A stretch of DNA of 64,000 bases from an uncultured Sulfitobacter sp. (GTDB lineage Bacteria; Pseudomonadota; Alphaproteobacteria; Rhodobacterales; Rhodobacteraceae): contig CANMXJ010000021.1 in the NCBI GenBank assembly GCA_947501805.1, positions 1 to 64,000 of the forward strand, given 5' to 3'. The notes under the pieces were generated by a model, which made no database searches, was not told where the DNA came from, and was given only the letters and a program-made list of their open reading frames with translations. Within the stretch, counting starts at the first letter, position 1. The number at the start of each line of letters is the position of its first letter. Positions 1 to 64,000 of the stretch are shown piece by piece. A program made the translations under genes and the position numbers.

Positions 1-1360
1 GAAAAGTCCGGTCGCCTTCGAACGTAAGGTGGCCTAAACGAGCACGGGGGGCGGCACGAAAGCGGGACAGGTCCACCAGCCTCCCCGCGCGCCCTTTGAT
101 ATTTGAGAAGGTGAAGAAATCATAAGAGTCCCGATTAATCTTTTTATCGTAGATCATCACTGTCTTGGCCGCCGTGTTGACGCCTTCAATGAGCGTTGAT
201 GTGCAGAGCAGAATGGGCAGCTTACCTTGATTGAAGAGCCGAACCATTTGTGCTGCAATCGCTCTGGGAATACGTCCATGATGGACGCCAAACCCATAGT
301 GGACCGCCAAAGACAGAAAGTTGTTTGCCCCAATATTATGCTTCAACCAAACGGCAAAGTCGCTGGTGTCCTCCGCCACGGCCATCTTCTCAGACAGCTC
401 AATTGCAAGTAAGTTAGCCCTTCCAGGAGACGAGATGAAGACAAGTGCAGGCCAGTTTCTGTCCTCGCCAATCTCTTCAATCAAGCGCTCACGCTTGTCT
501 GCTACCCCTTGAAGGTCCAAGGTTTCTACTGCGACTGTAGAAAAACGGGTTCTCAAGAACTCAAAATTCCAGCTAGAGTCTGATGCGACAGATATCGTGT
601 CGATATTCGGACCAAGAAAGAAGAACTGCTTGGATCGCTTGAGCAAACGATAGACCGCAGCGTTAAGTGTGATGCTTCGCTCGTCACGTCTACCCGGATC
701 AAGTTTGTAAAACTCGTCAACAACAGTAAGGTCCAAGTTCCCCAAGTCTTCGCGGTGTATCAGTCGTTCCTGAGTGCCTAAGAAAATCGTCGGTTCATCC
801 GTAGATGTTTCGCTCTGATGCATCACCAACTTATACTTTTCCGAAAAGCGGTCCCGAAAACGCCTCCTAAATTCATCAAGTAGCGCAATCGTCGGCAGCA
901 CAACAGCTACACGACGATAGCGATCCGTCGAAAGTAGAGCGTCAATCAGCAGGCTTTTTCCGAAACTCGTCGGGGCACTCAAGACAAGATTTCGGCCCGC
1001 AAGGAGAATATTTAAAGCCTTGATCTGTTCGCGATGAAAAGTCACCCCTCCCAACTCAGGAGCGGTGACAGCCTCAGCGACAAATACGTCCGTCTCGTCT
1101 GCCCACTCTGTTTCGATGTAGTTCCACAGACCAGTGGAACGCGCCAGCGAGCTTAATAGGGGGCGGTAACTTATGAGTTCTTCGTGGTGAGTGTCTAGTA
1201 AATCAGCAAGTCTGGGAACAATCGCGAGCAAGCTAGGATCATCGACATCAGTTGACTGAATAGCAAACGACGCCGCTTGAAGCACTCGAAATGTTTCGCG
1301 CTTTAAGTCTGAACCGGTAAGTGCATTTAGTTCATTCCAATCAATATCTAGAACGGGCAT
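1..1360 (-). CDS. hamB: HamB, Hachiman helicase (partial, runs off left edge)
   Basis: About 453 N-terminal residues of a superfamily 2 helicase are visible. I read the minus strand from the ATG at 1360: Walker A-like SAPTSFGKSLL near residue 130, motif II as VVDEFYKL near 215 (DEF instead of DEAD/DEAH), and motif VI KGRAGR near 422, where the RecA2 core is still running at the edge. In Hachiman, HamB is the ATP-dependent sensor/translocase that holds the HamA nuclease in check until DNA damage or phage replication intermediates appear. The gene begins 10 bases after the hamA stop, so the two form one operon. The assignment rests on the hamA neighbour as well as the motifs; alone it would be called a DEAD/DEAH-box helicase. 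Confidence 0.85.
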   Translation of the reverse strand, partial: MPVLDIDWNELNALTGSDLKRETFRVLQAASFAIQSTDVDDPSLLAIVPRLADLLDTHHEELISYRPLLSSLARSTGLWNYIETEWADETDVFVAEAVTAPELGGVTFHREQIKALNILLAGRNLVLSAPTSFGKSLLIDALLSTDRYRRVAVVLPTIALLDEFRRRFRDRFSEKYKLVMHQSETSTDEPTIFLGTQERLIHREDLGNLDLTVVDEFYKLDPGRRDERSITLNAAVYRLLKRSKQFFFLGPNIDTISVASDSSWNFEFLRTRFSTVAVETLDLQGVADKRERLIEEIGEDRNWPALVFISSPGRANLLAIELSEKMAVAEDTSDFAVWLKHNIGANNFLSLAVHYGFGVHHGRIPRAIAAQMVRLFNQGKLPILLCTSTLIEGVNTAAKTVMIYDKKINRDSYDFFTFSNIKGRAGRLVDLSRFRAAPRARLGHLTFEGDRTF

Positions 1361-1370
1361 TTCTTATACC

Positions 1371-2225
1371 TTATCCAATTTGAAGCCCTTTTTGGCGAAC
1401 ATCGAAGGCCTCATTGAGCGCATCTTTGTCACCCAAAGGGATGTATAAGAGTTTGAGCTTTATTCTCTCAGTAAGCCCTGAATCCTTCAATTTTTCCCAT
1501 AGAACTTTCATTTCGGCGTCAACCTCTACACTGTAGCCATTGCTTGCCGAAGTGTTGCTAGCTGTTGCGTCACTATTGGCCGCGATCAGAACCGGAAAAA
1601 CTGCACTGCCAATTAGCTCGTCTAAAGAAGATTCCGCAGACAGAAGCTTCTTGATTTTCGCGCTGAGTGGAATGTCGTTTGATACCTGCGGTCCAAGCAG
1701 TAGCTTCTCGTTCGTAAGGAAACCCGCCGTGATGTGCGCGCTAATCGATGTGATTGCATCTCTGATCGCGTCGCTTCTGTTCTTGAAAAACTTAGCTTCC
1801 CCCAGCCAAAGCTCTATATCGTCTTCGTTCACATACTTCACATGAACCAAATCAAATGCTTTTACTGGATCGTTTGAAGCGCTCAGATAGTTTACCCTAG
1901 CCGCTACGGGTATTGTGTTGAAATAAGTGCGGCAAACTGCGTGCGCAGCAATCTCACCTACCTCACCACGCCTTTCATATTTTTCACTGGTATAGACTCT
2001 GGAAGCCGCCTGCTTGAGGCGAACAAATGTGTTGGTATGATTTGTATCGCGAAGTTCGTCAGATTTTAGAGCGTAGTCGATTATCCATTCTATTAGATTG
2101 TCAGCGAGGCCAGAACACCGCCACTCGGATAGTTCGAAGCCTGCGCAATAGCTCTCCGAGTTTTCGTTGGGGTCGGTAACACGGGATAGAATGCAATTGG
2201 GGGCGAGCTTGTAGGGGTTTGACAT
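1371..2225 (-). CDS. hamA: HamA, DUF1837 nuclease of Hachiman defence
   Basis: A 284-residue protein resembling the DUF1837/HamA C-terminal family. A PD-(D/E)XK-like active site can be read as D125 in KAFDLVHV and E143/K145 in LWLGEAKFF, with a conserved-looking acidic patch RGEVGEIAAH at 87-96. HamA is the effector of Hachiman: a DNase released by HamB that degrades phage and host DNA. It is the first gene of the pair, directly upstream of hamB, the usual order. Codon use is more A+T-rich than the transport genes to the right, as expected for a transferred defence locus. The family call is from memory of the sequence class; a profile search would settle it. Confidence 0.85.
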   Translation of the reverse strand: MSNPYKLAPNCILSRVTDPNENSESYCAGFELSEWRCSGLADNLIEWIIDYALKSDELRDTNHTNTFVRLKQAASRVYTSEKYERRGEVGEIAAHAVCRTYFNTIPVAARVNYLSASNDPVKAFDLVHVKYVNEDDIELWLGEAKFFKNRSDAIRDAITSISAHITAGFLTNEKLLLGPQVSNDIPLSAKIKKLLSAESSLDELIGSAVFPVLIAANSDATASNTSASNGYSVEVDAEMKVLWEKLKDSGLTERIKLKLLYIPLGDKDALNEAFDVRQKGLQIG

Positions 2226-2793
2226 TTAATCCGCTGCTCTTTGTATTTTGAATCCACCTTGCCCTAAAACCTTCGACGCGGCAACTCGCAAAGGTTGTGT
2301 GTCCAGCTATGCTGCAATCCGTTTGCATGGTTTTGATGACTGGGATTAGACTGATCAGAAAACGATATCAGCCCCATTGCTTAGCAAACGCATCTGCTGT
2401 TGTGGTTTAAGGCGAGAATGGCGGTTTCGCGAGTGTTGCGATGCAGCATCCAAGCGTACCTTGAATGTCTCCTTAGGGCCGTTCATGTTGGAGGCATGAT
2501 GCCTTTTGGGCGAACATACTGCGAACGGTCTAAGGGCCGCGAAGAGCCCTTTTTAACGGCTTTCTGTACCGCGGCTAGAGTCCGCTTTCGGGAAGCAGGC
2601 AAATTTGGCCCAGAGAGCACGGCCCTTAAAAGTACATTGATTGAGCTTGGCGTTGATATGACGCCACTTGTCCGAAGCGGAGGTTGGCTGGGTTGTGTAG
2701 CGATATTGTGGGGCCGACAACTGGAAAGCCAACTTGACAGCCCGCAAACTGATGCGCTCATGCGCTTTTGGATATCACCTAAAACCCTATAAT
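2226..2793. other. gene-free stretch between hamA and the TRAP genes
   Basis: 568 bases with no supportable gene. It must hold the hamA promoter (minus strand) and the 3' end of the TRAP transcript. A 130-codon open frame on the plus strand (2400-2792) and its antisense frames resemble no protein I know. Confidence 0.5.
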
Positions 2794-3321
2794 TTAGTCG
2801 ATCTGGGTGGTGGTATTTTCCGATGTATCATCTCCCGCCCACCGCGCAACGAGGTGAATCAGGATGATGATCATGGACAGAGGGACTGCCACAGAAATCC
2901 AGACCATTGGAATCCCGAGCGTATCAGCTGTCAGACCTGATTGGCGTGCAAGATACCCTTTTGCAAACCCGCCCCGCAGTCCGATAAAGCAGAAGTAAAT
3001 TACGGGCAAGATGAAGGTCAGCACCGCAGCACTTTGGACCGCTTTTGCAAAAGCGGCAAGGATATGCGGCGGGTCGGGAAACACGCTTTGCATCAGCACT
3101 GCATCCGACTGCGTTTTGAACGACAAGGTTGCCCCCAGAAGGCCGGTCCAGACCATTGCATAGCGTGCGACGTCTTCGGTCCAGACAGGAGGCGAAGAAA
3201 AAACGTAACGCGCGATAATTTGCACGACGACCGTCAGGAACATCAAACAGACGGCAAAAACCGCGACGCGGCGCATTGCGAGATGCAAACGGTCGCTGGT
3301 GCTGATGATGAGGTGGCGCAT
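2794..3321 (-). CDS. TRAP transporter small permease (DctQ family)
   Basis: A 175-residue inner-membrane protein with four hydrophobic segments (about 15-35, 47-65, 88-110, 135-155), the size and topology of DctQ subunits. DctQ pairs with the large DctM permease in sodium-driven TRAP transporters that take a solute from a periplasmic binding protein. It is the last gene of the amidase-DctM-DctP-DctQ unit; the more common order is P-Q-M, so this is a rearranged TRAP operon. The segment PPVWTEDVARYAMVW is typical of DctQ loop sequences. Substrate unknown. Confidence 0.85.
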   Translation of the reverse strand: MRHLIISTSDRLHLAMRRVAVFAVCLMFLTVVVQIIARYVFSSPPVWTEDVARYAMVWTGLLGATLSFKTQSDAVLMQSVFPDPPHILAAFAKAVQSAAVLTFILPVIYFCFIGLRGGFAKGYLARQSGLTADTLGIPMVWISVAVPLSMIIILIHLVARWAGDDTSENTTTQID

Positions 3322-3341
3322 GCGTTTCTCCCGTAGTGGAC

Positions 3342-3365
3342 GGCGGGCCGCGAGAGCAGCCCGCC
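3342..3365 (-). other. stem-loop between dctP and dctQ genes
   Basis: GGCGGGC at 3342-3348 pairs with GCCCGCC at 3359-3365 around a 10-base loop. It follows the binding-protein gene in the transcript and has no T-run, so an mRNA-stabilising hairpin that raises binding-protein dosage is more likely than a terminator. Inference only. Confidence 0.45.
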
Positions 3366-3372
3366 GGATGTT

Positions 3373-4347
3373 TTAGCGGTTTTCGTCGGAGAGTTTTTTC
3401 CAAAGCGCTGTGTCTTCGGCTGTCATCAGGTCTGAATCGTAGACCGGCAAGGATGCCTCACGGAAGACAGCACGCTCTTCAGGTGTGAGGCGTTGGACAG
3501 TCACGCCTTTTTCCTCAAGTGCGGCGAGGCCTTTTTCAGCCGCTTCACCCAGCCACGCGCGTGTCGCGGCATCTGCTGTCACTACAGCCGCATCTACCGT
3601 CGCGCGGTCGGCATCTGACAAACCATCATACCACTGCTTTGACGCAATCACGGCACGCATTGGCCAGATCACGTCTGCTGTGGCAAAGTTTTTGACGAAG
3701 TCGGTTTGACCGAACATCACCGGCACGAAGGGCGAGTTCAGATAACCGTCGATCACACCCGTTTGCAGACCTGCAGGCACTTCACCCCAAGGCACAATTG
3801 TACCGCTGGAACCCCATGCCTCATACATCGCGATCTGTGCATCATCCAAAGCGCGCATGCGCAGGCTCGACATATCGGCGGGCGAACGCACGGCCTGCGT
3901 GGTTGTGATCACGCCAGAGGCTGGTCCAAGCGGCGCAAGGGCAAGCAAGATCGCGTCTTGCTTGGCAAGATACTCGTTCACGCGGGTAAAGACATCACCA
4001 GCAGCCAGCGCACGGTCCATATGTGCAATATCATCAAAGACATATGGCAGGCGCACGCCATAGATAAACGGGTCAACCTGCGCGACTGCGCGCACGTCGG
4101 ACATTGAGATTTCCAGCAAGCCCGTCGAGACCTGATCGAATTTCTCGGCTTCATTGCCAACGGAGCCGCGCGGCATTTCGCGTGTTTCCATCCCGCCAGC
4201 CTTCAATGCCTCGGCGAAAGTATAGGACCAGTTGTAGGATCCCGATTGTTCGAGGTCTGGTTTCCCGTCCAGCGCGATCTTGACCTCCGCAGAGACTGAT
4301 GTGGACATTGCAAGCAATGCCGCCAGTGTGAGTGCTTTGAGTTTCAT
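3373..4347 (-). CDS. TRAP transporter periplasmic binding protein (DctP family)
   Basis: A 324-residue protein with a signal peptide (Lys-rich start, hydrophobic core, likely cleavage after SVSA near residue 20) and the DctP fold. The segment VRSPADMSSLRMRALDDAQ (around 152-170), with its arginine, corresponds to the conserved ligand-binding region, and WGEVPAGLQTGVIDGYLNSP is the typical DctP signature. It captures an organic acid or similar anionic solute in the periplasm and hands it to DctQM. The amidase and LysR genes upstream suggest the ligand is an amide or its acid product, but this cannot be read from the sequence. Confidence 0.9.
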   Translation of the reverse strand: MKLKALTLAALLAMSTSVSAEVKIALDGKPDLEQSGSYNWSYTFAEALKAGGMETREMPRGSVGNEAEKFDQVSTGLLEISMSDVRAVAQVDPFIYGVRLPYVFDDIAHMDRALAAGDVFTRVNEYLAKQDAILLALAPLGPASGVITTTQAVRSPADMSSLRMRALDDAQIAMYEAWGSSGTIVPWGEVPAGLQTGVIDGYLNSPFVPVMFGQTDFVKNFATADVIWPMRAVIASKQWYDGLSDADRATVDAAVVTADAATRAWLGEAAEKGLAALEEKGVTVQRLTPEERAVFREASLPVYDSDLMTAEDTALWKKLSDENR

Positions 4348-4376
4348 TGGTCGTCCTCCCTATTCGTTTGGTTTGG

Positions 4377-5660
4377 TTAGTTCACAGAAAATCCGAACAA
4401 GCGCGGCAAGGTAAGACTGATGCTTGGCCAATAGACCAACGCCAGCAACAGCAGCACTTGAACGAAAACAAATGGCAGCACAGCATAAGCGAGCCGCCAG
4501 TAATTGAGATTGGTGAGCGCGGACACGACCACAAGGCATTTGCCCAGCGGCGGCGTAATCAGACCCACACACAGATTGAAACACAACACGATGCCAAGGT
4601 GGATCGGGCTGATGCCTTGCTCCATTGCTTGGGGAGCAAAGAGTGGGATCAGCAGGGTCAGGGCCACGGGCGTGTCCATAAACATGCCTGCGATCAGAAA
4701 TATACCTACAAGGAAAAACAGGTATTTCGTGCCGGTCAGCCCAAAGGAGTCTACCCAACTGGCCAGCGCGCTGGACCAGCCCAACTGGCCCGCAAGATAG
4801 CCCAGCACTGAAATCGCAGCGAGGATGATAAAGATCGTGCCGGTCATCTTTGCCGTGGCCTCGACCGCGTCAAAGATCATGCGCCAGTTCAGCCCCTTGT
4901 AGAACTGGCCGGCCATGAGCGCGAAAAACACCGCGATGGCAGAGCCTTCTGTCGGGGTGGCAAGCCCAAAGACCAGCGAGCCGAGGATCACCACGGGCAA
5001 GCACAAAGCAGGGGCTGCGTTCAGCAAGCTGGGCAGAAAGCGCGGCAGGTCGTCGGATGCACCGCCCGGATGCCCCTTCATATGCGCGATGACTGCGTTC
5101 AGGATCATCAGCGCAGCGGCGAGCATCAGGCCGGGGATCACGCCTGCAATGAACAAAGCTGCAACAGAAGCACCCGTGAGCCCGCCATAGATGATCATGA
5201 TGATCGACGGAGGAATGATCGGCCCGATCATTGAAGACGCCGCCGTAATCGCACCTGCATAATAGGGATCATAACCGCGTGCCTTCATCTCTGGCACAAA
5301 TGTGCGAGAAAGGGCGGCACTATCAGCAATCGCAGAGCCTGAAATGCCTGCAAAGAATACACTCGTGAGAATGTTCACATGTCCCAGACCACCGCGAAAG
5401 CGACCAACAATGGACATGGCAAAATCGATCAGGCTACGGGTCACCCCTGCGCGGCTCATGATTTCGGCGGTCAGGATGAACAGGGGCATTGCCATAAAGG
5501 CAAAAACGTCCAATTGAGCAAAAATGCGTTGTGGCAGGATCGACAGAAACTGAGTTTTGCCAACAGCAACAAAAGTGAGGACGGACACTGCACCCATTAG
5601 ATAGGCAAAGGCTGTGCCGCTAATCAGCAGCAGGACAAAAATGATGGGGATGTGCCACAT
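4377..5660 (-). CDS. TRAP transporter large permease (DctM family)
   Basis: A 427-residue, strongly hydrophobic inner-membrane protein with about 12 predicted membrane segments, the size of the DctM transport channel. Family signatures include GISGSAIADSAALSRTFVPE and the PPSIIMIIYG region, plus a second half with LITPPLG. Its start codon follows the amidase stop by one base, so translation of the two is probably coupled. Works with the DctP and DctQ proteins encoded directly downstream. Confidence 0.92.
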   Translation of the reverse strand: MWHIPIIFVLLLISGTAFAYLMGAVSVLTFVAVGKTQFLSILPQRIFAQLDVFAFMAMPLFILTAEIMSRAGVTRSLIDFAMSIVGRFRGGLGHVNILTSVFFAGISGSAIADSAALSRTFVPEMKARGYDPYYAGAITAASSMIGPIIPPSIIMIIYGGLTGASVAALFIAGVIPGLMLAAALMILNAVIAHMKGHPGGASDDLPRFLPSLLNAAPALCLPVVILGSLVFGLATPTEGSAIAVFFALMAGQFYKGLNWRMIFDAVEATAKMTGTIFIILAAISVLGYLAGQLGWSSALASWVDSFGLTGTKYLFFLVGIFLIAGMFMDTPVALTLLIPLFAPQAMEQGISPIHLGIVLCFNLCVGLITPPLGKCLVVVSALTNLNYWRLAYAVLPFVFVQVLLLLALVYWPSISLTLPRLFGFSVN

Positions 5661-5661
5661 G

Positions 5662-7191
5662 CTACACCGCCGTCCGCATGACGCGGCTTTCGAATGCGGG
5701 CGCTGCGCTCAGATCAGGTGGATGCGTCACAATGGATGTCAGATCCACATCTGAGTGTGGGAGGGTTTGCATATTAGCCAAAGGCCGCGCTGTCTTTTCG
5801 GAGCGTGCAAACAGTGTCTCAACAGCTTTTGCCGCCGCCAATAGCCCTTCGTCGCCCCGAACTGGTCCCAACATCTGAAACCCAAAGGGCATCCCGGTGT
5901 GGTCGCGCCCACAGGGTAGCGTAATCGACGGCCCGCCAGTCATTGATCCACGATAGCATAGGGCAAGCCAGCGGTAATAAATGTCCATCTTATGCCCGTC
6001 GATTTCCTCGGCATAGGATTGCGTCCATGCAAAGGGCGATACCGGCGATGTTGGCAGCACGATCACATCAAACTTGGTCATCAGCGCGTTAAATTTGCGC
6101 AAGATACGCGATTGCTCGGCATGGGCCCAGCCACGGTCAGCCAATGACATAGTATGTCCAAGGGCAACGTTATCTTTGATATGCGCGCCAAAGCTGTCGG
6201 GATCTTGAGCGACGGCCTCGCCAAAGGCGACGCCAAAACTCTCGGCCCGCAGAATGTCGAAACAGCGGTCCATATCGCCCAAATCGAGGTCAGCCACGCG
6301 GCATTCCTTGACCTGCGGACGCAATACCTCGAGACGGGCTCGAAATGTCTCACGGATGCTTTGCTCAACAGGTGCGCCACCAAAATCTTCACTGAAACCC
6401 ACGCGCAAATCTTTCAACTCTGTGGAGGGGAGCTTTGTGAAACGCCCTGTAACGGAAGGAGCAGAAAGCGGATCATCAGGGTCATAGCCCTGACACACAT
6501 CCAGCATCAGCGTCAGATCATCCACCGTACGCGCCATCGGGCCAAGCACCGAGATGCCCGACCACCCCAAGGGCCGCGTGGGATGGGCAATCACATCAAC
6601 AGACGGACGGTAGCCAACCACACCGCAGAGTGCTGCCGGCATGCGGAGTGATCCACCCGTGTCCGAGCCTGTACACAAGGGCAAAAGGTTGGCCGCAAGT
6701 GCTGCGGCGGAACCACCAGACGAGCCGCCCGCGATGAGATTGGCGTCAAACGGATTACCCGTTGCTCCCCAAACCCGATTGCGACTGTTTCCGCCAGCCC
6801 CCATTTCCGGGACATTTGTCTTTGCAAGAATGATCGCGCCCGCCGCCCGCAGGCGCGCAACCATCGGCAAGTCGTCATCCGGGATGTGCCCCCGTGCGCG
6901 AATGCTGCCATGGGTGGTTAATAAGCCTTTGGTATTTTGCAAATCCTTCACACCAATCGGCAACCCGTCGAGGGGACCTATCGAGCATCCTGCCTGCCAG
7001 CGCTCTGTCGCAGCGGCAGCAGCAGCGGTGGCCCCCTCGACATCCAGGGCAGTCAAAGCATTGATTTTGGGATTAGAGCGCGTAATCTCATTGAGGCAGG
7101 CCAGCAAATAAGCACTGGGCGTCAAGCTTTTTGCCTTGAACGCCGCAAGCACCTCACAGGCAGACAAAGCGCGCAAAGCTGCAGTGCTCAA
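5662..7191 (-). CDS. amidase (amidase-signature family)
   Basis: A 509-residue amidase-signature enzyme. The Ser-cisSer-Lys triad is visible: Lys in GVKDLQNT (about 81-88), the cis-Ser in AGGSSGGSAAAL (about 154-165) and the nucleophile in GSDTGGSLRMPA (about 174-185). Such enzymes hydrolyse amide bonds to a carboxylic acid and ammonia (GatA is a homologue, but no gatB or gatC is present). Start is TTG at 7191; the only nearby ATG (about 7209) is out of frame and ends quickly. It shares an operon with the TRAP genes, suggesting import of an amide-containing compound followed by hydrolysis in the cytoplasm; substrate unknown. Confidence 0.88.
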   Translation of the reverse strand: MSTAALRALSACEVLAAFKAKSLTPSAYLLACLNEITRSNPKINALTALDVEGATAAAAAATERWQAGCSIGPLDGLPIGVKDLQNTKGLLTTHGSIRARGHIPDDDLPMVARLRAAGAIILAKTNVPEMGAGGNSRNRVWGATGNPFDANLIAGGSSGGSAAALAANLLPLCTGSDTGGSLRMPAALCGVVGYRPSVDVIAHPTRPLGWSGISVLGPMARTVDDLTLMLDVCQGYDPDDPLSAPSVTGRFTKLPSTELKDLRVGFSEDFGGAPVEQSIRETFRARLEVLRPQVKECRVADLDLGDMDRCFDILRAESFGVAFGEAVAQDPDSFGAHIKDNVALGHTMSLADRGWAHAEQSRILRKFNALMTKFDVIVLPTSPVSPFAWTQSYAEEIDGHKMDIYYRWLALCYRGSMTGGPSITLPCGRDHTGMPFGFQMLGPVRGDEGLLAAAKAVETLFARSEKTARPLANMQTLPHSDVDLTSIVTHPPDLSAAPAFESRVMRTAV

Positions 7192-7308
7192 CGGCTCGTT
7201 CCAACACTCATGATAAATTCAACAGACACCCAAGCCCTCCCAAACTGTGTGTCTGGTTAAGGTAATAGAGGAGTTAGATCATAAATAGTGAATTATACAC
7301 CAAATACA

Positions 7309-8274
7309 TTAACCAAAAGGAATGGTTTCGAGATCCTCAGTCGTTTGCTGCAAGCATTTGAGGAAAAACGACAGCGTCGCGTTCTGCGCATACTGGTCTT
7401 TACGCCAAAAGCAGCGCGCTTCGGACAAAAGATCATGCGTATCGAGTGGTAGCGTAACAAGTTCGCCCCGCGCGGCCTGCGCCTGAGCAAGCCTTTGAGG
7501 CAGCAAACCAAGTGCCGGCATCACACGCAAAAGCTCAAGGTTCAGCGCCAGTGACAGAGATGCAATTGTATTGCTCGGAGGTGATAGCCCATTCGCAGCA
7601 AACAATGCATCCACTGCCTGCCGCGCAACAGAGTTTGGTTGTGGCAATATCCACGGGTAGCTCGCGACATCTGCCCATTTCACATCTTCAGTTTGCCCCA
7701 ACGGATGATCGCGGCCCGCGACAACAACCACAGGTTCCGAAAACAACGCCATTTGATCAATGCCCTCCAGTTCCTGAGGCTGCCAAATCCTTGCAATCAA
7801 CAGGTCCAGCTTGCCCGTCTCCAACTGCGGCAGAAGTTCGACAAAATGGCCTTCGAAGACCGAAACATTTGCTTGCGGCGTGCTACGCTTGAACAACGCG
7901 ATCGTGCGCGGCAAGAGCACTGGTGCTACCGAGCTGACGACGCCAACAGAGACAGAACCCGAAACCCCGCTTGTCATCGCCTCGATGTCAAACGCCGCAC
8001 GGTCAAGTTGCCCAAGGGCCTGTCGCGCATGATCCGCAAGGCGGATGCCGATCGGTGTCAGATACAACCTGTTGCGATCGCGCGTGACAACAGGAACGCC
8101 AACGATCTTTTCTAACTCGGCAATCTGCTTTGACACAGCGGGTTGCGTCACCCCAAGCGCCTCGGACACCCTCGCGACGAGCTTGAGGTCAGACAGTGCC
8201 ACAAGAGCGCGCAAGTGCCGAAGCGTAATGCCCTGTTGAAATCCCTTATCCAAAACGCGCCGCATCAGTTTCAA
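7309..8274 (-). CDS. LysR-family transcriptional regulator
   Basis: A 321-residue LysR regulator. The N-terminal winged helix-turn-helix is at about 17-75 (LRHLRALVALSDLKLVAR, then GVTQPAVSKQIAELEKIVG); the rest is a periplasmic-binding-protein-like effector domain. It lies upstream of, and on the same strand as, the amidase-TRAP genes with a 117-base gap, and probably controls them in response to the imported compound. LysR proteins usually sit divergently from their targets, so a same-strand arrangement is mildly unusual. Confidence 0.9.
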   Translation of the reverse strand: MKLMRRVLDKGFQQGITLRHLRALVALSDLKLVARVSEALGVTQPAVSKQIAELEKIVGVPVVTRDRNRLYLTPIGIRLADHARQALGQLDRAAFDIEAMTSGVSGSVSVGVVSSVAPVLLPRTIALFKRSTPQANVSVFEGHFVELLPQLETGKLDLLIARIWQPQELEGIDQMALFSEPVVVVAGRDHPLGQTEDVKWADVASYPWILPQPNSVARQAVDALFAANGLSPPSNTIASLSLALNLELLRVMPALGLLPQRLAQAQAARGELVTLPLDTHDLLSEARCFWRKDQYAQNATLSFFLKCLQQTTEDLETIPFG

Positions 8275-8663
8275 AATTCAACCGCATGGCCTCCTGATTT
8301 TCGATAGTTGCCCAATGAAAGAGGCAGGGATGGTATTACTCGACCCTGCTGATCAAAACTATTGCCCGCGCAAGCATACCATTTGACGCGCTGCCTTGAG
8401 AATCGGCGCAAAGCGCTTGATTGGCAAGGCTCGAATTCAATAGAACCGTCTCAGACAGAGCTTTCAGCATCGGTCGGTTCGGGCGTACGACCTCCCCTCG
8501 GAAGCAGCGCGGCAGCGGGCCACGCCATTCAAACCATAGCCTCTGAAGGCAGATGTTTCTTAAATACCTAACGGCTACCTAATCTTTAACTGATTTTGGG
8601 AATAGGCGTCGGACCGTCTTTTGACGACAATGAACTTTAGTTTCGCCAAGCAAAGAACTGATG
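8275..8663. other. gene-free stretch between LysR and frcK
   Basis: 389 bases without a supportable gene. It should contain the LysR promoter (minus strand) and the 3' end of the frc transcript. I see no clear terminator or conserved RNA. Confidence 0.4.
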
Positions 8664-9269
8664 TTATCCAGATAGAACCATATCCGCAGGGAGCAATTTA
8701 CTATTAACCAACCGCGCGTTGGGCAGATCGTTTTCTTCGGCTTTCTTGACCGCTGCATCGCTGTCATATCCCAGATCCAGCCACCTCTTGAGGAGCCGGT
8801 TTCGGAGTTCGGCTATAGGGACATCAAGAACGATGCCAAAATCCCAGAGCTCGGCCAAGCCATCCCATGGCGGTGCATCAAAAAGCAAATAATTGCCTTC
8901 TACCAATACGGTTGTATCGCTAGCGAGCAAGCATCCACCGTTTGGGACAACGCAGTCGCGGGCTCGATCAAATGTAGGGAATGGAACCTCGATTGCGCGC
9001 CGCATCCGCTCTGACAGGGAAACAAGACCAGCAACGTCGAAAGTCTCGGGTGCTCCCTTGCGCGACAGCAACCCTCGCGCTTGCAGATGGTCGTTGCTGT
9101 GGTGAAATCCATCCATCGGCACAACACAAGCGTGCGGAATGCTGGCACTCAGTTTCTTGGCAAGATAGGATTTGCCACTTGCAGGAGGACCCGCAACAGC
9201 GATGATCCGCCGCCCCAGTCGCAGTGGAACTGCCATGATCCTCTGCGCGATATCGGCAAACTCGATCAA
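8664..9269 (-). CDS. frcK: FrcK-like P-loop kinase of the fructose transport operon
   Basis: A 201-residue uridine kinase/pantothenate kinase-like P-loop protein: Walker A GPPASGKS near 27-34, PMDGFHHSN near 52-60 (the substrate-side motif of this family), and a LID-like RLLKRWLDLG. In rhizobia the fourth gene of frcBCAK encodes such a kinase, needed for sugar uptake or phosphorylation. The start is taken as TTG at 9269, overlapping the frcA stop by 3 bases; a downstream ATG (MAVPLRLG) is an alternative. The sugar it phosphorylates cannot be told from sequence. Confidence 0.8.
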   Translation of the reverse strand: MIEFADIAQRIMAVPLRLGRRIIAVAGPPASGKSYLAKKLSASIPHACVVPMDGFHHSNDHLQARGLLSRKGAPETFDVAGLVSLSERMRRAIEVPFPTFDRARDCVVPNGGCLLASDTTVLVEGNYLLFDAPPWDGLAELWDFGIVLDVPIAELRNRLLKRWLDLGYDSDAAVKKAEENDLPNARLVNSKLLPADMVLSG

Positions 9270-10042
9270 GCGCTTGCCGTCTCGGATGGAGCCTCTTTCG
9301 CCCCCGTCATGAATGCGACAGCATCCGACATGGTGTAGTCTTTGGGATTAATGACACACAACCGCTTACCCAAGCGGTGGACGTGGATGCGGTCGGCGAC
9401 CTCGAATACATGGGGCATGTTATGGCTGATGAGAATGATCGGAATACCACGGGACTTCACGTCCTGGATCAATTCGAGCACCTTACGCGATTCCTTTACA
9501 CCCAAGGCCGCAGTCGGCTCGTCGAGAATGATCACTTTTGATCCGAAAGCCGCAGCGCGCGCCACGGCGACACCTTGGCGTTGGCCGCCCGACAATGTTT
9601 CGACAGCTTGATTGATATTCTGGATCGTCATCAATCCCAACTCGGTCAGTTTTTCACGGGCCAGACGCTCCATCTCCGGCCGGTCAAGCTGGCGGAAAAG
9701 CGAGCCGCGGATGCCTGGGCGGCGGATTTCACGGCCCATAAACATGTTATCCGCAATCGACAGTGCTGGCGACATGGCGAGCGTCTGATAGACGGTCTCG
9801 ATACCGGCATCGCGGGCCTGAATGGGAGATTTGAAATTGATCTCTTTGCCTTCGAGGTAAACCTGCCCCTCGTCGGGGATCACCGCACCCGACACTGCTT
9901 TGATGAGCGAAGACTTTCCCGCACCGTTGTCACCGATCACGGCAAGGATTTCACCGGGCATCAGGTCAAAGTCACAGTGATCCAGTGCCGTTACTTTGCC
10001 ATAGCGTTTAACGAGGCCGCGGCCTTTGAGAATAGGTTCCAT
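9266..10042 (-). CDS. frcA: FrcA-like sugar ABC transporter ATPase
   Basis: A single-NBD ATPase of 258 residues: Walker A GDNGAGKSS, signature LSGGQRQ, Walker B VIILDEPTAALG and the switch His in ILISHN. The frame is open further upstream, but the ATG at 10042 overlaps the frcC stop as TAATG and begins with MEPILKGRGLVKRYG, the normal ABC start. Powers import by FrcB-FrcC. Unlike RbsA/XylG-type ATPases, which have two NBDs, the Frc class has one; that supports the fructose/mannose/ribose assignment. Confidence 0.9.
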   Translation of the reverse strand: MEPILKGRGLVKRYGKVTALDHCDFDLMPGEILAVIGDNGAGKSSLIKAVSGAVIPDEGQVYLEGKEINFKSPIQARDAGIETVYQTLAMSPALSIADNMFMGREIRRPGIRGSLFRQLDRPEMERLAREKLTELGLMTIQNINQAVETLSGGQRQGVAVARAAAFGSKVIILDEPTAALGVKESRKVLELIQDVKSRGIPIILISHNMPHVFEVADRIHVHRLGKRLCVINPKDYTMSDAVAFMTGAKEAPSETASA

Positions 10043-11082
10043 TATGCTGCTACCTTTCTGATCCACTGGTCCACTGCGACTGCTGCGATGATGAGCACAC
10101 CGATGAGCAGGTAAGTCCATTGTGCGTCCGCCCCCATGAGGCGCAGTCCGAGCGTGAACACCCCCACGATAAGTGCGCCGAAGAATGTGCCAAGGATCGA
10201 ACCGCGCCCGCCAAAGAGCGAAATGCCTCCGATCACCACGGCCGTGATACTTTCGATATTCAGAAGTTGTCCTGATGTGGGAGATACAGAGCCAATCCGC
10301 CCGATCAATGCCCAGCCTGCAAATGCGCAAATCAGTCCCGCGACGGCATAGACGGAGATGATTGTACCTTTGACGTTGACCCCGGACAGTTCTGCGGCTT
10401 CGGCATCATCGCCCACAGCATAGACATGGCGGCCCCATGCCGTATGGCGCAAGATGTAAGCCAGAAGCGCTACAAGCACGACGAGAAAGACAACACCCAC
10501 AGTAAAGACTGCGCCCCCGATACTGAACTTGGCACCCAGCAGTTGCAGCAGGGGGGCGTTATTTGCGATGTCCTGACTGCGAATGGTTTCATTCTTCGAG
10601 TAGAGAAAATTGGCAGCCAGCACGATCTGCCACATGCCAAGGGTTACGATGAACGGCGGTAATTTCATCACCGCCACAAGCCAGCCGTTGACATATCCTA
10701 TCGCCGTGCCCGCCAGCAGACCACACGCCACAGCCACCTCGACAGGCAAACCGTAGCGGAACGTGAACTGCCCCATCACGACCGAAGAGATCACTGCGAT
10801 TGCGCCCACACTTAGATCGATGCCTGCGGTCAGGATGATCAATGACTGTGCAGCGGCAACAATGCCGACAATCTGCACCTGTTGAAGGATAAGGGTCAGC
10901 GCGAAGGGAGAGAAGAATTTCGAGCCCAGCAACAAGCCAAACACAACAATAGAGGCCACGAGCACAATCAAGGGCACAAGTGCGGGATTGGTATGCAAGA
11001 CGTGTTGTACCGTCCCTAAAAACCCGCGGTGCGGATCTTGGAATTTGGCGACCTCGTCCGTGTTGGTATTCGTTTTGGACAT
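10042..11082 (-). CDS. frcC: FrcC-like sugar ABC transporter permease
   Basis: A 346-residue inner-membrane permease of the ribose/xylose/fructose branch with 8-10 hydrophobic segments; AGIDLSVGAIAVISSVV and GVNVKGTIISVYAVAGLICA are typical of this family. The start at 11082 (MSKTNTNTD) has a G-rich ribosome-binding site just upstream (GGGGGG); the frame is open for 19 more codons but that extension lacks such a site. Overlaps frcA by one base. It forms the channel that FrcB feeds. Confidence 0.9.
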   Translation of the reverse strand: MSKTNTNTDEVAKFQDPHRGFLGTVQHVLHTNPALVPLIVLVASIVVFGLLLGSKFFSPFALTLILQQVQIVGIVAAAQSLIILTAGIDLSVGAIAVISSVVMGQFTFRYGLPVEVAVACGLLAGTAIGYVNGWLVAVMKLPPFIVTLGMWQIVLAANFLYSKNETIRSQDIANNAPLLQLLGAKFSIGGAVFTVGVVFLVVLVALLAYILRHTAWGRHVYAVGDDAEAAELSGVNVKGTIISVYAVAGLICAFAGWALIGRIGSVSPTSGQLLNIESITAVVIGGISLFGGRGSILGTFFGALIVGVFTLGLRLMGADAQWTYLLIGVLIIAAVAVDQWIRKVAA

Positions 11083-11100
11083 TCTATCCCCCCATCGTTG

Positions 11101-11126
11101 AAAAAAAGGGCGAACACCGCCGCCCC
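11101..11126 (-). terminator. attenuator-like terminator between frcB and frcC
   Basis: On the minus strand GGGCG (11125-11121) pairs with CGCCC (11112-11108) around an 8-base loop and is followed by seven T's (11107-11101). This is a minimal intrinsic terminator placed between the binding-protein gene and the permease gene. Partial read-through would give more FrcB than FrcC/A, the usual stoichiometry of such systems. The short 5-bp stem suggests it leaks. Confidence 0.6.
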
Positions 11127-11153
11127 TCTTATGCATCAAAAGCCGTTAGGCGA

Positions 11154-12173
11154 TCAGCCCCAGCAGAGCTTGGTACCCTCTACGGTGTCGATGCTTTCAA
11201 CACCTTCGGCCGGCTCGTCCGTGACCAGTGCAACGCCTGTATCAAAGAAGTCCTTGCCTGGTGTCAAAGCAGGCTTGGTACCATCTTTCGCCCATGCGGC
11301 AATCGCTTCGATACCTTTGGACGCCATCAAGAGCGGGTATTGCTGGGACGTGGCACCGATGATGCCATCCTTGATATTCGCAATACCGGGGCAACCGCCA
11401 TCGACAGATACGATCAGCACGTCATTCTCGCGCCCGATGGATTTCAACGCCTCATAGGCACCCGCCGCAGCAGGCTCGTTGATGGTGTAGACCACGTTGA
11501 TCATCGGATCTTTGGCCAGAAGGTTCTCCATCGCCTTGCGGCCACCCTCTTCGTTACCTGCGGTCACATCGTTGCCAACAATACGCGGATCGGTCTCGTC
11601 CCCGTTTACGTTCGGGTCGGCCAGATCGATGCCAAAGCCCTGCAAGAAACCCTGATCGCGCAGTACGCCAACCGTCGGCTGGGATACAGCAAGGTCAAGC
11701 AATGCGATCTTGGCGTTTGCGGCTTCATCACCGAGTTTGGCCGCAGCCCATTTGCCGATCAACTCACCCGCAAGGAAGTTGTCCGTCGCAAATGTCGCAT
11801 CTGCCGCATCAATCGGGGACAAGGGCGTGTCGAGAGCGATGACAACCAGACCCGCATCGCGTGCCTGCTGGACCGAAGATACAATGGATGATGTGTCGGA
11901 CGGCGTCAGCAGAATACCTTTTGCACCGTCAGCGATGCATGTCTCAATGGCCGCAACCTGTGTTTCGTGGTCGCCGTCAACTTTGCCCGCGAAGGACTTC
12001 AACGTCATGCCAAGCTCGGCCGCTTTGGCCTCTGCGCCCTCTTTCATCTTTACGAAGAAAGGGTTGGTATCGGTTTTTGTGATCAAGCATGCCGTGATGC
12101 CGTGGCCATCTGCAAAAGCAGCGCCAGACAAAGTGGTGAAAGCGACAGCCGTTGTTGCGAGTAGTTTTTTCAT
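11154..12173 (-). CDS. frcB: FrcB-like periplasmic sugar-binding protein
   Basis: A 339-residue protein with a signal peptide (cleavage likely after AFA, about residue 21) and a type-I periplasmic-binding fold: [19 protein letters not shown] near the N-terminus, [11 protein letters not shown] (about 86-96), VIALDTPL, and [16 protein letters not shown] in the second lobe. It binds a sugar and delivers it to FrcC. First gene of the frc operon, transcribed away from the ROK regulator. Similarity to rhizobial FrcB suggests fructose, mannose or ribose; the lyxose-isomerase-like neighbour fits a mannose- or lyxose-type sugar as well. Confidence 0.88.
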
Positions 12174-12272
12174 GAAGTCCTCCCAGACGTTTTCCGATTG
12201 ATCGGAGACAGTTCCCGCATATTGCGGAATTGGCTTGAGGTAATGCGATTCTCAACCTCACGTCAATAAATA

Positions 12273-12289
12273 AATAAACTTGATTTATT
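12273..12289. promoter_or_regulatory. candidate ROK repressor operator
   Basis: AATAAA (12273-12278) and TTTATT (12284-12289) form an inverted repeat with a 5-base spacer in the 148-base gap between frcB and the ROK gene. It resembles the A/T-rich sites bound by Mlc/NagC-type ROK repressors, and a nearby AATAAATAAA run adds further half-sites. Binding is inferred. Confidence 0.5.
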
Positions 12290-12342
12290 AATTCAATCTG
12301 CCACCTTCATTCCAGCACGATATGCATGTAAGGCCTAAAGGT

Positions 12343-13533
12343 ATGGACGGGTCAAAGATCAGAAGTTTGAGTGGCGGCGTGAACCAGAGAGGGTTGCGCG
12401 ACCACAACGAGAGGCTGTTGCTGTCTATGCTACAGCGCAATGGCCCAATGCCGGGCAGTGATCTTGCGCGTGTTGCAGGCCTGTCGCCACAAACCGTTTC
12501 CGTCATTTTGAGAAAGCTGGAAAAGGACGGACTGCTCGCCCGTGGAACGCCGCTAAAAGGCAAGGTGGGCAAACCATCGGTGCCCATGGCACTGGCTGCG
12601 GATGGTGCCTTCGCGCTGGGTGTAAACATCGGCCGCCGGAGCGCCAAGATTGTCTTGATGGATTTTCACGGAACCGTACGCGATGAACGCAGCACACATT
12701 TCCAATACCCCCTACCCGCCGATGTGTTTGAATTTCTCAGACTGGCCAGCGACGAGTTGATCCAAAGCCTCTCAGTTCCCTTGCAGGAGCGCATTTGCGG
12801 CATCGGCATCGCCGCCCCGTTCGAGCTTTGGAATTGGCATGAAATGGTCGGGGCCAGCGCAGAAGAGTTCTCTGCTTGGAAAGATATCGACTTCCACGCC
12901 GAGATTGCACATTTCTCCGACCTGTCCGTGCATATTGTCAATGATGCAACCGCCGCCTGTCGTGCTGAGCATATCTACGGCCGTGGTAAGGAGTTTCGCG
13001 ACTATGCCTACTTCTTTGTCGCGGCGTTTGTGGGCGGTGGCATCGTTTTGAACCATTCCGTTTTCGAGGGGCATCAAGGCAATGCAGGTGCGCTGGGATC
13101 GCTGCGCAGTGTCGGCCCCAATGGCGAGAGCCGCCAGTTGATTGATATCGCTTCTATCCATCTGTTGGAGGCGCGCCTCGCCGAAGTCGGCCTTGACCCG
13201 AGCGGCCTGTGGAACAGCGACGACTGGACACCATACGAACGCTACGTAGAGCCTTGGATCAGGCAAACTGCGCAAGAGCTGGCAAAAGCGGCGCTCTCTA
13301 CGTGCGCGGTTATCGACTTTGAAGCTGTTATGATCGATGGGGGCCTGCCGCCAAGCGTTAAACAGACTTTGGTAGAACGGACCCGCAGATATATCGCGAA
13401 CCAAGATACCCGCGGTCTGATCCCGCCACAAATCGAGGCAGGCACGATGGGCCGAAAAGCGCGCGAAATTGGTGCTGCTTGCGGTCCGATCTGGTCCCAT
13501 TTCCTGCTCAAATCAAACGCGGGTCTGTCTTAG
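12343..13533 (+). CDS. ROK-family transcriptional repressor of the frc genes
   Basis: A 396-residue ROK protein: N-terminal helix-turn-helix at about 20-70 (MPGSDLARVAGLSPQTVSVI), then the sugar-kinase-like fold with ALGVNIGRRSAKIVLMDF as the phosphate-type loop and a GIGIAAPFELWNWH segment. The start ATG at 12343 has AAGG about 9 bases upstream; an in-frame ATG at 12322 lacks a site. The central region lacks an obvious CXCGXXGC zinc motif. Divergent from frcB, with a palindrome between, so it most likely represses the frc operon and is released by a sugar. Confidence 0.85.
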   Translation: MDGSKIRSLSGGVNQRGLRDHNERLLLSMLQRNGPMPGSDLARVAGLSPQTVSVILRKLEKDGLLARGTPLKGKVGKPSVPMALAADGAFALGVNIGRRSAKIVLMDFHGTVRDERSTHFQYPLPADVFEFLRLASDELIQSLSVPLQERICGIGIAAPFELWNWHEMVGASAEEFSAWKDIDFHAEIAHFSDLSVHIVNDATAACRAEHIYGRGKEFRDYAYFFVAAFVGGGIVLNHSVFEGHQGNAGALGSLRSVGPNGESRQLIDIASIHLLEARLAEVGLDPSGLWNSDDWTPYERYVEPWIRQTAQELAKAALSTCAVIDFEAVMIDGGLPPSVKQTLVERTRRYIANQDTRGLIPPQIEAGTMGRKAREIGAACGPIWSHFLLKSNAGLS

Positions 13534-13581
13534 ATTGTCCGGCCCATAGAAGCCGTACCCAGACACCATCAAGGAAAAGAA

Positions 13582-14268
13582 ATGAAGCGATCACGCATCA
13601 ACGAAATCATGTCACAGGCGGACGACATGATACGCTCCTTCGGATTTTCGCTCCCGCCCTTCGCCTATTGGAGCCCTTCCGAATTTCAGGCGCACAAAAG
13701 CGCTGCTTCGGCGTTGATTGATGCGAGATGCGGATGGGATATTACAGACTATGGCGCAGGAGACTTTGACCAAATGGGTCTGTTCCTCTTCACCCTGCGC
13801 AACGGGCGTCTTGCAGACCTGCGGCAGGGCAGAGGTATGTGCTACGCCGAGAAACTTCTGATATCGCGGCAGGATCAACTCAGCCCCATGCATACCCACA
13901 TCGAAAAGGCCGAAGACATCATCAACAGAGGCGGAGCCACCTTGGTGATCGAGCTTTTCGGCTCTGATGATGAGGGAGGTTTTTGTGCTGACAGGGGCGG
14001 ACAAGTGCTTTGTGACGGCATATTGCGGGACTTTCATGCGGGCGAAAAACTCAAACTCGCCCCCGGTGAAAGCGTGACATTGATGCCGGGGGACTGGCAC
14101 GCCTTTTGGGGCGAAGGCGGTGATGTCCTGATCGGCGAAGTGTCGACTGTGAACGACGACCTCCACGACAATATCTTCCGCGAGCCGATTGGTCGCTTTG
14201 CCCAGATCGGAGAAGATGTTGCTCCACTGCATCTGTTGGTGAGCGACTACGCCCTTTTGCTGAAATGA
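13582..14268 (+). CDS. D-lyxose/D-mannose isomerase-family protein (cupin)
   Basis: A 228-residue cupin related to D-lyxose ketol-isomerases. Metal ligands are readable as two His in SPMHTHIEKAEDI and the Glu that follows, with a later His in MPGDWHAFWGE. The enzymes interconvert aldose and ketose (lyxose-xylulose, mannose-fructose). It follows the ROK gene by 48 bases and is probably cotranscribed with it, so the imported sugar is likely isomerised before phosphorylation. Substrate is inferred. Confidence 0.82.
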   Translation: MKRSRINEIMSQADDMIRSFGFSLPPFAYWSPSEFQAHKSAASALIDARCGWDITDYGAGDFDQMGLFLFTLRNGRLADLRQGRGMCYAEKLLISRQDQLSPMHTHIEKAEDIINRGGATLVIELFGSDDEGGFCADRGGQVLCDGILRDFHAGEKLKLAPGESVTLMPGDWHAFWGEGGDVLIGEVSTVNDDLHDNIFREPIGRFAQIGEDVAPLHLLVSDYALLLK

Positions 14269-14731
14269 TATCGTGTGAGTATGGGTTACAGGCGCTTGTC
14301 CGCTGCTACTCTGCCTCAGCAAAATAGCAGTACGTAGGCAGTCAAGCTGTTCCAAATTGGAAAGCCGTTTCCAAGACTTCTCTTATTCCGAAGCCGTTTT
14401 GATTCCACTCGTTTTCATTCGAAATCTCAATCTTCCGCCGCTGCCATTACCTTGTTTCTATAACCTGCAAACCTGACGTCCAACTATCGCGCAGCGAACA
14501 GCTGCTTTTTGCCCTCGGTGCGTTTCACTGCAGATGCAGCATATGAAAAGCAGTCGTCGGTAACGCTGACCGCAAGGTCCGGAAAGTCCGCAGTCTGTGA
14601 GTTCCGTCCGTTCGAGATTTTGCACTTGCAGCGAATGGCGGCTCTGACGGGGCGCGTCGCAGCATCTTGACCCGCTGATCAACGGCAGTAATGGGCCGTT
14701 CACGTCAATGCCCCCCTCATAGCGCGCCGCT
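14269..14731. other. gene-free stretch
   Basis: 463 bases between the isomerase and a convergent small gene. No ORF with credible protein character; a 119-codon minus frame (14458-14817) is a shadow overlapping the next gene's 3' end. Its right half is G+C-rich and lies next to accessory genes. Confidence 0.4.
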
Positions 14732-15205
14732 TTAGCGCGACACTTCACAATAATATGCGATCTTGCTCCCGTCGTTCTCATACCAAGTTGCCCTCCCAGA
14801 ACTTCTTTCAAAGGCAAACTTCCATCTGTAGATTAGGTTGCTGGCAATACCCTTGCCAGCATGGGCAATGAAATGGACGCCTCTCTTTCCTGCCGACGCT
14901 ATCACCTTTCCCGCCTCATGGTTGTGCGCGGTGTTCCAGTCATTGGTTAACCCAACCAGTTCAGTCATGTCGTTGTCACTCCCCAACCCCCAACCGCCAT
15001 GTGGAGCGCAAGCCATCATTTCCGCTGAAAAGCTCGCTTGGAGGCAATGTTGAGCAACACCGGATTTCGATGGTTTCCATAGCTCGAGCACAATCGTGCT
15101 GTCATCCACTCCCTGACAAAACACTGTCTCTTCGTCTTTTTGACCGCTGGCTGAAGCGTAGATTGGAATGGCCGCAATCACGCAGATAAGGCTCATTTTG
15201 TTCAT
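14732..15205 (-). CDS. small secreted protein, function unknown
   Basis: 157 residues with a clear signal peptide (MNKMSLICVIAAIPIYASAS, cleavage about 20). The mature part has four cysteines (VFCQG, QHCLQ, MMACAP, YYCEV), suggesting disulfides in the periplasm or outside. A good ribosome-binding site (AAGGAG) precedes the ATG. I do not recognise the family. It stands alone between two gene-free stretches. Confidence 0.65.
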   Translation of the reverse strand: MNKMSLICVIAAIPIYASASGQKDEETVFCQGVDDSTIVLELWKPSKSGVAQHCLQASFSAEMMACAPHGGWGLGSDNDMTELVGLTNDWNTAHNHEAGKVIASAGKRGVHFIAHAGKGIASNLIYRWKFAFERSSGRATWYENDGSKIAYYCEVSR

Positions 15206-15548
15206 CTGGAACTCCTTAGAATAATGGCATCCGCATCACCGCTGAAATTATCATGCCATAACGAGGGCTGGATTGATCCAAGTCACCTTATCCAACGTTA
15301 CGTGGGAATGCTCAGGGGCCCGCGAATGGCAGTAGTGCGAAAGCCGCGATGCGGCGACAGATGGTCTGATGAAGGGCCGCAATGGGCCGACAGAGAGAGG
15401 TATCGGTTCCACACGTTGGAGCAACGTAAGGTTTGTCATTGATATAAAACAATGCTGCCTGATCTGAGAAACCCTAAAGTAAGGCACAACCATAGACTGT
15501 CAGAAATGAAAATTGGGGTGATTTGCCTTAGAAATAGGAGGGTAGCCC
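15206..15548. other. gene-free stretch
   Basis: 343 bases between divergent genes; must contain both promoters. It has a G+C-rich core (15310-15400) similar in texture to 14490-14720, possibly decayed coding DNA. No structured element identified. Confidence 0.4.
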
Positions 15549-16091
15549 ATGGACGTGCTTATCATTTTCGAGACCATTGAAGGCCAAACGCGCAGGATTG
15601 TAGAATTTGCTGAGCAGCAGATACGTACTGCTGGCCACGATGTTCAGTTATTCAATACAGCGGACAGATTGGGGTCATTGTCTTTCAAGGGGATCGACAA
15701 AGTTGTGTTGGCAGCACCGGTGCATGAACGACGTCATCCGCGGGGCTTTGAGGTCTTTGTGGCAACAAGCCTTGATGAATTGAAAGTACGCAAAACCCTC
15801 CTTCTCTCCGTTAGCCTCAAGGCGGCTTTTCCTGAAAGCCGTGATGAGGCGCAAGACTATTTGACCGAAATGAAAATGCGGACAGGATTTGAACCCAACC
15901 GGGAAGTCTTGGTTGCAGGTGCTGTTCGCCTAAGCAGCTATGATTATTTTGAAAGCCAAATCGTGCAGAATGTAGCTTTGGGCGGGCGCAAGGTTGAATT
16001 GGTCGATGGCGTGCGAGAGTTTACTAATTGGGATGCCCTTAGCGCAGATGTTGACGCATTTCTGCAGGACGCACCGCCGCGTATCGCCTGA
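15549..16091 (+). CDS. flavodoxin-domain protein, HemG-like
   Basis: 180 residues of flavodoxin fold: N-terminal FMN loop IIFETIEGQTRRIVEF (about 4-19), then VVLAAPVHERRHPRGFEVFV (about 52-71), resembling menaquinone-dependent protoporphyrinogen dehydrogenase HemG. HemG oxidises protoporphyrinogen IX, but many distant relatives have other or unknown roles, and no haem genes are nearby. A strong ribosome-binding site (AGGAGG) precedes the start. Cytoplasmic, FMN-binding by inference. Confidence 0.75.
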   Translation: MDVLIIFETIEGQTRRIVEFAEQQIRTAGHDVQLFNTADRLGSLSFKGIDKVVLAAPVHERRHPRGFEVFVATSLDELKVRKTLLLSVSLKAAFPESRDEAQDYLTEMKMRTGFEPNREVLVAGAVRLSSYDYFESQIVQNVALGGRKVELVDGVREFTNWDALSADVDAFLQDAPPRIA

Positions 16092-16118
16092 ATGTAGGAC
16101 CTATGGCTTGCACTTGCC

Positions 16119-16366
16119 ATGCGGCGCTATACCCTTTGTATCGCCCTTATAGTGCCGCTTACGAGAAACTGGTTCAACTGCGCAAAGGTCAAACGGTCAA
16201 GGAACTCGAGACCAATGACGGTCGGACAAAACTGTCTTCTAATAGTCGCTCAGGATGGATGTCAGCAAAATACCTTAGCCCCAACAAGGCCCCTTCCGCA
16301 GTAGGACAACTTCAACAAAACGCGCATCACATTGCCACCCCAATTACTCGGGTGCATGTGTGCTAA
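16119..16366 (+). pseudogene. frameshifted remnant of a secreted SH3-domain protein
   Basis: Two reading frames together look like one lost protein. The frame starting at ATG 16119 gives a signal-peptide-like start (MRRYTLCIALIVPL) and then loses sense. The frame shared with an ATG at 16103 continues with SAAYEKLVQLRKGQTVKELE and SRSGWMSAKYLS, the usual end of a bacterial SH3 (SH3b) domain. The conserved front of that domain (the NVRSGP-type strand) is missing. A deletion plus frameshift between about 16155 and 16170 would explain this. The pattern is seen in the sequence; the ancestral protein is inferred. Confidence 0.55.
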
Positions 16367-16387
16367 CCTGCACTTTCACTACGTAGG

Positions 16388-16933
16388 TCAAGTTAACTGC
16401 AAAATTCGGTAAACTTGCATCCGTGAGCATCCTACTTGTGCCGCTATCTGCGTGGGTGTCATTCCATCTTGATTAAGTTGCAGCACAGCATCCCTGTCGA
16501 TGCGGCGCTTGCCGCCTTTATAGACGCCATTGTTTTTCGCCCGCTCAATCCCGTCCCGTTGGCGATCCTTGATGAATCTGCGCTCCATCTGGGCAACCAT
16601 GCCCAGCACCGTGATCACAAGGTGCCCCATGTCGCCCTGTGTTGACACATAGGGATCGAGCACGGTGACAAACGCCCCCTTTTGTTCACAGTCATGTATG
16701 ATGTTGAGTACGTCACGTGTATCACGCCCCAGCCGATCAAGCCGCGTGACGATGAGTTCATCATCAGGGCGAAGGAAGTCGATGACCGTTTTGAGCTCGC
16801 CGCGCCCATCGCGGCTGGCACCCGATACCTTTTCCGATCTGACTATTTCGCAGCCCTGCGCTTTGAGCTTGGCAAGCTGCACGTCTAAGTCTTGGTCAGT
16901 TGTGCTGACCCTCGCATAACCGATTTTTGTCAT
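16388..16933 (-). CDS. serine recombinase (resolvase/invertase family)
   Basis: 181 residues, the length of small Tn3-type resolvases and invertases. Catalytic region GYARVSTTDQDLDVQ with Ser10, conserved arginines in VTRLDRLGRDTRDV, the arm helix MVAQMERRFIKDRQRDGIE, and a C-terminal Hin-like helix-turn-helix (MTPTQIAAQVGCSRMQVYRIL). It cuts and rejoins DNA at a dimeric site through a phosphoserine. The 16934-17414 region next to it has repeated sequence that could hold its target. No transposase is adjacent, so it may be the remains of a transposon or an inversion/resolution module of the local island. Confidence 0.9.
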   Translation of the reverse strand: MTKIGYARVSTTDQDLDVQLAKLKAQGCEIVRSEKVSGASRDGRGELKTVIDFLRPDDELIVTRLDRLGRDTRDVLNIIHDCEQKGAFVTVLDPYVSTQGDMGHLVITVLGMVAQMERRFIKDRQRDGIERAKNNGVYKGGKRRIDRDAVLQLNQDGMTPTQIAAQVGCSRMQVYRILQLT

Positions 16934-17414
16934 GTGTCACCTCAGGGTTTATACCCAAGGCTACAGTGTCACAAATAGTCGCTGTCAACCCAGATGTTAC
17001 GCTGAAACAGGGGCTTAGGTTACGTCACTGCAGGGTATGCTTTGATGTGACACCGCCGATTTTATTTCCCAGCTTAACCAACCGCTATACTTACAACCCA
17101 ATCGACCGCTTCAAAATCCTTTTTGCCGATTTTTTGCGGCGCGGCGTTTGTCGGCTCCTAAGAGTTAGTCGGCTCCTAAGAAGTGGACAAGGTTCTGCCG
17201 AGGACTGGTGTCCGGCAGAATAGCAACCTGAATTATGTGGCATGCCCCTTAAGAGCCGACTGCTGCATTCACGAAGACACTACATGATTTTTAAACAAAG
17301 CCTGACTTTGACTAGAAATTGTCTTACACAGAAACGAACGTATCGATAGTTTTCCAGTGACCTTGCAAAACTTGGACCTGATCACATGTCCGGTTTTTCC
17401 CTAAGGAGAAAAAA
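16934..17414. other. gene-free, repeat-containing region beside the recombinase
   Basis: 481 bases without a gene. It holds the recombinase promoter (minus), the promoter of the 17415 unit (plus), two TGTCAC repeats at about 16935 and 16966, and the repeats listed at 17150-17260. Confidence 0.5.
17150..17260. repeat. three copies of GTCGGCTCYTAAG around a hairpin
   Basis: GTCGGCTCCTAAG occurs directly at 17150-17162 and 17168-17180 (18-base period). An inverted copy with one change lies at 17248-17260. Between them, 17192-17219 forms an imperfect hairpin (TTCTGCCG against CGGCAGAA). Two direct and one inverted short repeats beside a serine recombinase could be recombination or regulator sites; this is inference. 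Confidence 0.5.
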
Positions 17415-17759
17415 TTGACGGAAGTAAACATAGACCAAAAAATTATTCTGAAAGAACGGGTTGATGCTCTTTTCCTTAAATTTAGTGATCTAGTACAATC
17501 GAGCATTCCTGGCAGCGAAAACGATGGTAATGAAAAAGAAATTTTGGATCGCTTGGATCAAAAACTGCAGCAGCTCAGGAAGCTGAGCGATGAAGTTGAA
17601 AACAGTCAAGTGACTGGGCTGGCGACAGGGTGCACAACAGACCGAAAAACCGATTTGAATATGCAAATGAGCACATTGTTGGCCGATTTGGTTTCTCTAA
17701 AGCAGGAACTTGACGACATTTTCAACAGCTCAGAGAGCACGGATGAGGAGCAGCATTAA
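17415..17759 (+). CDS. unknown coiled-coil protein, first gene of a two-gene unit
   Basis: 114 residues, mostly charged and helical (ILDRLDQKLQQLRKLSDEVE; LLADLVSLKQELDDI), no membrane segment and no family I recognise. Start is TTG at 17415 with AAGGAG at 17403-17408, the only good site in the frame. The stop TAA is followed immediately by the GTG of the next gene, so the two are coupled. A+T-rich compared with the flanking core genes. Possibly a small partner or chaperone/antitoxin of the next protein; no evidence beyond the arrangement. Confidence 0.7.
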   Translation: MTEVNIDQKIILKERVDALFLKFSDLVQSSIPGSENDGNEKEILDRLDQKLQQLRKLSDEVENSQVTGLATGCTTDRKTDLNMQMSTLLADLVSLKQELDDIFNSSESTDEEQH

Positions 17760-18983
17760 GTGGCAAAGAGTTTGAGGAAACGCTTGAAAGCAGCTGAAAA
17801 ATTGCTCGATCAGAAAGAACGTGATTACAGCACTATTCTTAGAGAATTCAGGGAAACTGACGGTGGTGTTGATCAGGGCGAAGCCGATAGACTTCGAGAG
17901 CTTGCAGACATTATCAAGGGCAACCGTGAAACCATCTCGAAAGCCTATTTTGAAAAATTGGGCGAAGTGAAGGCTTATGAGGAAATTTTACTTCCTGAGG
18001 TCACAATCCCTGTTACTAGTTACAAATACGGTGAAGCTAAGAAATTTGACCATGCAGACTACTATGAAATTTTTCACTCGAACATAAATGCGTGGGCAAA
18101 TCGAATAAAAATATCGCTGCTTAGTGTCGTTTTAGCTACGAAGGGCAGCGCATCATCAAATTTCCAGATTAGCAGCCTATCTCTCGTCATTGCGTCTTGC
18201 TTTAAGATGGTAAGTGTACCGGCTACTGTGGCCATTGCAATTGGACGGGTTATCGCTAGCGAGGTGGAGAGAGGAATTAGATCCAAAGTCGACGCTGATG
18301 AGGTAAGCGCTGATATTTTGAACGATGAGTGGCAGACGGCGTTTTCTAATTATGCTGAACTCGACAAGAAGGACAGGTTTCGTGAATTTATCAGCGAATG
18401 GAAAGCTAAGAACTTTGTAGAAGACATGCATGTTCCAGGAGACACAGCCTTAGAGTACATCGGCGTTGATATATTCAACGCTGCCTGCCGGAATTTTGCT
18501 AGGGATTCACTGCCGACGGAGAAGATAACTCAAAAACGCTTCGTCAATGTGATGTTAGGCCAAGTTGAGAATGATGATTGGGGCGAAGATGAAGATGAGG
18601 CGGGCGATGCGGAGCTTCACTTCCTAGTTGAAGACTTTAATCCTGAAGACCTCTCGGATGCTAAGTACAATCAGCCACTTTTTCCAAATTTCGTGTTTTT
18701 CCACGGGCAACTTGATGATGTTTCAAGTGGCCTTTTGAAGGCAATAAAGACTGTATATGGAGCGAGCACGCGTGTTGTTGACCTTCCGGTGCTCATAAAC
18801 ATTACGGTCTTTACTGACTATGAGAAGATTAAGCTCTTTTATGTAAAGCGAAAAAATATGGACATAGGTAACATGAATTTTGTTCAGGGATCTGGTGGGT
18901 GGTATGATGGGTACTATTCCAGTTTTGTTAAATCCGGAGTCATAGAGACTGTGACTGTTGGGGATCTAGTTTACGATAGCTAA
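17760..18983 (+). CDS. unknown 407-residue protein with a hydrophobic centre
   Basis: No family recognised. Residues 1-75 are charged and coiled-coil-like. Residues about 117-165 are hydrophobic (IKISLLSVVLA, then ISSLSLVIASCFKMVSVPA) and could span a membrane once or twice. A very acidic patch (DDWGEDEDEAGDAE) is near 275. The C-terminal 100 residues look like a beta-rich soluble domain ending GDLVYDS. GTG start touches the previous stop. A hand count of 60 bases at the start gives about 42% G+C. With the recombinase, repeats and a tRNA-like fragment nearby, this is probably island cargo; defence, toxin or surface roles are all possible. Confidence 0.7.
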   Translation: MAKSLRKRLKAAEKLLDQKERDYSTILREFRETDGGVDQGEADRLRELADIIKGNRETISKAYFEKLGEVKAYEEILLPEVTIPVTSYKYGEAKKFDHADYYEIFHSNINAWANRIKISLLSVVLATKGSASSNFQISSLSLVIASCFKMVSVPATVAIAIGRVIASEVERGIRSKVDADEVSADILNDEWQTAFSNYAELDKKDRFREFISEWKAKNFVEDMHVPGDTALEYIGVDIFNAACRNFARDSLPTEKITQKRFVNVMLGQVENDDWGEDEDEAGDAELHFLVEDFNPEDLSDAKYNQPLFPNFVFFHGQLDDVSSGLLKAIKTVYGASTRVVDLPVLINITVFTDYEKIKLFYVKRKNMDIGNMNFVQGSGGWYDGYYSSFVKSGVIETVTVGDLVYDS

Positions 18984-19423
18984 TTTAGCTTCCGTCTTTG
19001 GGCGTAGTCATTGTGAGCGGCAACCCTGCTAAAGTAGGCAATTCGGGAAATCCTGGACCTGACTTTTTCATAAGAGGTCAGCTATGCTTCTAAACCAACC
19101 AACTACGTGCAGCAGATTGGAAGTTCGCCCAAGGTTGCTAACGAATTCCGCCGACCTTTTCGCAGCGTATCACAGAACGTTCCGCCTAATCTTTTGGGAT
19201 TCAGATGGATGCCGCTAATTTCTTGACTAATTCCCAAACCACCAGTCAATCTGAAGTTAACACTAATAACAACCGAATCTGACATGGTATCTGGTCTAGA
19301 GATTGCTCACGCGAGTATCCCGCTAGATCCCATCGAGTTGGTTACTTTGTGCTTACTTTTTTCGCGCACGCATTTATCAACCCTTGCGGTCTTAAGCTAA
19401 GCCTTTGATTAAGTGGGAAAATA
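18984..19423. other. gene-free stretch after the unknown pair
   Basis: 440 A+T-rich bases. A 60-codon minus frame (19103-19285) has no protein character I can support. No terminator with a clear T-run is seen after 18983. Confidence 0.4.
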
Positions 19424-19470
19424 TGGTGATGTAGGGGAGGATTGAACTCCCGACCTCGTCATTACCAATG
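19424..19470 (-). other. tRNA-Thr(GGU) 3'-half-like sequence, candidate attachment-site remnant
   Basis: Read on the minus strand, 19468-19462 is an anticodon loop TTGGTAA (anticodon GGT). It is followed by TGACG and AGGTC, a perfect T-arm GGGAG-TTCAATC-CTCCC (19451-19435), CTACATC, A and CCA (ending 19424). The 5' side does not fit: the anticodon stem has two mismatches and no sequence pairs with the acceptor strand. So this is half a tRNA, the part usually duplicated when an integrative element inserts into a tRNA gene. It also lies just downstream of the hns stop. Confidence 0.5.
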
Positions 19471-19504
19471 GTGCAGCCAACTGCGAGCCTGCGGTCGTAT
19501 ACCA

Positions 19505-19846
19505 TTAGATCATCAGGTCCGCTGCATTTTTCCCTGAAGCAACCAAGTCCTTAAACCATTGAGGTTGTCTTCCTTTGCCAGTCCAAGTCTGCTCCTTGTC
19601 GGCAGGGTTCGCGTACTTTGGGGTAGAGGGCTTCTTTGGGCGTTTAGTGGTCTTCGTTGGTGACTTCGCTGGCTTCGTTGCATCAGTGATGTCAGACAGC
19701 TCAAAGCCATGCTCCTTAGCTGCTTTCTGCGCCGCTGCCATTGCGAATTTCCGGTCGCGTTCAGCCGCCTTCTTGAGGGCCTTCTGAACATCTGTACTGA
19801 GCTTTTCGAGCTCTTTGCGGGTCATGGATTTCAGATCAAACTTCAT
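19505..19846 (-). CDS. H-NS-family DNA-binding protein
   Basis: 113 residues: N-terminal coiled-coil oligomerisation part (RKELEKLSTDVQKALKKAAE), a Lys/Pro/Thr-rich linker (about 58-75) and the C-terminal H-NS hook (QTWTGKGRQPQWFKDLVASG). H-NS-type proteins coat A+T-rich, often foreign DNA and silence it. Located at the edge of the A+T-rich accessory stretch, next to the tRNA-like fragment. It could be the host's own silencer or cargo of the island. Confidence 0.88.
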   Translation of the reverse strand: MKFDLKSMTRKELEKLSTDVQKALKKAAERDRKFAMAAAQKAAKEHGFELSDITDATKPAKSPTKTTKRPKKPSTPKYANPADKEQTWTGKGRQPQWFKDLVASGKNAADLMI

Positions 19847-20091
19847 AGCGTTTACCTCGATTGTTAAGTCGGCATCCTATTACACTCTGATGTCGGAATG
19901 AAAAGCGCAACTATGCCTTGCCCTAACCGGCTCAAATCAACCCCTCATCTAGCCCGCATTTGGTCAATGATCGTCCAGTTGGGTACAACAATGTGCCGTA
20001 CAATGCGGTTTAGTATGTGGGCTTTAATGTGGGCTCGCTCTTGCCGGTACCAGCTTAAGTTACTGCTATTAATAAACAAATTAAGGCACGG

Positions 20092-20168
20092 TGGCGGACC
20101 GAGGAGGATTCGAACCCCCGACCCCCTGATTCGTAGTCAGGTACTCTATCCAGCTGAGCTATCGGTCC
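20092..20168 (-). tRNA. tRNA-Arg (anticodon ACG)
   Basis: Complete cloverleaf on the minus strand: acceptor GGACCGA pairs with TCGGTCC, D-arm GCTCAGCTGGATAGAGT, anticodon stem CCTGA/TCAGG with loop CTACGAA (anticodon ACG), T-arm CGGGGGTTCGAATCCTCCT, and encoded CCA. 77 bases. Reads CGN arginine codons (A34 usually becomes inosine). Confidence 0.96.
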
Positions 20169-20246
20169 ACTGTTCGGCGGTTTAGTAGGAGCGGCTTGGG
20201 TTTGCAAGCCCCTGTTTTCCTCAAAATCAAACATTGGCAAAATGCG

Positions 20247-21632
20247 TTAAACCGTTCCGTCCCCTTTGGGCAATACCAGCTGAAATGTCGTACCTTCGCT
20301 GTCTGTCTTGAGAAGCGTCAAATGTCCCCCGTGCCCTTTGACAAGTTCTGCTGCGATTGCAAGTCCGAGCCCCGAACCGCCCTTGCGCGCGCCACCCTGA
20401 AACGGGGTAAAGAGGTGCTCTTGAGCTTTGGCCGGCAGACCCGGTCCGGTATCTGATATTTCAATTAGCCAAGCAGTGTCTGTTTCGGACGCCTGAACCG
20501 CGATTTCCCCACCCTGCCCGGCCCCCATCAGCGCCTGACGCGCGTTGCGTACCAGATTGGATATCACACGGTACATCTGTTCGGGATCGGCGCGCACCAT
20601 CAGGCCTAAAGGAATATCCGCAGCATAGCTGATGGCGTGATCACCACTTGCCAGTTTTTCACCATCCATCGCATCTTCGACAAGCTCCGCCAGAGAAACC
20701 ATGGTCAACGTCGGTCCCGGTTCTTCTGCTTTGCCAAAAGCTAGCGTGCTTTCGCACAGATGCACGGCGCGGGTGATCGAACCAACCAGTTTGGGTGCCA
20801 TCCGTTTGACTGTCGGATCTTCGGACATCTCGATACGGTCCGTAAACAACTGGGCAGACGTCAGGATGTTCCGCAAGTCATGGCTGATCTTGCTCACCGC
20901 CGACCCGAGCTGTGCAAGGCGCTCCTTTTGCTTCAGCGCTTGGGTAAGATCCGTTTGCAGCGTTTTCAAAGCAACTTCTGCCTCATACAATTCGGTCACC
21001 CGGGCAGAGGGCTCGATGATACGGCGCGCATCTTCGGGTGCCATTGCGTAGTTCTGCATATGCCCCACGACCCCTTTGATTGGCTTGAGGATCAACGCGC
21101 GCATCGCCAGAAACAACAAAAATGCCGTGATCACAGAAATGACAGCTGAGAGGATTAGAATACGCACGCCGTAGTCGATCATTGCCATCCGCATCGGACC
21201 CGTTTCCATGGTAATCTCGATCAGCAGCCCTGCTTCGCGCACAGGTGCCCCGATCACCCGGATCACTTCGTTTTCAGGCGTCACCATCCGCATCATGGCA
21301 TCGCGGATGAGGTTCAGTGCCGTCGCATCGCGCAAGTCGTAGGTACGGGAAATAGCCTGCGGTATATCAGAAGACAGCATAAGTTGCCGGACCTCATCAC
21401 GCCGCAATACAACATTGAAAACCTGTGCATTCTCCAGCAACTCGACTTCCAACGCCGGATCCAGCATATCATCTGCCAGAAGGGCAAGTGACGCGATCTG
21501 TGCCCGCTCCAGTCGGTTAAGCATGTAGTCTTCACGAAACCTTGCAATGGAAGGCACAAAGATGAGGACTTCCGCAAGCATGACAAACACGGTCGTCAAT
21601 ATCAACAATCGGCCGGAAAGAGAGTTGAACAT
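20247..21632 (-). CDS. sensor histidine kinase
   Basis: 461 residues. Membrane segments at about 8-30 and 156-177 flank a periplasmic sensor part. Then comes a HAMP-like linker (RALILKPIKGVVGHM), the dimerisation/phosphoacceptor helix with H in KISHDLRNILTSAQL, and a HATPase domain with N-box NLVRNARQAL, G1 DTGPGLP and G2 GSGLGLA. No response regulator is adjacent, so it is an orphan kinase in this window. It is the last gene, 74 bases after the oxidoreductase gene, of a three-gene run; it may sense a redox or membrane state related to them. Confidence 0.93.
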   Translation of the reverse strand: MFNSLSGRLLILTTVFVMLAEVLIFVPSIARFREDYMLNRLERAQIASLALLADDMLDPALEVELLENAQVFNVVLRRDEVRQLMLSSDIPQAISRTYDLRDATALNLIRDAMMRMVTPENEVIRVIGAPVREAGLLIEITMETGPMRMAMIDYGVRILILSAVISVITAFLLFLAMRALILKPIKGVVGHMQNYAMAPEDARRIIEPSARVTELYEAEVALKTLQTDLTQALKQKERLAQLGSAVSKISHDLRNILTSAQLFTDRIEMSEDPTVKRMAPKLVGSITRAVHLCESTLAFGKAEEPGPTLTMVSLAELVEDAMDGEKLASGDHAISYAADIPLGLMVRADPEQMYRVISNLVRNARQALMGAGQGGEIAVQASETDTAWLIEISDTGPGLPAKAQEHLFTPFQGGARKGGSGLGLAIAAELVKGHGGHLTLLKTDSEGTTFQLVLPKGDGTV

Positions 21633-21706
21633 CGCAGACTAGCCTTGCGGGATCGAAAGAAAAGCGCCGCCCGTGGCACGGCTCGCAGGGATTAAGCATC
21701 TGCCCA

Positions 21707-23125
21707 TCATGGAATAAACCGCTGCACAAAACCCACAACGCGTTTGACAACGTTACTCTCGAACAGGCGCGGGCTAAAGTATGCACCTGCCGCGCGTTTG
21801 TTGATTTCGCCGATTGTCGGGTACGGAGCCACCATCGCTGCAATCTGGCTCATTTTCATTTTATTGGCCAGAGCCAGCGCCCAAAGATTGACTAACTCAC
21901 CCGCCTGATACCCAACGATAGACGCACCAACAGGGCGACCTTTGACCACCATGACTTTGATAAAACCCTTCGTCTTGCGCTCTGCAATGGCACGGTCGTT
22001 GTGTGCATAATGAAAGCGGACCACTTCAAGTTTGGGGCCATGTTTCTTTTTGGCCTCGACTTCAGTTAGACCCACCTGCGCCAACTCGGGATCGGTATAC
22101 GTTGCCCAGGGAATATGCGTCGTCTTGGCCTTGGAGGGCAGGCCGAATAACATGGAACGGATGATCACACCCGCATGATAGCCCGCCACATGGGTAAATT
22201 GCAGGCCACCTGCGACGTCGCCAATTGCATATACCTTTTTGTTCGTTGTACGCAGGCTGTCGTCCACTTCTATACCGCCACGTTTGGGCGTGATCCCGGC
22301 TTTTTCCAAATCGAGCTTGTCGGTATTTGCCTTCCGTCCTACCGCCATCAACAAGTGCGACCCTTTGAAGATACGGCCATCCTTTGCCTGCACCTCAATT
22401 GTACCCGCTGTGCCGCGCACCTCTTCCGCTAGCGCGTCTTCTTCAATCACAACACCCTCTGCACGCAGACTATCAAGCACGACCGACGCCAATTCGGGAT
22501 CATCCTTGCCCAGCGCCTTCGCGGCTTCAATCACTGTCACTTTGCAACCCATACGGATGTGCGCTTGCGCCATTTCCACCCCGATCGGACCGCCCCCGAC
22601 AATCAATAGATGTTCAGGCTTTTCGCGCAAATCAAACAGTGTCTCGTTGGTTTCATACGGCACACCATCCAATCCGGGGATCGGCGGCACCAAGGGCGAA
22701 GAGCCTGTTGCGATCACGATCCGGCGGGCCTTGATGATTGTGTCACCCGCCTGCACCTCATCTTTGGAAATGAAATGCCCAAACGCGCGGATCACATTGA
22801 TACCGAACCCTTCAAACCGTTCCTGACTATCTACCGGAGCGATCTGTGCGATCACATCCGCAACATGATCCTTGGCCGCAGCATAGTCGACCTGCCCCGC
22901 TGCATCCTTTACGCCATATTGCGCCGAATTTTGTTGTCCGTAGGCCGCTTTGCCACTGGCAATCAATGCCTTGGAGGGAACGCAACCATAGTTCAAACAA
23001 TCCCCCCCCATTTTGTGCCCTTCAAGCAAAACAACCTTTGCGCCCATCTGCGCCGCCCCAGCCGCCACCGATAACCCGCCAGAGCCAGCACCGATAATCA
23101 GAATATCCGTCTTGATATGCTTCAT
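21707..23125 (-). CDS. pyridine nucleotide-disulfide oxidoreductase (dihydrolipoyl dehydrogenase-like)
   Basis: 472 residues of the class-I flavin disulfide reductase family: FAD loop IIGAGSGGLSVAAGA near the start, redox pair in GGDCLNYGCVPSKALI, NAD(P) loop VGGGPIGVEMAQAHIRMG, second FAD motif YAIGDVAGG, and a C-terminal dimerisation domain. The usual catalytic HPT-type motif appears changed to APYPTIGE, as in mercuric-reductase-like and other non-lipoyl members. The start ATG at 23125 overlaps the upstream gene's stop (ATGA). Substrate unknown; the pairing with a SNARE-associated/VTT membrane protein is common in proteobacteria. Confidence 0.9.
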   Translation of the reverse strand: MKHIKTDILIIGAGSGGLSVAAGAAQMGAKVVLLEGHKMGGDCLNYGCVPSKALIASGKAAYGQQNSAQYGVKDAAGQVDYAAAKDHVADVIAQIAPVDSQERFEGFGINVIRAFGHFISKDEVQAGDTIIKARRIVIATGSSPLVPPIPGLDGVPYETNETLFDLREKPEHLLIVGGGPIGVEMAQAHIRMGCKVTVIEAAKALGKDDPELASVVLDSLRAEGVVIEEDALAEEVRGTAGTIEVQAKDGRIFKGSHLLMAVGRKANTDKLDLEKAGITPKRGGIEVDDSLRTTNKKVYAIGDVAGGLQFTHVAGYHAGVIIRSMLFGLPSKAKTTHIPWATYTDPELAQVGLTEVEAKKKHGPKLEVVRFHYAHNDRAIAERKTKGFIKVMVVKGRPVGASIVGYQAGELVNLWALALANKMKMSQIAAMVAPYPTIGEINKRAAGAYFSPRLFESNVVKRVVGFVQRFIP

Positions 23126-23865
23126 TTGATCAGGTCCTTCTTGCCTGTCACGGCCTTGATGAACACAGGCAATACCGACAAAAGGCACAACCCTAGGATG
23201 GGGAACAAAATATGTGGTTCGAAGATGATGCCAAGATCGGGCGTCTCGCCTTTGGCAAAAACTTCACCCAGTCCAGCACCAACCGATGTAAACACCACAG
23301 ATCCCGGAATGATGCCTATAAATGTCGAAATTGCGAAGCGATAAAGCGGCACACCGACAAACGCCGGTATCAGGTTCGCCACAAAAAAAGGCACCGCAGG
23401 CACCAGCCGGATAAAGAACAGCATGGACCACTGGTTTTCATCAATGCCCTTCTTGATCTTGGCCACCACTCCATCTGACGCGTCCATACGCGCTCTAAGC
23501 CTGTCGCCCAGACCCATGCGTGCCGCAAGAAAGATCAACACCGCACCAATCGTGGCACCTGTGATGTTAAACAGTGTCCCAAAGACAGTTCCGAACAGGA
23601 AACCACCCGTCAACGTCGCAATTACTGCTCCCGGTAAAGAGAACCCCACGATCAAGACGTAAATCCCGACAAATCCCAGCACTGTCAGCAGGTACTGACT
23701 GTCGCGAAATGCGATCAGGGCCTCTCGATTGTCACGCAGCACCTCAAAACTGAGGTATTCTCGCAGCGTGAAAGCACCAATCAGCGCCACCGTCGCAATC
23801 GCCATTAGCGGCAAATAACGCCTTACGCCGGTTTTTGTCATGTCGGTGGCTCCCATATCGCTCAT
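23122..23865 (-). CDS. VTT-domain (TVP38/TMEM64, DedA-related) membrane protein
   Basis: A 247-residue inner-membrane protein with about six hydrophobic segments and the VTT core: VGFSLPGAVIATLTGGFLFG (about 80-100) and RLVPAVPFFVANLIPAFVGV. The family is linked to lipid or small-molecule transport. I take the start at 23865 (MSDMG), preceded by AAAGGG at a reasonable distance; the frame is open to 23904, and internal ATGs at 23856 and 23841 are alternatives. First gene of a run with the oxidoreductase and histidine kinase. Confidence 0.85.
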   Translation of the reverse strand: MSDMGATDMTKTGVRRYLPLMAIATVALIGAFTLREYLSFEVLRDNREALIAFRDSQYLLTVLGFVGIYVLIVGFSLPGAVIATLTGGFLFGTVFGTLFNITGATIGAVLIFLAARMGLGDRLRARMDASDGVVAKIKKGIDENQWSMLFFIRLVPAVPFFVANLIPAFVGVPLYRFAISTFIGIIPGSVVFTSVGAGLGEVFAKGETPDLGIIFEPHILFPILGLCLLSVLPVFIKAVTGKKDLIK

Positions 23866-24167
23866 GTATGGCACCCTTTCAGCCCAAAGGCATCTGTTGT
23901 TCATCCCCTAGATGGACTGCCCCGCACCCCAGCGATAGAGTGATCACGGGCGCTTGATAATCAGTGTACCAATTGGCAGGGATTGAGTACTGATCCCGCG
24001 GGATTGAAACATATACCGGCCGGTCAGCCGAGAAATGTTGCAAATTGCCGCTTTTTCACATCCGCAGGGTTTGACTTGCCACCCTGCCCGCCTTAAAGAC
24101 CGAGCTTGAATTGATGTTGACCGCCCGAATCTGGGTGTCAGCCACGAACCTAGATGGAGACGGAGCG
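23866..24167. other. divergent promoter region of the VTT gene and rpmH
   Basis: About 300 bases between divergent genes, including the rpmH promoter listed at 24071-24098 and the rpmH leader. Nothing else recognised. Confidence 0.5.
24071..24098 (+). promoter_or_regulatory. promoter for rpmH-rnpA
   Basis: TTGACT at 24071-24076 and TTAAAG at 24093-24098, 16 bases apart: a good housekeeping-sigma pair 70 bases before rpmH. Confidence 0.65.
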
Positions 24168-24302
24168 ATGAAACGCACCTTTCAACCAAGCAACCTCGTT
24201 CGCAAGCGCCGTCATGGCTTTCGTTCACGTATGGCCACCAAAGCAGGTCGCAAGATCATCAACGCGCGCCGCGCCCAGGGCCGGAGTAAGCTGAGCGCGT
24301 AA
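24168..24302 (+). CDS. rpmH: 50S ribosomal protein bL34
   Basis: 44 residues, full length for bL34: [20 protein letters not shown] and a Lys/Arg-rich tail. Structural protein of the large subunit. An upstream in-frame ATG at 24111 would add 19 residues foreign to the family and is rejected. Followed by rnpA, the conserved pairing. Confidence 0.97.
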
Positions 24303-24343
24303 TTCGCGCAAGCTTTGATATTATGACACCGCCGGAGTTCCCT

Positions 24344-24748
24344 ATGGATGGCAAGAACGCCGCCCACAAGGAACGCTCTCCGGCGGTTTCACTGCGTTTA
24401 CAGACGCTTACAAAACGTGCGGACTTCCAACGCGCTTCTCGTACGGCGCATGTTGCAAAGCCCGGTTTTGTGCTGCAGATGCGCAAGCGCCCCGATACCG
24501 AGCTTGTTGACACTGATGCGATCCGTATCGGCTTCACCTGTTCCAAAAAGGTCGGGAATGCGGTGGCCCGCAACCGCGCCAAACGTCGTTTGCGCGAAAT
24601 TGCACGACTTGCGCTGCCTGAGCACGGCCTGCACGGGCATGATTATGTGTTGATCGGCCGGAAGAGTACAACTGCAACACTTCCGTTCACAAAACTGCAG
24701 TCCGATTTCCTGCACGCCCTTGGTATTCTACATGGCAAAAAGAAATGA
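24344..24748 (+). CDS. rnpA: ribonuclease P protein component
   Basis: 134 residues from ATG 24344, which has GGAG six bases upstream; an in-frame ATG at 24323 without such a site would add seven. The signature RNR region reads KKVGNAVARNRAKRRLREI (RNase P protein family). It binds the RNase P RNA and aids 5' maturation of tRNAs. Its stop overlaps yidD (ATGA). Confidence 0.93.
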   Translation: MDGKNAAHKERSPAVSLRLQTLTKRADFQRASRTAHVAKPGFVLQMRKRPDTELVDTDAIRIGFTCSKKVGNAVARNRAKRRLREIARLALPEHGLHGHDYVLIGRKSTTATLPFTKLQSDFLHALGILHGKKK

Positions 24749-24966
24749 GTCTGCTGGCCCGCATCCTGTCCCTGCCCGTGCGCGCCTATCGTCTGGTTTT
24801 CAGCCCATGGGTCGGGTTCAATTGCCGCTATCATCCCACCTGCAGTGCTTATACCCTTGAAGCCCTTGAAAAGCATGGGGGATTAAAGGGCGGATGGCTG
24901 GCAGTACGCCGCATCTTGCGCTGCCATCCATGGGGTCGCAGTGGCATCGACAATGTACCCGATTAA
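24745..24966 (+). CDS. yidD: membrane protein insertion factor YidD
   Basis: 73 residues with the YidD pattern YRLVFSPWVGFNCRYHPTCS, LEALEKHG and RILRCHPWG, including the conserved cysteines. Peripheral inner-membrane protein that assists YidC-dependent insertion. Overlaps rnpA by 4 bases, the standard arrangement; yidC itself is 2.8 kb further along rather than adjacent. Confidence 0.95.
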   Translation: MSLLARILSLPVRAYRLVFSPWVGFNCRYHPTCSAYTLEALEKHGGLKGGWLAVRRILRCHPWGRSGIDNVPD

Positions 24967-25021
24967 CGTCTCTCCAAACCCGCCGCTTGATCGACGCGCA
25001 ACCTTCAACTAAGCCAACACC

Positions 25022-25852
25022 ATGCTGGATCAACCCAAAGATATTCACCCGTTATTTGAGGGTGCACCGCAGACCACCGAGTTCAAAAAACTGCGCAAAC
25101 GGCTCGTCCGTAATACCCGCGAAGCAATTGAACAATACGGGATGGTCGACCCCGGAACCAAATGGCTGGTCTGCCTGTCGGGCGGCAAGGACAGTTATAC
25201 GCTTCTTGCGATTCTGCATGAATTGAAGTGGCGCGGCCTGCTTCCCGTCGAGTTGCTTGCATGTAATCTTGATCAGGGACAGCCCGGTTTTCCAGCAACG
25301 GTCTTGCCTGCCTTCCTTGAAAAAATGGGGGTGCAACACCGGATTGAATACAGCGACACCTACTCGATTGTGATGGATAAAATCCCCGCAGGCCGCACCT
25401 TTTGCGCGCTTTGTTCACGGCTTCGACGCGGCAATCTTTATCGGATTGCGCGCGAAGAAGGCTGTAGCGCGGTTGTGCTGGGTCATCATCGCGATGACAT
25501 ACTTGAAACCTTCTTTATGAACCTTTTCCACGGTGGACGACTGGCGACGATGCCACCTAAGCTATTGAATGAAGAAGGTGATTTGTTCGTCTATCGTCCG
25601 CTGGCTTATGTATCGGAAGCGGATTGCGAAAAGTTCAGTTCAGCAATGAACTATCCCATAATCCCCTGTGATCTATGCGGCTCGCAAGACGGGCTACAGC
25701 GCCAGCAAGTCAAACAAATTCTTGACACATGGGAAGCCAACAGCCCCGGGCGCCGCCAGATTATGTTCCGCGCTCTGATGAATGCGAGACCCTCTCATCT
25801 ACTGGACCCGAATCTTTTTGATTTTGCCGGGCTAACCCGCGAAATAGAGTGA
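25022..25852 (+). CDS. ttcA: tRNA 2-thiocytidine synthase TtcA
   Basis: 276 residues. ATP-PPi loop [10 protein letters not shown] (about 54-63), and the two CxxC pairs FCALCSRL (about 129-136) and PCDLCGSQ (about 218-225) that hold the Fe-S cluster. Thiolates cytidine 32 in several tRNAs. Inserted between yidD and yidC; stop overlaps the open frame of the following EAL protein. Confidence 0.94.
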
Positions 25853-25965
25853 CTTTTAAGCAAACTCTGCGGAAACAATCACGGCGCGTTAACTCGCGAA
25901 TTACCGATCTTCTTCTACATCTGCCTTGGTTGCAGCGTAACAGCGTTGCCAGAGGGAGAAAGCTT

Positions 25966-27510
25966 ATGGTGCGTTCATGGTCTGCCACATTTGCGCGGTT
26001 ACAGCGTCGGTTGGCACTTTTCATGACGGGTCCACCTGCATTTGCGTTTGTGCCAGCACTTTGCCTGACAGCGTTCTGGTTTGGCGGAGAAGTTGCTCTT
26101 GTTGTACTGGCCGTCTTTTTGCCTTTGGCATATTTTATGGGGGGCAGTTTTCAGGGCCGTCTGACAGTCCCGCGCGATGAAGCAACAGGCATTTTTCAAC
26201 GTAGCGCATTTGAGGAGCTGACGGACCAGATATACCTGCGCGCCCTTGATACGGACCGTCATTCGGCAACATTCTTTCTGGCAATCGAAGATTTTGATCA
26301 AATCGTCGAACGATACGGCCAAAGTGCTGCGGACACAGTTATCCAACGAACCGGAGAGCGGCTGGTCGCCACTCTTCGTGCAGATGACAATGTTGGCAAA
26401 ATGGGGGATGCCCACTTTGCAATATGCACCAATCCTGTGCGCCATCTCGATCTGGAGCTTTGCATTCAACTGGCAGGCCGGCTTCAAACCGCCGCCGAAG
26501 AACCTGTTTCGATTGATGGCACCAGCATTTATGTTTCGGCATCCGTCGGATTCTGCCAACACAGCCGGGCACCGGGCAAGGATGGGCGAGACTGGCTAAA
26601 TGCCTCTGCCACCGCCCTGCGCGAGGCACGGCGTCGCGGACCTTCCGCCATCAGAGCCTTCTCAGATCAGATGCAGAAAGCCACGCAAGCGCGCGTCGAG
26701 TTGCGAGAAGACGTTGTACGCGCGCTGGAAAATGGACAAATCCATCCATGGTTCCAGCCCCAGATTTCCACTGATACCGGCCAGATCACTGGATTTGAAG
26801 CTTTGGCACGCTGGTCACATCCCGAACGCGGCGTAATTTTACCTGCAGAATTCCTGCCTGCCATTGAACAGGAAGGCCAGTTGGAGCGTTTGGCGGAGGT
26901 GATGATCTATCATTCCTTTGCAGCCCTCAAAGCATGGGATGGCGCGGGGGTGGATGTTCCGCAGGTGGGTGTGAATTTCGCCGGATCAGAACTGAACAAT
27001 CCGAAACTGGTCGAAAAGATCCAATGGGAATTGGACCGGTTTGATCTAACGCCCAACCGTTTGGCCGTTGAGGTATTGGAAACAGTTGTCGCCAGCGCAC
27101 CGGATGACGTTATTACACGAAACATCATTTCATTGGGTAAACTGGGCTGCCGCATTGATCTGGACGATTTCGGCACCGGTCATGCCTCCATTGGATCTAT
27201 CCGTAGGTTCTCTGTCAGCCGGATCAAGATTGACAGATCTTTCGTTATGAAAGCAGACCGAGACCCTGAACAACAGCGGACAATCAGCGCAATCCTTACA
27301 ATGGCGGAGCGCCTTCAGGTGGAAACCCTTGCGGAGGGAGTCGAAACCGTTGGCGAACATGTCTTGCTTGCCCAGCTAGGATGCGACCATGTGCAGGGCT
27401 TTGGCATTGCAAGGCCAATGCCTTTCGAAAAAACACTGGACTGGATTGATCGTCACCTTAGCAAACTCGAAGATGTTCCCAGTATTCTTGACAGCAAGAA
27501 AACCTCGTAA
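25966..27510 (+). CDS. EAL-domain c-di-GMP phosphodiesterase with degenerate GGDEF
   Basis: 514 residues from ATG 25966, which has GGGAG seven bases upstream. The frame is open to a GTG at 25849 overlapping ttcA, a weaker start. Two membrane segments (about 18-60), then a GGDEF-like domain whose signature is changed to KMGDAHFAI, so cyclase activity is unlikely. It is followed by an intact EAL domain: GFEALARWSHPERG, LDDFGTGHAS, KIDRSFV and EGVET. Expected to hydrolyse c-di-GMP to pGpG, possibly with GTP binding at the dead GGDEF as an allosteric switch. Confidence 0.9.
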   Translation: MVRSWSATFARLQRRLALFMTGPPAFAFVPALCLTAFWFGGEVALVVLAVFLPLAYFMGGSFQGRLTVPRDEATGIFQRSAFEELTDQIYLRALDTDRHSATFFLAIEDFDQIVERYGQSAADTVIQRTGERLVATLRADDNVGKMGDAHFAICTNPVRHLDLELCIQLAGRLQTAAEEPVSIDGTSIYVSASVGFCQHSRAPGKDGRDWLNASATALREARRRGPSAIRAFSDQMQKATQARVELREDVVRALENGQIHPWFQPQISTDTGQITGFEALARWSHPERGVILPAEFLPAIEQEGQLERLAEVMIYHSFAALKAWDGAGVDVPQVGVNFAGSELNNPKLVEKIQWELDRFDLTPNRLAVEVLETVVASAPDDVITRNIISLGKLGCRIDLDDFGTGHASIGSIRRFSVSRIKIDRSFVMKADRDPEQQRTISAILTMAERLQVETLAEGVETVGEHVLLAQLGCDHVQGFGIARPMPFEKTLDWIDRHLSKLEDVPSILDSKKTS

Positions 27511-27765
27511 ATGCCCACATAAACCTGCATCTTTCCAGTCGCAGATCCACTGCTGCCAAAGGATAGGAACGCCGCAAAAACCCGGAACAAACAATCTATC
27601 CGTGACACAATTCCCCTTTCCTCATCCCCACATTCGCCGGGTCATTTGGCAAACGGGCGCGGATGGGGCAGTTGTGAGCGCAAAACACCCGAATCCGCTT
27701 GACCTTTAGGCCTGCACTCTGTTGAACCACCATAGTTTTCGGTAGACATTCAGGCGGCGATCACA

Positions 27766-29619
27766 ATGGACGAACAGAACAAAAACCTCATCCTTGCAAC
27801 GGGTCTCAGCTTTGTTGTGATCCTGGTTTGGTTCGTCCTTTTTCCACCACCCGAAGCTGAAGCACCAATTGATGGCACTGCGCAAACCACTGCGACGCAA
27901 AGTGATGCAAGTGTTCCGGCGGCACCCGCACCCGGGGCTGACCCGGCCGCAATAGGGACTGCCCCACAAACCCGTACCGACGCACTCCAAAGCGCGCCCC
28001 GTGTGCAAATTGAAACATCCCGTCTGACCGGATCGATCTCGCTGCATGGCGGGCGGATCGACGATCTGCAACTCAAAGATTACCGCACAACAGTGGAGGA
28101 CGGCGCACCGATCGTCACCATGCTGTCCCCGCAGGGCACCCTTGACGCATACTACGCGCTGCAGGGTTGGGCTGCGGGCAGCGGGATTGCCTCCGAAGCC
28201 GTCCCCGGTCCAGACACGACCTGGACCCTTAGCGCCGGTGAAACCCTTGGTATCAACGCACCCATTTCGCTGACATGGGACAACGGTGCCGGACAAACAT
28301 TTGGCAGGACCATTTCGGTAGACGAAAACTACATGTTCTCTCTGACCCAAACGATCGCCAACAATGGGGAAGCACCCGTCACCCTCGCGCCCTATGGGAT
28401 GATCGTACAGCATACGCAACCCGACGATTTGGAAAACTTCTTTATCCTTCACGAAGGTGCCGTGGCCATCGCTGATGGCGAGTTAAGCGAAACCGATTGG
28501 GATGACATTTCAGAGGCTGAAGTCAACGCTGCATGGGGTCGGCAAGCGATTGTAAACGAAGGTATTTCTGAAGGATGGATCGGCTTCACCGACCATTTCT
28601 GGCAAGCCATTCTGATACCGAGCGCCGGTCAGACCTTTGATCAGGCATTAACTTATGACGCACGTAGCGATATTTACCGCGCAGTAACCCGCCTGCCCAC
28701 ACAGGTTGTAGAAGCAGGGGCAACTGCCGAAATGACAACACAATTGTTCGCTGGTGCCAAAGAATGGGCAACCCTACGCGACTACGAAACGGCAGGCGTG
28801 CCCAAATTCATAGACAGCATCGACTGGGGATGGTTCTTCTTCCTGACCAAACCGATTTTCTGGCTTCTGCACGAGATCAACAAACTTATCGGCAACATGG
28901 GCTGGGCGATCATTGGTCTGACCTTGATTATCAAAGCGATCTTGTTCCCGCTGGCTTACAAATCCTACGTTTCGATGGCCAAGATGAAAGAGCTTCAACC
29001 AGAAATGGAAAAGCTTAAGGAAAAAGCTGGCGATGATCGCCAGAAAATGCAGCAAGGCATGATGGAGCTGTACAAGAAGAACAAGGTAAATCCCGCTGCG
29101 GGATGTTTGCCAATCCTCTTGCAGATTCCGATCTTTTTCTCGCTCTACAAGGTGATCTTTGTCACCATTGAGCTGCGCCATGCCCCGTGGTTTGGCGTGT
29201 TCAACGATCTGTCTGCACCTGATCCAACGTCAATTTTCAACCTGTACGGCCTTGCCCCATGGGCTGCTCCTGAGCCGAACACGTTCATGGCATTGATCTT
29301 TATCGGTATTCTGCCGCTTCTTCTGGGTATCTCAATGTGGCTGCAGCAGAAACTCAATCCGGCACCCACCGATCCGACACAACAGATGATCTTTGCGTGG
29401 ATGCCGTGGGTATTCATGTTCATGCTGGGCAGCTTTGCCTCCGGACTGGTTGTCTACTGGATTGCTAACAACACAATCACCTTTACCCAGCAATATCTGA
29501 TTATGCGGAGCCAAGGGTACAAACCGGACCTTCTGGGCAACATCAAGGGCAGCTTTAAACGCAAACCCAAAGAGGCAGCAAATGATCCCAAGGCACCTGC
29601 TAAAAAGGGTGGGAAGTGA
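27766..29619 (+). CDS. yidC: membrane protein insertase YidC
   Basis: 617 residues, Gram-negative length: N-terminal TM (LILATGLSFVVILVWFVLF), an acidic Ala/Pro-rich linker, the periplasmic beta-sandwich P1 domain, then the conserved five-TM insertase core starting near 375 with WAIIGLTLIIKAILFPL, containing the substrate-groove arginine region and LPILLQIPIFFSLYKVI, and a Lys-rich tail. Inserts proteins into the inner membrane alone or with SecYEG (secY is at 46916). 255 bases of upstream noncoding sequence probably carry its promoter. Stop overlaps the next start by one base. Confidence 0.97.
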   Translation: MDEQNKNLILATGLSFVVILVWFVLFPPPEAEAPIDGTAQTTATQSDASVPAAPAPGADPAAIGTAPQTRTDALQSAPRVQIETSRLTGSISLHGGRIDDLQLKDYRTTVEDGAPIVTMLSPQGTLDAYYALQGWAAGSGIASEAVPGPDTTWTLSAGETLGINAPISLTWDNGAGQTFGRTISVDENYMFSLTQTIANNGEAPVTLAPYGMIVQHTQPDDLENFFILHEGAVAIADGELSETDWDDISEAEVNAAWGRQAIVNEGISEGWIGFTDHFWQAILIPSAGQTFDQALTYDARSDIYRAVTRLPTQVVEAGATAEMTTQLFAGAKEWATLRDYETAGVPKFIDSIDWGWFFFLTKPIFWLLHEINKLIGNMGWAIIGLTLIIKAILFPLAYKSYVSMAKMKELQPEMEKLKEKAGDDRQKMQQGMMELYKKNKVNPAAGCLPILLQIPIFFSLYKVIFVTIELRHAPWFGVFNDLSAPDPTSIFNLYGLAPWAAPEPNTFMALIFIGILPLLLGISMWLQQKLNPAPTDPTQQMIFAWMPWVFMFMLGSFASGLVVYWIANNTITFTQQYLIMRSQGYKPDLLGNIKGSFKRKPKEAANDPKAPAKKGGK

Positions 29620-30356
29620 TGAAGGTTACCGCGCTCTATCGGCATCCGATCAAGAGCCATGGGCGCGAAAGTCTTGACAGGATCACGCTGCACGAAGGGC
29701 AATGCATGCCCTTCGACCGCCATTGGGCCGTTGCCCATGAAGAAGCCAAGGTAGAGGACGCTGAATGGGCGACCTGCTTTAACTTCAGCCGCGGGTCCAA
29801 AGCCCCCAAATTGATGGCGATCAATGCGGAACTCGATGAAAATGCCGGAACGGTCACTCTGACACACCCGGAACGTCCCGACCTAATCTTTGATCCGGAC
29901 AAGGATGCGGATACATTCCTGAAATGGGTCATGCCGCTGGTTCCGAAAAATCGCGCCCTTCCTGCCAGGATTCTACGTCTTGCGAAGCGTGGGTTTACCG
30001 ATACGGAGTTTCCGTCTGTTTCTCTCTGCAACTCGGCTTCGCACACGGCAGTAGAAGCCCTAGCGGGCACGCCCATGTCACATTTGCGCTGGCGCGCAAA
30101 CATCTGGTTTGAAGGCGAAACTCCATGGGAGGAATTCGACTGGATCCGCCGGGACGTTCGAATTGGTCACGCCATATTGCACGTTGAAGAACCGATCGTG
30201 CGCTGCCTTGCCACCAGCGCAAATCCTGAAACCGGAGAACGGGACTTCGATACCCTGCGCACCCTCAACACCCTTGGCCATCAGAATTTCGGTATCTACA
30301 CCCGCGTGATCAAGACGGGCGAGATTGCTGTTGGTGACACGCTGGAGCTGATCTGA
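29619..30356 (+). CDS. MOSC-domain protein
   Basis: 245 residues. N-terminal beta-barrel-like part beginning VTALYRHPIKSHGRESLD and a MOSC fold with the key cysteine in EEPIVRCLATSANPETGERD near 198. MOSC proteins are molybdenum-cofactor sulfurase-related or bind the cofactor; exact role of this subgroup is unknown. A GTG at 29616 is also possible. Tightly packed between yidC and engB. Confidence 0.85.
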   Translation: MKVTALYRHPIKSHGRESLDRITLHEGQCMPFDRHWAVAHEEAKVEDAEWATCFNFSRGSKAPKLMAINAELDENAGTVTLTHPERPDLIFDPDKDADTFLKWVMPLVPKNRALPARILRLAKRGFTDTEFPSVSLCNSASHTAVEALAGTPMSHLRWRANIWFEGETPWEEFDWIRRDVRIGHAILHVEEPIVRCLATSANPETGERDFDTLRTLNTLGHQNFGIYTRVIKTGEIAVGDTLELI

Positions 30357-31006
30357 TGCAACTTCCCTTCCCCGTCGCAGATGAACCTGATGCGCACGCC
30401 CTCGAAAAAGGACGCCTGCTGTTTGCCGGTGAGACCACCTTTGTAAAAGGCGTGGTTGCAATGGATGGCCTACCTGATCCGGATCGGATGGAGGTCTGTT
30501 TTGCCGGACGCTCCAACGTCGGAAAATCTACCCTGATCAATGCGCTGACCGGCATGAAGGCGCTTGCGCGGGCCTCCAACACTCCGGGGCGCACGCAGGA
30601 AATCAACTTTTTTACTGCTGGTGAAGCGCACTACCTTGTCGACCTTCCGGGGTATGGTTACGCAAACGCGCCTGTTCCCGTAGTGGAAAAATGGCAACGT
30701 CTGCTCAAACAGTATCTGTCAGGCCGCCAAACCCTGCGCCGCGCTTTTCTGCTGATTGATGCACGCCATGGTGTGAAAAAAGTCGATGAGGAAATCATGT
30801 CGCTGCTCGACAGCTCTGCACTCACCTTTCAAGCGGTGCTGACGAAAGCAGACAAAGTCAAAGAAGTTGACCGTGAAAAGGTGCTGGATCAGGTGCGTGG
30901 TGCACTCTCCAAACACCCCGCCGCCTACCCCGAGATTGTCGTGACCTCTTCGGAAAAGGGTTGGGGCATTCCCACGCTTCGTGCCATCATCGCGACACTC
31001 GAATAA
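30356..31006 (+). CDS. engB: ribosome-biogenesis GTPase YsxC/EngB
   Basis: 216 residues. G1 [13 protein letters not shown]2 region [13 protein letters not shown]3 DLPGYGYA, G4 TKADK and a G5-like TSSEKGWG. Assembly GTPase for the large ribosomal subunit. Overlaps the MOSC gene by one base and precedes argB by 13. Confidence 0.97.
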
Positions 31007-31019
31007 CCAGACGCCAGCC

Positions 31020-31883
31020 ATGAGAAAACAAGATATGAACCGCGATTGGATTGCCACCGCGCAAACGCTCTCACAGGCGTTGCCTTATCTACAACGCTAT
31101 GCGGATGCCACTGTTGTCATCAAGCTAGGTGGTCACGCCATGGGCAGTGACGCCGCGATGAGAGAATTCGCGCGTGACGTCGCACTGATGCGGCAGGTTG
31201 GCGTAAATCCGGTTGTTGTGCATGGCGGCGGGCCGATGATCAACGAAATGCTGGCCCGCCTCAACATCAAGTCCGACTTCAAGAACGGTAAACGGATCAC
31301 CGATGCTGCAACCATGGAAGTTGTCGAGATGGTTCTGTCGGGCCTGGTGAATTCCCGCATTGTGCAGGCGATTTCAGAGCAAGGCGGGCGGGCCGTCGGG
31401 CTGTCCGGAAAAGATTCCGGCCTGATCGTTTGCACGCCGGAAGATCCCGAACTGGGATTGGTCGGCAAACCAGCAATCGTGAACCCCGATATTCTGCATG
31501 ATTTTGCGGACAAAGGTATCATCCCTGTCATTGCCCCGCTTGGCATGGGTGCAAATGGCGAGACATTTAACATCAATGGCGACACCGCCGCCGGGGCCAT
31601 TGCGGCAGCGCTCAAGGCGGATCGCCTGTTACTCCTGACCGATGTGGCCGGCGTCAAGAATGCGGAAGGCGAGGTCCTGACCGAACTGACGGCTGCACAG
31701 ATCAACGCAATGATCGCAGATGGTTCCATCGCAGGCGGAATGATCCCGAAGACGCAAACCGCGCTTGCCGCTATGGAGGGCGGCGTGCGCGCGGCAGTTA
31801 TCCTTGATGGGCGTGCACCAAACGCCTGTTTGCTGGAACTGTTCACCGACCATGGTGCAGGCAGCATCATCCGCGACGAATGA
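31020..31883 (+). CDS. argB: acetylglutamate kinase
   Basis: About 287 residues. KLGGHAMGS phosphate loop, [31 protein letters not shown] and TDVAGVKN are all ArgB signatures. Phosphorylates N-acetylglutamate in arginine synthesis. Start chosen at ATG 31020; ATG 31035 (MNRDWIAT) is equally plausible. The C-terminal allosteric pattern is not analysed here. ATGA overlap with the next gene. Confidence 0.94.
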
Positions 31884-32533
31884 ATTTCGACGCGCTTGAA
31901 CAACAGGCGCAAAAGCGTCACCTGACCATCCTGGGCGGCTTTCATCCAACTATAGATGATGGCGCGCCGGAAGACTGCAAGACCTTGTTAATGCTCGGGC
32001 CAAATGAACCCGCGTTCTGGCCAGCCTTTACGCAAAGTGAAGAATGGCTGGATGGCAAAGCTGATCCGATGGATCGATGGTCGACCCGCGTCATCGGAAA
32101 CTGGGCGGCTGCCCTTGATGCGCTACCGCTGTTCCCGTTTGGTGGTCCGCCGTTCAAACCCTTCTATAGCTGGGCGTTGCGCACAGGCCGCATTCATATG
32201 TCGCCTGTTCAATTTCTGGTGCATGACACAGCCGGACTGTTTGTCTCTTTCAGAGGGGCTTTGGCCTTGCGCGAAACAATTGATTTGCCAGACACACCGC
32301 AGAACCCTTGTGATACCTGTATCGGGCAACCCTGCACTACGGCCTGTCTTTCGGGGGCTCTCTCCACGGACGGCTATGACGTGCCGGCGTGCAAGACGTT
32401 CCTGAACACAAGCGAAGGGCACATAAACATGACCACCGGATGCAACGTGCGCCGCGCATGTCCTTTGTCGCTTGGATTTGGTCGCTTGCCTGCACAATCC
32501 GCATACCACATGCAACAATTCAAGGGAGACTGA
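31880..32533 (+). CDS. ferredoxin-like iron-sulfur protein
   Basis: 217 residues. The C-terminal third carries cysteines in [18 protein letters not shown] and [16 protein letters not shown], a dicluster-like arrangement (two [4Fe-4S] sites expected) reminiscent of QueG-type proteins. The N-terminal 140 residues lack a domain I can name. Cytoplasmic; partner unknown. Translationally coupled to argB upstream, the same block as in other Rhodobacteraceae as far as I recall. Confidence 0.8.
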
Positions 32534-32534
32534 A

Positions 32535-33026
32535 TTGAAACGCCTGATCCTGATGCGTCATGCAAAGTCCGACTGGTCCGGCGGGGCCGGCAATGATCAT
32601 GATCGCCCGTTAAATCCGCGGGGCCGCAGGGCAGCGACAGACTTGGGAGACTGGTTGCGCGCCCACGATCTGATACCGGATCAGGTGTTGTGTTCCTCGG
32701 CTGAGCGCACGGGCGAAACGCTCCTACGGCTAAATTTGCCTGACAACATAGACATAACATTTACCCGCACTCTTTACCTTGCCAGTCATCACACCGTCCT
32801 GAATGCAATGCGGGCTGCAACGGGTGAAGTGCTGCTGATGCTGGGTCATAATCCGGGAACAGGGATTTGCGCTGCCGAGATTGTCGCCAAACCGCCGGAT
32901 CATCCCAAATTTGTTCAGTTTCCAAGCGGTGCGACACTGGTCGCCGACTTCGACATCACCGATTGGTGCGATGCCGATTGGGGAAAAGCAAACGCGCGAC
33001 ACTTCATCGTGCCGCGCGATCTATAA
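32535..33026 (+). CDS. SixA-like histidine phosphatase
   Basis: 163 residues: RHG motif in LILMRHAKSDWSG, second catalytic His in LGHNPGTG and the Arg/Glu-type loop SSAERTGETL. Phosphohistidine phosphatase class, acting on phosphorylated His of signalling proteins in E. coli; target here unknown. Start TTG at 32535 with AAGGGAG just upstream at 32522-32528; a longer ATG frame from 32472 overlaps the previous gene and is not supported. Confidence 0.85.
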   Translation: MKRLILMRHAKSDWSGGAGNDHDRPLNPRGRRAATDLGDWLRAHDLIPDQVLCSSAERTGETLLRLNLPDNIDITFTRTLYLASHHTVLNAMRAATGEVLLMLGHNPGTGICAAEIVAKPPDHPKFVQFPSGATLVADFDITDWCDADWGKANARHFIVPRDL

Positions 33027-33034
33027 TCCGAAGG

Positions 33035-33050
33035 GTGGGTTTTAACCCAC
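33035..33050. repeat. palindromic repeat between convergent genes
   Basis: GTGGGTT-TT-AACCCAC, a perfect 7-bp inverted repeat lying between the convergent sixA-like and aapP genes. It resembles the GTAGGG(C/T)GGG-type palindromes found at 43952 and 57319. Could act as a two-way transcript end. Confidence 0.6.
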
Positions 33051-33056
33051 TACCGG

Positions 33057-33824
33057 TCAATGACCTAAAATCTGGCTCAGGAACAACTGTGTGCGTGGAG
33101 ACTGCGGATTGTTAAAGAACTCTTCCGGTTCGTTCTGCTCAACGATCTGACCTTCATCCATAAAGATAACGCGGTTCGCCACCTGACGGGCAAAGCCCAT
33201 CTCGTGGGTCACGCACAGCATGGTCATGCCTTCTTCGGCAAGCTCGATCATCGTATCAAGCACTTCCTTGATCATTTCGGGATCAAGCGCCGAAGTCGGC
33301 TCGTCAAACAACATGATACGCGGTTTCATGCACAAGGAACGCGCAATCGCCACCCGCTGCTGCTGACCACCGGACAACTGACCGGGATATTTCAACGCCT
33401 GATCCGGAATTTTCACCTTCTCAAGATAGTGCATTGCGACTTCTTCGGCTTCCTTCTTGGGCGTTTTACGCACCCAGATCGGCGCAAGCGTCAGATTCTC
33501 CAGAATTGTCAGATGCGGGAACAGATTGAAGTGCTGAAAACACATCCCCACTTCAGATCGAATCTTGTCGATGTTCTTGAGGTCTGAGGACAACAAGGTT
33601 CCGTCAACTTCGATGGAGCCTTTCTGGTGCTCCTCCAGTGCATTGATACATCGGATCAACGTCGATTTACCGGACCCCGAAGGTCCGCAAATCACGATCC
33701 GTTCGCCCTGATACACCGTCAGATTAATGTCCCGCAGCACGTGAAACGACCCGTACCATTTGTTCATACCCTGGATCGAAATCGCAACTTCGTCCGAGAC
33801 ATGCAGTTTTGCGTTGTCGGCCAT
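33057..33824 (-). CDS. aapP: general L-amino acid ABC transporter ATPase AapP
   Basis: 255 residues: Walker [11 protein letters not shown]-loop [11 protein letters not shown], signature LSGGQQQR, Walker [13 protein letters not shown], switch His CVTHEMG. It is a polar amino-acid-type ATPase and the last of aapJQMP, energising uptake through AapQ-AapM. Confidence 0.95.
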
Positions 33825-33875
33825 TGATTCAGCCCTTTCTTTTAATGCGCTTTCGCTTCGCTACCTAAGCGCAGC

Positions 33876-35180
33876 TTAACGGTGATCTGTCGCAAGGCGG
33901 CGTTCCAGCCACTGCGAATATTGTGAAATGCCGTAGCAGACGACAAAGAAGATAAGCGCGGCAAAGCCGAACAATTCCCAATAGACCCCCGCCCAGTCGG
34001 TAGACGCGAGGATCGGGCCACGGATCATGCCAATCAGATCGAACATGGAAATTACCGAAACCAGCGTGGTGTCCTTGAACAGACCAACAGCGATATTCAC
34101 GATCCCTGGAATGGAAATCTTCAACGCCTGCGGCAGAATGATCAGACGCATCGCCTGAGAGTAATCCAGACCCAAACTGTCTGCGGCCTCATATTGTCCT
34201 TTTGGCAAAGCGGCGAGGCCTCCGCGGATCACTTCGGCGATATAGGCCGAAGAGAACATGGTGATCATAATCACGACCCGTAGGAACAAATCGACACCTG
34301 AACCTGGCGGAAAGAAGTACGCCAGCATCACGTTTGCCACAAACAAAAGCGTGATCAACGGCACGCCACGGATAAATTCGATAAAGATCACCGACACCCA
34401 TTTGATCAGAGGCATCGAAGATTGACGCCCAAGCGCCAGCGCGATTCCGATAGGCAATGACAAGGATACACAGGTCACACCCAGCATCATGTTGAGCATA
34501 TAGCCACCAAGGTCGCGTGATGGCACAGCCTCAAGGAATGGTTCATCGGGTGTCAAACTGGGAACGATAAAACCGGACAGCCAGAAAAACACCAAAGCCG
34601 CCGCAATGCCGCCAAAGAAACCGGCAGCAAAGCTGCGCGCCACCAGTTTGGAATAGACAATATAGCCGACAATCACGCTCAAGAGCGCAAATAGCGGTGT
34701 CCAGATTGTGCCGCCCCAAATCAGCCAGAACGCAACAAACGGGAACAAGCCCGTAACGATGAGCAGTTTGCGCGGCAAATCGAAAAACAAGACTGGAGCC
34801 ATTGCCACAAACATCAGCAGAAAGGCCACAGTCGGACGCCAGTATTGATCCGTTGGATATTTGAAACCAAACAACAATTGGTTCCAGCGTTCCGTCAAAA
34901 CGGAGAAACACGCACCTGTGGCCCCGTCCAGTACTTCGCGACATTCCCGCAAGGAGCCAGTGCTCCAGACCCCGCCGAATATCCACGGCAAAGTCGACGC
35001 GAGGACAAGATAGATAACGTAAATCGCAGCAACAGTCAGCAGCGAGTTGGCCCATGTAGCGAACAGATTATCCTTGATCCACTTGGCGGGTCCGGCTGCA
35101 TTTGCCGGGGCCGCCTGTTGCGGGATTGTTTCAGTTCGGACATATGAAACTGTTGTGCTTTCGGAATGTGTGTCTGACAT
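33876..35180 (-). CDS. aapM: general L-amino acid ABC transporter permease AapM
   Basis: 434 residues, much longer than common HisM-type permeases because of an N-terminal extension with extra hydrophobic segments (about 40-65 and 120-200). The conserved core is at the C-terminal half: EFIRGVPLITLLFVANV and the EAA loop EAADSLGLDYSQAMRLIILPQALK. Works as a heterodimer with AapQ. Confidence 0.94.
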   Translation of the reverse strand: MSDTHSESTTVSYVRTETIPQQAAPANAAGPAKWIKDNLFATWANSLLTVAAIYVIYLVLASTLPWIFGGVWSTGSLRECREVLDGATGACFSVLTERWNQLLFGFKYPTDQYWRPTVAFLLMFVAMAPVLFFDLPRKLLIVTGLFPFVAFWLIWGGTIWTPLFALLSVIVGYIVYSKLVARSFAAGFFGGIAAALVFFWLSGFIVPSLTPDEPFLEAVPSRDLGGYMLNMMLGVTCVSLSLPIGIALALGRQSSMPLIKWVSVIFIEFIRGVPLITLLFVANVMLAYFFPPGSGVDLFLRVVIMITMFSSAYIAEVIRGGLAALPKGQYEAADSLGLDYSQAMRLIILPQALKISIPGIVNIAVGLFKDTTLVSVISMFDLIGMIRGPILASTDWAGVYWELFGFAALIFFVVCYGISQYSQWLERRLATDHR

Positions 35181-35181
35181 C

Positions 35182-36396
35182 TCAGCGCTCCTTCAGTTTC
35201 ATACTACTGTTGTAAACGTTCATAAACGCCGAGATCAGCAGAGAGATCACAAGATAGAACAGCATAAGCAACAGAACACATTCGATTGCCCGTCCGGTCT
35301 GGTTCAGGGTGATGCCCCCCAAGGTCGCGGTAATGTCTGCGTATCCCACGAGAATGGCCAATGAAGAATTCTTGGTGATGTTCAGATACTGCGATATCAG
35401 CGGCGGAATGATCACCCGTAACGCCTGTGGCAGCACAACAAGGTTCATAATCCGGCCCGAGCGCAAGCCCAGCGCAGCTGCAGCTTCGGTCTGGCCTTTA
35501 CTGACGGCCTGAATACCGGCACGCACATTTTCAGCGATGAATGCACCTGTATAGATCGAAAGCGCGAACCAGAGCGCGATCAAGGGCGCACCAATCTGCA
35601 AACCTCCCCGGAAGTTAAAGCCTTTCAACGCGGGGTAATCCAGACTGATGGGAGACCCCATGATGAAAAACACCAGTATGGTCGGGATGAAGAACAGCCC
35701 GACAGATGGCCAGAAGCGCGGCAGCAACCGGCCCGTATCATAAAGCAGTTTGGTCGCATAAGAGCGATAGGCAAAGATACCTATGATCGACAGTACAAAG
35801 GTGGCAACCACCACCAGAGAACCAGGGCCCCAGACAGGGGCCGGGATATACACACCGCGATTGGTAAAGGCTACCGCGTCAAACAACATCGAGGACGTCG
35901 GTGTCTCTCCGCGAAACGCGTTGGGCGCGGGCATCGAAACAGTCATGATCGTAAAGATGATCAGGATCCAGATCAGCACCGGGATGTTGCGGAATATCTC
36001 GACGTAGAACGACATCAGCTTGCGTACAAGCCAGTTGTTACTCAGCCTTAGTACGCCTGCGAAAACGCCAAATACGGTTGCGGTGACACAGGCCAGAAAG
36101 GCAACCAGCAGAGTGTTGATGATCCCTACAAATGCCGCACGCAAGTTGGAAGACTGGCTGTCATATTCAATCAGCGTCTGTCCGATATCATATCCCGCAG
36201 GGCTTCCCAGAAAGGCAAACGAGATGTTCAGACCGGCAGCTTCAAGGTTTGCTGCAAGGTTGGAGTAGAGATAGCCAATGGTGAGCGCAATAATGATTGC
36301 TGCGATCACCTGCAATGTCGTAGAGCGATAACGCGTGTCGTTCAACAGCATGGATAGCCGGAACGTCCCCCCTTGAGGGTCAGTGATTGTCGACAT
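35182..36396 (-). CDS. aapQ: general L-amino acid ABC transporter permease AapQ
   Basis: 404 residues. VEIFRNIPVLIWILIIFTIM and the EAA loop EAAAALGLRSGRIMNLVVLPQALR identify a polar amino-acid permease. Extra loop of about 100 residues between core TMs, typical of AapQ. Adjacent (1 base) to AapM. Confidence 0.94.
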   Translation of the reverse strand: MSTITDPQGGTFRLSMLLNDTRYRSTTLQVIAAIIIALTIGYLYSNLAANLEAAGLNISFAFLGSPAGYDIGQTLIEYDSQSSNLRAAFVGIINTLLVAFLACVTATVFGVFAGVLRLSNNWLVRKLMSFYVEIFRNIPVLIWILIIFTIMTVSMPAPNAFRGETPTSSMLFDAVAFTNRGVYIPAPVWGPGSLVVVATFVLSIIGIFAYRSYATKLLYDTGRLLPRFWPSVGLFFIPTILVFFIMGSPISLDYPALKGFNFRGGLQIGAPLIALWFALSIYTGAFIAENVRAGIQAVSKGQTEAAAALGLRSGRIMNLVVLPQALRVIIPPLISQYLNITKNSSLAILVGYADITATLGGITLNQTGRAIECVLLLMLFYLVISLLISAFMNVYNSSMKLKER

Positions 36397-36484
36397 CAGA
36401 TTGTTCCCCGTGTGTCTGACCGTTGATTTTTATCAGCACCTTATGGTGCCCGTGTCAGATATTTTGTTCGTCGCTTGGATGCAC

Positions 36485-36509
36485 AAAGGGCGCGGAATGC
36501 TCCGCGCCC
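36485..36509 (-). terminator. attenuator-like hairpin between aapJ and aapQ
   Basis: GGGCGCGGA (36488-36496) pairs with TCCGCGCCC (36501-36509) around ATGC; on the minus strand three T's follow. Same position as in frcB/frcC, after the binding-protein gene. Strong stem, short T-run, so probably reduces rather than stops transcription into the permease genes. Confidence 0.55.
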
Positions 36510-36523
36510 CCTGTCAGATATGT

Positions 36524-37540
36524 TTAGCGGAACGGAGGCGTATAAAGCAGGCCGCCGTCTGTCCACTGTGCGTTCAGACCACGGGCCAGACCGATTGGTG
36601 TCTCTTCGCCGATGTTGCGGGCAAAGATTTCACCGTAGTTGCCTTCGGCCATGATCGCGCGCTTGGCCCATTCTGCGTCAAGACCGATCATCTCGCCCAA
36701 TGTGCCTTCGGTACCAAGGATACGCGCAACTTCAGGATTGTTGGTGTTGCTCGCCATCTCTTCGATGTTTGCAGAAGTGATGCCCAGCTCTTCAGCCGCG
36801 ATGAGGGCGTTCAGCACCCAGCGCGTGATATCACCCCATTCGTTGTCGCCGTGGCGCACAAGCGGGCCAAGTGGCTCTTTGGAGATGATTTCCGGCAAAA
36901 GAACATGATCGCCAGGGTTCTCAAATGTTGCACGTGTAGACGCCAGACCGGATGCATCGGTTGTGTATGTGTCACACGCACCCGCCAGATACTGCTGCTG
37001 GCCTTCTGCATTGGTTTCAATCGGAACCGGCTCATAGCTGATGTTATTGGAGCGGAAGAAATCCGCGAGGTTCAGCTCGGTTGTGGTACCGGTTTGGATA
37101 CAAACGGTTGCGCCATCCAGATCCTTGGCCGAGGAAACGCCAAGCGCCTTGGGGACCATAAAGCCTTGGCCGTCGTAGTAGTTGATGCCTACGAAATCGA
37201 ACTTCAGGTCCGTGTCACGGCTGAAAGTCCACGTTGTGTTACGTGCAAGAAAATCAATCTCGCCGGATGCCAGCGCGGTAAAGCGGGTCTTGCCGGTTGT
37301 CGGGACGAATTCTACTGCATTCTTGTCACCAAGAACCGCTGCTGCAACCGCACGGCATACCGCCACGTCGAAGCCCTCCCATTCGCCATTGGCGTTTGGA
37401 GCCGCAAAACCGGCCAGACCGGTTGTCACACCGCAGTTCAGTTTGCCGCGTGCTTTGACGTCATCCAGCGTACCAGCCGCTGCAGCGCCTGCTGCCAGAC
37501 CGGCAATCGTGAGTGCGCCGAAAAGTACAGATTTGTTCAT
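36524..37540 (-). CDS. aapJ: general L-amino acid binding protein AapJ
   Basis: 338 residues from ATG 37540 (MNKSVLFGALTIAGLAAGAA signal peptide, cleavage near 22). Family 3 binding-protein signature: GKLNCGVTTGLAGFAAPNA, then EGFDVAVCRAVAAAVLGDK and VEFVPTTGKTRFTALASGEID. Two Cys (CGV and CRA) may form a disulfide. Broad-specificity L-amino-acid receptor in rhizobia; first gene of aapJQMP, with a possible -35 (TTGACC, minus strand of 37666-37671) upstream. Confidence 0.95.
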   Translation of the reverse strand: MNKSVLFGALTIAGLAAGAAAAGTLDDVKARGKLNCGVTTGLAGFAAPNANGEWEGFDVAVCRAVAAAVLGDKNAVEFVPTTGKTRFTALASGEIDFLARNTTWTFSRDTDLKFDFVGINYYDGQGFMVPKALGVSSAKDLDGATVCIQTGTTTELNLADFFRSNNISYEPVPIETNAEGQQQYLAGACDTYTTDASGLASTRATFENPGDHVLLPEIISKEPLGPLVRHGDNEWGDITRWVLNALIAAEELGITSANIEEMASNTNNPEVARILGTEGTLGEMIGLDAEWAKRAIMAEGNYGEIFARNIGEETPIGLARGLNAQWTDGGLLYTPPFR

Positions 37541-37744
37541 TGTTACCTCTTCCTGATAATCCGCCACGTTGATGGGCGGTTGACCCAGCACATTTCGCGC
37601 CGGAGGTGATACCTGTCAGGTTCCCCTGATCAGTGGGCCGTAGTTTGGTCGGATTCCTGCCAACAGGTCAAGGGCGCACGCCGAAAATCAGGATAATTCG
37701 GGCGACGACCAAGGGTAATGTAGCTTGCTAACGAAAAAGGCGGG

Positions 37745-38458
37745 TCAAACAGCGCGACAAAGCGTGAACATTCGGGCCGCATGTAGGAAACTTTCTTTCT
37801 TGATCGCCGCCAGAGCCTCGGCTTCGTCGTCTTTTCCCCATTGTTCAGCCTGCCAGATTTCATCCAGCCGCGAAATATCCCAAATCTCCTCGGTAGGCCG
37901 TGCTTGATACGCCGCTGCAAACCCCAATATCAAAGAGCCGGACAGGCTCACGAGGTCATGGAAAGCGGCCAGCTCAAACGCGTTCAGCGCATGGGTTTGG
38001 TGGCGCAACTGCATCAATGCCTCAGCGTCTTGCGGCGCATGAATGACTCCGGTACGCGGCTCAAGGCGTGGGCCCAGTGTCGCAGCCCCCCAATCCAGCA
38101 ACGGATCCCAGACTTCAGCCTGCCTTGCCACCAGTTCTTCGGGACTTTGCGCACGATAACACAGCAAATCGCTGTCCCCGTAAGCCGCCAACATTTCAGC
38201 GACTTCCGCGTGCTGGATTGACACCTTGTCGATAGCGGCATTTGCAGTCCTGGTTGCTGGCATCAAATGCGGATTGATCTCGCCTTCTTGCGCGTCCCAC
38301 TCTGCGGCAATCACTTCTGCCATGCTACGGGTCGGCAAAACCAGTTCACGCTTTGCTGGCGTTTTCACCAAACGCAAATCCAGCCTGATGCTGTATCCAC
38401 CTTTGCATTCATCTACCGCTGCTTCTTTCCAGAACCGCTTGGCCTTCCACGCACTCAT
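37745..38458 (-). CDS. ATP12-family F1-ATPase assembly protein
   Basis: 237 residues of the ATP12 family: RFWKEAAVDECKGGYSIRLD, KTPAKRELVLPTRSMAEVIAAEWDAQ and ATRTANAAIDKV. ATP12 chaperones the F1 alpha subunit; in alphaproteobacteria the gene is the ancestor of the mitochondrial factor. Overlaps the HAD gene by 4 bases. No ATP synthase genes in the window. Confidence 0.9.
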   Translation of the reverse strand: MSAWKAKRFWKEAAVDECKGGYSIRLDLRLVKTPAKRELVLPTRSMAEVIAAEWDAQEGEINPHLMPATRTANAAIDKVSIQHAEVAEMLAAYGDSDLLCYRAQSPEELVARQAEVWDPLLDWGAATLGPRLEPRTGVIHAPQDAEALMQLRHQTHALNAFELAAFHDLVSLSGSLILGFAAAYQARPTEEIWDISRLDEIWQAEQWGKDDEAEALAAIKKESFLHAARMFTLCRAV

Positions 38459-39138
38459 AATTCAGCACTCCAGATATCGTTCAACGCAGGACGCAGAGCA
38501 GCATAATCATCAATAATCAGATGTGCATGATGCAATCTCTCTCGGTCGTGGTAACCCCAATCCACCCCGATCCCGCGCACACCCGCTGCTGCTGCCATTT
38601 CCATATCAAAGCTGGTATCGCCAATCATCACTGTATCTTCTTTACCGACACCCGCATCAGACATGGCTTGTATAATCATGGAGGGATGCGGTTTTGACGG
38701 ATGAAAATCCGCCACCTGCTGCGTGACAAACAAGCCCTCAAGCCCGTGCCCCTCAATCAGCTTATCAAGGCCACGTTTGGATTTTCCCGTGGCGACGCCC
38801 AGCAAGATGTCCGGTACCGCATGCAAGGCCTGCAATGTCTCAAGTGCACCGGGATAAAGCGGCGACGACTGCGCCACTCCAGCTTGCGCGCGCATGTCCA
38901 TATAGGCGTTCTTGTAAGCCTCGGACATTTTTTCATGCGCTGAGGTCGGCAAATCAGGCTTCAGCAAAGGAAAGATCACATCAAGCGACAGGCCAACAAC
39001 ACCCAGAACCGTCTTGCGATCCGGCAGCGGGTGATCCACGGCGGCAAAGGCCGCGCCCATCGCCGCGACAATATCGCTTTGACTGTCAACCAAAGTGCCA
39101 TCCACATCAAAGATCACCAACCGCAGACCGGTTGTCAT
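38455..39138 (-). CDS. HAD-superfamily hydrolase (phosphoglycolate phosphatase-like)
   Basis: 227 residues. Motif I DVDGTLVDSQ, motif II GVATGKSKRG, motif III/IV KPHPSM and MIGDTSFDMEMAAAAG. Small alpha-helical cap. A phosphatase acting on a small phosphometabolite; exact substrate unknown. Coupled by 4-base overlaps to rluC upstream and the ATP12 gene downstream. Confidence 0.88.
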   Translation of the reverse strand: MTTGLRLVIFDVDGTLVDSQSDIVAAMGAAFAAVDHPLPDRKTVLGVVGLSLDVIFPLLKPDLPTSAHEKMSEAYKNAYMDMRAQAGVAQSSPLYPGALETLQALHAVPDILLGVATGKSKRGLDKLIEGHGLEGLFVTQQVADFHPSKPHPSMIIQAMSDAGVGKEDTVMIGDTSFDMEMAAAAGVRGIGVDWGYHDRERLHHAHLIIDDYAALRPALNDIWSAEL

Positions 39139-40181
39139 TGCAGCGTCTCGAAAGGATCATCAGCCGCCAGATCCTCGGTCCAGCCAAAGGTCTCAAAGGA
39201 ATGCGCCATATGATCCGGCAACTCTGCTGTCACGGTGATTTCCTTGCGGGTTTCGGGATGCTGGAACTTCATCATCCTTGCATGAAGATGCAGCTTCTTG
39301 CTAATCATGCCGCCCAATTGGGCGCCCCAACCATCACCCATGTTTTCCTGACCTGAGCCACCATATTTACCGTCCCCAACGATCGGATGCCCGATCTCGG
39401 CCATATGGGCCCGCAACTGGTGCGTGCGGCCCGTCACCGGCTCAAGCGCCACCCAAGACGCCCGCGATCCGACACGATAAAGCGTTGCGTAATGGGTATG
39501 CGCGCGCTTGGCCCCCGGCGTATCTTCGATGTCTCGTGGATGCACCGCTATCATCTTTTCGCCTTCACCGCTTTTGCCATGTCCACCGGCCTTAACCAGA
39601 CCGTACTTGATTTCACCCAAGTACGGAGTTGGCACACCCGCGACGATGGCCCAATAAATCTTGCGCGTTTCACGGTGGCGCAAGGCCGCCGTCAGCGCCT
39701 TGGCCGCCATACGCGTGCGCGCCAGTAACAAAACACCCGATGTGTCGCGGTCCAAGCGATGCACCAGACGCGGCTTTTCTTCCAGATCAAACATCAACGC
39801 CTCAGACAGCGCATCAACGTGACGATCCGCCTGACCGGAGCCACCCTGCACCGCCAGACCCGGTGGTTTGTTCAACGCAATCACGTGATCATCGCGGTAA
39901 ATCACACAAGACCGTATCATCTTGGCGTCTGCATCCGTCACCCGCGTGCGTTTCGGCGGTGGTGGTGCTTTTTCGTCCGGCAAAGGCGGAATGCGCACCT
40001 CTTGACCAACCTCAAGCCGCGTTGATCCCTTGACCCGCCCTCCATTCACGCGAATTTCGCCCTTGCGGCACATCTTTTCGATACGGCCCTGAGAAATGAG
40101 CGGAAACTCACGTTTGAACCATCGGTCCAGGCGCTGATCTCCGTCACCTTCCTGAATAACAAGTGTCTGTACTCGGCTCAT
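39135..40181 (-). CDS. 23S rRNA pseudouridine synthase (RluA family, RluC-like)
   Basis: 348 residues from ATG 40181. S4-like RNA-binding N-terminus (LDRWFKREFPLISQGRIEK) and the RluA catalytic motif HRLDRDTSGVLLLARTR with the nucleophilic Asp. Probably modifies 23S rRNA at several uridines (RluC type); target by family similarity only. ATGA overlap with crcB. Confidence 0.88.
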   Translation of the reverse strand: MSRVQTLVIQEGDGDQRLDRWFKREFPLISQGRIEKMCRKGEIRVNGGRVKGSTRLEVGQEVRIPPLPDEKAPPPPKRTRVTDADAKMIRSCVIYRDDHVIALNKPPGLAVQGGSGQADRHVDALSEALMFDLEEKPRLVHRLDRDTSGVLLLARTRMAAKALTAALRHRETRKIYWAIVAGVPTPYLGEIKYGLVKAGGHGKSGEGEKMIAVHPRDIEDTPGAKRAHTHYATLYRVGSRASWVALEPVTGRTHQLRAHMAEIGHPIVGDGKYGGSGQENMGDGWGAQLGGMISKKLHLHARMMKFQHPETRKEITVTAELPDHMAHSFETFGWTEDLAADDPFETLQ

Positions 40182-40558
40182 AAAAACATCCCTCGCGCGA
40201 GCCATAGCCCCGCCATCAGCCCCATGATCGACAAACCGACCGACAGTGCCACATAAAATCCAGCGGAGGCATGGGCCCCGCGCTCCATCAACGTCACCGT
40301 CTCAAGCGAAAACGCCGAAAACGTGGTGAACCCGCCCAATAGCCCCGTCATCACAAAGGGGCTCAGGTGCGTAAGTCCCTTGTGTGCTGCTGCAACCACA
40401 AAGATGCCCATCAAGAACGATCCCACAACATTCACGCTCATGATTGCCAAAGGGAACTCGGCCGGACCGGTCAGACGCAATATCGCAACACCGGACAGAA
40501 ACCGGAGCGCGGCACCAATGGCACCGCCAAGCGCGACAAGAAGGACTGTTGAAAACAT
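40178..40558 (-). CDS. crcB: fluoride exporter CrcB/Fluc
   Basis: 126 residues with four TMs and the Fluc motifs GGAIGAALRFL, NVVGSFLMG and GLLGGFTTFSAFS. Dual-topology dimeric fluoride channel. I see no fluoride riboswitch in the 48 bases before it; it is embedded in a chain of overlapping genes. Confidence 0.94.
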   Translation of the reverse strand: MFSTVLLVALGGAIGAALRFLSGVAILRLTGPAEFPLAIMSVNVVGSFLMGIFVVAAAHKGLTHLSPFVMTGLLGGFTTFSAFSLETVTLMERGAHASAGFYVALSVGLSIMGLMAGLWLARGMFL

Positions 40559-40606
40559 CTGCGGTCTGTCGTGGTTTGGGGCGCGATTGTCAAGCTGACA
40601 TGGCTG

Positions 40607-41920
40607 TCAGGCCTGATCATCCCGCTTTGCACGCAACTTGGTAAAGTAGTCCAACCGCTTCTTCAACTCGCGCTCGAACCCTCGTTCGACAGGCGTATAC
40701 AAGACCGGGCGCTTCATCGTTTCGGGAAAGTAATTCTGCCCTGAAAACCCGTCTTCGGCATCATGGTCATAGGCATATCCCTTGCCGTACCCCTGCTCTT
40801 TCATCATCGAAGTTGGCGCATTCAGAATATGCTTTGGTGGCGGCTCTGATCCTGTTTCCTTGGCAGACTTTCGCGCGCCTTTGTATGCCACATAGGTCGC
40901 ATTCGATTTGGGGGCGAGGGCGATGTACGTGACGGCCTGCGCCAGCGCCAACTCGCCTTCAGGACTGCCCAAACGTTCGTAGGTTTCCCATGACTGCAAA
41001 CAGATCGCCTGCGCCTGCGGATCAGCCAGACCAATGTCCTCAACCGCCATACGGGTGATCCGCCGCGCCAGAAACCGCGGGTCTTCGCCCCCCTCCAACA
41101 TCCGTGCAAACCAGTAAAGCGCGGCATCAGGATCCGAGCCGCGCACCGATTTGTGCAAAGCCGATATCAGATTGTAATGCGCATCCCCGCCTTTGTCATA
41201 TTGCGCAGCGCGGCGCATCAAACGGGTTGCAAGCGTTGCTCGGTCGAGCTTGCCGTCCTCTTTCCATGCCGCCACCTGTTCGATCAGGTTCAACAACGCA
41301 CGACCATCGCCATCCGCCATTTCCAGCAAAGCTTCGCGGGCATATCCATCCAGCGGCAATGCGCGGCCCAGATCTTGCTCGGCACGCTGCGTCATCAACT
41401 CCAACTCGGCCAGGGACAGCCGTTCCAGCACCATCACCTGCGAGCGGCTCATTACAGCAGCGTTCAACTCGAAACTCGGGTTCTCTGTTGTGGCACCAAC
41501 CAACAGGATCGTACCGTCTTCCATGTGCGGTAGAAATCCGTCCTGCTGCGCTTTGTTGAAACGATGGATTTCATCGACGAACAACAGCGTCCCCTGCCCG
41601 TTCTGCCGCCTGATCTTTGCTGCCTCAAACACACGGCGCAACTCTGGAACTCCGGAAAAAATCGCCGAAATCTGTACAAAATGAAGGTCTGTTTCATCCG
41701 CCAGCAGACGCGCGATGGTTGTCTTGCCCACGCCGGGCGGTCCCCAGAATATTAAAGATGACAAGCTGCCTGACGCCAACATAACTGTCAGCGGCCCCTC
41801 CGGTCCCAATACTTTTTGCTGGCCGATCACCTCATCAATGGATTTTGGTCGCAATCGGTCCGCCAATGGACGATGCCCAACGTCTGCGACTTTTGCAGTG
41901 CCTTCAAATAAATCTGCCAT
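40607..41920 (-). CDS. rarA: replication-associated recombination protein RarA (MgsA)
   Basis: 437 residues of AAA+ clamp-loader-like type: Walker A GPPGVGKTT, Walker B LLFVDEIHRFNKAQQD, sensor region VGATTENPSFELN, then the MgsA C-terminal domain (HYNLISALHKSVRGSDPDA, LYWFARMLEGGEDP). Acts at stalled forks with SSB. Starts 3 bases after degQ. Confidence 0.95.
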   Translation of the reverse strand: MADLFEGTAKVADVGHRPLADRLRPKSIDEVIGQQKVLGPEGPLTVMLASGSLSSLIFWGPPGVGKTTIARLLADETDLHFVQISAIFSGVPELRRVFEAAKIRRQNGQGTLLFVDEIHRFNKAQQDGFLPHMEDGTILLVGATTENPSFELNAAVMSRSQVMVLERLSLAELELMTQRAEQDLGRALPLDGYAREALLEMADGDGRALLNLIEQVAAWKEDGKLDRATLATRLMRRAAQYDKGGDAHYNLISALHKSVRGSDPDAALYWFARMLEGGEDPRFLARRITRMAVEDIGLADPQAQAICLQSWETYERLGSPEGELALAQAVTYIALAPKSNATYVAYKGARKSAKETGSEPPPKHILNAPTSMMKEQGYGKGYAYDHDAEDGFSGQNYFPETMKRPVLYTPVERGFERELKKRLDYFTKLRAKRDDQA

Positions 41921-41923
41921 GAC

Positions 41924-43300
41924 CTAAACCCTGAACCGCAGCAGAGTGCGCCTGTTTCCACGTTGCACAACCATTTCAATCTGTCGCACCTGACCGGCGA
42001 GGATAACGGCAACTTCCTCGGGATGCTCAATCTCGACCCCGTTCACTTCAAGGATAAGATCACCGGTTTGCAATCCGACCCGTGGGCCAAACCGACCCGC
42101 GTCACTGACCGCAACGCCTTCGCTATCCAGTATCAGGTTCAACTCCGTGATCACAGCCGGATTGACACGCACCAAGCGCAAACCGGGCAGCAGGCTGCGG
42201 TCTCCCAACACAGTTTCGGCCCGTGGCGGCGTGTCCGGTGCTGCAATCAGATCAACGTCGATCACAACCTCTTTCCCACCTCTCAGCAACCCGACAGGGG
42301 CAGCGGCACCCAGCCCCTCAACACTCATCCGGTAAATCATTTCAGCCGGTGTATTAACCGGTTGCCCGCCCACGCGGGTGATCACATCCCCAACCTGCAA
42401 GCCAGCGTCGCGAAACGGGCTGACGGGATGCATGCCCGACACAATAATCCCGCCGGGCCGGTCCAGTCCCAACGGGCCTGCCATATCGGCATCCACCGGC
42501 TGCCCACTGATCCCCGCCCAAGGTCTGCCAAAACTTGTCTCCCCTGCCCGCGCCTGCGCGACAAAAGCGGCAACCAGATCGGACGGGATCGCAAAACCGA
42601 TACCATTGGACCCACCCGACCGCGTCAGGATCGACGTATTGATCCCGATCAGTCGCCCGGACATATCAATCAATGCACCACCTGAGTTGCCCGGATTAAT
42701 CGGCGCATCCGTTTGAATGAAATACCCCAGCCCTGAATTGCCACCGCCCGCGCGGCTGCGCGCCAGACCCGACACAATCCCGCTGCTGACTGTCTGACCC
42801 ACACCAAAGGGATTGCCAATCGCGAGCACCAATTCTCCAACTTCCACGCTTTCGCTGTCGCGCAAATCCAGAAACGGCAGCGCATCTTCGGTTTCAATCT
42901 GGAGAATCGCCAAATCCGCCTCTTCATCCCCGAGCAAAACCCGTGCCGAAAACTCGCGGCGGTCGTTCAACACGACACGGATTTCTGTCGCCATTCCGAC
43001 CACGTGATAATTGGACACCACAATGCCGTCGTTGGACAGGATCACCCCGGACCCAAGCGAGTTCTGCACACGTGGCTTTTCAGAAAACGGGTCGCGAAAG
43101 AACCGTTCAAAAAACGGATCGCGTTGCAATGGCGTCCGCGCCGGTTCCGCCATGATCTTAGCATAGATGTTGACCACGGCCGGCACCGCTTGTTTGACCA
43201 ATGGCGCAAAACTTAACTGTATTTGCGCAGCTGACGTCGGCACTTGCTGTCCCAAGACGGGTGCCGCGCAGAACATGAAGATAAGGAATAGATATTTCAT
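41924..43300 (-). CDS. Do-family periplasmic serine protease (DegQ-like)
   Basis: 458 residues: signal peptide (MKYLFLIFMFCAAPVLG), trypsin-like domain with His in SNYHVVG, Asp in EADLAILQ and Ser in NPGNSGGALID, then two PDZ domains (about 265-350 and 370-455). Degrades or chaperones misfolded periplasmic proteins. First gene of the run degQ-rarA-crcB-rluC-HAD-ATP12. Confidence 0.93.
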   Translation of the reverse strand: MKYLFLIFMFCAAPVLGQQVPTSAAQIQLSFAPLVKQAVPAVVNIYAKIMAEPARTPLQRDPFFERFFRDPFSEKPRVQNSLGSGVILSNDGIVVSNYHVVGMATEIRVVLNDRREFSARVLLGDEEADLAILQIETEDALPFLDLRDSESVEVGELVLAIGNPFGVGQTVSSGIVSGLARSRAGGGNSGLGYFIQTDAPINPGNSGGALIDMSGRLIGINTSILTRSGGSNGIGFAIPSDLVAAFVAQARAGETSFGRPWAGISGQPVDADMAGPLGLDRPGGIIVSGMHPVSPFRDAGLQVGDVITRVGGQPVNTPAEMIYRMSVEGLGAAAPVGLLRGGKEVVIDVDLIAAPDTPPRAETVLGDRSLLPGLRLVRVNPAVITELNLILDSEGVAVSDAGRFGPRVGLQTGDLILEVNGVEIEHPEEVAVILAGQVRQIEMVVQRGNRRTLLRFRV

Positions 43301-43377
43301 TCCTCAGATATGCGCAGGCTTGACCCTTTGCGCAACTCCTCTCCTGTTTTTGCCCACAAATACCTAAACTCTTCCAT

Positions 43378-43406
43378 AAAAAAAGCCCCGCCAAATAGCA
43401 GGGCTT
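43378..43406 (-). terminator. intrinsic terminator after rplQ
   Basis: On the minus strand AAGCCC (43406-43401) pairs with GGGCTT (43388-43383) with one internal mismatch, followed by seven T's. It ends the rpsM-rpsK-rpoA-rplQ transcript. Confidence 0.8.
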
Positions 43407-43430
43407 CTCAATCGCAAAATGCGAAAATTC

Positions 43431-43847
43431 TTATTCTGCAGCTTCTTCAGCAGCAACGCGTGCCTTGTCGCCTGCGCCTTTTGCGTCGCGGTCACGATCG
43501 ACAAATTCGATGATCGCCATCGGTGCCATGTCACCATACCGGAAGCCGGCTTTCAACACGCGCACATATCCACCCTGACGGTCCTTGTAGCGTGGGCCAA
43601 GCACTTCAAACAGTTTTGCAACGTATTTGTCTTCTTTCAGCTTGGACGCAGCCTGACGGCGGGCGTGCAGGTCGCCACGTTTGGCCAACGTGATCATTTT
43701 CTCGATGATCGGACGCAGTTCTTTTGCCTTTGGCAAAGTTGTTTTGATTTGCTCATGTTCGATGAGCGAGCCTGCCATGTTCGACCAAAGCGCCTTGCGG
43801 TGCTCATGTGTGCGGTTAAGGCGGCGGTATCCACGTGCGTGACGCAT
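43431..43847 (-). CDS. rplQ: 50S ribosomal protein bL17
   Basis: 138 residues, starting [20 protein letters not shown], the bL17 N-terminus; GGAG precedes the ATG. The longer frame to 43916 has no support. The C-terminus is extended and ends in an Ala/Glu-rich tail, as in alphaproteobacteria. Lies near the peptide exit region of the large subunit. Last gene before the terminator. Confidence 0.97.
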
Positions 43848-43951
43848 GTTGTAGTCTCCAATTTGATGCCCTCTACGGGCTGTTTTACTTTGTCTGGCTG
43901 GCGTGCGTAGCGCCAACTCTCCTTGGGGCAGAAGGCCCAGTCGTGGTGTAG

Positions 43952-43969
43952 GGCGGGGTTAACCCCGCC
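43952..43969. repeat. 18-bp palindrome between rpoA and rplQ
   Basis: GGCGGGGTT-AACCCCGCC, a perfect palindrome preceded by GTA and followed by TTAC. Same family as the copies at 57319-57336 and, more distantly, 33035. In the rpoA-rplQ gap, so it will form a strong mRNA hairpin. Confidence 0.65.
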
Positions 43970-43980
43970 TTACGGGTCGT

Positions 43981-44997
43981 TTAAAAGTTGTCTTCGAACT
44001 TCTTCGCCAGATCTTCGATGTTGTCCGGTGGCCAGTCCTCAACGTCCATGCCAAGATGCAGCCCCATGCCTGACAGCACTTCCTTGATCTCGTTCAAGGA
44101 CTTACGGCCAAAGTTCGGCGTGCGCAGCATTTCGGCTTCGGTCTTCTGGATCAGATCGCCGATATAGACGATATTGTCGTTCTTAAGGCAGTTTGCCGAA
44201 CGGACAGACAATTCCAACTCGTCCACTTTCTTGAGCAGCAGCGGGTTGAATTCCAGACCATCATCCTCATCGGCACGCGATGCAGACTCTGGCTCATCAA
44301 AGTTCACAAAGATGCCCAGCTGGTCCTGCAGGATACGCGCAGCAAAAGCCACAGCGTCATCCGGCGTGATCGACCCATCGGTCTCAACTTTCATGGTCAG
44401 CTTGTCATAATCCAGCACCTGACCTTCACGGGTCGGCTGCACGTCATAAGACACTTTCTTAACCGGAGAATAGATAGCATCGATCGGGATCAGACCAATT
44501 GGTGCATCCTCTGGCTTGTTCTTCTCGGCGGAAACATAGCCCTTGCCAGTGTTTACGGTCAGTTCCATGTAAACGTCCGCGCCATCGTCGAGGTGACAGA
44601 TTACGTGATCGCGGTTCAAAATCTCGATGCCCGCGGACTCGGAAATGTCACCAGCTGTCACAACACCCGGACCCTTTGCAGAAATCGACAGACGCTTTGG
44701 TCCTTCGACTTCCATGCGGATCGACACGCCTTTGAGGTTCAAGATGATGTCGGTGACGTCTTCACGTACACCAGCAACTGATGAAAACTCGTGCAAAACA
44801 TTGTCAATTTGTACAGATGTGATCGCAGCACCCTGCAGCGACGACATCAAAACGCGACGCAGCGCGTTGCCCATGGTCAAACCAAAGCCGCGCTCAAGCG
44901 GTTCTGCCATCACGGTTGCCTGACGTGCTGGGTCATTACCCGGCTTGACGTCCAGCTGTGCGGGTTTGATCAATTCAGCCCAATTTTTGTGGATCAT
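43981..44997 (-). CDS. rpoA: RNA polymerase alpha subunit
   Basis: 338 residues from ATG 44997 (GGAGG upstream). N-terminal dimerisation domain with [19 protein letters not shown]-terminal domain with helix-hairpin-helix DNA-binding residues ([31 protein letters not shown]). Organises core polymerase and contacts UP elements and activators. Confidence 0.98.
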
Positions 44998-45068
44998 GGT
45001 ATCCCTCCATCCTTGTAACTGCTGCATGTCCGTCAGCAATTACGCTCGAGGTTTCAAAAAAGCGGTAT

Positions 45069-45096
45069 GGGGCCTGCATGAAAACACGCAGACCCC
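45069..45096 (-). other. stem-loop between rpsK and rpoA
   Basis: Twelve pairs (including two G-U in RNA) around an AAAA/UUUU tetraloop (45081-45084). No T-run. In the rpsK-rpoA spacer, it may stabilise or process the mRNA or serve as a regulatory target for a ribosomal protein. Confidence 0.45.
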
Positions 45097-45112
45097 GTCA
45101 TCATTATGTCGC

Positions 45113-45502
45113 TTAAACGCGGCGGCGCTTTGGCGGGCGGCAGCCGTTGTGTGCCATCGGCGTCACGTCGCGGATGGACGTGATGTTAAAGCCAGCCGCA
45201 GCCAACGCACGAAGCGCGGATTCACGACCGGAACCGGGGCCCTGCACTTCAACTTCCAGTGTTTTCACACCGTGCTCTTGCGCTTTGCGGCCCACATCTT
45301 CTGCAGCCATCTGCGCCGCATAAGGTGTGGACTTACGAGAGCCCTTGAAACCCATCGTGCCGGAGGAGGACCATGCAATTGCATTGCCCTGAACATCCGA
45401 AATCAGGATTTTTGTGTTGTTGAACGAAGAGTTTACGTGCGCCACACCTGCGGCGATATTCTTGGAGACCTTACGCTTGGTCTTGCGTGCATCGCGTGCC
45501 AT
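45113..45502 (-). CDS. rpsK: 30S ribosomal protein uS11
   Basis: 129 residues with [37 protein letters not shown] and a C-terminal CRPPKRRRV. Platform protein near the mRNA exit. Between rpsM and rpoA as usual. Confidence 0.98.
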
Positions 45503-45516
45503 CTAATCAGCCTCCC

Positions 45517-45885
45517 TTATTTCTTCTTACCGGCAATGGCCTTTGCGGGGCCTTTGCGAGTGCGAGCGTTGGTGTGTGTGCGCTGTCCACGGACAGGCAG
45601 GTTGCGACGGTGACGCAAGCCACGGTAGCAACCAAGGTCCATCAGACGCTTGATGTTCATCTGCGTGTCACGACGCAGGTCACCTTCGACCATGTAGTTT
45701 TCGTCGATGTGCTCGCGAATTTTCAGGATTTCAGTATCTGACAACTCGTTGATGCGACGGGACAGATCGATGCCTACCGCTTCGCAAATGGCTTGCGCCG
45801 AAGAGTTACCGATACCGGTGATATATGTGAGGGCGATTGGTACCCGCTTTGCAGTGGGTAGGTTTGCGCCGGCAATACGTGCCAA
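45517..45885 (-). CDS. rpsM: 30S ribosomal protein uS13
   Basis: 122 residues, standard length. Starts at TTG 45885 ([20 protein letters not shown]) with AAGGA about eight bases upstream; the only nearby ATG is out of frame, and the longer frame upstream lacks homology. Signature [20 protein letters not shown]. Head protein that contacts uL5 across the interface. First gene of the alpha operon here. Confidence 0.95.
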
Positions 45886-46271
45886 AATGCATATCCTTTT
45901 CGTTGCGGGTCCGTCATTCCAGACCCTTTTTTCACAACATAAGTCCGAGGCGTTCAAGGCCATCGGGCTAAGGCTGATCAGGTGATCTTGCGGCCAGAGA
46001 AGGTCCAGTCCACAAATTGATTCTCATGCGAGATAGCGCTGACTATGGGGTTTTGGAGAGGGCGTCAAGACATGCGAGCCGAGTTGTAACCTCGCAGTTG
46101 CGCAAAACCTAAGTCAGTTAGTAAAGTGAGCAAGTCGAAGCATTAATCGGACTAGGATTCCAGCTGCAGAGGCCGATCATTGTATCAATGTGTCCGGCTT
46201 CTTTCCCTAGAAAGGAACCAATCGTCAAGGAACCAACCATTGCGGCAAAAGCTATGATCCATAAAGGAAAT
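45886..46271. other. 386-base gap between adk and rpsM
   Basis: No gene; both neighbours run on the minus strand. It separates secY-adk from rpsM-rpsK-rpoA-rplQ and carries the promoter candidate at 46040-46068. No clear terminator after adk was found. Confidence 0.5.
46040..46068 (-). promoter_or_regulatory. candidate promoter of the rpsM operon
   Basis: Minus strand: TTGACG (46068-46063), 17 bases, TAGTCA (46045-46040). Good -35, weaker -10. About 150 bases before rpsM. Confidence 0.4.
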
Positions 46272-46919
46272 TTATCCCCCGAGCACACCAGCTATCTCGC
46301 CCTGCACCGCTTCAACTGTTCCCAGGCCGTTCACTGAATTCAACATCTTCTTGGCATAATAATAACCAATTAGTGGAGAAGTCTGCTTGTAATACGCCAT
46401 CAGACGGGTCTTGAGACTTTCTTCGTTATCATCGGCGCGCCGGGTAAACTCGGTCTTTTTTCCACAGTTGGTGCATTTGCCATCCGCAGGCACCGGCTTG
46501 GTTTTGTCGTTATAGACCTCACCACATCCTGCGCAGGTCGAGCGAGCCGTGATCCGCTCCACCAGCGCCTCATCATCGACGCGCATCTCGATAACCGCAT
46601 CCAGCGTTTTGCCTTCATCCTGCATCAGGCGTTCCAACGCATCCGCCTGTTCAAGCGTACGTGGAAAGCCGTCAAAGATGAAGCCGCCCTTGTTGTCGCC
46701 TTTCAGCTTCTCGCGGATCAGACCGATCACGATCTCGTCCGTGACCAATTCGCCACGCGCCATGACACCGGCGACCATATTGCCCATCTCGGTGCCACTG
46801 TCCTTGGCTTCGCGCAGCATGTCGCCAGTGGACAGCTGTACCATATTACGTGTCTCTACCAGGTGACGCGCTTGCGTGCCTTTGCCAGCGCCCGGAGGCC
46901 CAAGAAGAATAATATTCAT
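46272..46919 (-). CDS. adk: adenylate kinase
   Basis: 215 residues: P-loop [26 protein letters not shown], and a LID with four cysteines (CAGCGEVYN and CTNCGKK), the zinc-binding LID form. Interconverts ATP+AMP and 2 ADP. Stop-start overlap with secY (4 bases). Confidence 0.97.
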
Positions 46920-48280
46920 TTACGTATCGGGCTCCGTTTCTTGCGCGTCGTTTTACCTTTACCGCGCAGGTTCGACTTTTCAAGCAAACCTTCATACTGG
47001 TGGGCAAGCAAATGGCTTTGCACTTGCTGGATCGTGTCCATTGTCACCGACACAACAATCAGCACCGACGTACCACCGAAATAGAACGGAATAGCGAACT
47101 GCCCGCGCAGTATTTCCGGAAACACACAGACCAGCGCCAGATAACCGGAGCCCAACACCAGAACACGGTTTACCACATATTCAAGGTATTCAGCCGTTTT
47201 CTTGCCAGGGCGAATACCCGGAACAAAACCATTCTGGTTCTTGAGGTTGTCGGCCACATCGTCCGGCTTAAAGCTTACGTTGAACGTGTAGAAATAGGCA
47301 AAGAACACGATCATTGCGATGAAGAACAACAGGTACAATGGCTGGCCGGGACCGAAGTTGGCCAAAAGAACAGACATCACAGGACCGGTTGAATTGCCCG
47401 AAAATGTGCTGATGGTAATCGGCAGCAGCAACAAGGACGATGCGAAGATCGCAGGGATAACGCCAGCGGGGTTAACCTTGACCGGCAGGTGGCTGGAACC
47501 ACCATCATACATTTTCATGCCAACCTGACGGCGCGGATACTGGATATGGATCTTGCGCAGGGCGCGCTCCATAAACACCACAAACATGATCGTAACCACG
47601 ACCATAACCAACACCCCGACAATCACCGCAGGGCTGATGGCACCGGACCGACCGGAGGCAAAGAACTGCGCAATTGCGGCAGGAACCTCTGCGATAATGC
47701 CTACAAAGATGATCAGGGAAATACCGTTGCCGATGCCGCGTGCGGTGATTTGCTCACCCAGCCACATCAGGAACATTGTGCCACCAATCAGCGTAATCAT
47801 ACAGGCGATGCGGAAATAGAGTCCCGGATCAGCGGCAATATCACCGGCTTCCAGCGACACCGCGAGACCATAGGACTGCAAAGTAGCAAGGAAAACAGTG
47901 CCATAGCGAGTGTATTGATTGAGCTTCTTGCGCCCCTGCTCGCCTTCTTTCTTAAGCTGCTCCCATGGACCGTACATGGAACCCAAAAGCTGCACGATGA
48001 TCGAGGCCGAAATGTAGGGCATGATCCCAAGGGCAAAGATACCCATCCGTCCCAATGCACCACCGGTGAACATCGAAACCATGCCGCCGATCCCCTGACC
48101 CGCGCTGTCCATGAATTCGCGTAGCGCCCCACCATCAATGCCCGGAACAGGGATGAATGTGCCAATGCGGTAGACAATCAACAAACCCAGCGTGAAAAGG
48201 ATCCGGTTGCGCAGGTCTGTTGCCTTGCCCAATGCGGACCAACTGGTGTTGGCGGCCATGTTTTCGACGGCTGATACCAT
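46916..48280 (-). CDS. secY: protein translocase subunit SecY
   Basis: 454 residues with ten TMs: plug region [12 protein letters not shown] near 55, [17 protein letters not shown], and cytoplasmic loop [21 protein letters not shown]. Start ATG 48280; ATG 48259 (MAANTSW) is an alternative. Forms the membrane channel with SecE/G. Followed by adk, normal for alphaproteobacteria. Confidence 0.97.
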
Positions 48281-48306
48281 AGGTGCGGTCTCTTTTATTG
48301 TTATGC

Positions 48307-48344
48307 AAACGCCGCCCAAGCTGTTTTCCAGCGGGGCGGCGTTT
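48307..48344 (-). terminator. strong hairpin between rplO and secY
   Basis: AAACGCCGCCC (48307-48317) pairs with GGGCGGCGTTT (48334-48344), and an inner GCTG/CAGC extends the stem. Only three T's follow on the minus strand, so it may be a weak terminator or attenuator that lowers secY-adk relative to rplO. Confidence 0.5.
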
Positions 48345-48403
48345 GGGAAAACTCGTCAACTATGTAAGCGGGACGTCGCCCGCTCACAAGGCTTAAGGCT
48401 GCT

Positions 48404-48886
48404 TTACGCGGCCGCTGCGTCAGCTTTCGCTGGCAGGGTGACTGTACCGCCGGCTTTTTCCACTGCTTCGATGGCAGTTTTGGACGCGCCAGCAACGTGC
48501 AGATCAAGTTTCGCCGTGATCTCGCCTTTGGCCAGCAAACGCACACCGTCCAACTCACGGCGCAGCAAACCGGATTCGATCAGCGCAGCCGCATCAATCG
48601 GCTTTTTGATGTCCAGTTTCTTGGCGTCGACGAATTTCTGGATCAGACCAAGGTTCACAACGGCATAAGATTTGCGGTTCGGCTTGTTAAAGCCGCGCTT
48701 AGGCAGACGTTGGTAGAGGGGCATTTGGCCGCCTTCATACCCTTTGATCGCCACACCCGAGCGGGATTTCTGACCTTTGATACCACGGCCACCCATTTTA
48801 CCGGTGCCGGAACCGGGACCACGACCAACGCGCTTGCGTTTCTTGGTAGCACCCGGGTTGTCAGAAAGTTCATTCAACTTAAACAT
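48404..48886 (-). CDS. rplO: 50S ribosomal protein uL15
   Basis: 160 residues from ATG 48886: [19 protein letters not shown], glycine-rich [20 protein letters not shown], and the C-terminal [15 protein letters not shown]. Assembly protein of the large subunit. Separated from rpmD by an acyltransferase gene, and with its own promoter candidate. Confidence 0.97.
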
Positions 48887-48982
48887 TGTCGCTTCTCCTT
48901 TTGCCGGAAATGCCCCCCAGCGACGGGAAGTGAGCAAACGCGGCGTTACAAATACGGTGGCCGGATTCGGTGCCACTTGGGG

Positions 48983-49011
48983 CGTATAGAGGGGGTGGCG
49001 GTTGGGATCAA
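48983..49011 (-). promoter_or_regulatory. candidate promoter of rplO-secY-adk
   Basis: Minus strand: TTGATC (49011-49006), 17 bases, TATACG (48988-48983), about 100 bases before rplO. The -10 is the same as at the rpmC promoter candidate (54578-54583). Seen directly; activity inferred. Confidence 0.55.
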
Positions 49012-49037
49012 GGGGTTCCCTCTGAAAGGGTCGGACA

Positions 49038-50045
49038 TCAAAGCCCAAGTGCTTTTTTGGTGCCCAACTTACCCGCACACCACAGCAACACAAGCGGCCC
49101 CACAACACCGATGCCGACCGCCGCCAACAGATGAACGCCTAAGGACGTAATGTCCAAGGACAGGAGTCCAATCCGCGCGGCCGCCGAAAAGATCGTATGC
49201 GCCAGATAGATAACAAGAGAGGTCTGCCCCAGATAACGCAACATGCGGATTACCGGGAGAGGCTTGTGCGTATTGCAATCAATACGTGCAAGCATGATCC
49301 AGATGAGAAGAACCAATACCAAAGAGTTCAGAACCGAACCCCATCCCATCAAGCCGCAAAACAACAGGAAAACGATACCGCACGCGGCAGCAAGTGCCAT
49401 CCACAACGGCGGACGGACAGTAATCAAACCAGCGAAGCCGACACCCGCAATATAATAGGGGAAATGCGCAATCGCCGGATCAAAAAAAGATGAGCCAAAA
49501 TGAATCCAAGGAATGCATAGCGCAGAAACAAGCGCGCAAGCCGCACATATGATCCTAAATGTCCCTTCCTGAACAACGGGTCGCAATCCGAGGTAAAGAA
49601 ATAATACTACCAGCTGGACGAGTAAAAGCGCCCATAAGAACCACAGATGCTCATATGGCGGGAATGGATTTATCGGGAAATCCGAGAGCGTTACAGGATG
49701 ATTTGCAGCAGAACCTGCTAACAATCTGACCGCAAAAAATATCCACGTCCAAAGGGCGAAAGGCCAAAGCAACCTCACCAAACGGCTAAAAAAGAAATCC
49801 GATGCGGTCATATTACGGATCACATCCAGAAACAGCACACCTGTCAGAAAGAAAAAGATCGGCATATGCCATGCGTAGATCATCTGATCAATTGTGTTGA
49901 ACAATATTTCATTGTGCAGAACACCAGCGTCAAAACTACCACGCCAGGCGTGTCCAAATACAACAAAAAGAATCGCAATGCCCTTGGCCGTATCAATCGC
50001 GTGTATGCGTCCGCCATCAGCAATCCGTTGATTACCGGTCTTCAT
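49038..50045 (-). CDS. acyltransferase-3 family membrane protein (OafA/NolL-like)
   Basis: 335 residues with about ten TMs. The catalytic region [19 protein letters not shown] (N-terminal, conserved His) and [16 protein letters not shown] fit the acyltransferase-3 family, which O-acetylates sugars and cell-surface polymers in the inner membrane. It sits between rpmD and rplO, where most bacteria have none, and is more A+T-rich than its ribosomal neighbours, suggesting a later insertion. Confidence 0.85.
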
Positions 50046-50139
50046 AAAAAATTTTACCCATCAAAAAAACAAAGCAACCTGATACAAACAAAACCTGCCC
50101 AGCCAAATTTTGCTAAACATAATATTGCTAAATCAATAC

Positions 50140-50171
50140 ACAAAACGCCCCGTAGTTGTCTACGGGGCGTT
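50140..50171 (-). terminator. intrinsic terminator after rpmD
   Basis: Twelve-bp perfect stem AACGCCCCGTAG/CTACGGGGCGTT (50044+100 series: 50144-50155 with 50160-50171) with a TTGT loop, then TTTTGTG on the minus strand. It ends the rpmC-...-rpmD transcript before the acyltransferase gene. Confidence 0.85.
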
Positions 50172-50226
50172 CAGCTTCGTTTGATAATTCGGCAAGAGGT
50201 CGTCGTTTTCGTTTACACGAACCCGA

Positions 50227-50415
50227 TTAACCCTTCTCTTCTACGATCTCGACCATGTGAGAAATTTTGCGGATCATGCCGCGAACAGACGGCGTATCCT
50301 CAAGCTCACGGGTGCGATGCATCTTGTTCAGACCCAAGCCGATCAGCGTGGCTTTCTGGTCTGCGGGGCGACGGATCGGGGAGCCGATCTGTTTTACGAC
50401 AATAGTCTTTGCCAT
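50227..50415 (-). CDS. rpmD: 50S ribosomal protein uL30
   Basis: 62 residues: [20 protein letters not shown] then [18 protein letters not shown]. Four bases after rpsE. Last gene before a strong terminator. Confidence 0.97.
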
Positions 50416-50418
50416 GAT

Positions 50419-50991
50419 TTAGGCCTCCTCGGTCGCAGGTGCAGCAGGTGCATCTGATTTTGGCAGGATGTCGGCAACTTTCTTGCCGCGACGCTGTGCT
50501 ACGGAGCGCGGGGAAGATTCCTTGCGCAGACCGTCCATTGTGGCACGGATCATGTTGTAGGGGTTTTGTGACCCGATGGACTTGGACACAACGTCCTTCA
50601 CACCCAACATCTCGAAAATCGCACGCATTGGACCACCAGCAATAATACCGGTACCTTCAGGTGCGGAGCGCATCACTACTTTACCAGCGCCGTGACGGCC
50701 TTCCATATCGTGATGCAGCGTGCGGCCTTCGCGCAACTGAACGCGGATCATCTGACGCTTGGCCTGCTCGGTGGCCTTACGGATCGCCTCAGGCACCTCT
50801 TTGGCTTTACCTTTGCCGAAACCGACGCGACCTTTTTGGTCACCGACTACGACGAGTGCCGCAAACCCAAAGCGCTTACCGCCTTTAACAGTCTTGGACA
50901 CACGGTTGATCGCGACAAGGCGATCCTGAAATTCTGGAGTCTCGTCGCGGTTGTTGCGGCGATTGCCTCCGCGGTTGTCATCTCTGGCCAT
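50419..50991 (-). CDS. rpsE: 30S ribosomal protein uS5
   Basis: 190 residues: [38 protein letters not shown] and [18 protein letters not shown]. Ala/Pro-rich C-terminal tail. Needed for decoding accuracy and helicase activity at the mRNA entry. Confidence 0.98.
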
Positions 50992-51063
50992 GCTGGCCTC
51001 CTTTATTGCGGGCGTGTGCCCGGTTATTTCAATCCTGGTGGGCCAAATACCCCCGGATTATCG

Positions 51064-51089
51064 AGGCGGCCCCATCGCTGGAGCCGCCT
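51064..51089 (-). other. stem-loop between rplR and rpsE
   Basis: AGGCGGC (51064-51070) pairs with GCCGCCT (51083-51089) in the unusually long 107-base rplR-rpsE gap. No T-run; probably an mRNA processing or stability element. Confidence 0.4.
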
Positions 51090-51098
51090 TCAAATCGT

Positions 51099-51458
51099 TT
51101 AGATCTTCAGACCGCCTTCGCGGGCCGCTTCTGCCAAAGCCTTGACCTTGCCGTGGAACAGGAAACCACCACGGTCAAAGTATGCTTCCTCAACACCGGC
51201 TTTTTTGGCGCGTTCCGCGATCGTTGCACCCACCTTCGTGGCTGCTTCGATGTTGTTCTTGCCAACAAAACCAAGGTCTTTTTCGAGCGTCGATGCGGCG
51301 GCGACTGTTACGCCGTTCACGTCGTCGATCAATTGAACCATGATGTTCTTGTTTGAGCGGTGCACGGAGAGACGCATACGGCCCCGGTTCGTGCGGCGAA
51401 GTTTGTTCCGAACGCGCAAGCGGCGTTTGATGAACAGTTGTCTTTTGCTGTTTGCCAT
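51099..51458 (-). CDS. rplR: 50S ribosomal protein uL18
   Basis: 119 residues: [20 protein letters not shown] and a C-terminal [20 protein letters not shown]-type end (here [17 protein letters not shown]). Binds 5S rRNA with uL5. The first 15 residues are very basic. Confidence 0.97.
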
Positions 51459-51469
51459 CTGTGCGTTCC

Positions 51470-52003
51470 TTACTTCTTCTTGCCTTCTTTGCGGAAGACG
51501 AACTCACCCTTATAGCGGATGCCTTTGCCCTTGTAGGGCTCGGGCTTGCGCCATGCGCGGATGTTCGCAGCGACCTGACCAACAAGCTGTTCGTCAATGC
51601 CTTCCACAACGATTTCGGTCTGCTTTGGCGCGGTTACAGTGACACCCTCAGGTGGCGTGTAATCGACGTCATGTGACAGGCCGAGGTTCAGTTTCAATAC
51701 GTTACCGGTCATCGCGGCACGATAACCAACACCCTGAATTTCAAGCTCTTTCTTGAAACCGGTTGTTACGCCAGTGACCAGGTTTGCGACCATTGTGCGG
51801 CTCATGCCCCACTGCTGGCGCGCGCGCTTGGACTTGCCACGTGGGATCACGGAAACCGCGTTGTCTTCTACTTTAATGTCGACATCATCTGTCGCCTTAA
51901 AGCTGCGGACACCCTTGGGGCCTTTTACTTCGATGGACTGACCGGACACAGTAGCGGTAACACCACTGGGCAGCTCAACCGCTTTTTTACCAATACGAGA
52001 CAT
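51470..52003 (-). CDS. rplF: 50S ribosomal protein uL6
   Basis: 177 residues from ATG 52003 ([20 protein letters not shown]). Contains [10 protein letters not shown]-type repeats (here [14 protein letters not shown]) and [19 protein letters not shown] at the end. The frame open to 52063 overlaps rpsH and is rejected. Confidence 0.97.
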
Positions 52004-52013
52004 CTTGCACTCC

Positions 52014-52406
52014 TTAGAATACGGTGCAGAGTACTTCGCCGCCGATATTATGGCTGCGAGCATTTGCGTCCGACATCACACCTTTAGAGGTGGAGACAAT
52101 CGACACACCCAAGCCCTGACGGACCTGTGGAATGTCATTCGAGCCCATATAAACGCGGCGACCGGGTTTTGAGACCCGCTTCAACTCGCGAATAACAGGT
52201 TCGCCTTCGTAATATTTCAGGCTGATCTCGATGGCAGGGTGGCCGTCGGCGCCTGTCATCTTTTCATAGCCGCGAATGTAGCCTTCGTCTGCCAGCACAT
52301 CCAGAACCCATGCACGCAGCTTGGAAGCCGGCGTCATAACGGTGGATTTGCCGCGCATCTGGCTGTTGCGGATGCGTGTCAGCATGTCTGCGATAGGATC
52401 GTTCAT
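52014..52406 (-). CDS. rpsH: 30S ribosomal protein uS8
   Basis: 130 residues: [20 protein letters not shown], and the C-terminal [20 protein letters not shown] with GGEVLCTVF end. Binds 16S rRNA helix 21 and, in E. coli, represses the spc operon by binding its mRNA. Confidence 0.98.
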
Positions 52407-52418
52407 AATGTGCGCTCC

Positions 52419-52724
52419 TTACCAGCTCGACTTGACCATGCCGGGGATCTGGCCGGAAGAGCCAAGATCACGCAGCGCGATACGCGAGATTTTCAGTTTA
52501 CGATAATAAGCGTGCGGACGGCCTGTCAGCTGGCAACGGTTGTGCAGACGCACAGCCGAAGAGTTGCGCGGCAATTTCGCCAGCTTCAGGGAGGCGCGGA
52601 AGCGCTCTTCCATCGGCTTTTCTTGGTCGCTTACAATTGCTTTCAATTCGGCACGCTTTGCGGCGTACTTCTTGACCAGTGCTTCACGCTTCTTCTCGCG
52701 TGCGATCATGGATTTCTTAGCCAT
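52419..52724 (-). CDS. rpsN: 30S ribosomal protein uS14 (zinc-free form)
   Basis: 101 residues with ARRRSK-like basic N-terminus and [20 protein letters not shown], ending PGMVKSSW. Only one cysteine, so it is the long zinc-independent form. Confidence 0.97.
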
Positions 52725-52742
52725 ATCTAATCCTTCCCGCGC

Positions 52743-53306
52743 TTATTCAGCGAATGGCATGTTGAAGCCAATCAACAATGCTTTTGCTTCTGCGTCGGTT
52801 TTCGCCGTGGTGGCGATGACGATGTCCATACCCCAGTTTTCATCAATCTTATCAAAATCGATTTCGGGGAACACGAGATGCTCTTTCAAGCCCATGGCAT
52901 AGTTGCCACGGCCGTCAAAAGATTTTGCCGAGATGCCGCGGAAGTCGCGGATACGAGGCATTGCAATCGTGATCAGACGGTCCATGAATTCATACATACG
53001 CGCACCGCGCAGGGTTACTTTCGCACCCAGCGGCATTTCTTCACGTACGCGGAAACCCGCGATGGACTTCTTGGCGATCGTCGTCATGGCTTTCTGGCCA
53101 GCAATCAGCGTCAGGTCTTCCTGTGCGGATTTGGCTTTCTTGCTGTCACGCACGGCGGCTGCACCACAACCGATGTTCAACACGACTTTATCAAGGCGCG
53201 GGATCATCATGTCGTTCTTGTAGCCGAACTCTTCACGCATCTTGGCGCGAATTTCGTCGCGATAGACGTTCAGAAGGCGGGGTGTGTAGGTTGCAGTATC
53301 AAGCAT
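52743..53306 (-). CDS. rplE: 50S ribosomal protein uL5
   Basis: 187 residues: [34 protein letters not shown]-type region (here [19 protein letters not shown]) and a [20 protein letters not shown] tail. Contacts 5S rRNA and uS13. Overlaps rplX by 8 bases. Confidence 0.98.
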
Positions 53307-53610
53307 CGATCACGTCCCCCGTGGTTTTTGCGAAACGGACTTTCTTGTCGCCTTCGATCTTGAAACCGACGCGTGTTGCTTTGCCGTTGGCATCAACAAT
53401 CGAGAGGTTGGATAGATCAATCGGCATCGCCTTGGGGATACGGCCCCCTTGGCTTTCCTGAGACTGGCGCGTGGCGCGGATAGAGATGTTAATCCCCTCG
53501 ACAACACCTTTGCCGGACTTTGGATCAACAGACGACAATGTGCCCGTCTTGCCTTTGTCCTTACCAGCCAACACGATGACAGTGTCACCTTTGCGAAGTT
53601 TAGCAGCCAT
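53299..53610 (-). CDS. rplX: 50S ribosomal protein uL24
   Basis: 103 residues: [20 protein letters not shown] motif and [13 protein letters not shown]. Early assembly initiator of the large subunit. Start overlaps the rplN stop by one base. Confidence 0.97.
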
Positions 53611-53978
53611 TACAGCACCTCCGGCGCAAGCGAGATAATCTTCATGAAGTTCTTGGCGCGCAATTCACGCACAACTGGTCCGAAGATACGGGTACCTACG
53701 GGCTCGTTTGCGTTGTTAAGGATAACTGCAGCGTTACGATCAAAACGAATGGCTGTGCCATCGTCACGACGAACTTCTTTGGCTGTGCGAACAACAACCG
53801 CCTTGCGGACGTCGCCTTTTTTCACACGACCGCGAGGGATGGCTTCCTTGACCGACACGACAATAATGTCGCCGACGGATGCGTATTTACGCTTGGAACC
53901 ACCCAGTACCTTGATGCACTGAACTCGGCGAGCGCCGGAGTTGTCAGCAACATCCAGGTTGGTCTGCATCTGGATCAT
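53610..53978 (-). CDS. rplN: 50S ribosomal protein uL14
   Basis: 122 residues, canonical: [40 protein letters not shown] and [20 protein letters not shown]. Forms an intersubunit bridge. 76 bases after rpsQ. Confidence 0.98.
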
Positions 53979-54054
53979 TTGGTTTCTCCCGACCTTCAGG
54001 GCGCGATGCGTGCGTGATCCCCGGGGTTTCGATTAAGTTGGTGGTGCTTACGCC

Positions 54055-54285
54055 TTAGGCGGTAATCACTTCCCAACGCTTGGTTTTGGATCGTGGTGGA
54101 CATTCGATGATGCGGACAGAATCCCCAACTTTGAATGTGTTGTTCTCATCGTGCGCCCGGTACTTCTTGGACTTACGAATGGTCTTTTTCAGAACCGGGT
54201 GCGTAAAGCGACGCTCTACGGATACGGTAACTGTCTGGGCGTTGGCATCCGATGTAACGGTGCCTGTCAGGATACGCTTTGGCAT
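54055..54285 (-). CDS. rpsQ: 30S ribosomal protein uS17
   Basis: 76 residues: [39 protein letters not shown] and a [18 protein letters not shown] end. Follows rpmC by 4 bases. Confidence 0.97.
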
Positions 54286-54289
54286 AGAT

Positions 54290-54499
54290 TCAGGCTCCTT
54301 CAGATGCTGCTGAGGCAGCTTTTTGGTTCAACACTGTGTGGACACGTGCCACGTCACGCTTGACGCTGCGCAGGCGCGCAGGGTTTTCCAACTGGCCAGT
54401 GGCCTGCTGGAAACGCAGGTTGAACGATTCTTTTTTCAAATTCACAAGCTCGTCGCGGAGTTGATCCGGTGTCTTGTCGTGCAGTTCTTTGGCGTTCAT
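54290..54499 (-). CDS. rpmC: 50S ribosomal protein uL29
   Basis: 69 residues from ATG 54499 (GGAG upstream): [20 protein letters not shown] and [21 protein letters not shown] longer frame to 54685 is not supported. It is normally contiguous with rplP; here 2.9 kb separates the two, and rpmC becomes the first gene of its transcript. Confidence 0.97.
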
Positions 54500-54577
54500 G
54501 CGCCATCTCCTTTCAACATCACCAGCAGGCCGCACATGCGTCACCCCGATTCTGGTGGAGTCTGTTCCGAAGTGCGC

Positions 54578-54606
54578 CGTATAGGAGGGATATGACGAGG
54601 GCGCAA
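54578..54606 (-). promoter_or_regulatory. candidate promoter of the rpmC-rpmD operon
   Basis: Minus strand: TTGCGC (54606-54601), exactly 17 bases, TATACG (54583-54578), about 80 bases before rpmC. It explains how rpmC onward is expressed although the upstream rplP transcript ends at 57268. Confidence 0.6.
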
Positions 54607-54755
54607 CCCCTGTGTGGCAGACCGTGCAAATCAGTCCGGACTTCCTGTACATTCGGCCAATAAGCGAAACGATTCCTGTCGGCATAACCCTGTTTTTCTT
54701 GACACAGAGCCGCCCCGCACGTTTGACTGATTACTCATAAACGAGAAAATCAACA

Positions 54756-55226
54756 ATGCCCTCTGACCTCAAAACCTCAAAGGACGTGTCAGAGTACCTG
54801 CTCGACCGCACCGGCCGCGCGTTGATGACGGGGGATGCCGCCCTTTATAGCAGCTGTATGGCCCTGCCCCAACATGTCGAAACCTTTGACGGCCGTGTCT
54901 ATTGCGAGACCGCCGCGCATCTGGAGCGGATATTTTTTGCCGTTGTCGACCACATGCACAAGACGGGAGTGACCGATCTCGTGCGCCATTGCGTCTCGTC
55001 GCGCTTTATCGACCCCGACACCGTCGAAGCAACCCATGAATCCCGTGTGTTGGTAGGGAATAATATGATCCAGCCTGCATTCCCCGTCTTTTCAATTCTC
55101 AAACGTATCGAAGGCGTGTGGAAGGTCAGCTATTGCATGTACGCAATTACGGAAGCCCCCGATCACAGCCGCGCACTGATCACGCCTAATGCGGAATCCC
55201 CGTCAAATGACCATCGGCTTAATTAA
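54756..55226 (+). CDS. NTF2/SnoaL-like protein, function unknown
   Basis: 156 residues, cone-fold pattern: helices at the start (SEYLLDRTGRALMTGDAALY), then strands with ESRVLVGNNMIQPAFPVFSI and WKVSYCMYAI near the end. Similar small NTF2-like proteins are common and diverse; no catalytic assignment. Opposite strand to the ribosomal genes, first of a small inserted block. Confidence 0.75.
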   Translation: MPSDLKTSKDVSEYLLDRTGRALMTGDAALYSSCMALPQHVETFDGRVYCETAAHLERIFFAVVDHMHKTGVTDLVRHCVSSRFIDPDTVEATHESRVLVGNNMIQPAFPVFSILKRIEGVWKVSYCMYAITEAPDHSRALITPNAESPSNDHRLN

Positions 55227-55267
55227 GCCTCTTTCCACAGGCTCGCCCCGCACGGTATCAACACGCC

Positions 55268-55888
55268 ATGACACATATTAAATCCCTCTTCACGACCCGC
55301 CTCTATCACGCCGGCCTCTCCGAGCACGGCAAACCTATTGATCCCGACGAGCTCGAAGCATCCTGCATCGCCATCGCCAATGATGACGAAGCCGGACAGG
55401 ACTGGTGCGAGGAAAACGGATACGCCGGCTACACGTCCTATGCCTCGCTTGACGATCTCCCCTACCGCTTTCCGATCTTCAAGGATCTGCGCAAAGTGCT
55501 GAACAAGCACGTGAAGGCGTTTACAAAGGAATTGGCTTTTGATCTGGGCAACCGGAAACTCAAACTGGACAGCCTCTGGATCAACATCCTGCCAGAAGGC
55601 GGCATCCACACCAGCCACATCCACCCGCATTCGGTGATCTCCGGCACGACCTATGTGACCATGCCGCCGGGTGCCAGCGCGATCAAATTCGAAGACCCGC
55701 GCCTTGCGATGATGATGGCCGCCCCCGGCCGCACCAAAGACGCCCCCGAAGACCTGCGCCAGTTTATCTATGTAGAACCCGCAGTGGGCGACGTCCTGCT
55801 CTGGGAAAGCTGGCTGCGCCATGAGGTGCCGATGAACATGGTCGAGGAGGATCGCGTGTCGGTGTCGTTTAATTACGGGTGGGGATGA
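55268..55888 (+). CDS. TIGR02466-family putative 2OG-Fe(II) oxygenase
   Basis: 206 residues. Double-stranded beta-helix features: WINILPEGGIHTSHIHPHSV with HxH-type ligands, SGTTYVTMPPGASAIKFEDP, then WLRHEVPMN with the distal His and RVSVSFNYGWG with the 2OG-binding Arg. Matches TIGR02466 (putative oxygenase), common in marine bacteria and phages. Substrate unknown. 41 bases after the NTF2-like gene. Confidence 0.82.
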   Translation: MTHIKSLFTTRLYHAGLSEHGKPIDPDELEASCIAIANDDEAGQDWCEENGYAGYTSYASLDDLPYRFPIFKDLRKVLNKHVKAFTKELAFDLGNRKLKLDSLWINILPEGGIHTSHIHPHSVISGTTYVTMPPGASAIKFEDPRLAMMMAAPGRTKDAPEDLRQFIYVEPAVGDVLLWESWLRHEVPMNMVEEDRVSVSFNYGWG

Positions 55889-55906
55889 GGCGTCTTTGCT
55901 GTCAAC

Positions 55907-55946
55907 TTGACCCACACTGTGTGTCGGTATATTTTTGCGGTATATT
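55907..55946 (+). promoter_or_regulatory. ccdAB promoter/operator region
   Basis: TTGACC at 55907-55912, an 11-base palindrome CACACTGTGTG at 55913-55923, and a direct repeat CGGTATATT at 55925-55933 and 55938-55946 that includes a -10-like TATATT. Antitoxin-toxin complexes usually bind such repeats to repress their own promoter. Inference from position. Confidence 0.55.
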
Positions 55947-55964
55947 GCACACCGGAGCTGCCCC

Positions 55965-56219
55965 ATGACCACCGCCACAAAACGCAAAACGTCCCTGACG
56001 TTGGACGCGCGCACGTTAGAAGCCGCGCGAGAGTTTGGCGTGAACGTCTCTGCTGTGGCGGACAAAGCCCTCGAACAAGCCGTCGCCATAGCCCGCCAGC
56101 AAAAATGGCTCGAAGAAAACGCCGACGCCTTCGCTGCACAGGCGGCATGGCACGAGAGCAACGATCACCCGCTTGCAGACATCATGACAGGTCCGGCGGG
56201 TGAGACGTGGAAACCCTGA
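55965..56219 (+). CDS. ccdA: antitoxin CcdA
   Basis: 84 residues: ribbon-helix-helix N-terminus (KRKTSLTLDARTLEAAREFG) and a C-terminal toxin-binding tail (QKWLEENADAFAAQAAWHES, then ending GETWKP). ATG 55965 has GGAG upstream. Neutralises CcdB and binds the promoter. Overlaps ccdB by 13 bases. Confidence 0.9.
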   Translation: MTTATKRKTSLTLDARTLEAAREFGVNVSAVADKALEQAVAIARQQKWLEENADAFAAQAAWHESNDHPLADIMTGPAGETWKP

Positions 56220-56497
56220 AACGTTTCGACATCGCGGCTTATGGCGATGTGTTGATGGTAGTGGTGGAAAGCGACCTGCTGCCACCTGATCCTGCAGTTG
56301 TCGTGATTCCCTTACTACGCGACTATCCGGCGGTGTCCCGGCTCAACCCGGTGATCCGCGTGGGCGAAGCGGAGTTGATCCTTGCGACACGGCTGATTGC
56401 CGCCGTGCGGCGGGCGCATTTGCGGCGGGTTGGGAGTGTGGCGGAATACGGGGATGAGATCACGCGGGCGGTGGATGTGTTGATGGGTGGGGTTTGA
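56207..56497 (+). CDS. ccdB: toxin CcdB
   Basis: 96 residues from GTG 56207: RFDIAAYGDVLMVVVESDLL, VVVIPLL and SRLNPVIRVGEAELILATRL match CcdB, a gyrase-targeting toxin. The family ends in W-G-I-type residues; this one ends MGGV, so gyrase activity may be altered, as in chromosomal members. Encoded after the antitoxin, as usual. Confidence 0.88.
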   Translation: METLKRFDIAAYGDVLMVVVESDLLPPDPAVVVIPLLRDYPAVSRLNPVIRVGEAELILATRLIAAVRRAHLRRVGSVAEYGDEITRAVDVLMGGV

Positions 56498-56585
56498 GAG
56501 TTTTCCTGCCACATTTCGATTGGTCGAAATCTGCCCTACCATTATCAATCAATATTCTCCCAGATAGAGAATGCTCTGCCGCCCG

Positions 56586-57131
56586 CTAAATATGGCTGTG
56601 CGGAAAGATCTCCAGAATAGAATCAATCCAAAAGGGGGTCGGCGGGCATACTGAGGGGCCATTGAAAAGATGGACATGTAGGGACTTGTAAGTAGATAGT
56701 TCACAACGAAAACTCAATAGAACGACAACTATAATCAAGAGCCAAGATATACCAACACCTACAGGTAGCTGAATGGAGGAATAGGCTCCTTCTCGCGCAA
56801 TCTCCCCAGATGACCCAGCCCCTTTTACTGCGGGAAGGACCATATGAGGGTCGATGGCTGAGCGAACTCTTATCCATTTAGTAGTCGTTTTTGCAATCGC
56901 TTTGTGTGCTGCGCGAACACTCATGAAAGTTGTGATACAAGCAAATATACCCACACTAGCTAGGATACACGAAATAATCAGGCCGCTTATGTCATCTAGT
57001 CGAGTACTCATTAATGCAAAGGATGTGAATAGAAACGCCTGAAGAGTTACAAACCATCCTGTTCGAAAATTGATTAAGCTATCTTCGTGTGTAACTTTCT
57101 CTCGATAAAGTTTGAAAATCTCAATTGCCTG
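56586..57131 (-). pseudogene. small membrane protein broken by a nonsense codon
   Basis: From ATG 57011 down to 56586 the frame gives 141 residues with TMs at about 10-32 and 83-101. The same frame is open for 40 further codons upstream, reading QAIEIFKLYREKVTHEDSLI and then FRTGWFVTLQAFLFTSFAL, a typical N-terminus of this kind of membrane protein. That stretch has no ATG, GTG, TTG or CTG. It is preceded by TAA at 57132-57134 and, in frame before that, by GASLLPVNAYHDDEDFAID. So either a rare ATT start is used or the TAA is a nonsense mutation. Family not known; function unknown. Confidence 0.5.
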
Positions 57132-57267
57132 TTAATCGATCGCAAAGTCTTCGTCATCGTGGTAAGCGTTGACTGGCAACAAACTGGCTCCTGAGGTTTT
57201 TCTTTCAACGATTGCTCCTTATTAATTAGTGTTCCAATCTGGAATAGACAAGTTGTTTCCATTAAGC

Positions 57268-57296
57268 AAAAACCCCCGCTGATCACTCAGCGGGGG
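57268..57296 (-). terminator. intrinsic terminator after rplP
   Basis: CCCCCGCTGA (57273-57282) and TCAGCGGGGG (57287-57296) form a perfect 10-bp stem with a TCAC loop, followed on the minus strand by TTTTT. It ends the rplB-rpsS-rplV-rpsC-rplP transcript, about 70 bases past rplP. Confidence 0.9.
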
Positions 57297-57318
57297 CTCT
57301 CTAACTCATCCGGTGGCT

Positions 57319-57363
57319 GGCGGGGTGAACCCCGCCCTACCGTAGGGCGGGACTGGTCCCGCC
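57319..57363. repeat. tandem palindromes beside rplP
   Basis: GGCGGGGTG-AACCCCGCC (57319-57336) and GGCGGGACT-GGTCCCGCC (57346-57363) separated by CTACCGTAG. Both belong to the GTAGGGCGGG-type palindromes seen at 43952 and relate to 33035. They sit between rplP and its terminator. Confidence 0.65.
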
Positions 57364-57365
57364 GT

Positions 57366-57779
57366 TTACCAGTCTTCGCGTACAACGACCCGCGTCTTGA
57401 TCGGCAGCTTCATCGCTGCCAGACGCAGGGCTTCGCGTGCGATGTCGTCATTCACGCCGTCGATCTCGAACATCACGCGGCCGGGTTTGACCTTGCATGC
57501 CCAAAAGTCCACGGAACCTTTACCTTTACCCATCCGTACTTCGACGGGCTTGGAGGTGACAGGTACGTCTGGGAAAATACGGATCCAGACACGGCCCTGA
57601 CGCTTCATGTGACGCGTCATGGCACGACGTGCAGCTTCGATCTGACGCGCAGTTACCCGCTCGGGCTCCAAGGCCTTCAGACCATAGGTGCCGAAGTTCA
57701 GGTCAGACCCGCCCTTCGCCAGACCCTTGATCGAGCCTTTGAACTGCTTGCGGAATTTCGTCCGTTTTGGCTGTAGCAT
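57366..57779 (-). CDS. rplP: 50S ribosomal protein uL16
   Basis: 137 residues: [40 protein letters not shown]-type region (here [19 protein letters not shown]) and [21 protein letters not shown]-site tRNA contact. Last of the upstream ribosomal transcript. Confidence 0.98.
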
Positions 57780-57790
57780 CTATCTACTCC

Positions 57791-58498
57791 TTAACGCCGA
57801 CCGCCTGCACCGCGAGGTGCTGGGCCGTCTTGAAGTTCCTGTAACTTGCGATCATGCGCGGAAGGATCATGTTCCATGATCTCGCCTTTGAAGATCCACG
57901 TCTTGATGCCGATGATGCCATAGGCAGTCTTGGCTTCAACGTGGGCATAATCGATGTCGGCACGCAATGTGTGCAGGGGTACACGACCCTCACGGTACCA
58001 TTCGGTACGCGCGATTTCTGCACCACCCAGACGGCCGGCAAGGTTACAACGAATGCCCAAGGCACCCATACGCATGGCGTTCTGAACCGCACGCTTCATG
58101 GCGCGGCGGAAAGATACCCGGCGCTCCAACTGCTGTGCAATGCTTTCGCCAACAAGTGCCGCATCCAGCTCTGGCTTGCGTACTTCAACGATGTTGAGGT
58201 GCAAATCAGACTTGGTGATCTTGGCGATCTTCTGACGCAGACCTTCGATGTCTGCACCTTTCTTGCCGATGATCACACCGGGACGTGCTGTGTGGATTGT
58301 CACGCGGCATTTTTTGTGCGGACGTTCGATGATCACACGGGCGATTCCGGCCTGATGACACTCTTCCTTGATGAAGGCGCGGATGGCGAGGTCTTCAAGC
58401 AGAAGATCACCGTAGTCCTTCGTATCGGCATACCAGCGGCTGTCCCAAGTACGGTTAACCTGCAGGCGCATGCCGATCGGGTTTACTTTGTTACCCAT
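57791..58498 (-). CDS. rpsC: 30S ribosomal protein uS3
   Basis: 235 residues: [22 protein letters not shown] domain [19 protein letters not shown] and [21 protein letters not shown]-terminal tail Gly/Arg-rich. TAATG overlap with rplV. Confidence 0.98.
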
Positions 58499-58878
58499 TA
58501 TGCTTGCTCCTCAACTTGACGCACGACGATGGTGACTTCGGCAAATGGCTTCATGATCTTGCCGAAACGGCCACGCGCACGAGGACGTCCACGCTTCAAG
58601 GTCATGTTCTTGCCAACATAGGCTTCCGCAACGATCAGCTCGTCCACGTCGAGGTTATGGTTGTTCTCGGCATTGGCAATCGCGGACTGAAGGCATTTCT
58701 TCACGTCCTGTGCGATACGCTTTTTGGAGAAAGTCAGGTCGGTCAATGCCCGCTCGACTTTCTTGCCGCGGATCAAACCAGCAACAAGGTTCAACTTCTG
58801 CGGAGACGTCTTCAGCATGCGCAGTTTTGCACGTGCTTCATTGTCTGCCACGCGGCGGGGATTTTTATCCTTGCTCAT
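58498..58878 (-). CDS. rplV: 50S ribosomal protein uL22
   Basis: 126 residues: [19 protein letters not shown] and [19 protein letters not shown], whose loop lines the exit tunnel and is the site of macrolide-resistance changes in other bacteria. Full length. Confidence 0.97.
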
Positions 58879-58881
58879 GGC

Positions 58882-59160
58882 TTATTTCCGCTTCGCTTTT
58901 TTGTCGGCTGCATGGCCATAATAGGTCCGTGTTGGCGAATATTCACCAAACTTCTGACCAATCATGTCCTCAGTGACGTTTACTGGGATGTGCTTGCGAC
59001 CGTTATAGACACCGAATGTCAGGCCAACAAACTGGGGCAAAATCGTTGAACGACGCGACCAGATCTTGATCACTTCATTCCGGCCGCTCTCGCGGGACGC
59101 TTCGGCCTTTTTGAGGACATAAGAGTCAACAAAAGGACCTTTCCATACTGAACGAGACAT
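58882..59160 (-). CDS. rpsS: 30S ribosomal protein uS19
   Basis: 92 residues: [40 protein letters not shown] and [19 protein letters not shown]. Head protein contacting uS13. Confidence 0.98.
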
Positions 59161-59163
59161 AAA

Positions 59164-60006
59164 TTAGCGTCCCTTCTTCTTGGCGTGGCGCGATCTGATG
59201 ATCAGACTGCTTGACGCTTTTTTCTTGTTCCGGGTTTTTGCACCCTTTGTCGGCTTGCCCCATGGGGTAACCGGGTGACGACCACCAGATGTCCGGCCTT
59301 CACCACCACCATGCGGGTGGTCGATCGGGTTCATCACGACACCACGCACAGACGGGCGGATGCCCTTGTGACGCATGCGGCCCGCTTTACCGTAGTTCTG
59401 GTTGGAGTTGTCAGGGTTGGACACGGCACCAACGGTGGCCATGCATTCCTGACGCACGAGGCGAAGTTCACCACTGCTCAGACGGATCTGGGCGTAGCCA
59501 CCATCACGACCAACGAATTGGGCGTAAGTACCGGCGGCACGAGCAATCTGACCACCCTTGCCGGGCTTCATCTCGATGTTGTGGATAATTGTACCGATAG
59601 GCATGCCAGAGAACGGCATTGCGTTACCGGGCTTGATGTCGGCCTTGGCCGATGCAATCACCTTGTCGCCCACTGCCAGACGCTGAGGGGCAAGGATATA
59701 GGCCTGCTCGCCATCTTCGTACTGGATCAGGGCAATAAATGCTGTCCGGTTCGGGTCATATTCGATCCGCGCCACAACAGCGGACATGTCCAGCTTGTTG
59801 CGCTTGAAATCAACGATACGGTAGAGGCGCTTTGCACCACCACCTGTTCGACGCATTGTGATCCGTCCGGTGTTGTTCCGTCCGCCCGATTTCGTCAGAC
59901 CCTGAGTGAGGGCCTTAACGGGACGTCCTTTCCAAAGCTCCGAACGGTCAATCAGTACCAGCCCACGCTGGCCCGGCGTCGTCGGTTTGTACGACTTGAG
60001 TGCCAT
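59164..60006 (-). CDS. rplB: 50S ribosomal protein uL2
   Basis: 280 residues: [40 protein letters not shown] and the conserved peptidyl-transferase-associated [18 protein letters not shown]. Usually rplW precedes rplB directly; here the upstream 300 bases hold a terminator and no gene, so rplB starts a transcript. A TATAAA about 50 bases upstream on the minus strand could be its -10 (no good -35 found). Confidence 0.98.
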
Positions 60007-60307
60007 GTTGTGACTTTCCGTTTTGCTTGCTGCCGCCCGCTAGGGGAGGCGTGGTTTATAGGCCCCCGTAGGTGCCCGATTGTGTGTCCTTAACGAACAA
60101 TGACAAAGCCCCAGACGAATCTGGGGCTGTGCCGATGGGGTCGTTTAGGGGGGATGGGGGTGAGGGTCAAGGGAAGAAGCGACTCAACTTTCCTACTTCG
60201 TTCCCTGCAAAATACACCACAGAGAAGAGCTGCCCGAACTCTATCCTTTGGACGGCAAGAAACACAATAAGTTCCTCCCAATCAAATAGTCATCCCATGG
60301 TCGGCGT
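60007..60307. other. 301-base gap upstream of rplB
   Basis: Contains the terminator at 60103-60128 and, closer to rplB, the presumed promoter. rplW, rplD, rplC and rpsJ are absent between here and the right edge. Confidence 0.5.
60103..60128 (-). terminator. terminator upstream of rplB
   Basis: AGCCCCAG (60107-60114) pairs with CTGGGGCT (60121-60128) around ACGAAT; TTTGTCA follows on the minus strand. It would stop transcripts coming from the right, separating rplB from whatever lies upstream; possibly the original end of an rpsJ-rplW transcript. Confidence 0.7.
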
Positions 60308-61301
60308 CTATGCGCGAGTCTTTGAGGACGCTGCCAAGTTTCGACTTATCTCAACAGCTTGATCCACCGGAGAACGAACCGGTTTCCCAAAATCTAGGTT
60401 ATCTGGGGACATTGCGCGAATGAATTCCGCTAGCTCACTTACTCCCATCTGTCGACCATCTATAATGGCAAGTTCAAGTACATCTGCCCGCGCATTATAA
60501 AACGCAGCTAGCCGAGTACTGTAACGGAAAAGATTAACCAATATCTGAACAAGAAAAATCATCAATACGATGACTCCGATTCTCAGAACTGTCGCCTTCG
60601 TAAAACTGAACCAGTCTTGAGCCGCAATTGAGGATTGAACTTTGTTAAATTGCCGAACTGAGTTGTCAAACCTTACCTGACTGGCCTCCAGAATATCAAT
60701 AAGTGCTTGTAAGGATGAAACGCTCGGACCAGCTTCTACCAATCCGTCTGCCATTAATTGGAGGCTTGACGTAGTACTTTCCATTTGTTGTCTGGTCCTA
60801 TCTAATCCACGTTCGAACTGTTGATTAACCCTTGTCGCAAGTGATTCATCTAACGTGACGACACTTGGTTCTGACAGTTTTAGGACTGGGAAAACCACTT
60901 CTTTGGAACTTGTCAAATCAACAATCGTATCCTCAAAATCTGATGTTAAGCGGTCGGTTGCCTCAATACATGTCGAACTATTCGTGAAATAGGAGTCGCT
61001 TTTTCGTACTGATTTCAAGCACTGATGCATGGAATGTAAAAGGGAAACCAACTCTTGAGAGTCCGAGACTGAATAAGACCCGTACTGCACAGCAACCTCC
61101 AACTCCCAGTCTGAAATTTCTTGCCGCCAAGTTTCAATGTTAGCATCACTTATATTATTAACTTTCTGGATTTCAGCAATACCTGTAGCGATGGCAGTTT
61201 CGACTTCTGGAAGAAAGTCATCAACCGCGCGTTGCTGTTCGTCGAATGTCACACGAATATTGGAACTGATCTCCTTGTAAGCTCCAAAAGTAGCAATCAA
61301 A
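60308..61301 (-). pseudogene. 3' part of a two-TM membrane protein gene split by the transposon
   Basis: Minus-strand frame ending at 60308. Excluding codons contributed by the transposon, it encodes about 327 residues: a helical, acidic, periplasm-like domain with two Cys (MHQCLKS, SSTCIEA), a TM (VLRIGVIVLMIFLVQILVNL) and a 60-residue cytoplasmic tail. Joined to the fragment at 63762-63993 after removing the element and one 8-bp duplication copy, it gives a continuous 405-residue protein with TM1 at 21-41 and TM2 at about 313-333, reminiscent of sensor or chemoreceptor-like membrane proteins without a signalling domain. No family recognised. Confidence 0.8.
61294..61301. repeat. target-site duplication, left copy
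   Basis: CAATCAAA directly outside the left inverted repeat; identical to 63762-63769. Eight bases is the usual duplication of IS1595-family elements. Confidence 0.9.
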
Positions 61302-61325
61302 GGCGATTGTATACTTGACAAACCC
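61302..61325 (+). repeat. left terminal inverted repeat of the transposon
   Basis: 24 bases; matches the reverse complement of 63738-63761 except for C/T at 61314. Confidence 0.92.
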
Positions 61326-61370
61326 AATGCCAAAGCGTAGTTTAATCTCAACAAGTTAGAGGTTATTCCA

Positions 61371-62351
61371 ATGTCCGTTCTTTCCGCCCCATACATGCAC
61401 GATGAAGCAGCAGCCTTTAAGCACGTTGAAGCGATGCTTTGGGGCGACGCGCCGATCTGCGCGCACTGTGGCGTTGTGGATAGCGCCTATCCCCTCACAG
61501 GCGTTCGCACCAAGGCATCCGCCAAGAACCCAGAGGGCAAAGAGCGCCACGGCCTGTGGAAGTGCCGCGAGTGCCGTAAGCAGTTCACCGTCCGCAAGGG
61601 TACGATCTTCGAGGAAAGCCACCTTCCGCTGCACCTGTGGCTTCAAGCCATTCACCTGATGGTGTCCAGCAAGAAGGGTATCAGCAGCCACCAACTGCAC
61701 CGCGTTCTGGGTATCACCTACAAGAGCGCATGGTTTCTGACGCACCGCATCCGCGAGTGTATGCGTGGTGGCGCACTGGCTGGCTTCGGTAGCGGCGGCG
61801 GCATTGTAGAAGTGGACGAAACATTCATCGGCAAAGAGCCGGGCGTTGTGAAGCACCCCAAGGCGCGTGGCGGCTCTCACAAGATGAAGATGCTGACGTT
61901 GGTGGATCGCACCAGCAAACGCGCCAAGTCTATCGTTATTGATGATCTGAAAAAGACAACGCTGATCCCGATCCTGCAAGAGAACATCGCCAAGGGAGCC
62001 TATGTCATGACGGACGAAGCCCGCCAGTATCAGGATATTGGTGCTGGCCGCGTGTTTGACGCACACGGCTGGACCAACCACAGCGCAGGCGAGTATGTGA
62101 ACCTTGAGGATCGCGAAATGCACACCAACACTGTCGAAGGCTTTTACAGCATCTTTAAGTGCGGCATGAAGGGCGTGTATCAGCATTGCGGCAAGCAGCA
62201 CCTGCATCGCTATGCTGTTGAGTTTGACTTCCGTTACAACAATCGCATTGCGAACGGTGTAGAAGATGTCGAGCGCGGTCAGATTGCGCTGCGCAGCGTC
62301 GTCGGCAAACGCCTCACATACCGACGGGCTGACGAAGAAATCCAACACTAA
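61371..62351 (+). CDS. IS1595-family (ISXO2-like) transposase
   Basis: 326 residues. N-terminal zinc ribbon C30-x2-C33 and C65-x2-C68 (ICAHCG, KCRECRK). Helix-turn-helix region near 103-125. ISXO2-type catalytic core with D149 (EVDETFIG), D215 (MTDEARQ), and the N253/E256 region in MHTNTVEGFYS, followed by a Tyr-rich RYNNRIANG end. Copy-and-paste/cut-and-paste DDE(N) type for its element. A 330-codon frame on the other strand is a shadow. Confidence 0.93.
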   Translation: MSVLSAPYMHDEAAAFKHVEAMLWGDAPICAHCGVVDSAYPLTGVRTKASAKNPEGKERHGLWKCRECRKQFTVRKGTIFEESHLPLHLWLQAIHLMVSSKKGISSHQLHRVLGITYKSAWFLTHRIRECMRGGALAGFGSGGGIVEVDETFIGKEPGVVKHPKARGGSHKMKMLTLVDRTSKRAKSIVIDDLKKTTLIPILQENIAKGAYVMTDEARQYQDIGAGRVFDAHGWTNHSAGEYVNLEDREMHTNTVEGFYSIFKCGMKGVYQHCGKQHLHRYAVEFDFRYNNRIANGVEDVERGQIALRSVVGKRLTYRRADEEIQH

Positions 62352-62503
62352 ATCTTGATGGATTCACTTTTCTAGTGACAGATTCCACAACATATGCGAA
62401 GATTCATCGTGTGGGATACGTCGGAACTCCCCCTTCGCGGATGCGCTATGACGCATTGGCACTTGGTCTTACGGTTGCACACAGGATTGCAGCCTTGCGG
62501 GGG

Positions 62504-63385
62504 TCATGGACGAGGGGCCGAGGCCCACACACTCGAAAAATCGTAGCCATAGTGTTCAAATACGTTTTTCTGGACACTGGATAGCTTAGCCTTGAATGGT
62601 GGTGTTGGCTGTAAAATAACACCTTCATCAGCCGCTGATCCATTGAGCCTAGCCATCTTTGGCAAAAGCAATTTTGCGGGTGCCGGATCGTTTCGCACCT
62701 CCAATACGTCAACGGCTTGATAAAATGCGCTGGCGACAACGTCGGCCAATTGCAGGTCCGCAACTGAGGTATGGGGAACATAGTCAACTAGATTGAAGCG
62801 CAAAACTTGATGCCTGATTTCCCTCCTTCTGAGGAAAGTCGTTTCAGACGCGGCTTGCGCTTTCAGGTGCTCCCAATAGGCCTTCGTTTGACCGTATTCA
62901 TGTCCACCGCGTTGGCTGAAAACCACCTTCTGGTATCTTGGCTCTTTGTATCTTTTGAGGCTGTCCTTAAGACACAGATCGGTCACTCGCTCCATCAAGA
63001 AGCGAACGCAAAAATTATAAAACCATTGCTTCCCGCCCATTACTTCCGCACGCTCGTTTCTCCAGCCCCGCATGTTCTTCTTGTTTGAGCAAACCGCAAA
63101 GCAGACAACTTCCTTTTCGGCTATCATCTGGCAAGCGCGCGACTTCTTTGTCGGCGACAGATTTCTGAAGTGTAGTGCGGGGCCTTGCTTCGCGTTAATA
63201 TCTTCGCGGATACCCCTAACCCAATCCACAACTTTGCTCTCGTTGTTATGCCGAACTAGCACGCCAGAGATCACTAGCCACTCAGTCGCACCCACGCTAT
63301 CTATGGGGCGAACACGTTTTAGGCCATCATCGCCAGCCTCATCAATGTATAGAACGTATTCGTAAGGATTTGATATATTGGACAT
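62504..63385 (-). CDS. DUF3800 protein (cargo)
   Basis: 293 residues. DUF3800 signatures: YVLYIDEAGDDGLKR with the acidic pair near residue 16, LHFRNLSPTKK, and LQLADVVASAFYQAVDVLE with the third acid. This is an RNase H-like fold expected to be a nuclease or related metal enzyme; several relatives are found near defence genes. Encoded on the opposite strand to the transposase, convergent, 152 bases from its stop. Role as selfish cargo versus host benefit is unknown. Confidence 0.85.
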   Translation of the reverse strand: MSNISNPYEYVLYIDEAGDDGLKRVRPIDSVGATEWLVISGVLVRHNNESKVVDWVRGIREDINAKQGPALHFRNLSPTKKSRACQMIAEKEVVCFAVCSNKKNMRGWRNERAEVMGGKQWFYNFCVRFLMERVTDLCLKDSLKRYKEPRYQKVVFSQRGGHEYGQTKAYWEHLKAQAASETTFLRRREIRHQVLRFNLVDYVPHTSVADLQLADVVASAFYQAVDVLEVRNDPAPAKLLLPKMARLNGSAADEGVILQPTPPFKAKLSSVQKNVFEHYGYDFSSVWASAPRP

Positions 63386-63390
63386 TCGCT

Positions 63391-63546
63391 ATGGAAACAC
63401 CTGACGCTAAACAGAGTCAACTAGACCGCTTCAAAGAAGCCGCCCGTGAGATCGGGACGGACGACGACGAAGCGAAGTTCAACGAAAAGCTAGGCGATCT
63501 GGTGAAGCAGAAGCCCTTGGACAAGAAGGACTGCGATGATGAGTGA
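63391..63546 (+). CDS. small acidic protein of the transposon cargo
   Basis: 51 residues: METPDAKQSQLDRFKEAARE, then IGTDDDEAKFNEKLGDLVKQ and a Lys/Asp-rich end. Divergent from the DUF3800 gene with only five bases between starts, so they share a promoter region. Overlaps the next gene. Resembles small companions of such elements; function unknown. Confidence 0.6.
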   Translation: METPDAKQSQLDRFKEAAREIGTDDDEAKFNEKLGDLVKQKPLDKKDCDDE

Positions 63547-63736
63547 ATTCAAGCGACCAGAGTGGGGCAGTCAAGACCCCGAAGAAAGCTATCGTTCGGG
63601 ATATCAAGATGGGGCGCTGGCCGCGTTACAAGCTGTAGAATCCGGCATGACGACGGACGAATTGAAACATTGGACCGACGTTAAACTTCAAAAATGGCGG
63701 CATGACCGGAGCGCCTTCCCTACGCCCCCAAAGTAA
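63536..63736 (+). CDS. small protein of the transposon cargo
   Basis: 66 residues (ATG at 63536 or 63539): PEESYRSGYQDGALAALQAV and MTTDELKHWTDVKLQKWRHD. Overlaps the previous small gene by about 11 bases; ends 2 bases before the right inverted repeat, so the element is tightly packed. No family named. Confidence 0.6.
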   Translation: MMSEFKRPEWGSQDPEESYRSGYQDGALAALQAVESGMTTDELKHWTDVKLQKWRHDRSAFPTPPK

Positions 63737-63737
63737 C

Positions 63738-63761
63738 GGGTTTGTCAAATATACAATCGCC
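63738..63761 (-). repeat. right terminal inverted repeat of the transposon
   Basis: 24 bases, reverse complement of the left end with one difference. It contributes the stop codon of the truncated 5' gene fragment (frame ends at 63745). Confidence 0.92.
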
Positions 63762-63769
63762 CAATCAAA
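63762..63769. repeat. target-site duplication, right copy
   Basis: CAATCAAA, identical to 61294-61301. Confidence 0.9.
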
Positions 63770-63993
63770 GCGGAGATACCATCCTGGATATCAGTTAGCC
63801 GCACTGGAACTTCATCTCTTATCGCATCAACTTCTTGTGTGGACGCACTAATACCCCTTTCTGAGATTGTGTTAGCATATACGAGAAACACCCCTCCTGA
63901 AACAATAATCATGGTGATAAGAACTAGAACCATGTTGGCTTGGCGCTGCCGAACTCCGGCTCTTTTTCGAAGCGATTCAACTATTTCATTCAT
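63762..63993 (-). pseudogene. 5' part of the split membrane-protein gene
   Basis: Begins at ATG 63993: MNEIVESLRKRAGVRQRQAN, then a TM (MVLVLITMIIVSGGVFLVYA, residues 21-40) and a charged segment running to VRLTDIQDGISALI, where the transposon enters. With the element present the frame runs 4 codons into it and stops at 63745 (82 codons in all). Completed by 61293-60308. Positively charged N-terminus suggests N-in topology. The start could lie beyond the right edge, though this ATG fits. Confidence 0.8.
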
Positions 63994-64000
63994 TGGACGA

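Follow-up and report, generated by a model that had tools for sequence, protein, structure and literature searches.

Members of Tn3 are among the transposons that bear toxin-antitoxin systems, IS1595 elements with passenger genes are reportedly known from the work of Siguier and colleagues in 2009, and the DUF3800 motifs are said to stem from Weinberg and colleagues in 2017. Two reports describe IS1595 members of 700 to 1,287 bp in Ralstonia (PMC7371123) and of about 1,000 bp, with one open reading frame, in Xanthomonas and Ralstonia (PMC11092175). Two further papers present DUF3800 as an RNase H fold and place it, in an accessory role, at some CRISPR loci (PMC10910872, PMC12669027). For the DUF3800-associated RNAs catalogued in Rfam, the literature consulted gives no established function.

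The window, by which we mean the whole stretch of 64,000 nucleotides that was analysed, contains an IS1595-family transposon with cargo, inserted precisely into a gene for a membrane protein of a marine bacterium. The features of the locus are as follows.

59164 to 60006, minus strand: rplB (context; Pfam Ribosomal_L2)
60011 to 60077, minus strand: leader RNA of the L2 ribosomal-protein type, upstream of rplB (context, outside the element; Rfam RF03142, E=6e-8)
60308 to 61301, minus strand: interrupted membrane-protein gene, 3' part, one duplication copy included
61294 to 61301, no strand: target duplication CAATCAAA, left copy
61302 to 63761, plus strand as oriented by the transposase: IS1595-family transposon, 2,460 bp (inverted repeats, duplication, and 63 elements, the window's included, with homologous ends)
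61302 to 61325, plus strand: left terminal inverted repeat, conserved in relatives
61371 to 62351, plus strand: IS1595 transposase, 326 aa, with Zn ribbon and DDE domain (Pfam)
62375 to 62403, plus strand: weak, putative promoter-like pair GTGACA-17-GAAGAT, immediately upstream of the RNA
62408 to 62532, plus strand: structured RNA of ~125 nt, a divergent relative of Rfam DUF3800-VII (covariation, model searches, Rfam)
62504 to 63385, minus strand: 293-aa DUF3800 protein, a predicted nuclease of RNase H-like type (Pfam, structure model, Foldseek)
63391 to 63546, plus strand: conserved ~51-aa protein, common to the group
63536 to 63736, plus strand: second small open reading frame, 66 aa
63738 to 63761, minus strand: right terminal inverted repeat, conserved in relatives
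63762 to 63769, no strand: target duplication CAATCAAA, right copy
63770 to 63993, minus strand: interrupted membrane-protein gene, 5' part

The inverted repeats are 24 nt long and complementary at 23 of 24 positions (96%), with a single C/T difference, and CAATCAAA is an exact 8-bp duplication that directly adjoins both ends of the element; the preliminary description had reported this anatomy, and direct sequence comparison bears it out. The transposase matches DDE_Tnp_IS1595 (5e-30, 104.9 bits, cut-off 27) and Zn_ribbon_IS1595 (8e-11, 42.3 bits, cut-off 25.4), and the D of VDE, the D of TDE, and the E of VEG are invariant in all 58 aligned sequences, so that the element combines the marks of the IS1595 family: a transposase with a zinc ribbon, an 8-bp target duplication, and terminal inverted repeats. 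It is present as one DNA-level copy within its own genome. The IS1595 type, the precise ends, the presence of cargo, and the positions of the transposase, DUF3800, and small open reading frames all agree with that description, whose interval of 60308 to 63993 takes in the split gene as well as the element, the element alone extending from 61302 to 63761. The ends of other copies fall at homologous positions: 63 related elements were resolved end to end, and in 53 of them an exact 8-bp duplication adjoins the homologous ends, in 4 the duplication has a single mismatch, and in 6 it does not match (two of these six being cut by the locus edge). Since 53 of 63 elements share this arrangement, the insertion is more than chance, and a precise IS1595-type insertion with cargo is confirmed. 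The anatomy shows that the element was inserted at an AT-rich 8-bp site, presumably by its own transposase, duplicating the site and breaking the membrane-protein gene.

When the element and one duplicate are taken out, 1,218 nt remain in a single frame of 405 codons and a stop, and the claimed disruption of this gene holds. The gene occupies a variable stretch that separates rplW from rplB. The expectation of an uninterrupted homologue of the joined gene fared differently, as none was found among the relatives searched and the matches were C-terminal only. Besides its own genome, the C-terminal piece matches in 2 of 144 relatives and 7 of 344 family genomes, over about 70 to 130 residues near the C terminus, and nothing significant matches the N-terminal piece in seven family loci (best E of 0.21; an eighth locus, G120, left out). 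The gene looks lineage-specific, so the lack of such a relative does not overturn the insertion, for which the evidence is the duplication together with the restored frame. Insertion anatomy, cargo, and gene disruption stand, and the expected joined-gene relative is missing from the genomes searched.

None of the 63 resolved elements is a bare IS, their sizes ranging from 1,989 to 3,829 bp, and every resolved member of the group carries passenger DNA in the space from the transposase to the right end. The families recurring among 140 cargo open reading frames were DUF3800 (14), SocA/Panacea (10), PIN (6), Cas2-like (5), and DUF1828 (4), and none of these had two or more members among 140 flanking open reading frames that served as a control. 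PADLOC did not separate the cargo, with 54 matched families, from the control flanks, with 98, and the window's 66-aa open reading frame at 63536 to 63736 did not cluster with other cargo open reading frames at an E value of 1e-3. An ordinary IS1595 element that gained meaningless passenger genes by chance would fit the passenger genes reportedly known in the family, but the absence of any cargo-free member, a small protein encoded in 62 of the 63 elements, and the recurring set of cargo families make this reading highly improbable, and we disfavor it.

The near-constant protein, of ~50 aa, belongs to no known family; its codon-position differences (2555/2172/4832) fit a selected frame, and a structure model with two helices is of low confidence (pTM 0.29). 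Its divergence follows that of the transposase (r=0.77, 0 of 2000 permutations), the tracking being weak when close relatives only are compared (r=0.19, 22 of 2000 permutations). We infer that it serves the transposon, in transposition or regulation, and no single cargo. The overlap or abutment of its start with the last same-strand cargo gene in several elements would suit an antitoxin or immunity protein for the varied cargo, with no role as a transposon component; we regard that as unlikely, given that the protein stays constant while the cargo changes, that it tracks the transposase at deep distances, and that in three elements its gene lies 30 to 45 nt past the transposase match, ahead of the cargo.

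The DUF3800 protein matches Pfam PF12686 (5e-10, 40.6 bits, above the gathering cut-off of 21), and residues D15, Y123, and D215 are invariant in 13 of 13 sequences. The structure model is modest (pLDDT 65), and its top Foldseek match is RNase H2 (3puf, E value of 2.6e-3), none reaching 1e-3 or better; a sequence search of solved structures gave no match at an E value of ≤0.1. The protein is a probable nuclease with a predicted RNase H-like fold.

Between the transposase and DUF3800 genes lies the structured RNA, convergent with DUF3800 and overlapping its last 29 nt in antisense. A plain sequence alignment of four RNAs has 90.6% of cells paired, and both partners differ in 21 of its 43 pairs; for nine diverged RNAs fitted to the model, the corresponding values are 89.9% and 32 of 42. 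The sense fold is the stronger in 8 of 8 cases. For boundaries defined by comparing the loci, folding z scores were −2.49 for the window, −4.62 for L222, −4.37 for L223, −2.18 for L225, and −2.19 for L088, and were not unusual in 3 of 8 (L168, −1.21; L224, −1.36; L089, −1.36); when the entire convergent gap was folded as a single sequence, the result was likewise not unusual (z of −1.09 and 0.01). The promoter-like pair in the window scores no better than shuffles (127 of 200 as good), and at 7 of 11 loci the −10 ends 4 to 6 nt upstream of the RNA, a number reached in 0 of 1000 shuffles, the 4-to-6 range having been picked after the data were viewed.

With strict filters, a covariance model found three matches at an E value of ≤1 in 60 genomes, all at a DUF3800 stop codon; a four-sequence model found five further DUF3800 loci at E values of <1e-4, and its matches in a further 817 kb from 81 sources were confined to the window, L003, and L051, all of them seed copies. 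In 18 chosen loci, 11 of which are seeds of the searching model, all 18 matches at an E value of <0.1 are convergent and fall between −40 and +8 nt relative to the DUF3800 stop. The RNA is present at 16 of 35 DUF3800 loci examined and has no match at L221 (G479), the locus with the closest DUF3800 relative (67% identical). Only 2 of 15 resolved DUF3800-bearing elements have it (the window's and L051), as does L003, whose right end is unresolved. Model R3 without filters gave nothing below an E value of 1 in L008, L009, L028, L037, L041, L062, L069, L073, and L082; L030, L058, L063, and L075 were searched with default filters only, and Rfam placed no DUF3800 RNA in any of these 13. The motif with ≤3 mismatches occurs in 2 of 394 family genomes, its own and G434; the exact motif had no match in viral contigs, nor did a distant blastn search of the convergent gap in plasmids. 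These comparisons demonstrate, at the level of sequence, that RNA and DUF3800 form a pair conserved across loci.

The tail-to-tail placement between two convergent genes, with the 29-nt overlap seen here, is what would be expected of an RNA with a purely regulatory task, which would act as an antisense RNA in convergent orientation or as a bidirectional terminator, limit read-through from transposase or DUF3800 into the other, and have no part in protein function. This we consider distinctly unlikely: at L223, L224, L088, and L089 the RNA accompanies DUF3800 although the stretch retrieved contains no transposase, 10 of 18 copies do not overlap their DUF3800 gene, and a multibranched fold with so many covarying pairs goes far beyond a terminator.

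Rfam gave no match to the element at an E value of ≤10, so that the RNA falls short of the gathering score of RF02967, and for the eight remaining members of alignment A8 it gave none at the site of the RNA at an E value of ≤1. It does place DUF3800-VII at the same spots as our RNA in 9 of the 11 loci given. Two models from which DUF3800-VII members were absent, R1 and R2, reach L091 (R1, E value of 0.026; R2, 0.037) and L228 (R2, 0.0019), all such E values being rough, and Rfam calls DUF3800-VII at the same places in both loci; since these models recover them, the window RNA is, as judged by its structure, position, and strand, an enlarged, divergent relative of DUF3800-VII. It was previously unannotated; the transposase family, DUF3800, and DUF3800-VII RNA are already known kinds.

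The cargo of the window element is a module in two parts, a DUF3800 protein for which an RNase H fold is predicted and the structured RNA, which is separate from it and runs towards it from the opposite side; the RNA may bind DUF3800 and control its nuclease. We lean narrowly towards a DDE transposon whose nuclease/small RNA pair serves for maintenance or defence, a role, toxin-antitoxin-like or directed against phages, that the other cargoes of the group suggest and by which the pair could keep the element in the population. Counting against this reading are the many DUF3800 genes, that of the closest relative among them, at which no such RNA is seen, and a PADLOC search that gave no match among 10 neighbours of stand-alone DUF3800-RNA pairs. 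It is improbable, in our estimation, that the pair is instead a nuclease complex, guided or RNA-scaffolded, that acts on foreign nucleic acid and is no addiction pair: the accessory role of DUF3800 described for some CRISPR loci in the papers cited above (PMC10910872, PMC12669027), the phage integrase that neighbours the module in G018, and the presence of the module in a Rhizobium phage speak for such a complex, but no guide-like variable single strand is visible by eye in the aligned RNAs. A wider extension of the maintenance or defence reading, tentative and somewhat unlikely, is that these minimal transposons of Rhodobacterales and other Proteobacteria are obligately loaded, transposase and a constant ~50-aa helper framing a slot for exchanged self-contained modules, one of which would be the DUF3800 nuclease and its enlarged DUF3800-VII-type RNA as a ribonucleoprotein that poisons element-losing cells or destroys invading nucleic acid.

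The main interest lies elsewhere than the preliminary description supposed; its account of the cargo stood, but it missed the structured RNA beside DUF3800 and the all-cargo transposon group. The presence of both protein and RNA within a 2.5-kb transposon suggests joint action as one unit and makes the element a natural minimal construct for testing the pair, and how a tiny transposon with a near-universal small protein keeps differing cargo between constant ends is a testable question.

Compared with known systems, the element shares with the IS1595 family its transposase domains, 8-bp duplication, and inverted repeats starting with GG, whereas its group differs from reported members in its size of 2.0 to 3.8 kb, its lack of bare forms, and its near-constant extra small protein. 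Like transposons bearing toxin-antitoxin systems, it would be a DDE transposon with small addiction-type cargo, but it is a single small IS-like unit with differing cargo, in which a protein-RNA module replaces the protein pair. Its DUF3800 resembles that of CRISPR loci in its Pfam match above the cut-off and its RNase H-like predicted fold, but is transposon-borne and accompanied by a small RNA, with no CRISPR gene seen in the element. The RNA, finally, shares with the 90-nt DUF3800-VII sRNA (RF02967) its position at the DUF3800 stop, convergent strand, and closing stems, and differs in its length of 125 nt and in an extra hairpin, whose loop ends in GGAT in 7 of 9 sequences.

The transposon is exact and real. 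The features that bound it and its setting are as follows.

61302-61325 and 63738-63761, an inverted repeat pair of 24 nt, 96% complementary (repeats finder)
3' of the split gene and directly before rplB, minus strand, an L2 leader RNA (RF03142)

The preliminary description had claimed near-identical inverted repeats, a flanking duplication and restoration of an interrupted frame, and all three were borne out: the repeat pair lies at the element ends, CAATCAAA immediately flanks each end, and the joined flanks read through in a single frame of 1,218 nt, made up of 405 codons and the stop. The transposase matches Pfam DDE_Tnp_IS1595 (5e-30) and a zinc ribbon (8e-11), the cargo protein matches DUF3800 (5e-10), and at the DNA level the element is present once in its own genome. 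The search for a relative carrying the joined gene, across 144 relatives and 344 family genomes, found no intact copy and only C-terminal matches, which besides the own genome occurred in 2 of the relatives and 7 of the family genomes (G081 being counted in both); at the seven family loci nothing matched the N-terminal piece significantly.

On the minus strand, rplB follows the split gene on its 3' side, and the contig past the window carries rplW, rplD and rplC, identified by their ORF sequences, which places the split gene between rplW and rplB. At locus L002, which contains the window's element, 7,511 bp separate rplB from rplW (window 60006 up to 67515 on the contig). The same distance is 401-3,369 bp in 18 of the 20 congeners fetched, and a rplW match was absent from the approximately 10.5 kb taken in two of the 20; this part of the S10 ribosomal operon is variable within the genus. 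The L2 leader RNA could allow separate transcription of rplB. Extra ORFs lie between rplW and the split gene (L002 6798-7517 and 7990-8733); by eye, one of these has a VPLPA-type C-terminal sorting-like tail and one is membrane-protein-like. An ORF at 49038-50045, within the ribosomal-protein cluster, resembles a membrane acyltransferase, again by eye only.

A scan of genome contigs with the transposase yielded 233 relatives; the best 80 of the 233 were kept and genome-search loci added, and a transposase match was present at 110 loci. Five repeats of other loci were dropped (L001, L083, L086, L087 and L095), and both ends were closed for 63 of the remaining 105, including the window's element; L026 and L027 represent the same genome twice. 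Closure failed for the other 42, in many because the sequence stretch ends too early. Target duplications were exact in 53 of the 63 elements, had one mismatch in 4 and did not match in 6, a count that is biased upward because the duplication helped to choose the right end; the exact duplications are 83% A+T. The elements measure 1,989-3,829 bp, with 1,023-2,809 bp of DNA past the transposase match. No bare element occurred among the 63, and one would have been detected because the search for the right end began where the transposase ends. Passenger genes are known from some IS1595 subgroups. Published members measure 700-1,287 bp (PMC7371123), and others measure about 1,000 bp and have one ORF (PMC11092175). 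No prior account of this element group or of its RNA variant was found in the accessible parts of a mostly non-subscription literature, which is weak evidence of absence.

A protein of approximately 50 aa is a nearly constant companion of the transposase, being found in 62 of 63 elements by an HMM built from 24 members, which are counted among the 62; the HMM search did not find it in L103. In all 62 it lies downstream of the transposase on the same strand, at 30-45 nt from the transposase match in three and at 770-2,602 nt in the rest. Its position-wise differences (2555/2172/4832) indicate that the reading frame is under selection. Its distances correlate with those of the transposase (r = 0.77, 0/2000 permutations, n = 58), and weakly so among close relatives (r = 0.19, 22/2000 permutations, n = 38). 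There was no convincing Pfam match (best of 55 members, E = 0.0089), and one family recurred in 6 of the 55 (best E = 0.014). With the own genome included in each count, the protein is present in 7 of the 190 genomes of the class and in 10 of the 62 of the genus. Eighteen regions were fetched, representing 19 of the 20 places outside the window, and the transposase adjoins the small protein in 15 but not in L158, L159 and L162; one further region, L169, carries a piece of the transposase and lacks the protein. In the L158 stretch (G053:C29:55000-60000) the small-protein gene is accompanied by a single inverted repeat of the group's type and by no transposase, perhaps as a non-autonomous or decayed element.

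The larger cargo is diverse. Among 140 cargo ORFs of at least 85 aa, the recurrent Pfam families were DUF3800 (14), SocA/Panacea (10), PIN (6), Cas2-like (5, best E only 1e-5) and DUF1828 (4), and singletons include GmrSD, AlbA, DndB and GIY-YIG. A random sample of 140 from the 433 ORFs that flank the elements at these loci served as control, with L027 and reverse-oriented loci excluded; none of the cargo families reached two members in it, the single-member control families being only partly listed. PADLOC families matched numbered 54 in cargo versus 98 in controls and thus give no support for defence enrichment. DUF3800 is cargo in 15 of the 63 elements (clusters 1, 20 and 21; Pfam on representatives); in L030 and L058 it is split or short, and in every case it runs opposite to the transposase. 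Of 12 other DUF3800 cargo proteins aligned, one was 65% identical to the window's protein and 11 only 13-24%, low values from which we infer that the group probably acquired DUF3800 several times. One DUF3800-bearing element, L073, contains an Rfam C4 antisense RNA (1786-1972), a phage-type regulator, and a weak C4-target match below the gathering score.

Non-coding sequence in the transposase-DUF3800 gap is conserved in two further genomes (G038 and G434), and the fold of window 62408-62532, with boundaries set by the closing stem, resembles that of three relatives. In A5, a plain MAFFT alignment of four sequences with the fold taken from one of them, 90.6% of cells were paired, both sides had changed in 21 of 43 pairs, and covariation was 0.543 versus 0.239 shuffled and at most 0.151 when slid. 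Nine sequences gave 89.9%, 32 of 42 pairs and 0.651 versus 0.241 shuffled and at most 0.146 slid, in an alignment fitted to the model and hence leaning towards it. Covariance model R1, built from the A5 sequences, found only seed copies (the window, L003 and L051) over 81 sources (817 kb). In 71 further sources (373 kb), many picked for DUF3800, it found ten places at E<1, three of them seeds; L224, L090, L225, L089, L088 and L170 (which coincides with L088) scored E<1e-4, and the tenth was L091. Its successor R2 gave three matches at E<=1 in 60 whole genomes, each adjoining a DUF3800 gene (G000, G018 and G022), under strict filters and with no more than 58 candidates per genome scored. These two scans, over the 81 sources and the 60 genomes, are the less biased because the other loci were mostly chosen for DUF3800. 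A third model, R3, run without filters, added L231, L093, L232, L234, L233, L230 and a Rhizobium phage (L260).

At all 18 places with E<0.1, 11 of which are R3 seeds, the RNA points towards the DUF3800 gene and falls in the range from 40 nt inside to 8 nt past its stop; a Cupriavidus plasmid copy (L261, E = 0.38) is placed likewise, and L239 (E = 0.36) does not fit. Outside the window, the RNA was matched at E<0.1 at 16 of 35 DUF3800 loci, with G038 taken as L168, and 19 had no match, some being cut by contig ends; there was none at L221 (G479), whose DUF3800 is the nearest relative found, at 67% identity. Among the 15 closed DUF3800-bearing elements, only the window's and L051 have the RNA, which is also in L003, whose right end is not closed. 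The pair accompanies an IS1595 transposase in the window, G038, G434 and G442 (the last by transposase). In G070 it is accompanied by a small-protein match and by residues 294-324 of the transposase, in what looks, by these remnants, like a decayed element. No transposase lies in the stretch in G349, G369 and G022. In G018 (L255 7353-9605) the pair adjoins the gene of a phage integrase, and a phage lysozyme is encoded a few kilobases away, an arrangement that resembles a prophage cargo position; in the Rhizobium phage it stands beside a putative S24 repressor gene, and on a conjugative plasmid the RNA is weak by R3 and strong by Rfam.

The sense strand of the RNA had the more stable fold in 8 of 8 cases, and the Rfam model in distant loci lies on the same strand. 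The best -35/-10 pair was weak by score, and L224 and L090 were the only loci where it beat most shuffles (9 and 6 of 200 as good). In 7 of 11 loci the -10 of this pair ended 4-6 nt upstream of the RNA (mean 0.66 in single-base shuffles, 7 reached in 0/1000), a range chosen after the promoter scores had been inspected.

D15, Y123 and D215 of DUF3800 were invariant in 13 of 13 aligned proteins. The predicted structure (mean pLDDT 65, pTM 0.69) had the RNase H2 complex 3puf as its best Foldseek match (E 2.6e-3; none at 1e-3 or better), and the best 50 were mostly RNases H or reverse transcriptases. DUF3800 is described in two papers as an RNase H-fold protein accompanying some CRISPR effectors (PMC10910872, PMC12669027). 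Insertion, ends, cargo and protein-RNA pairing across loci have been demonstrated here; in the mechanism that we suggest, the transposase would be active, and the RNA would be expressed and bound to the DUF3800 protein, a pair that may act in maintenance or defence.

Rfam DUF3800-VII (RF02967), an sRNA family, reached at least its gathering score at the same RNA places in 9 of the 11 loci given; L230 fell just under it, and L090, a window-type member, had no match. The window's RNA matched no Rfam family even at E<=10, nor did the other eight members of alignment A8 at the RNA at E<=1, and the window's RNA is not filed under the family because it does not reach the gathering score. R1 and R2 were built without any DUF3800-VII match and reach loci called by Rfam, namely L091 (0.026 by R1, 0.037 by R2) and L228 (0.0019, R2), and thus the window's RNA is, as judged from these model matches, a larger, divergent relative of DUF3800-VII, from which it differs by an extra hairpin, the loop ending in GGAT in 7 of 9.
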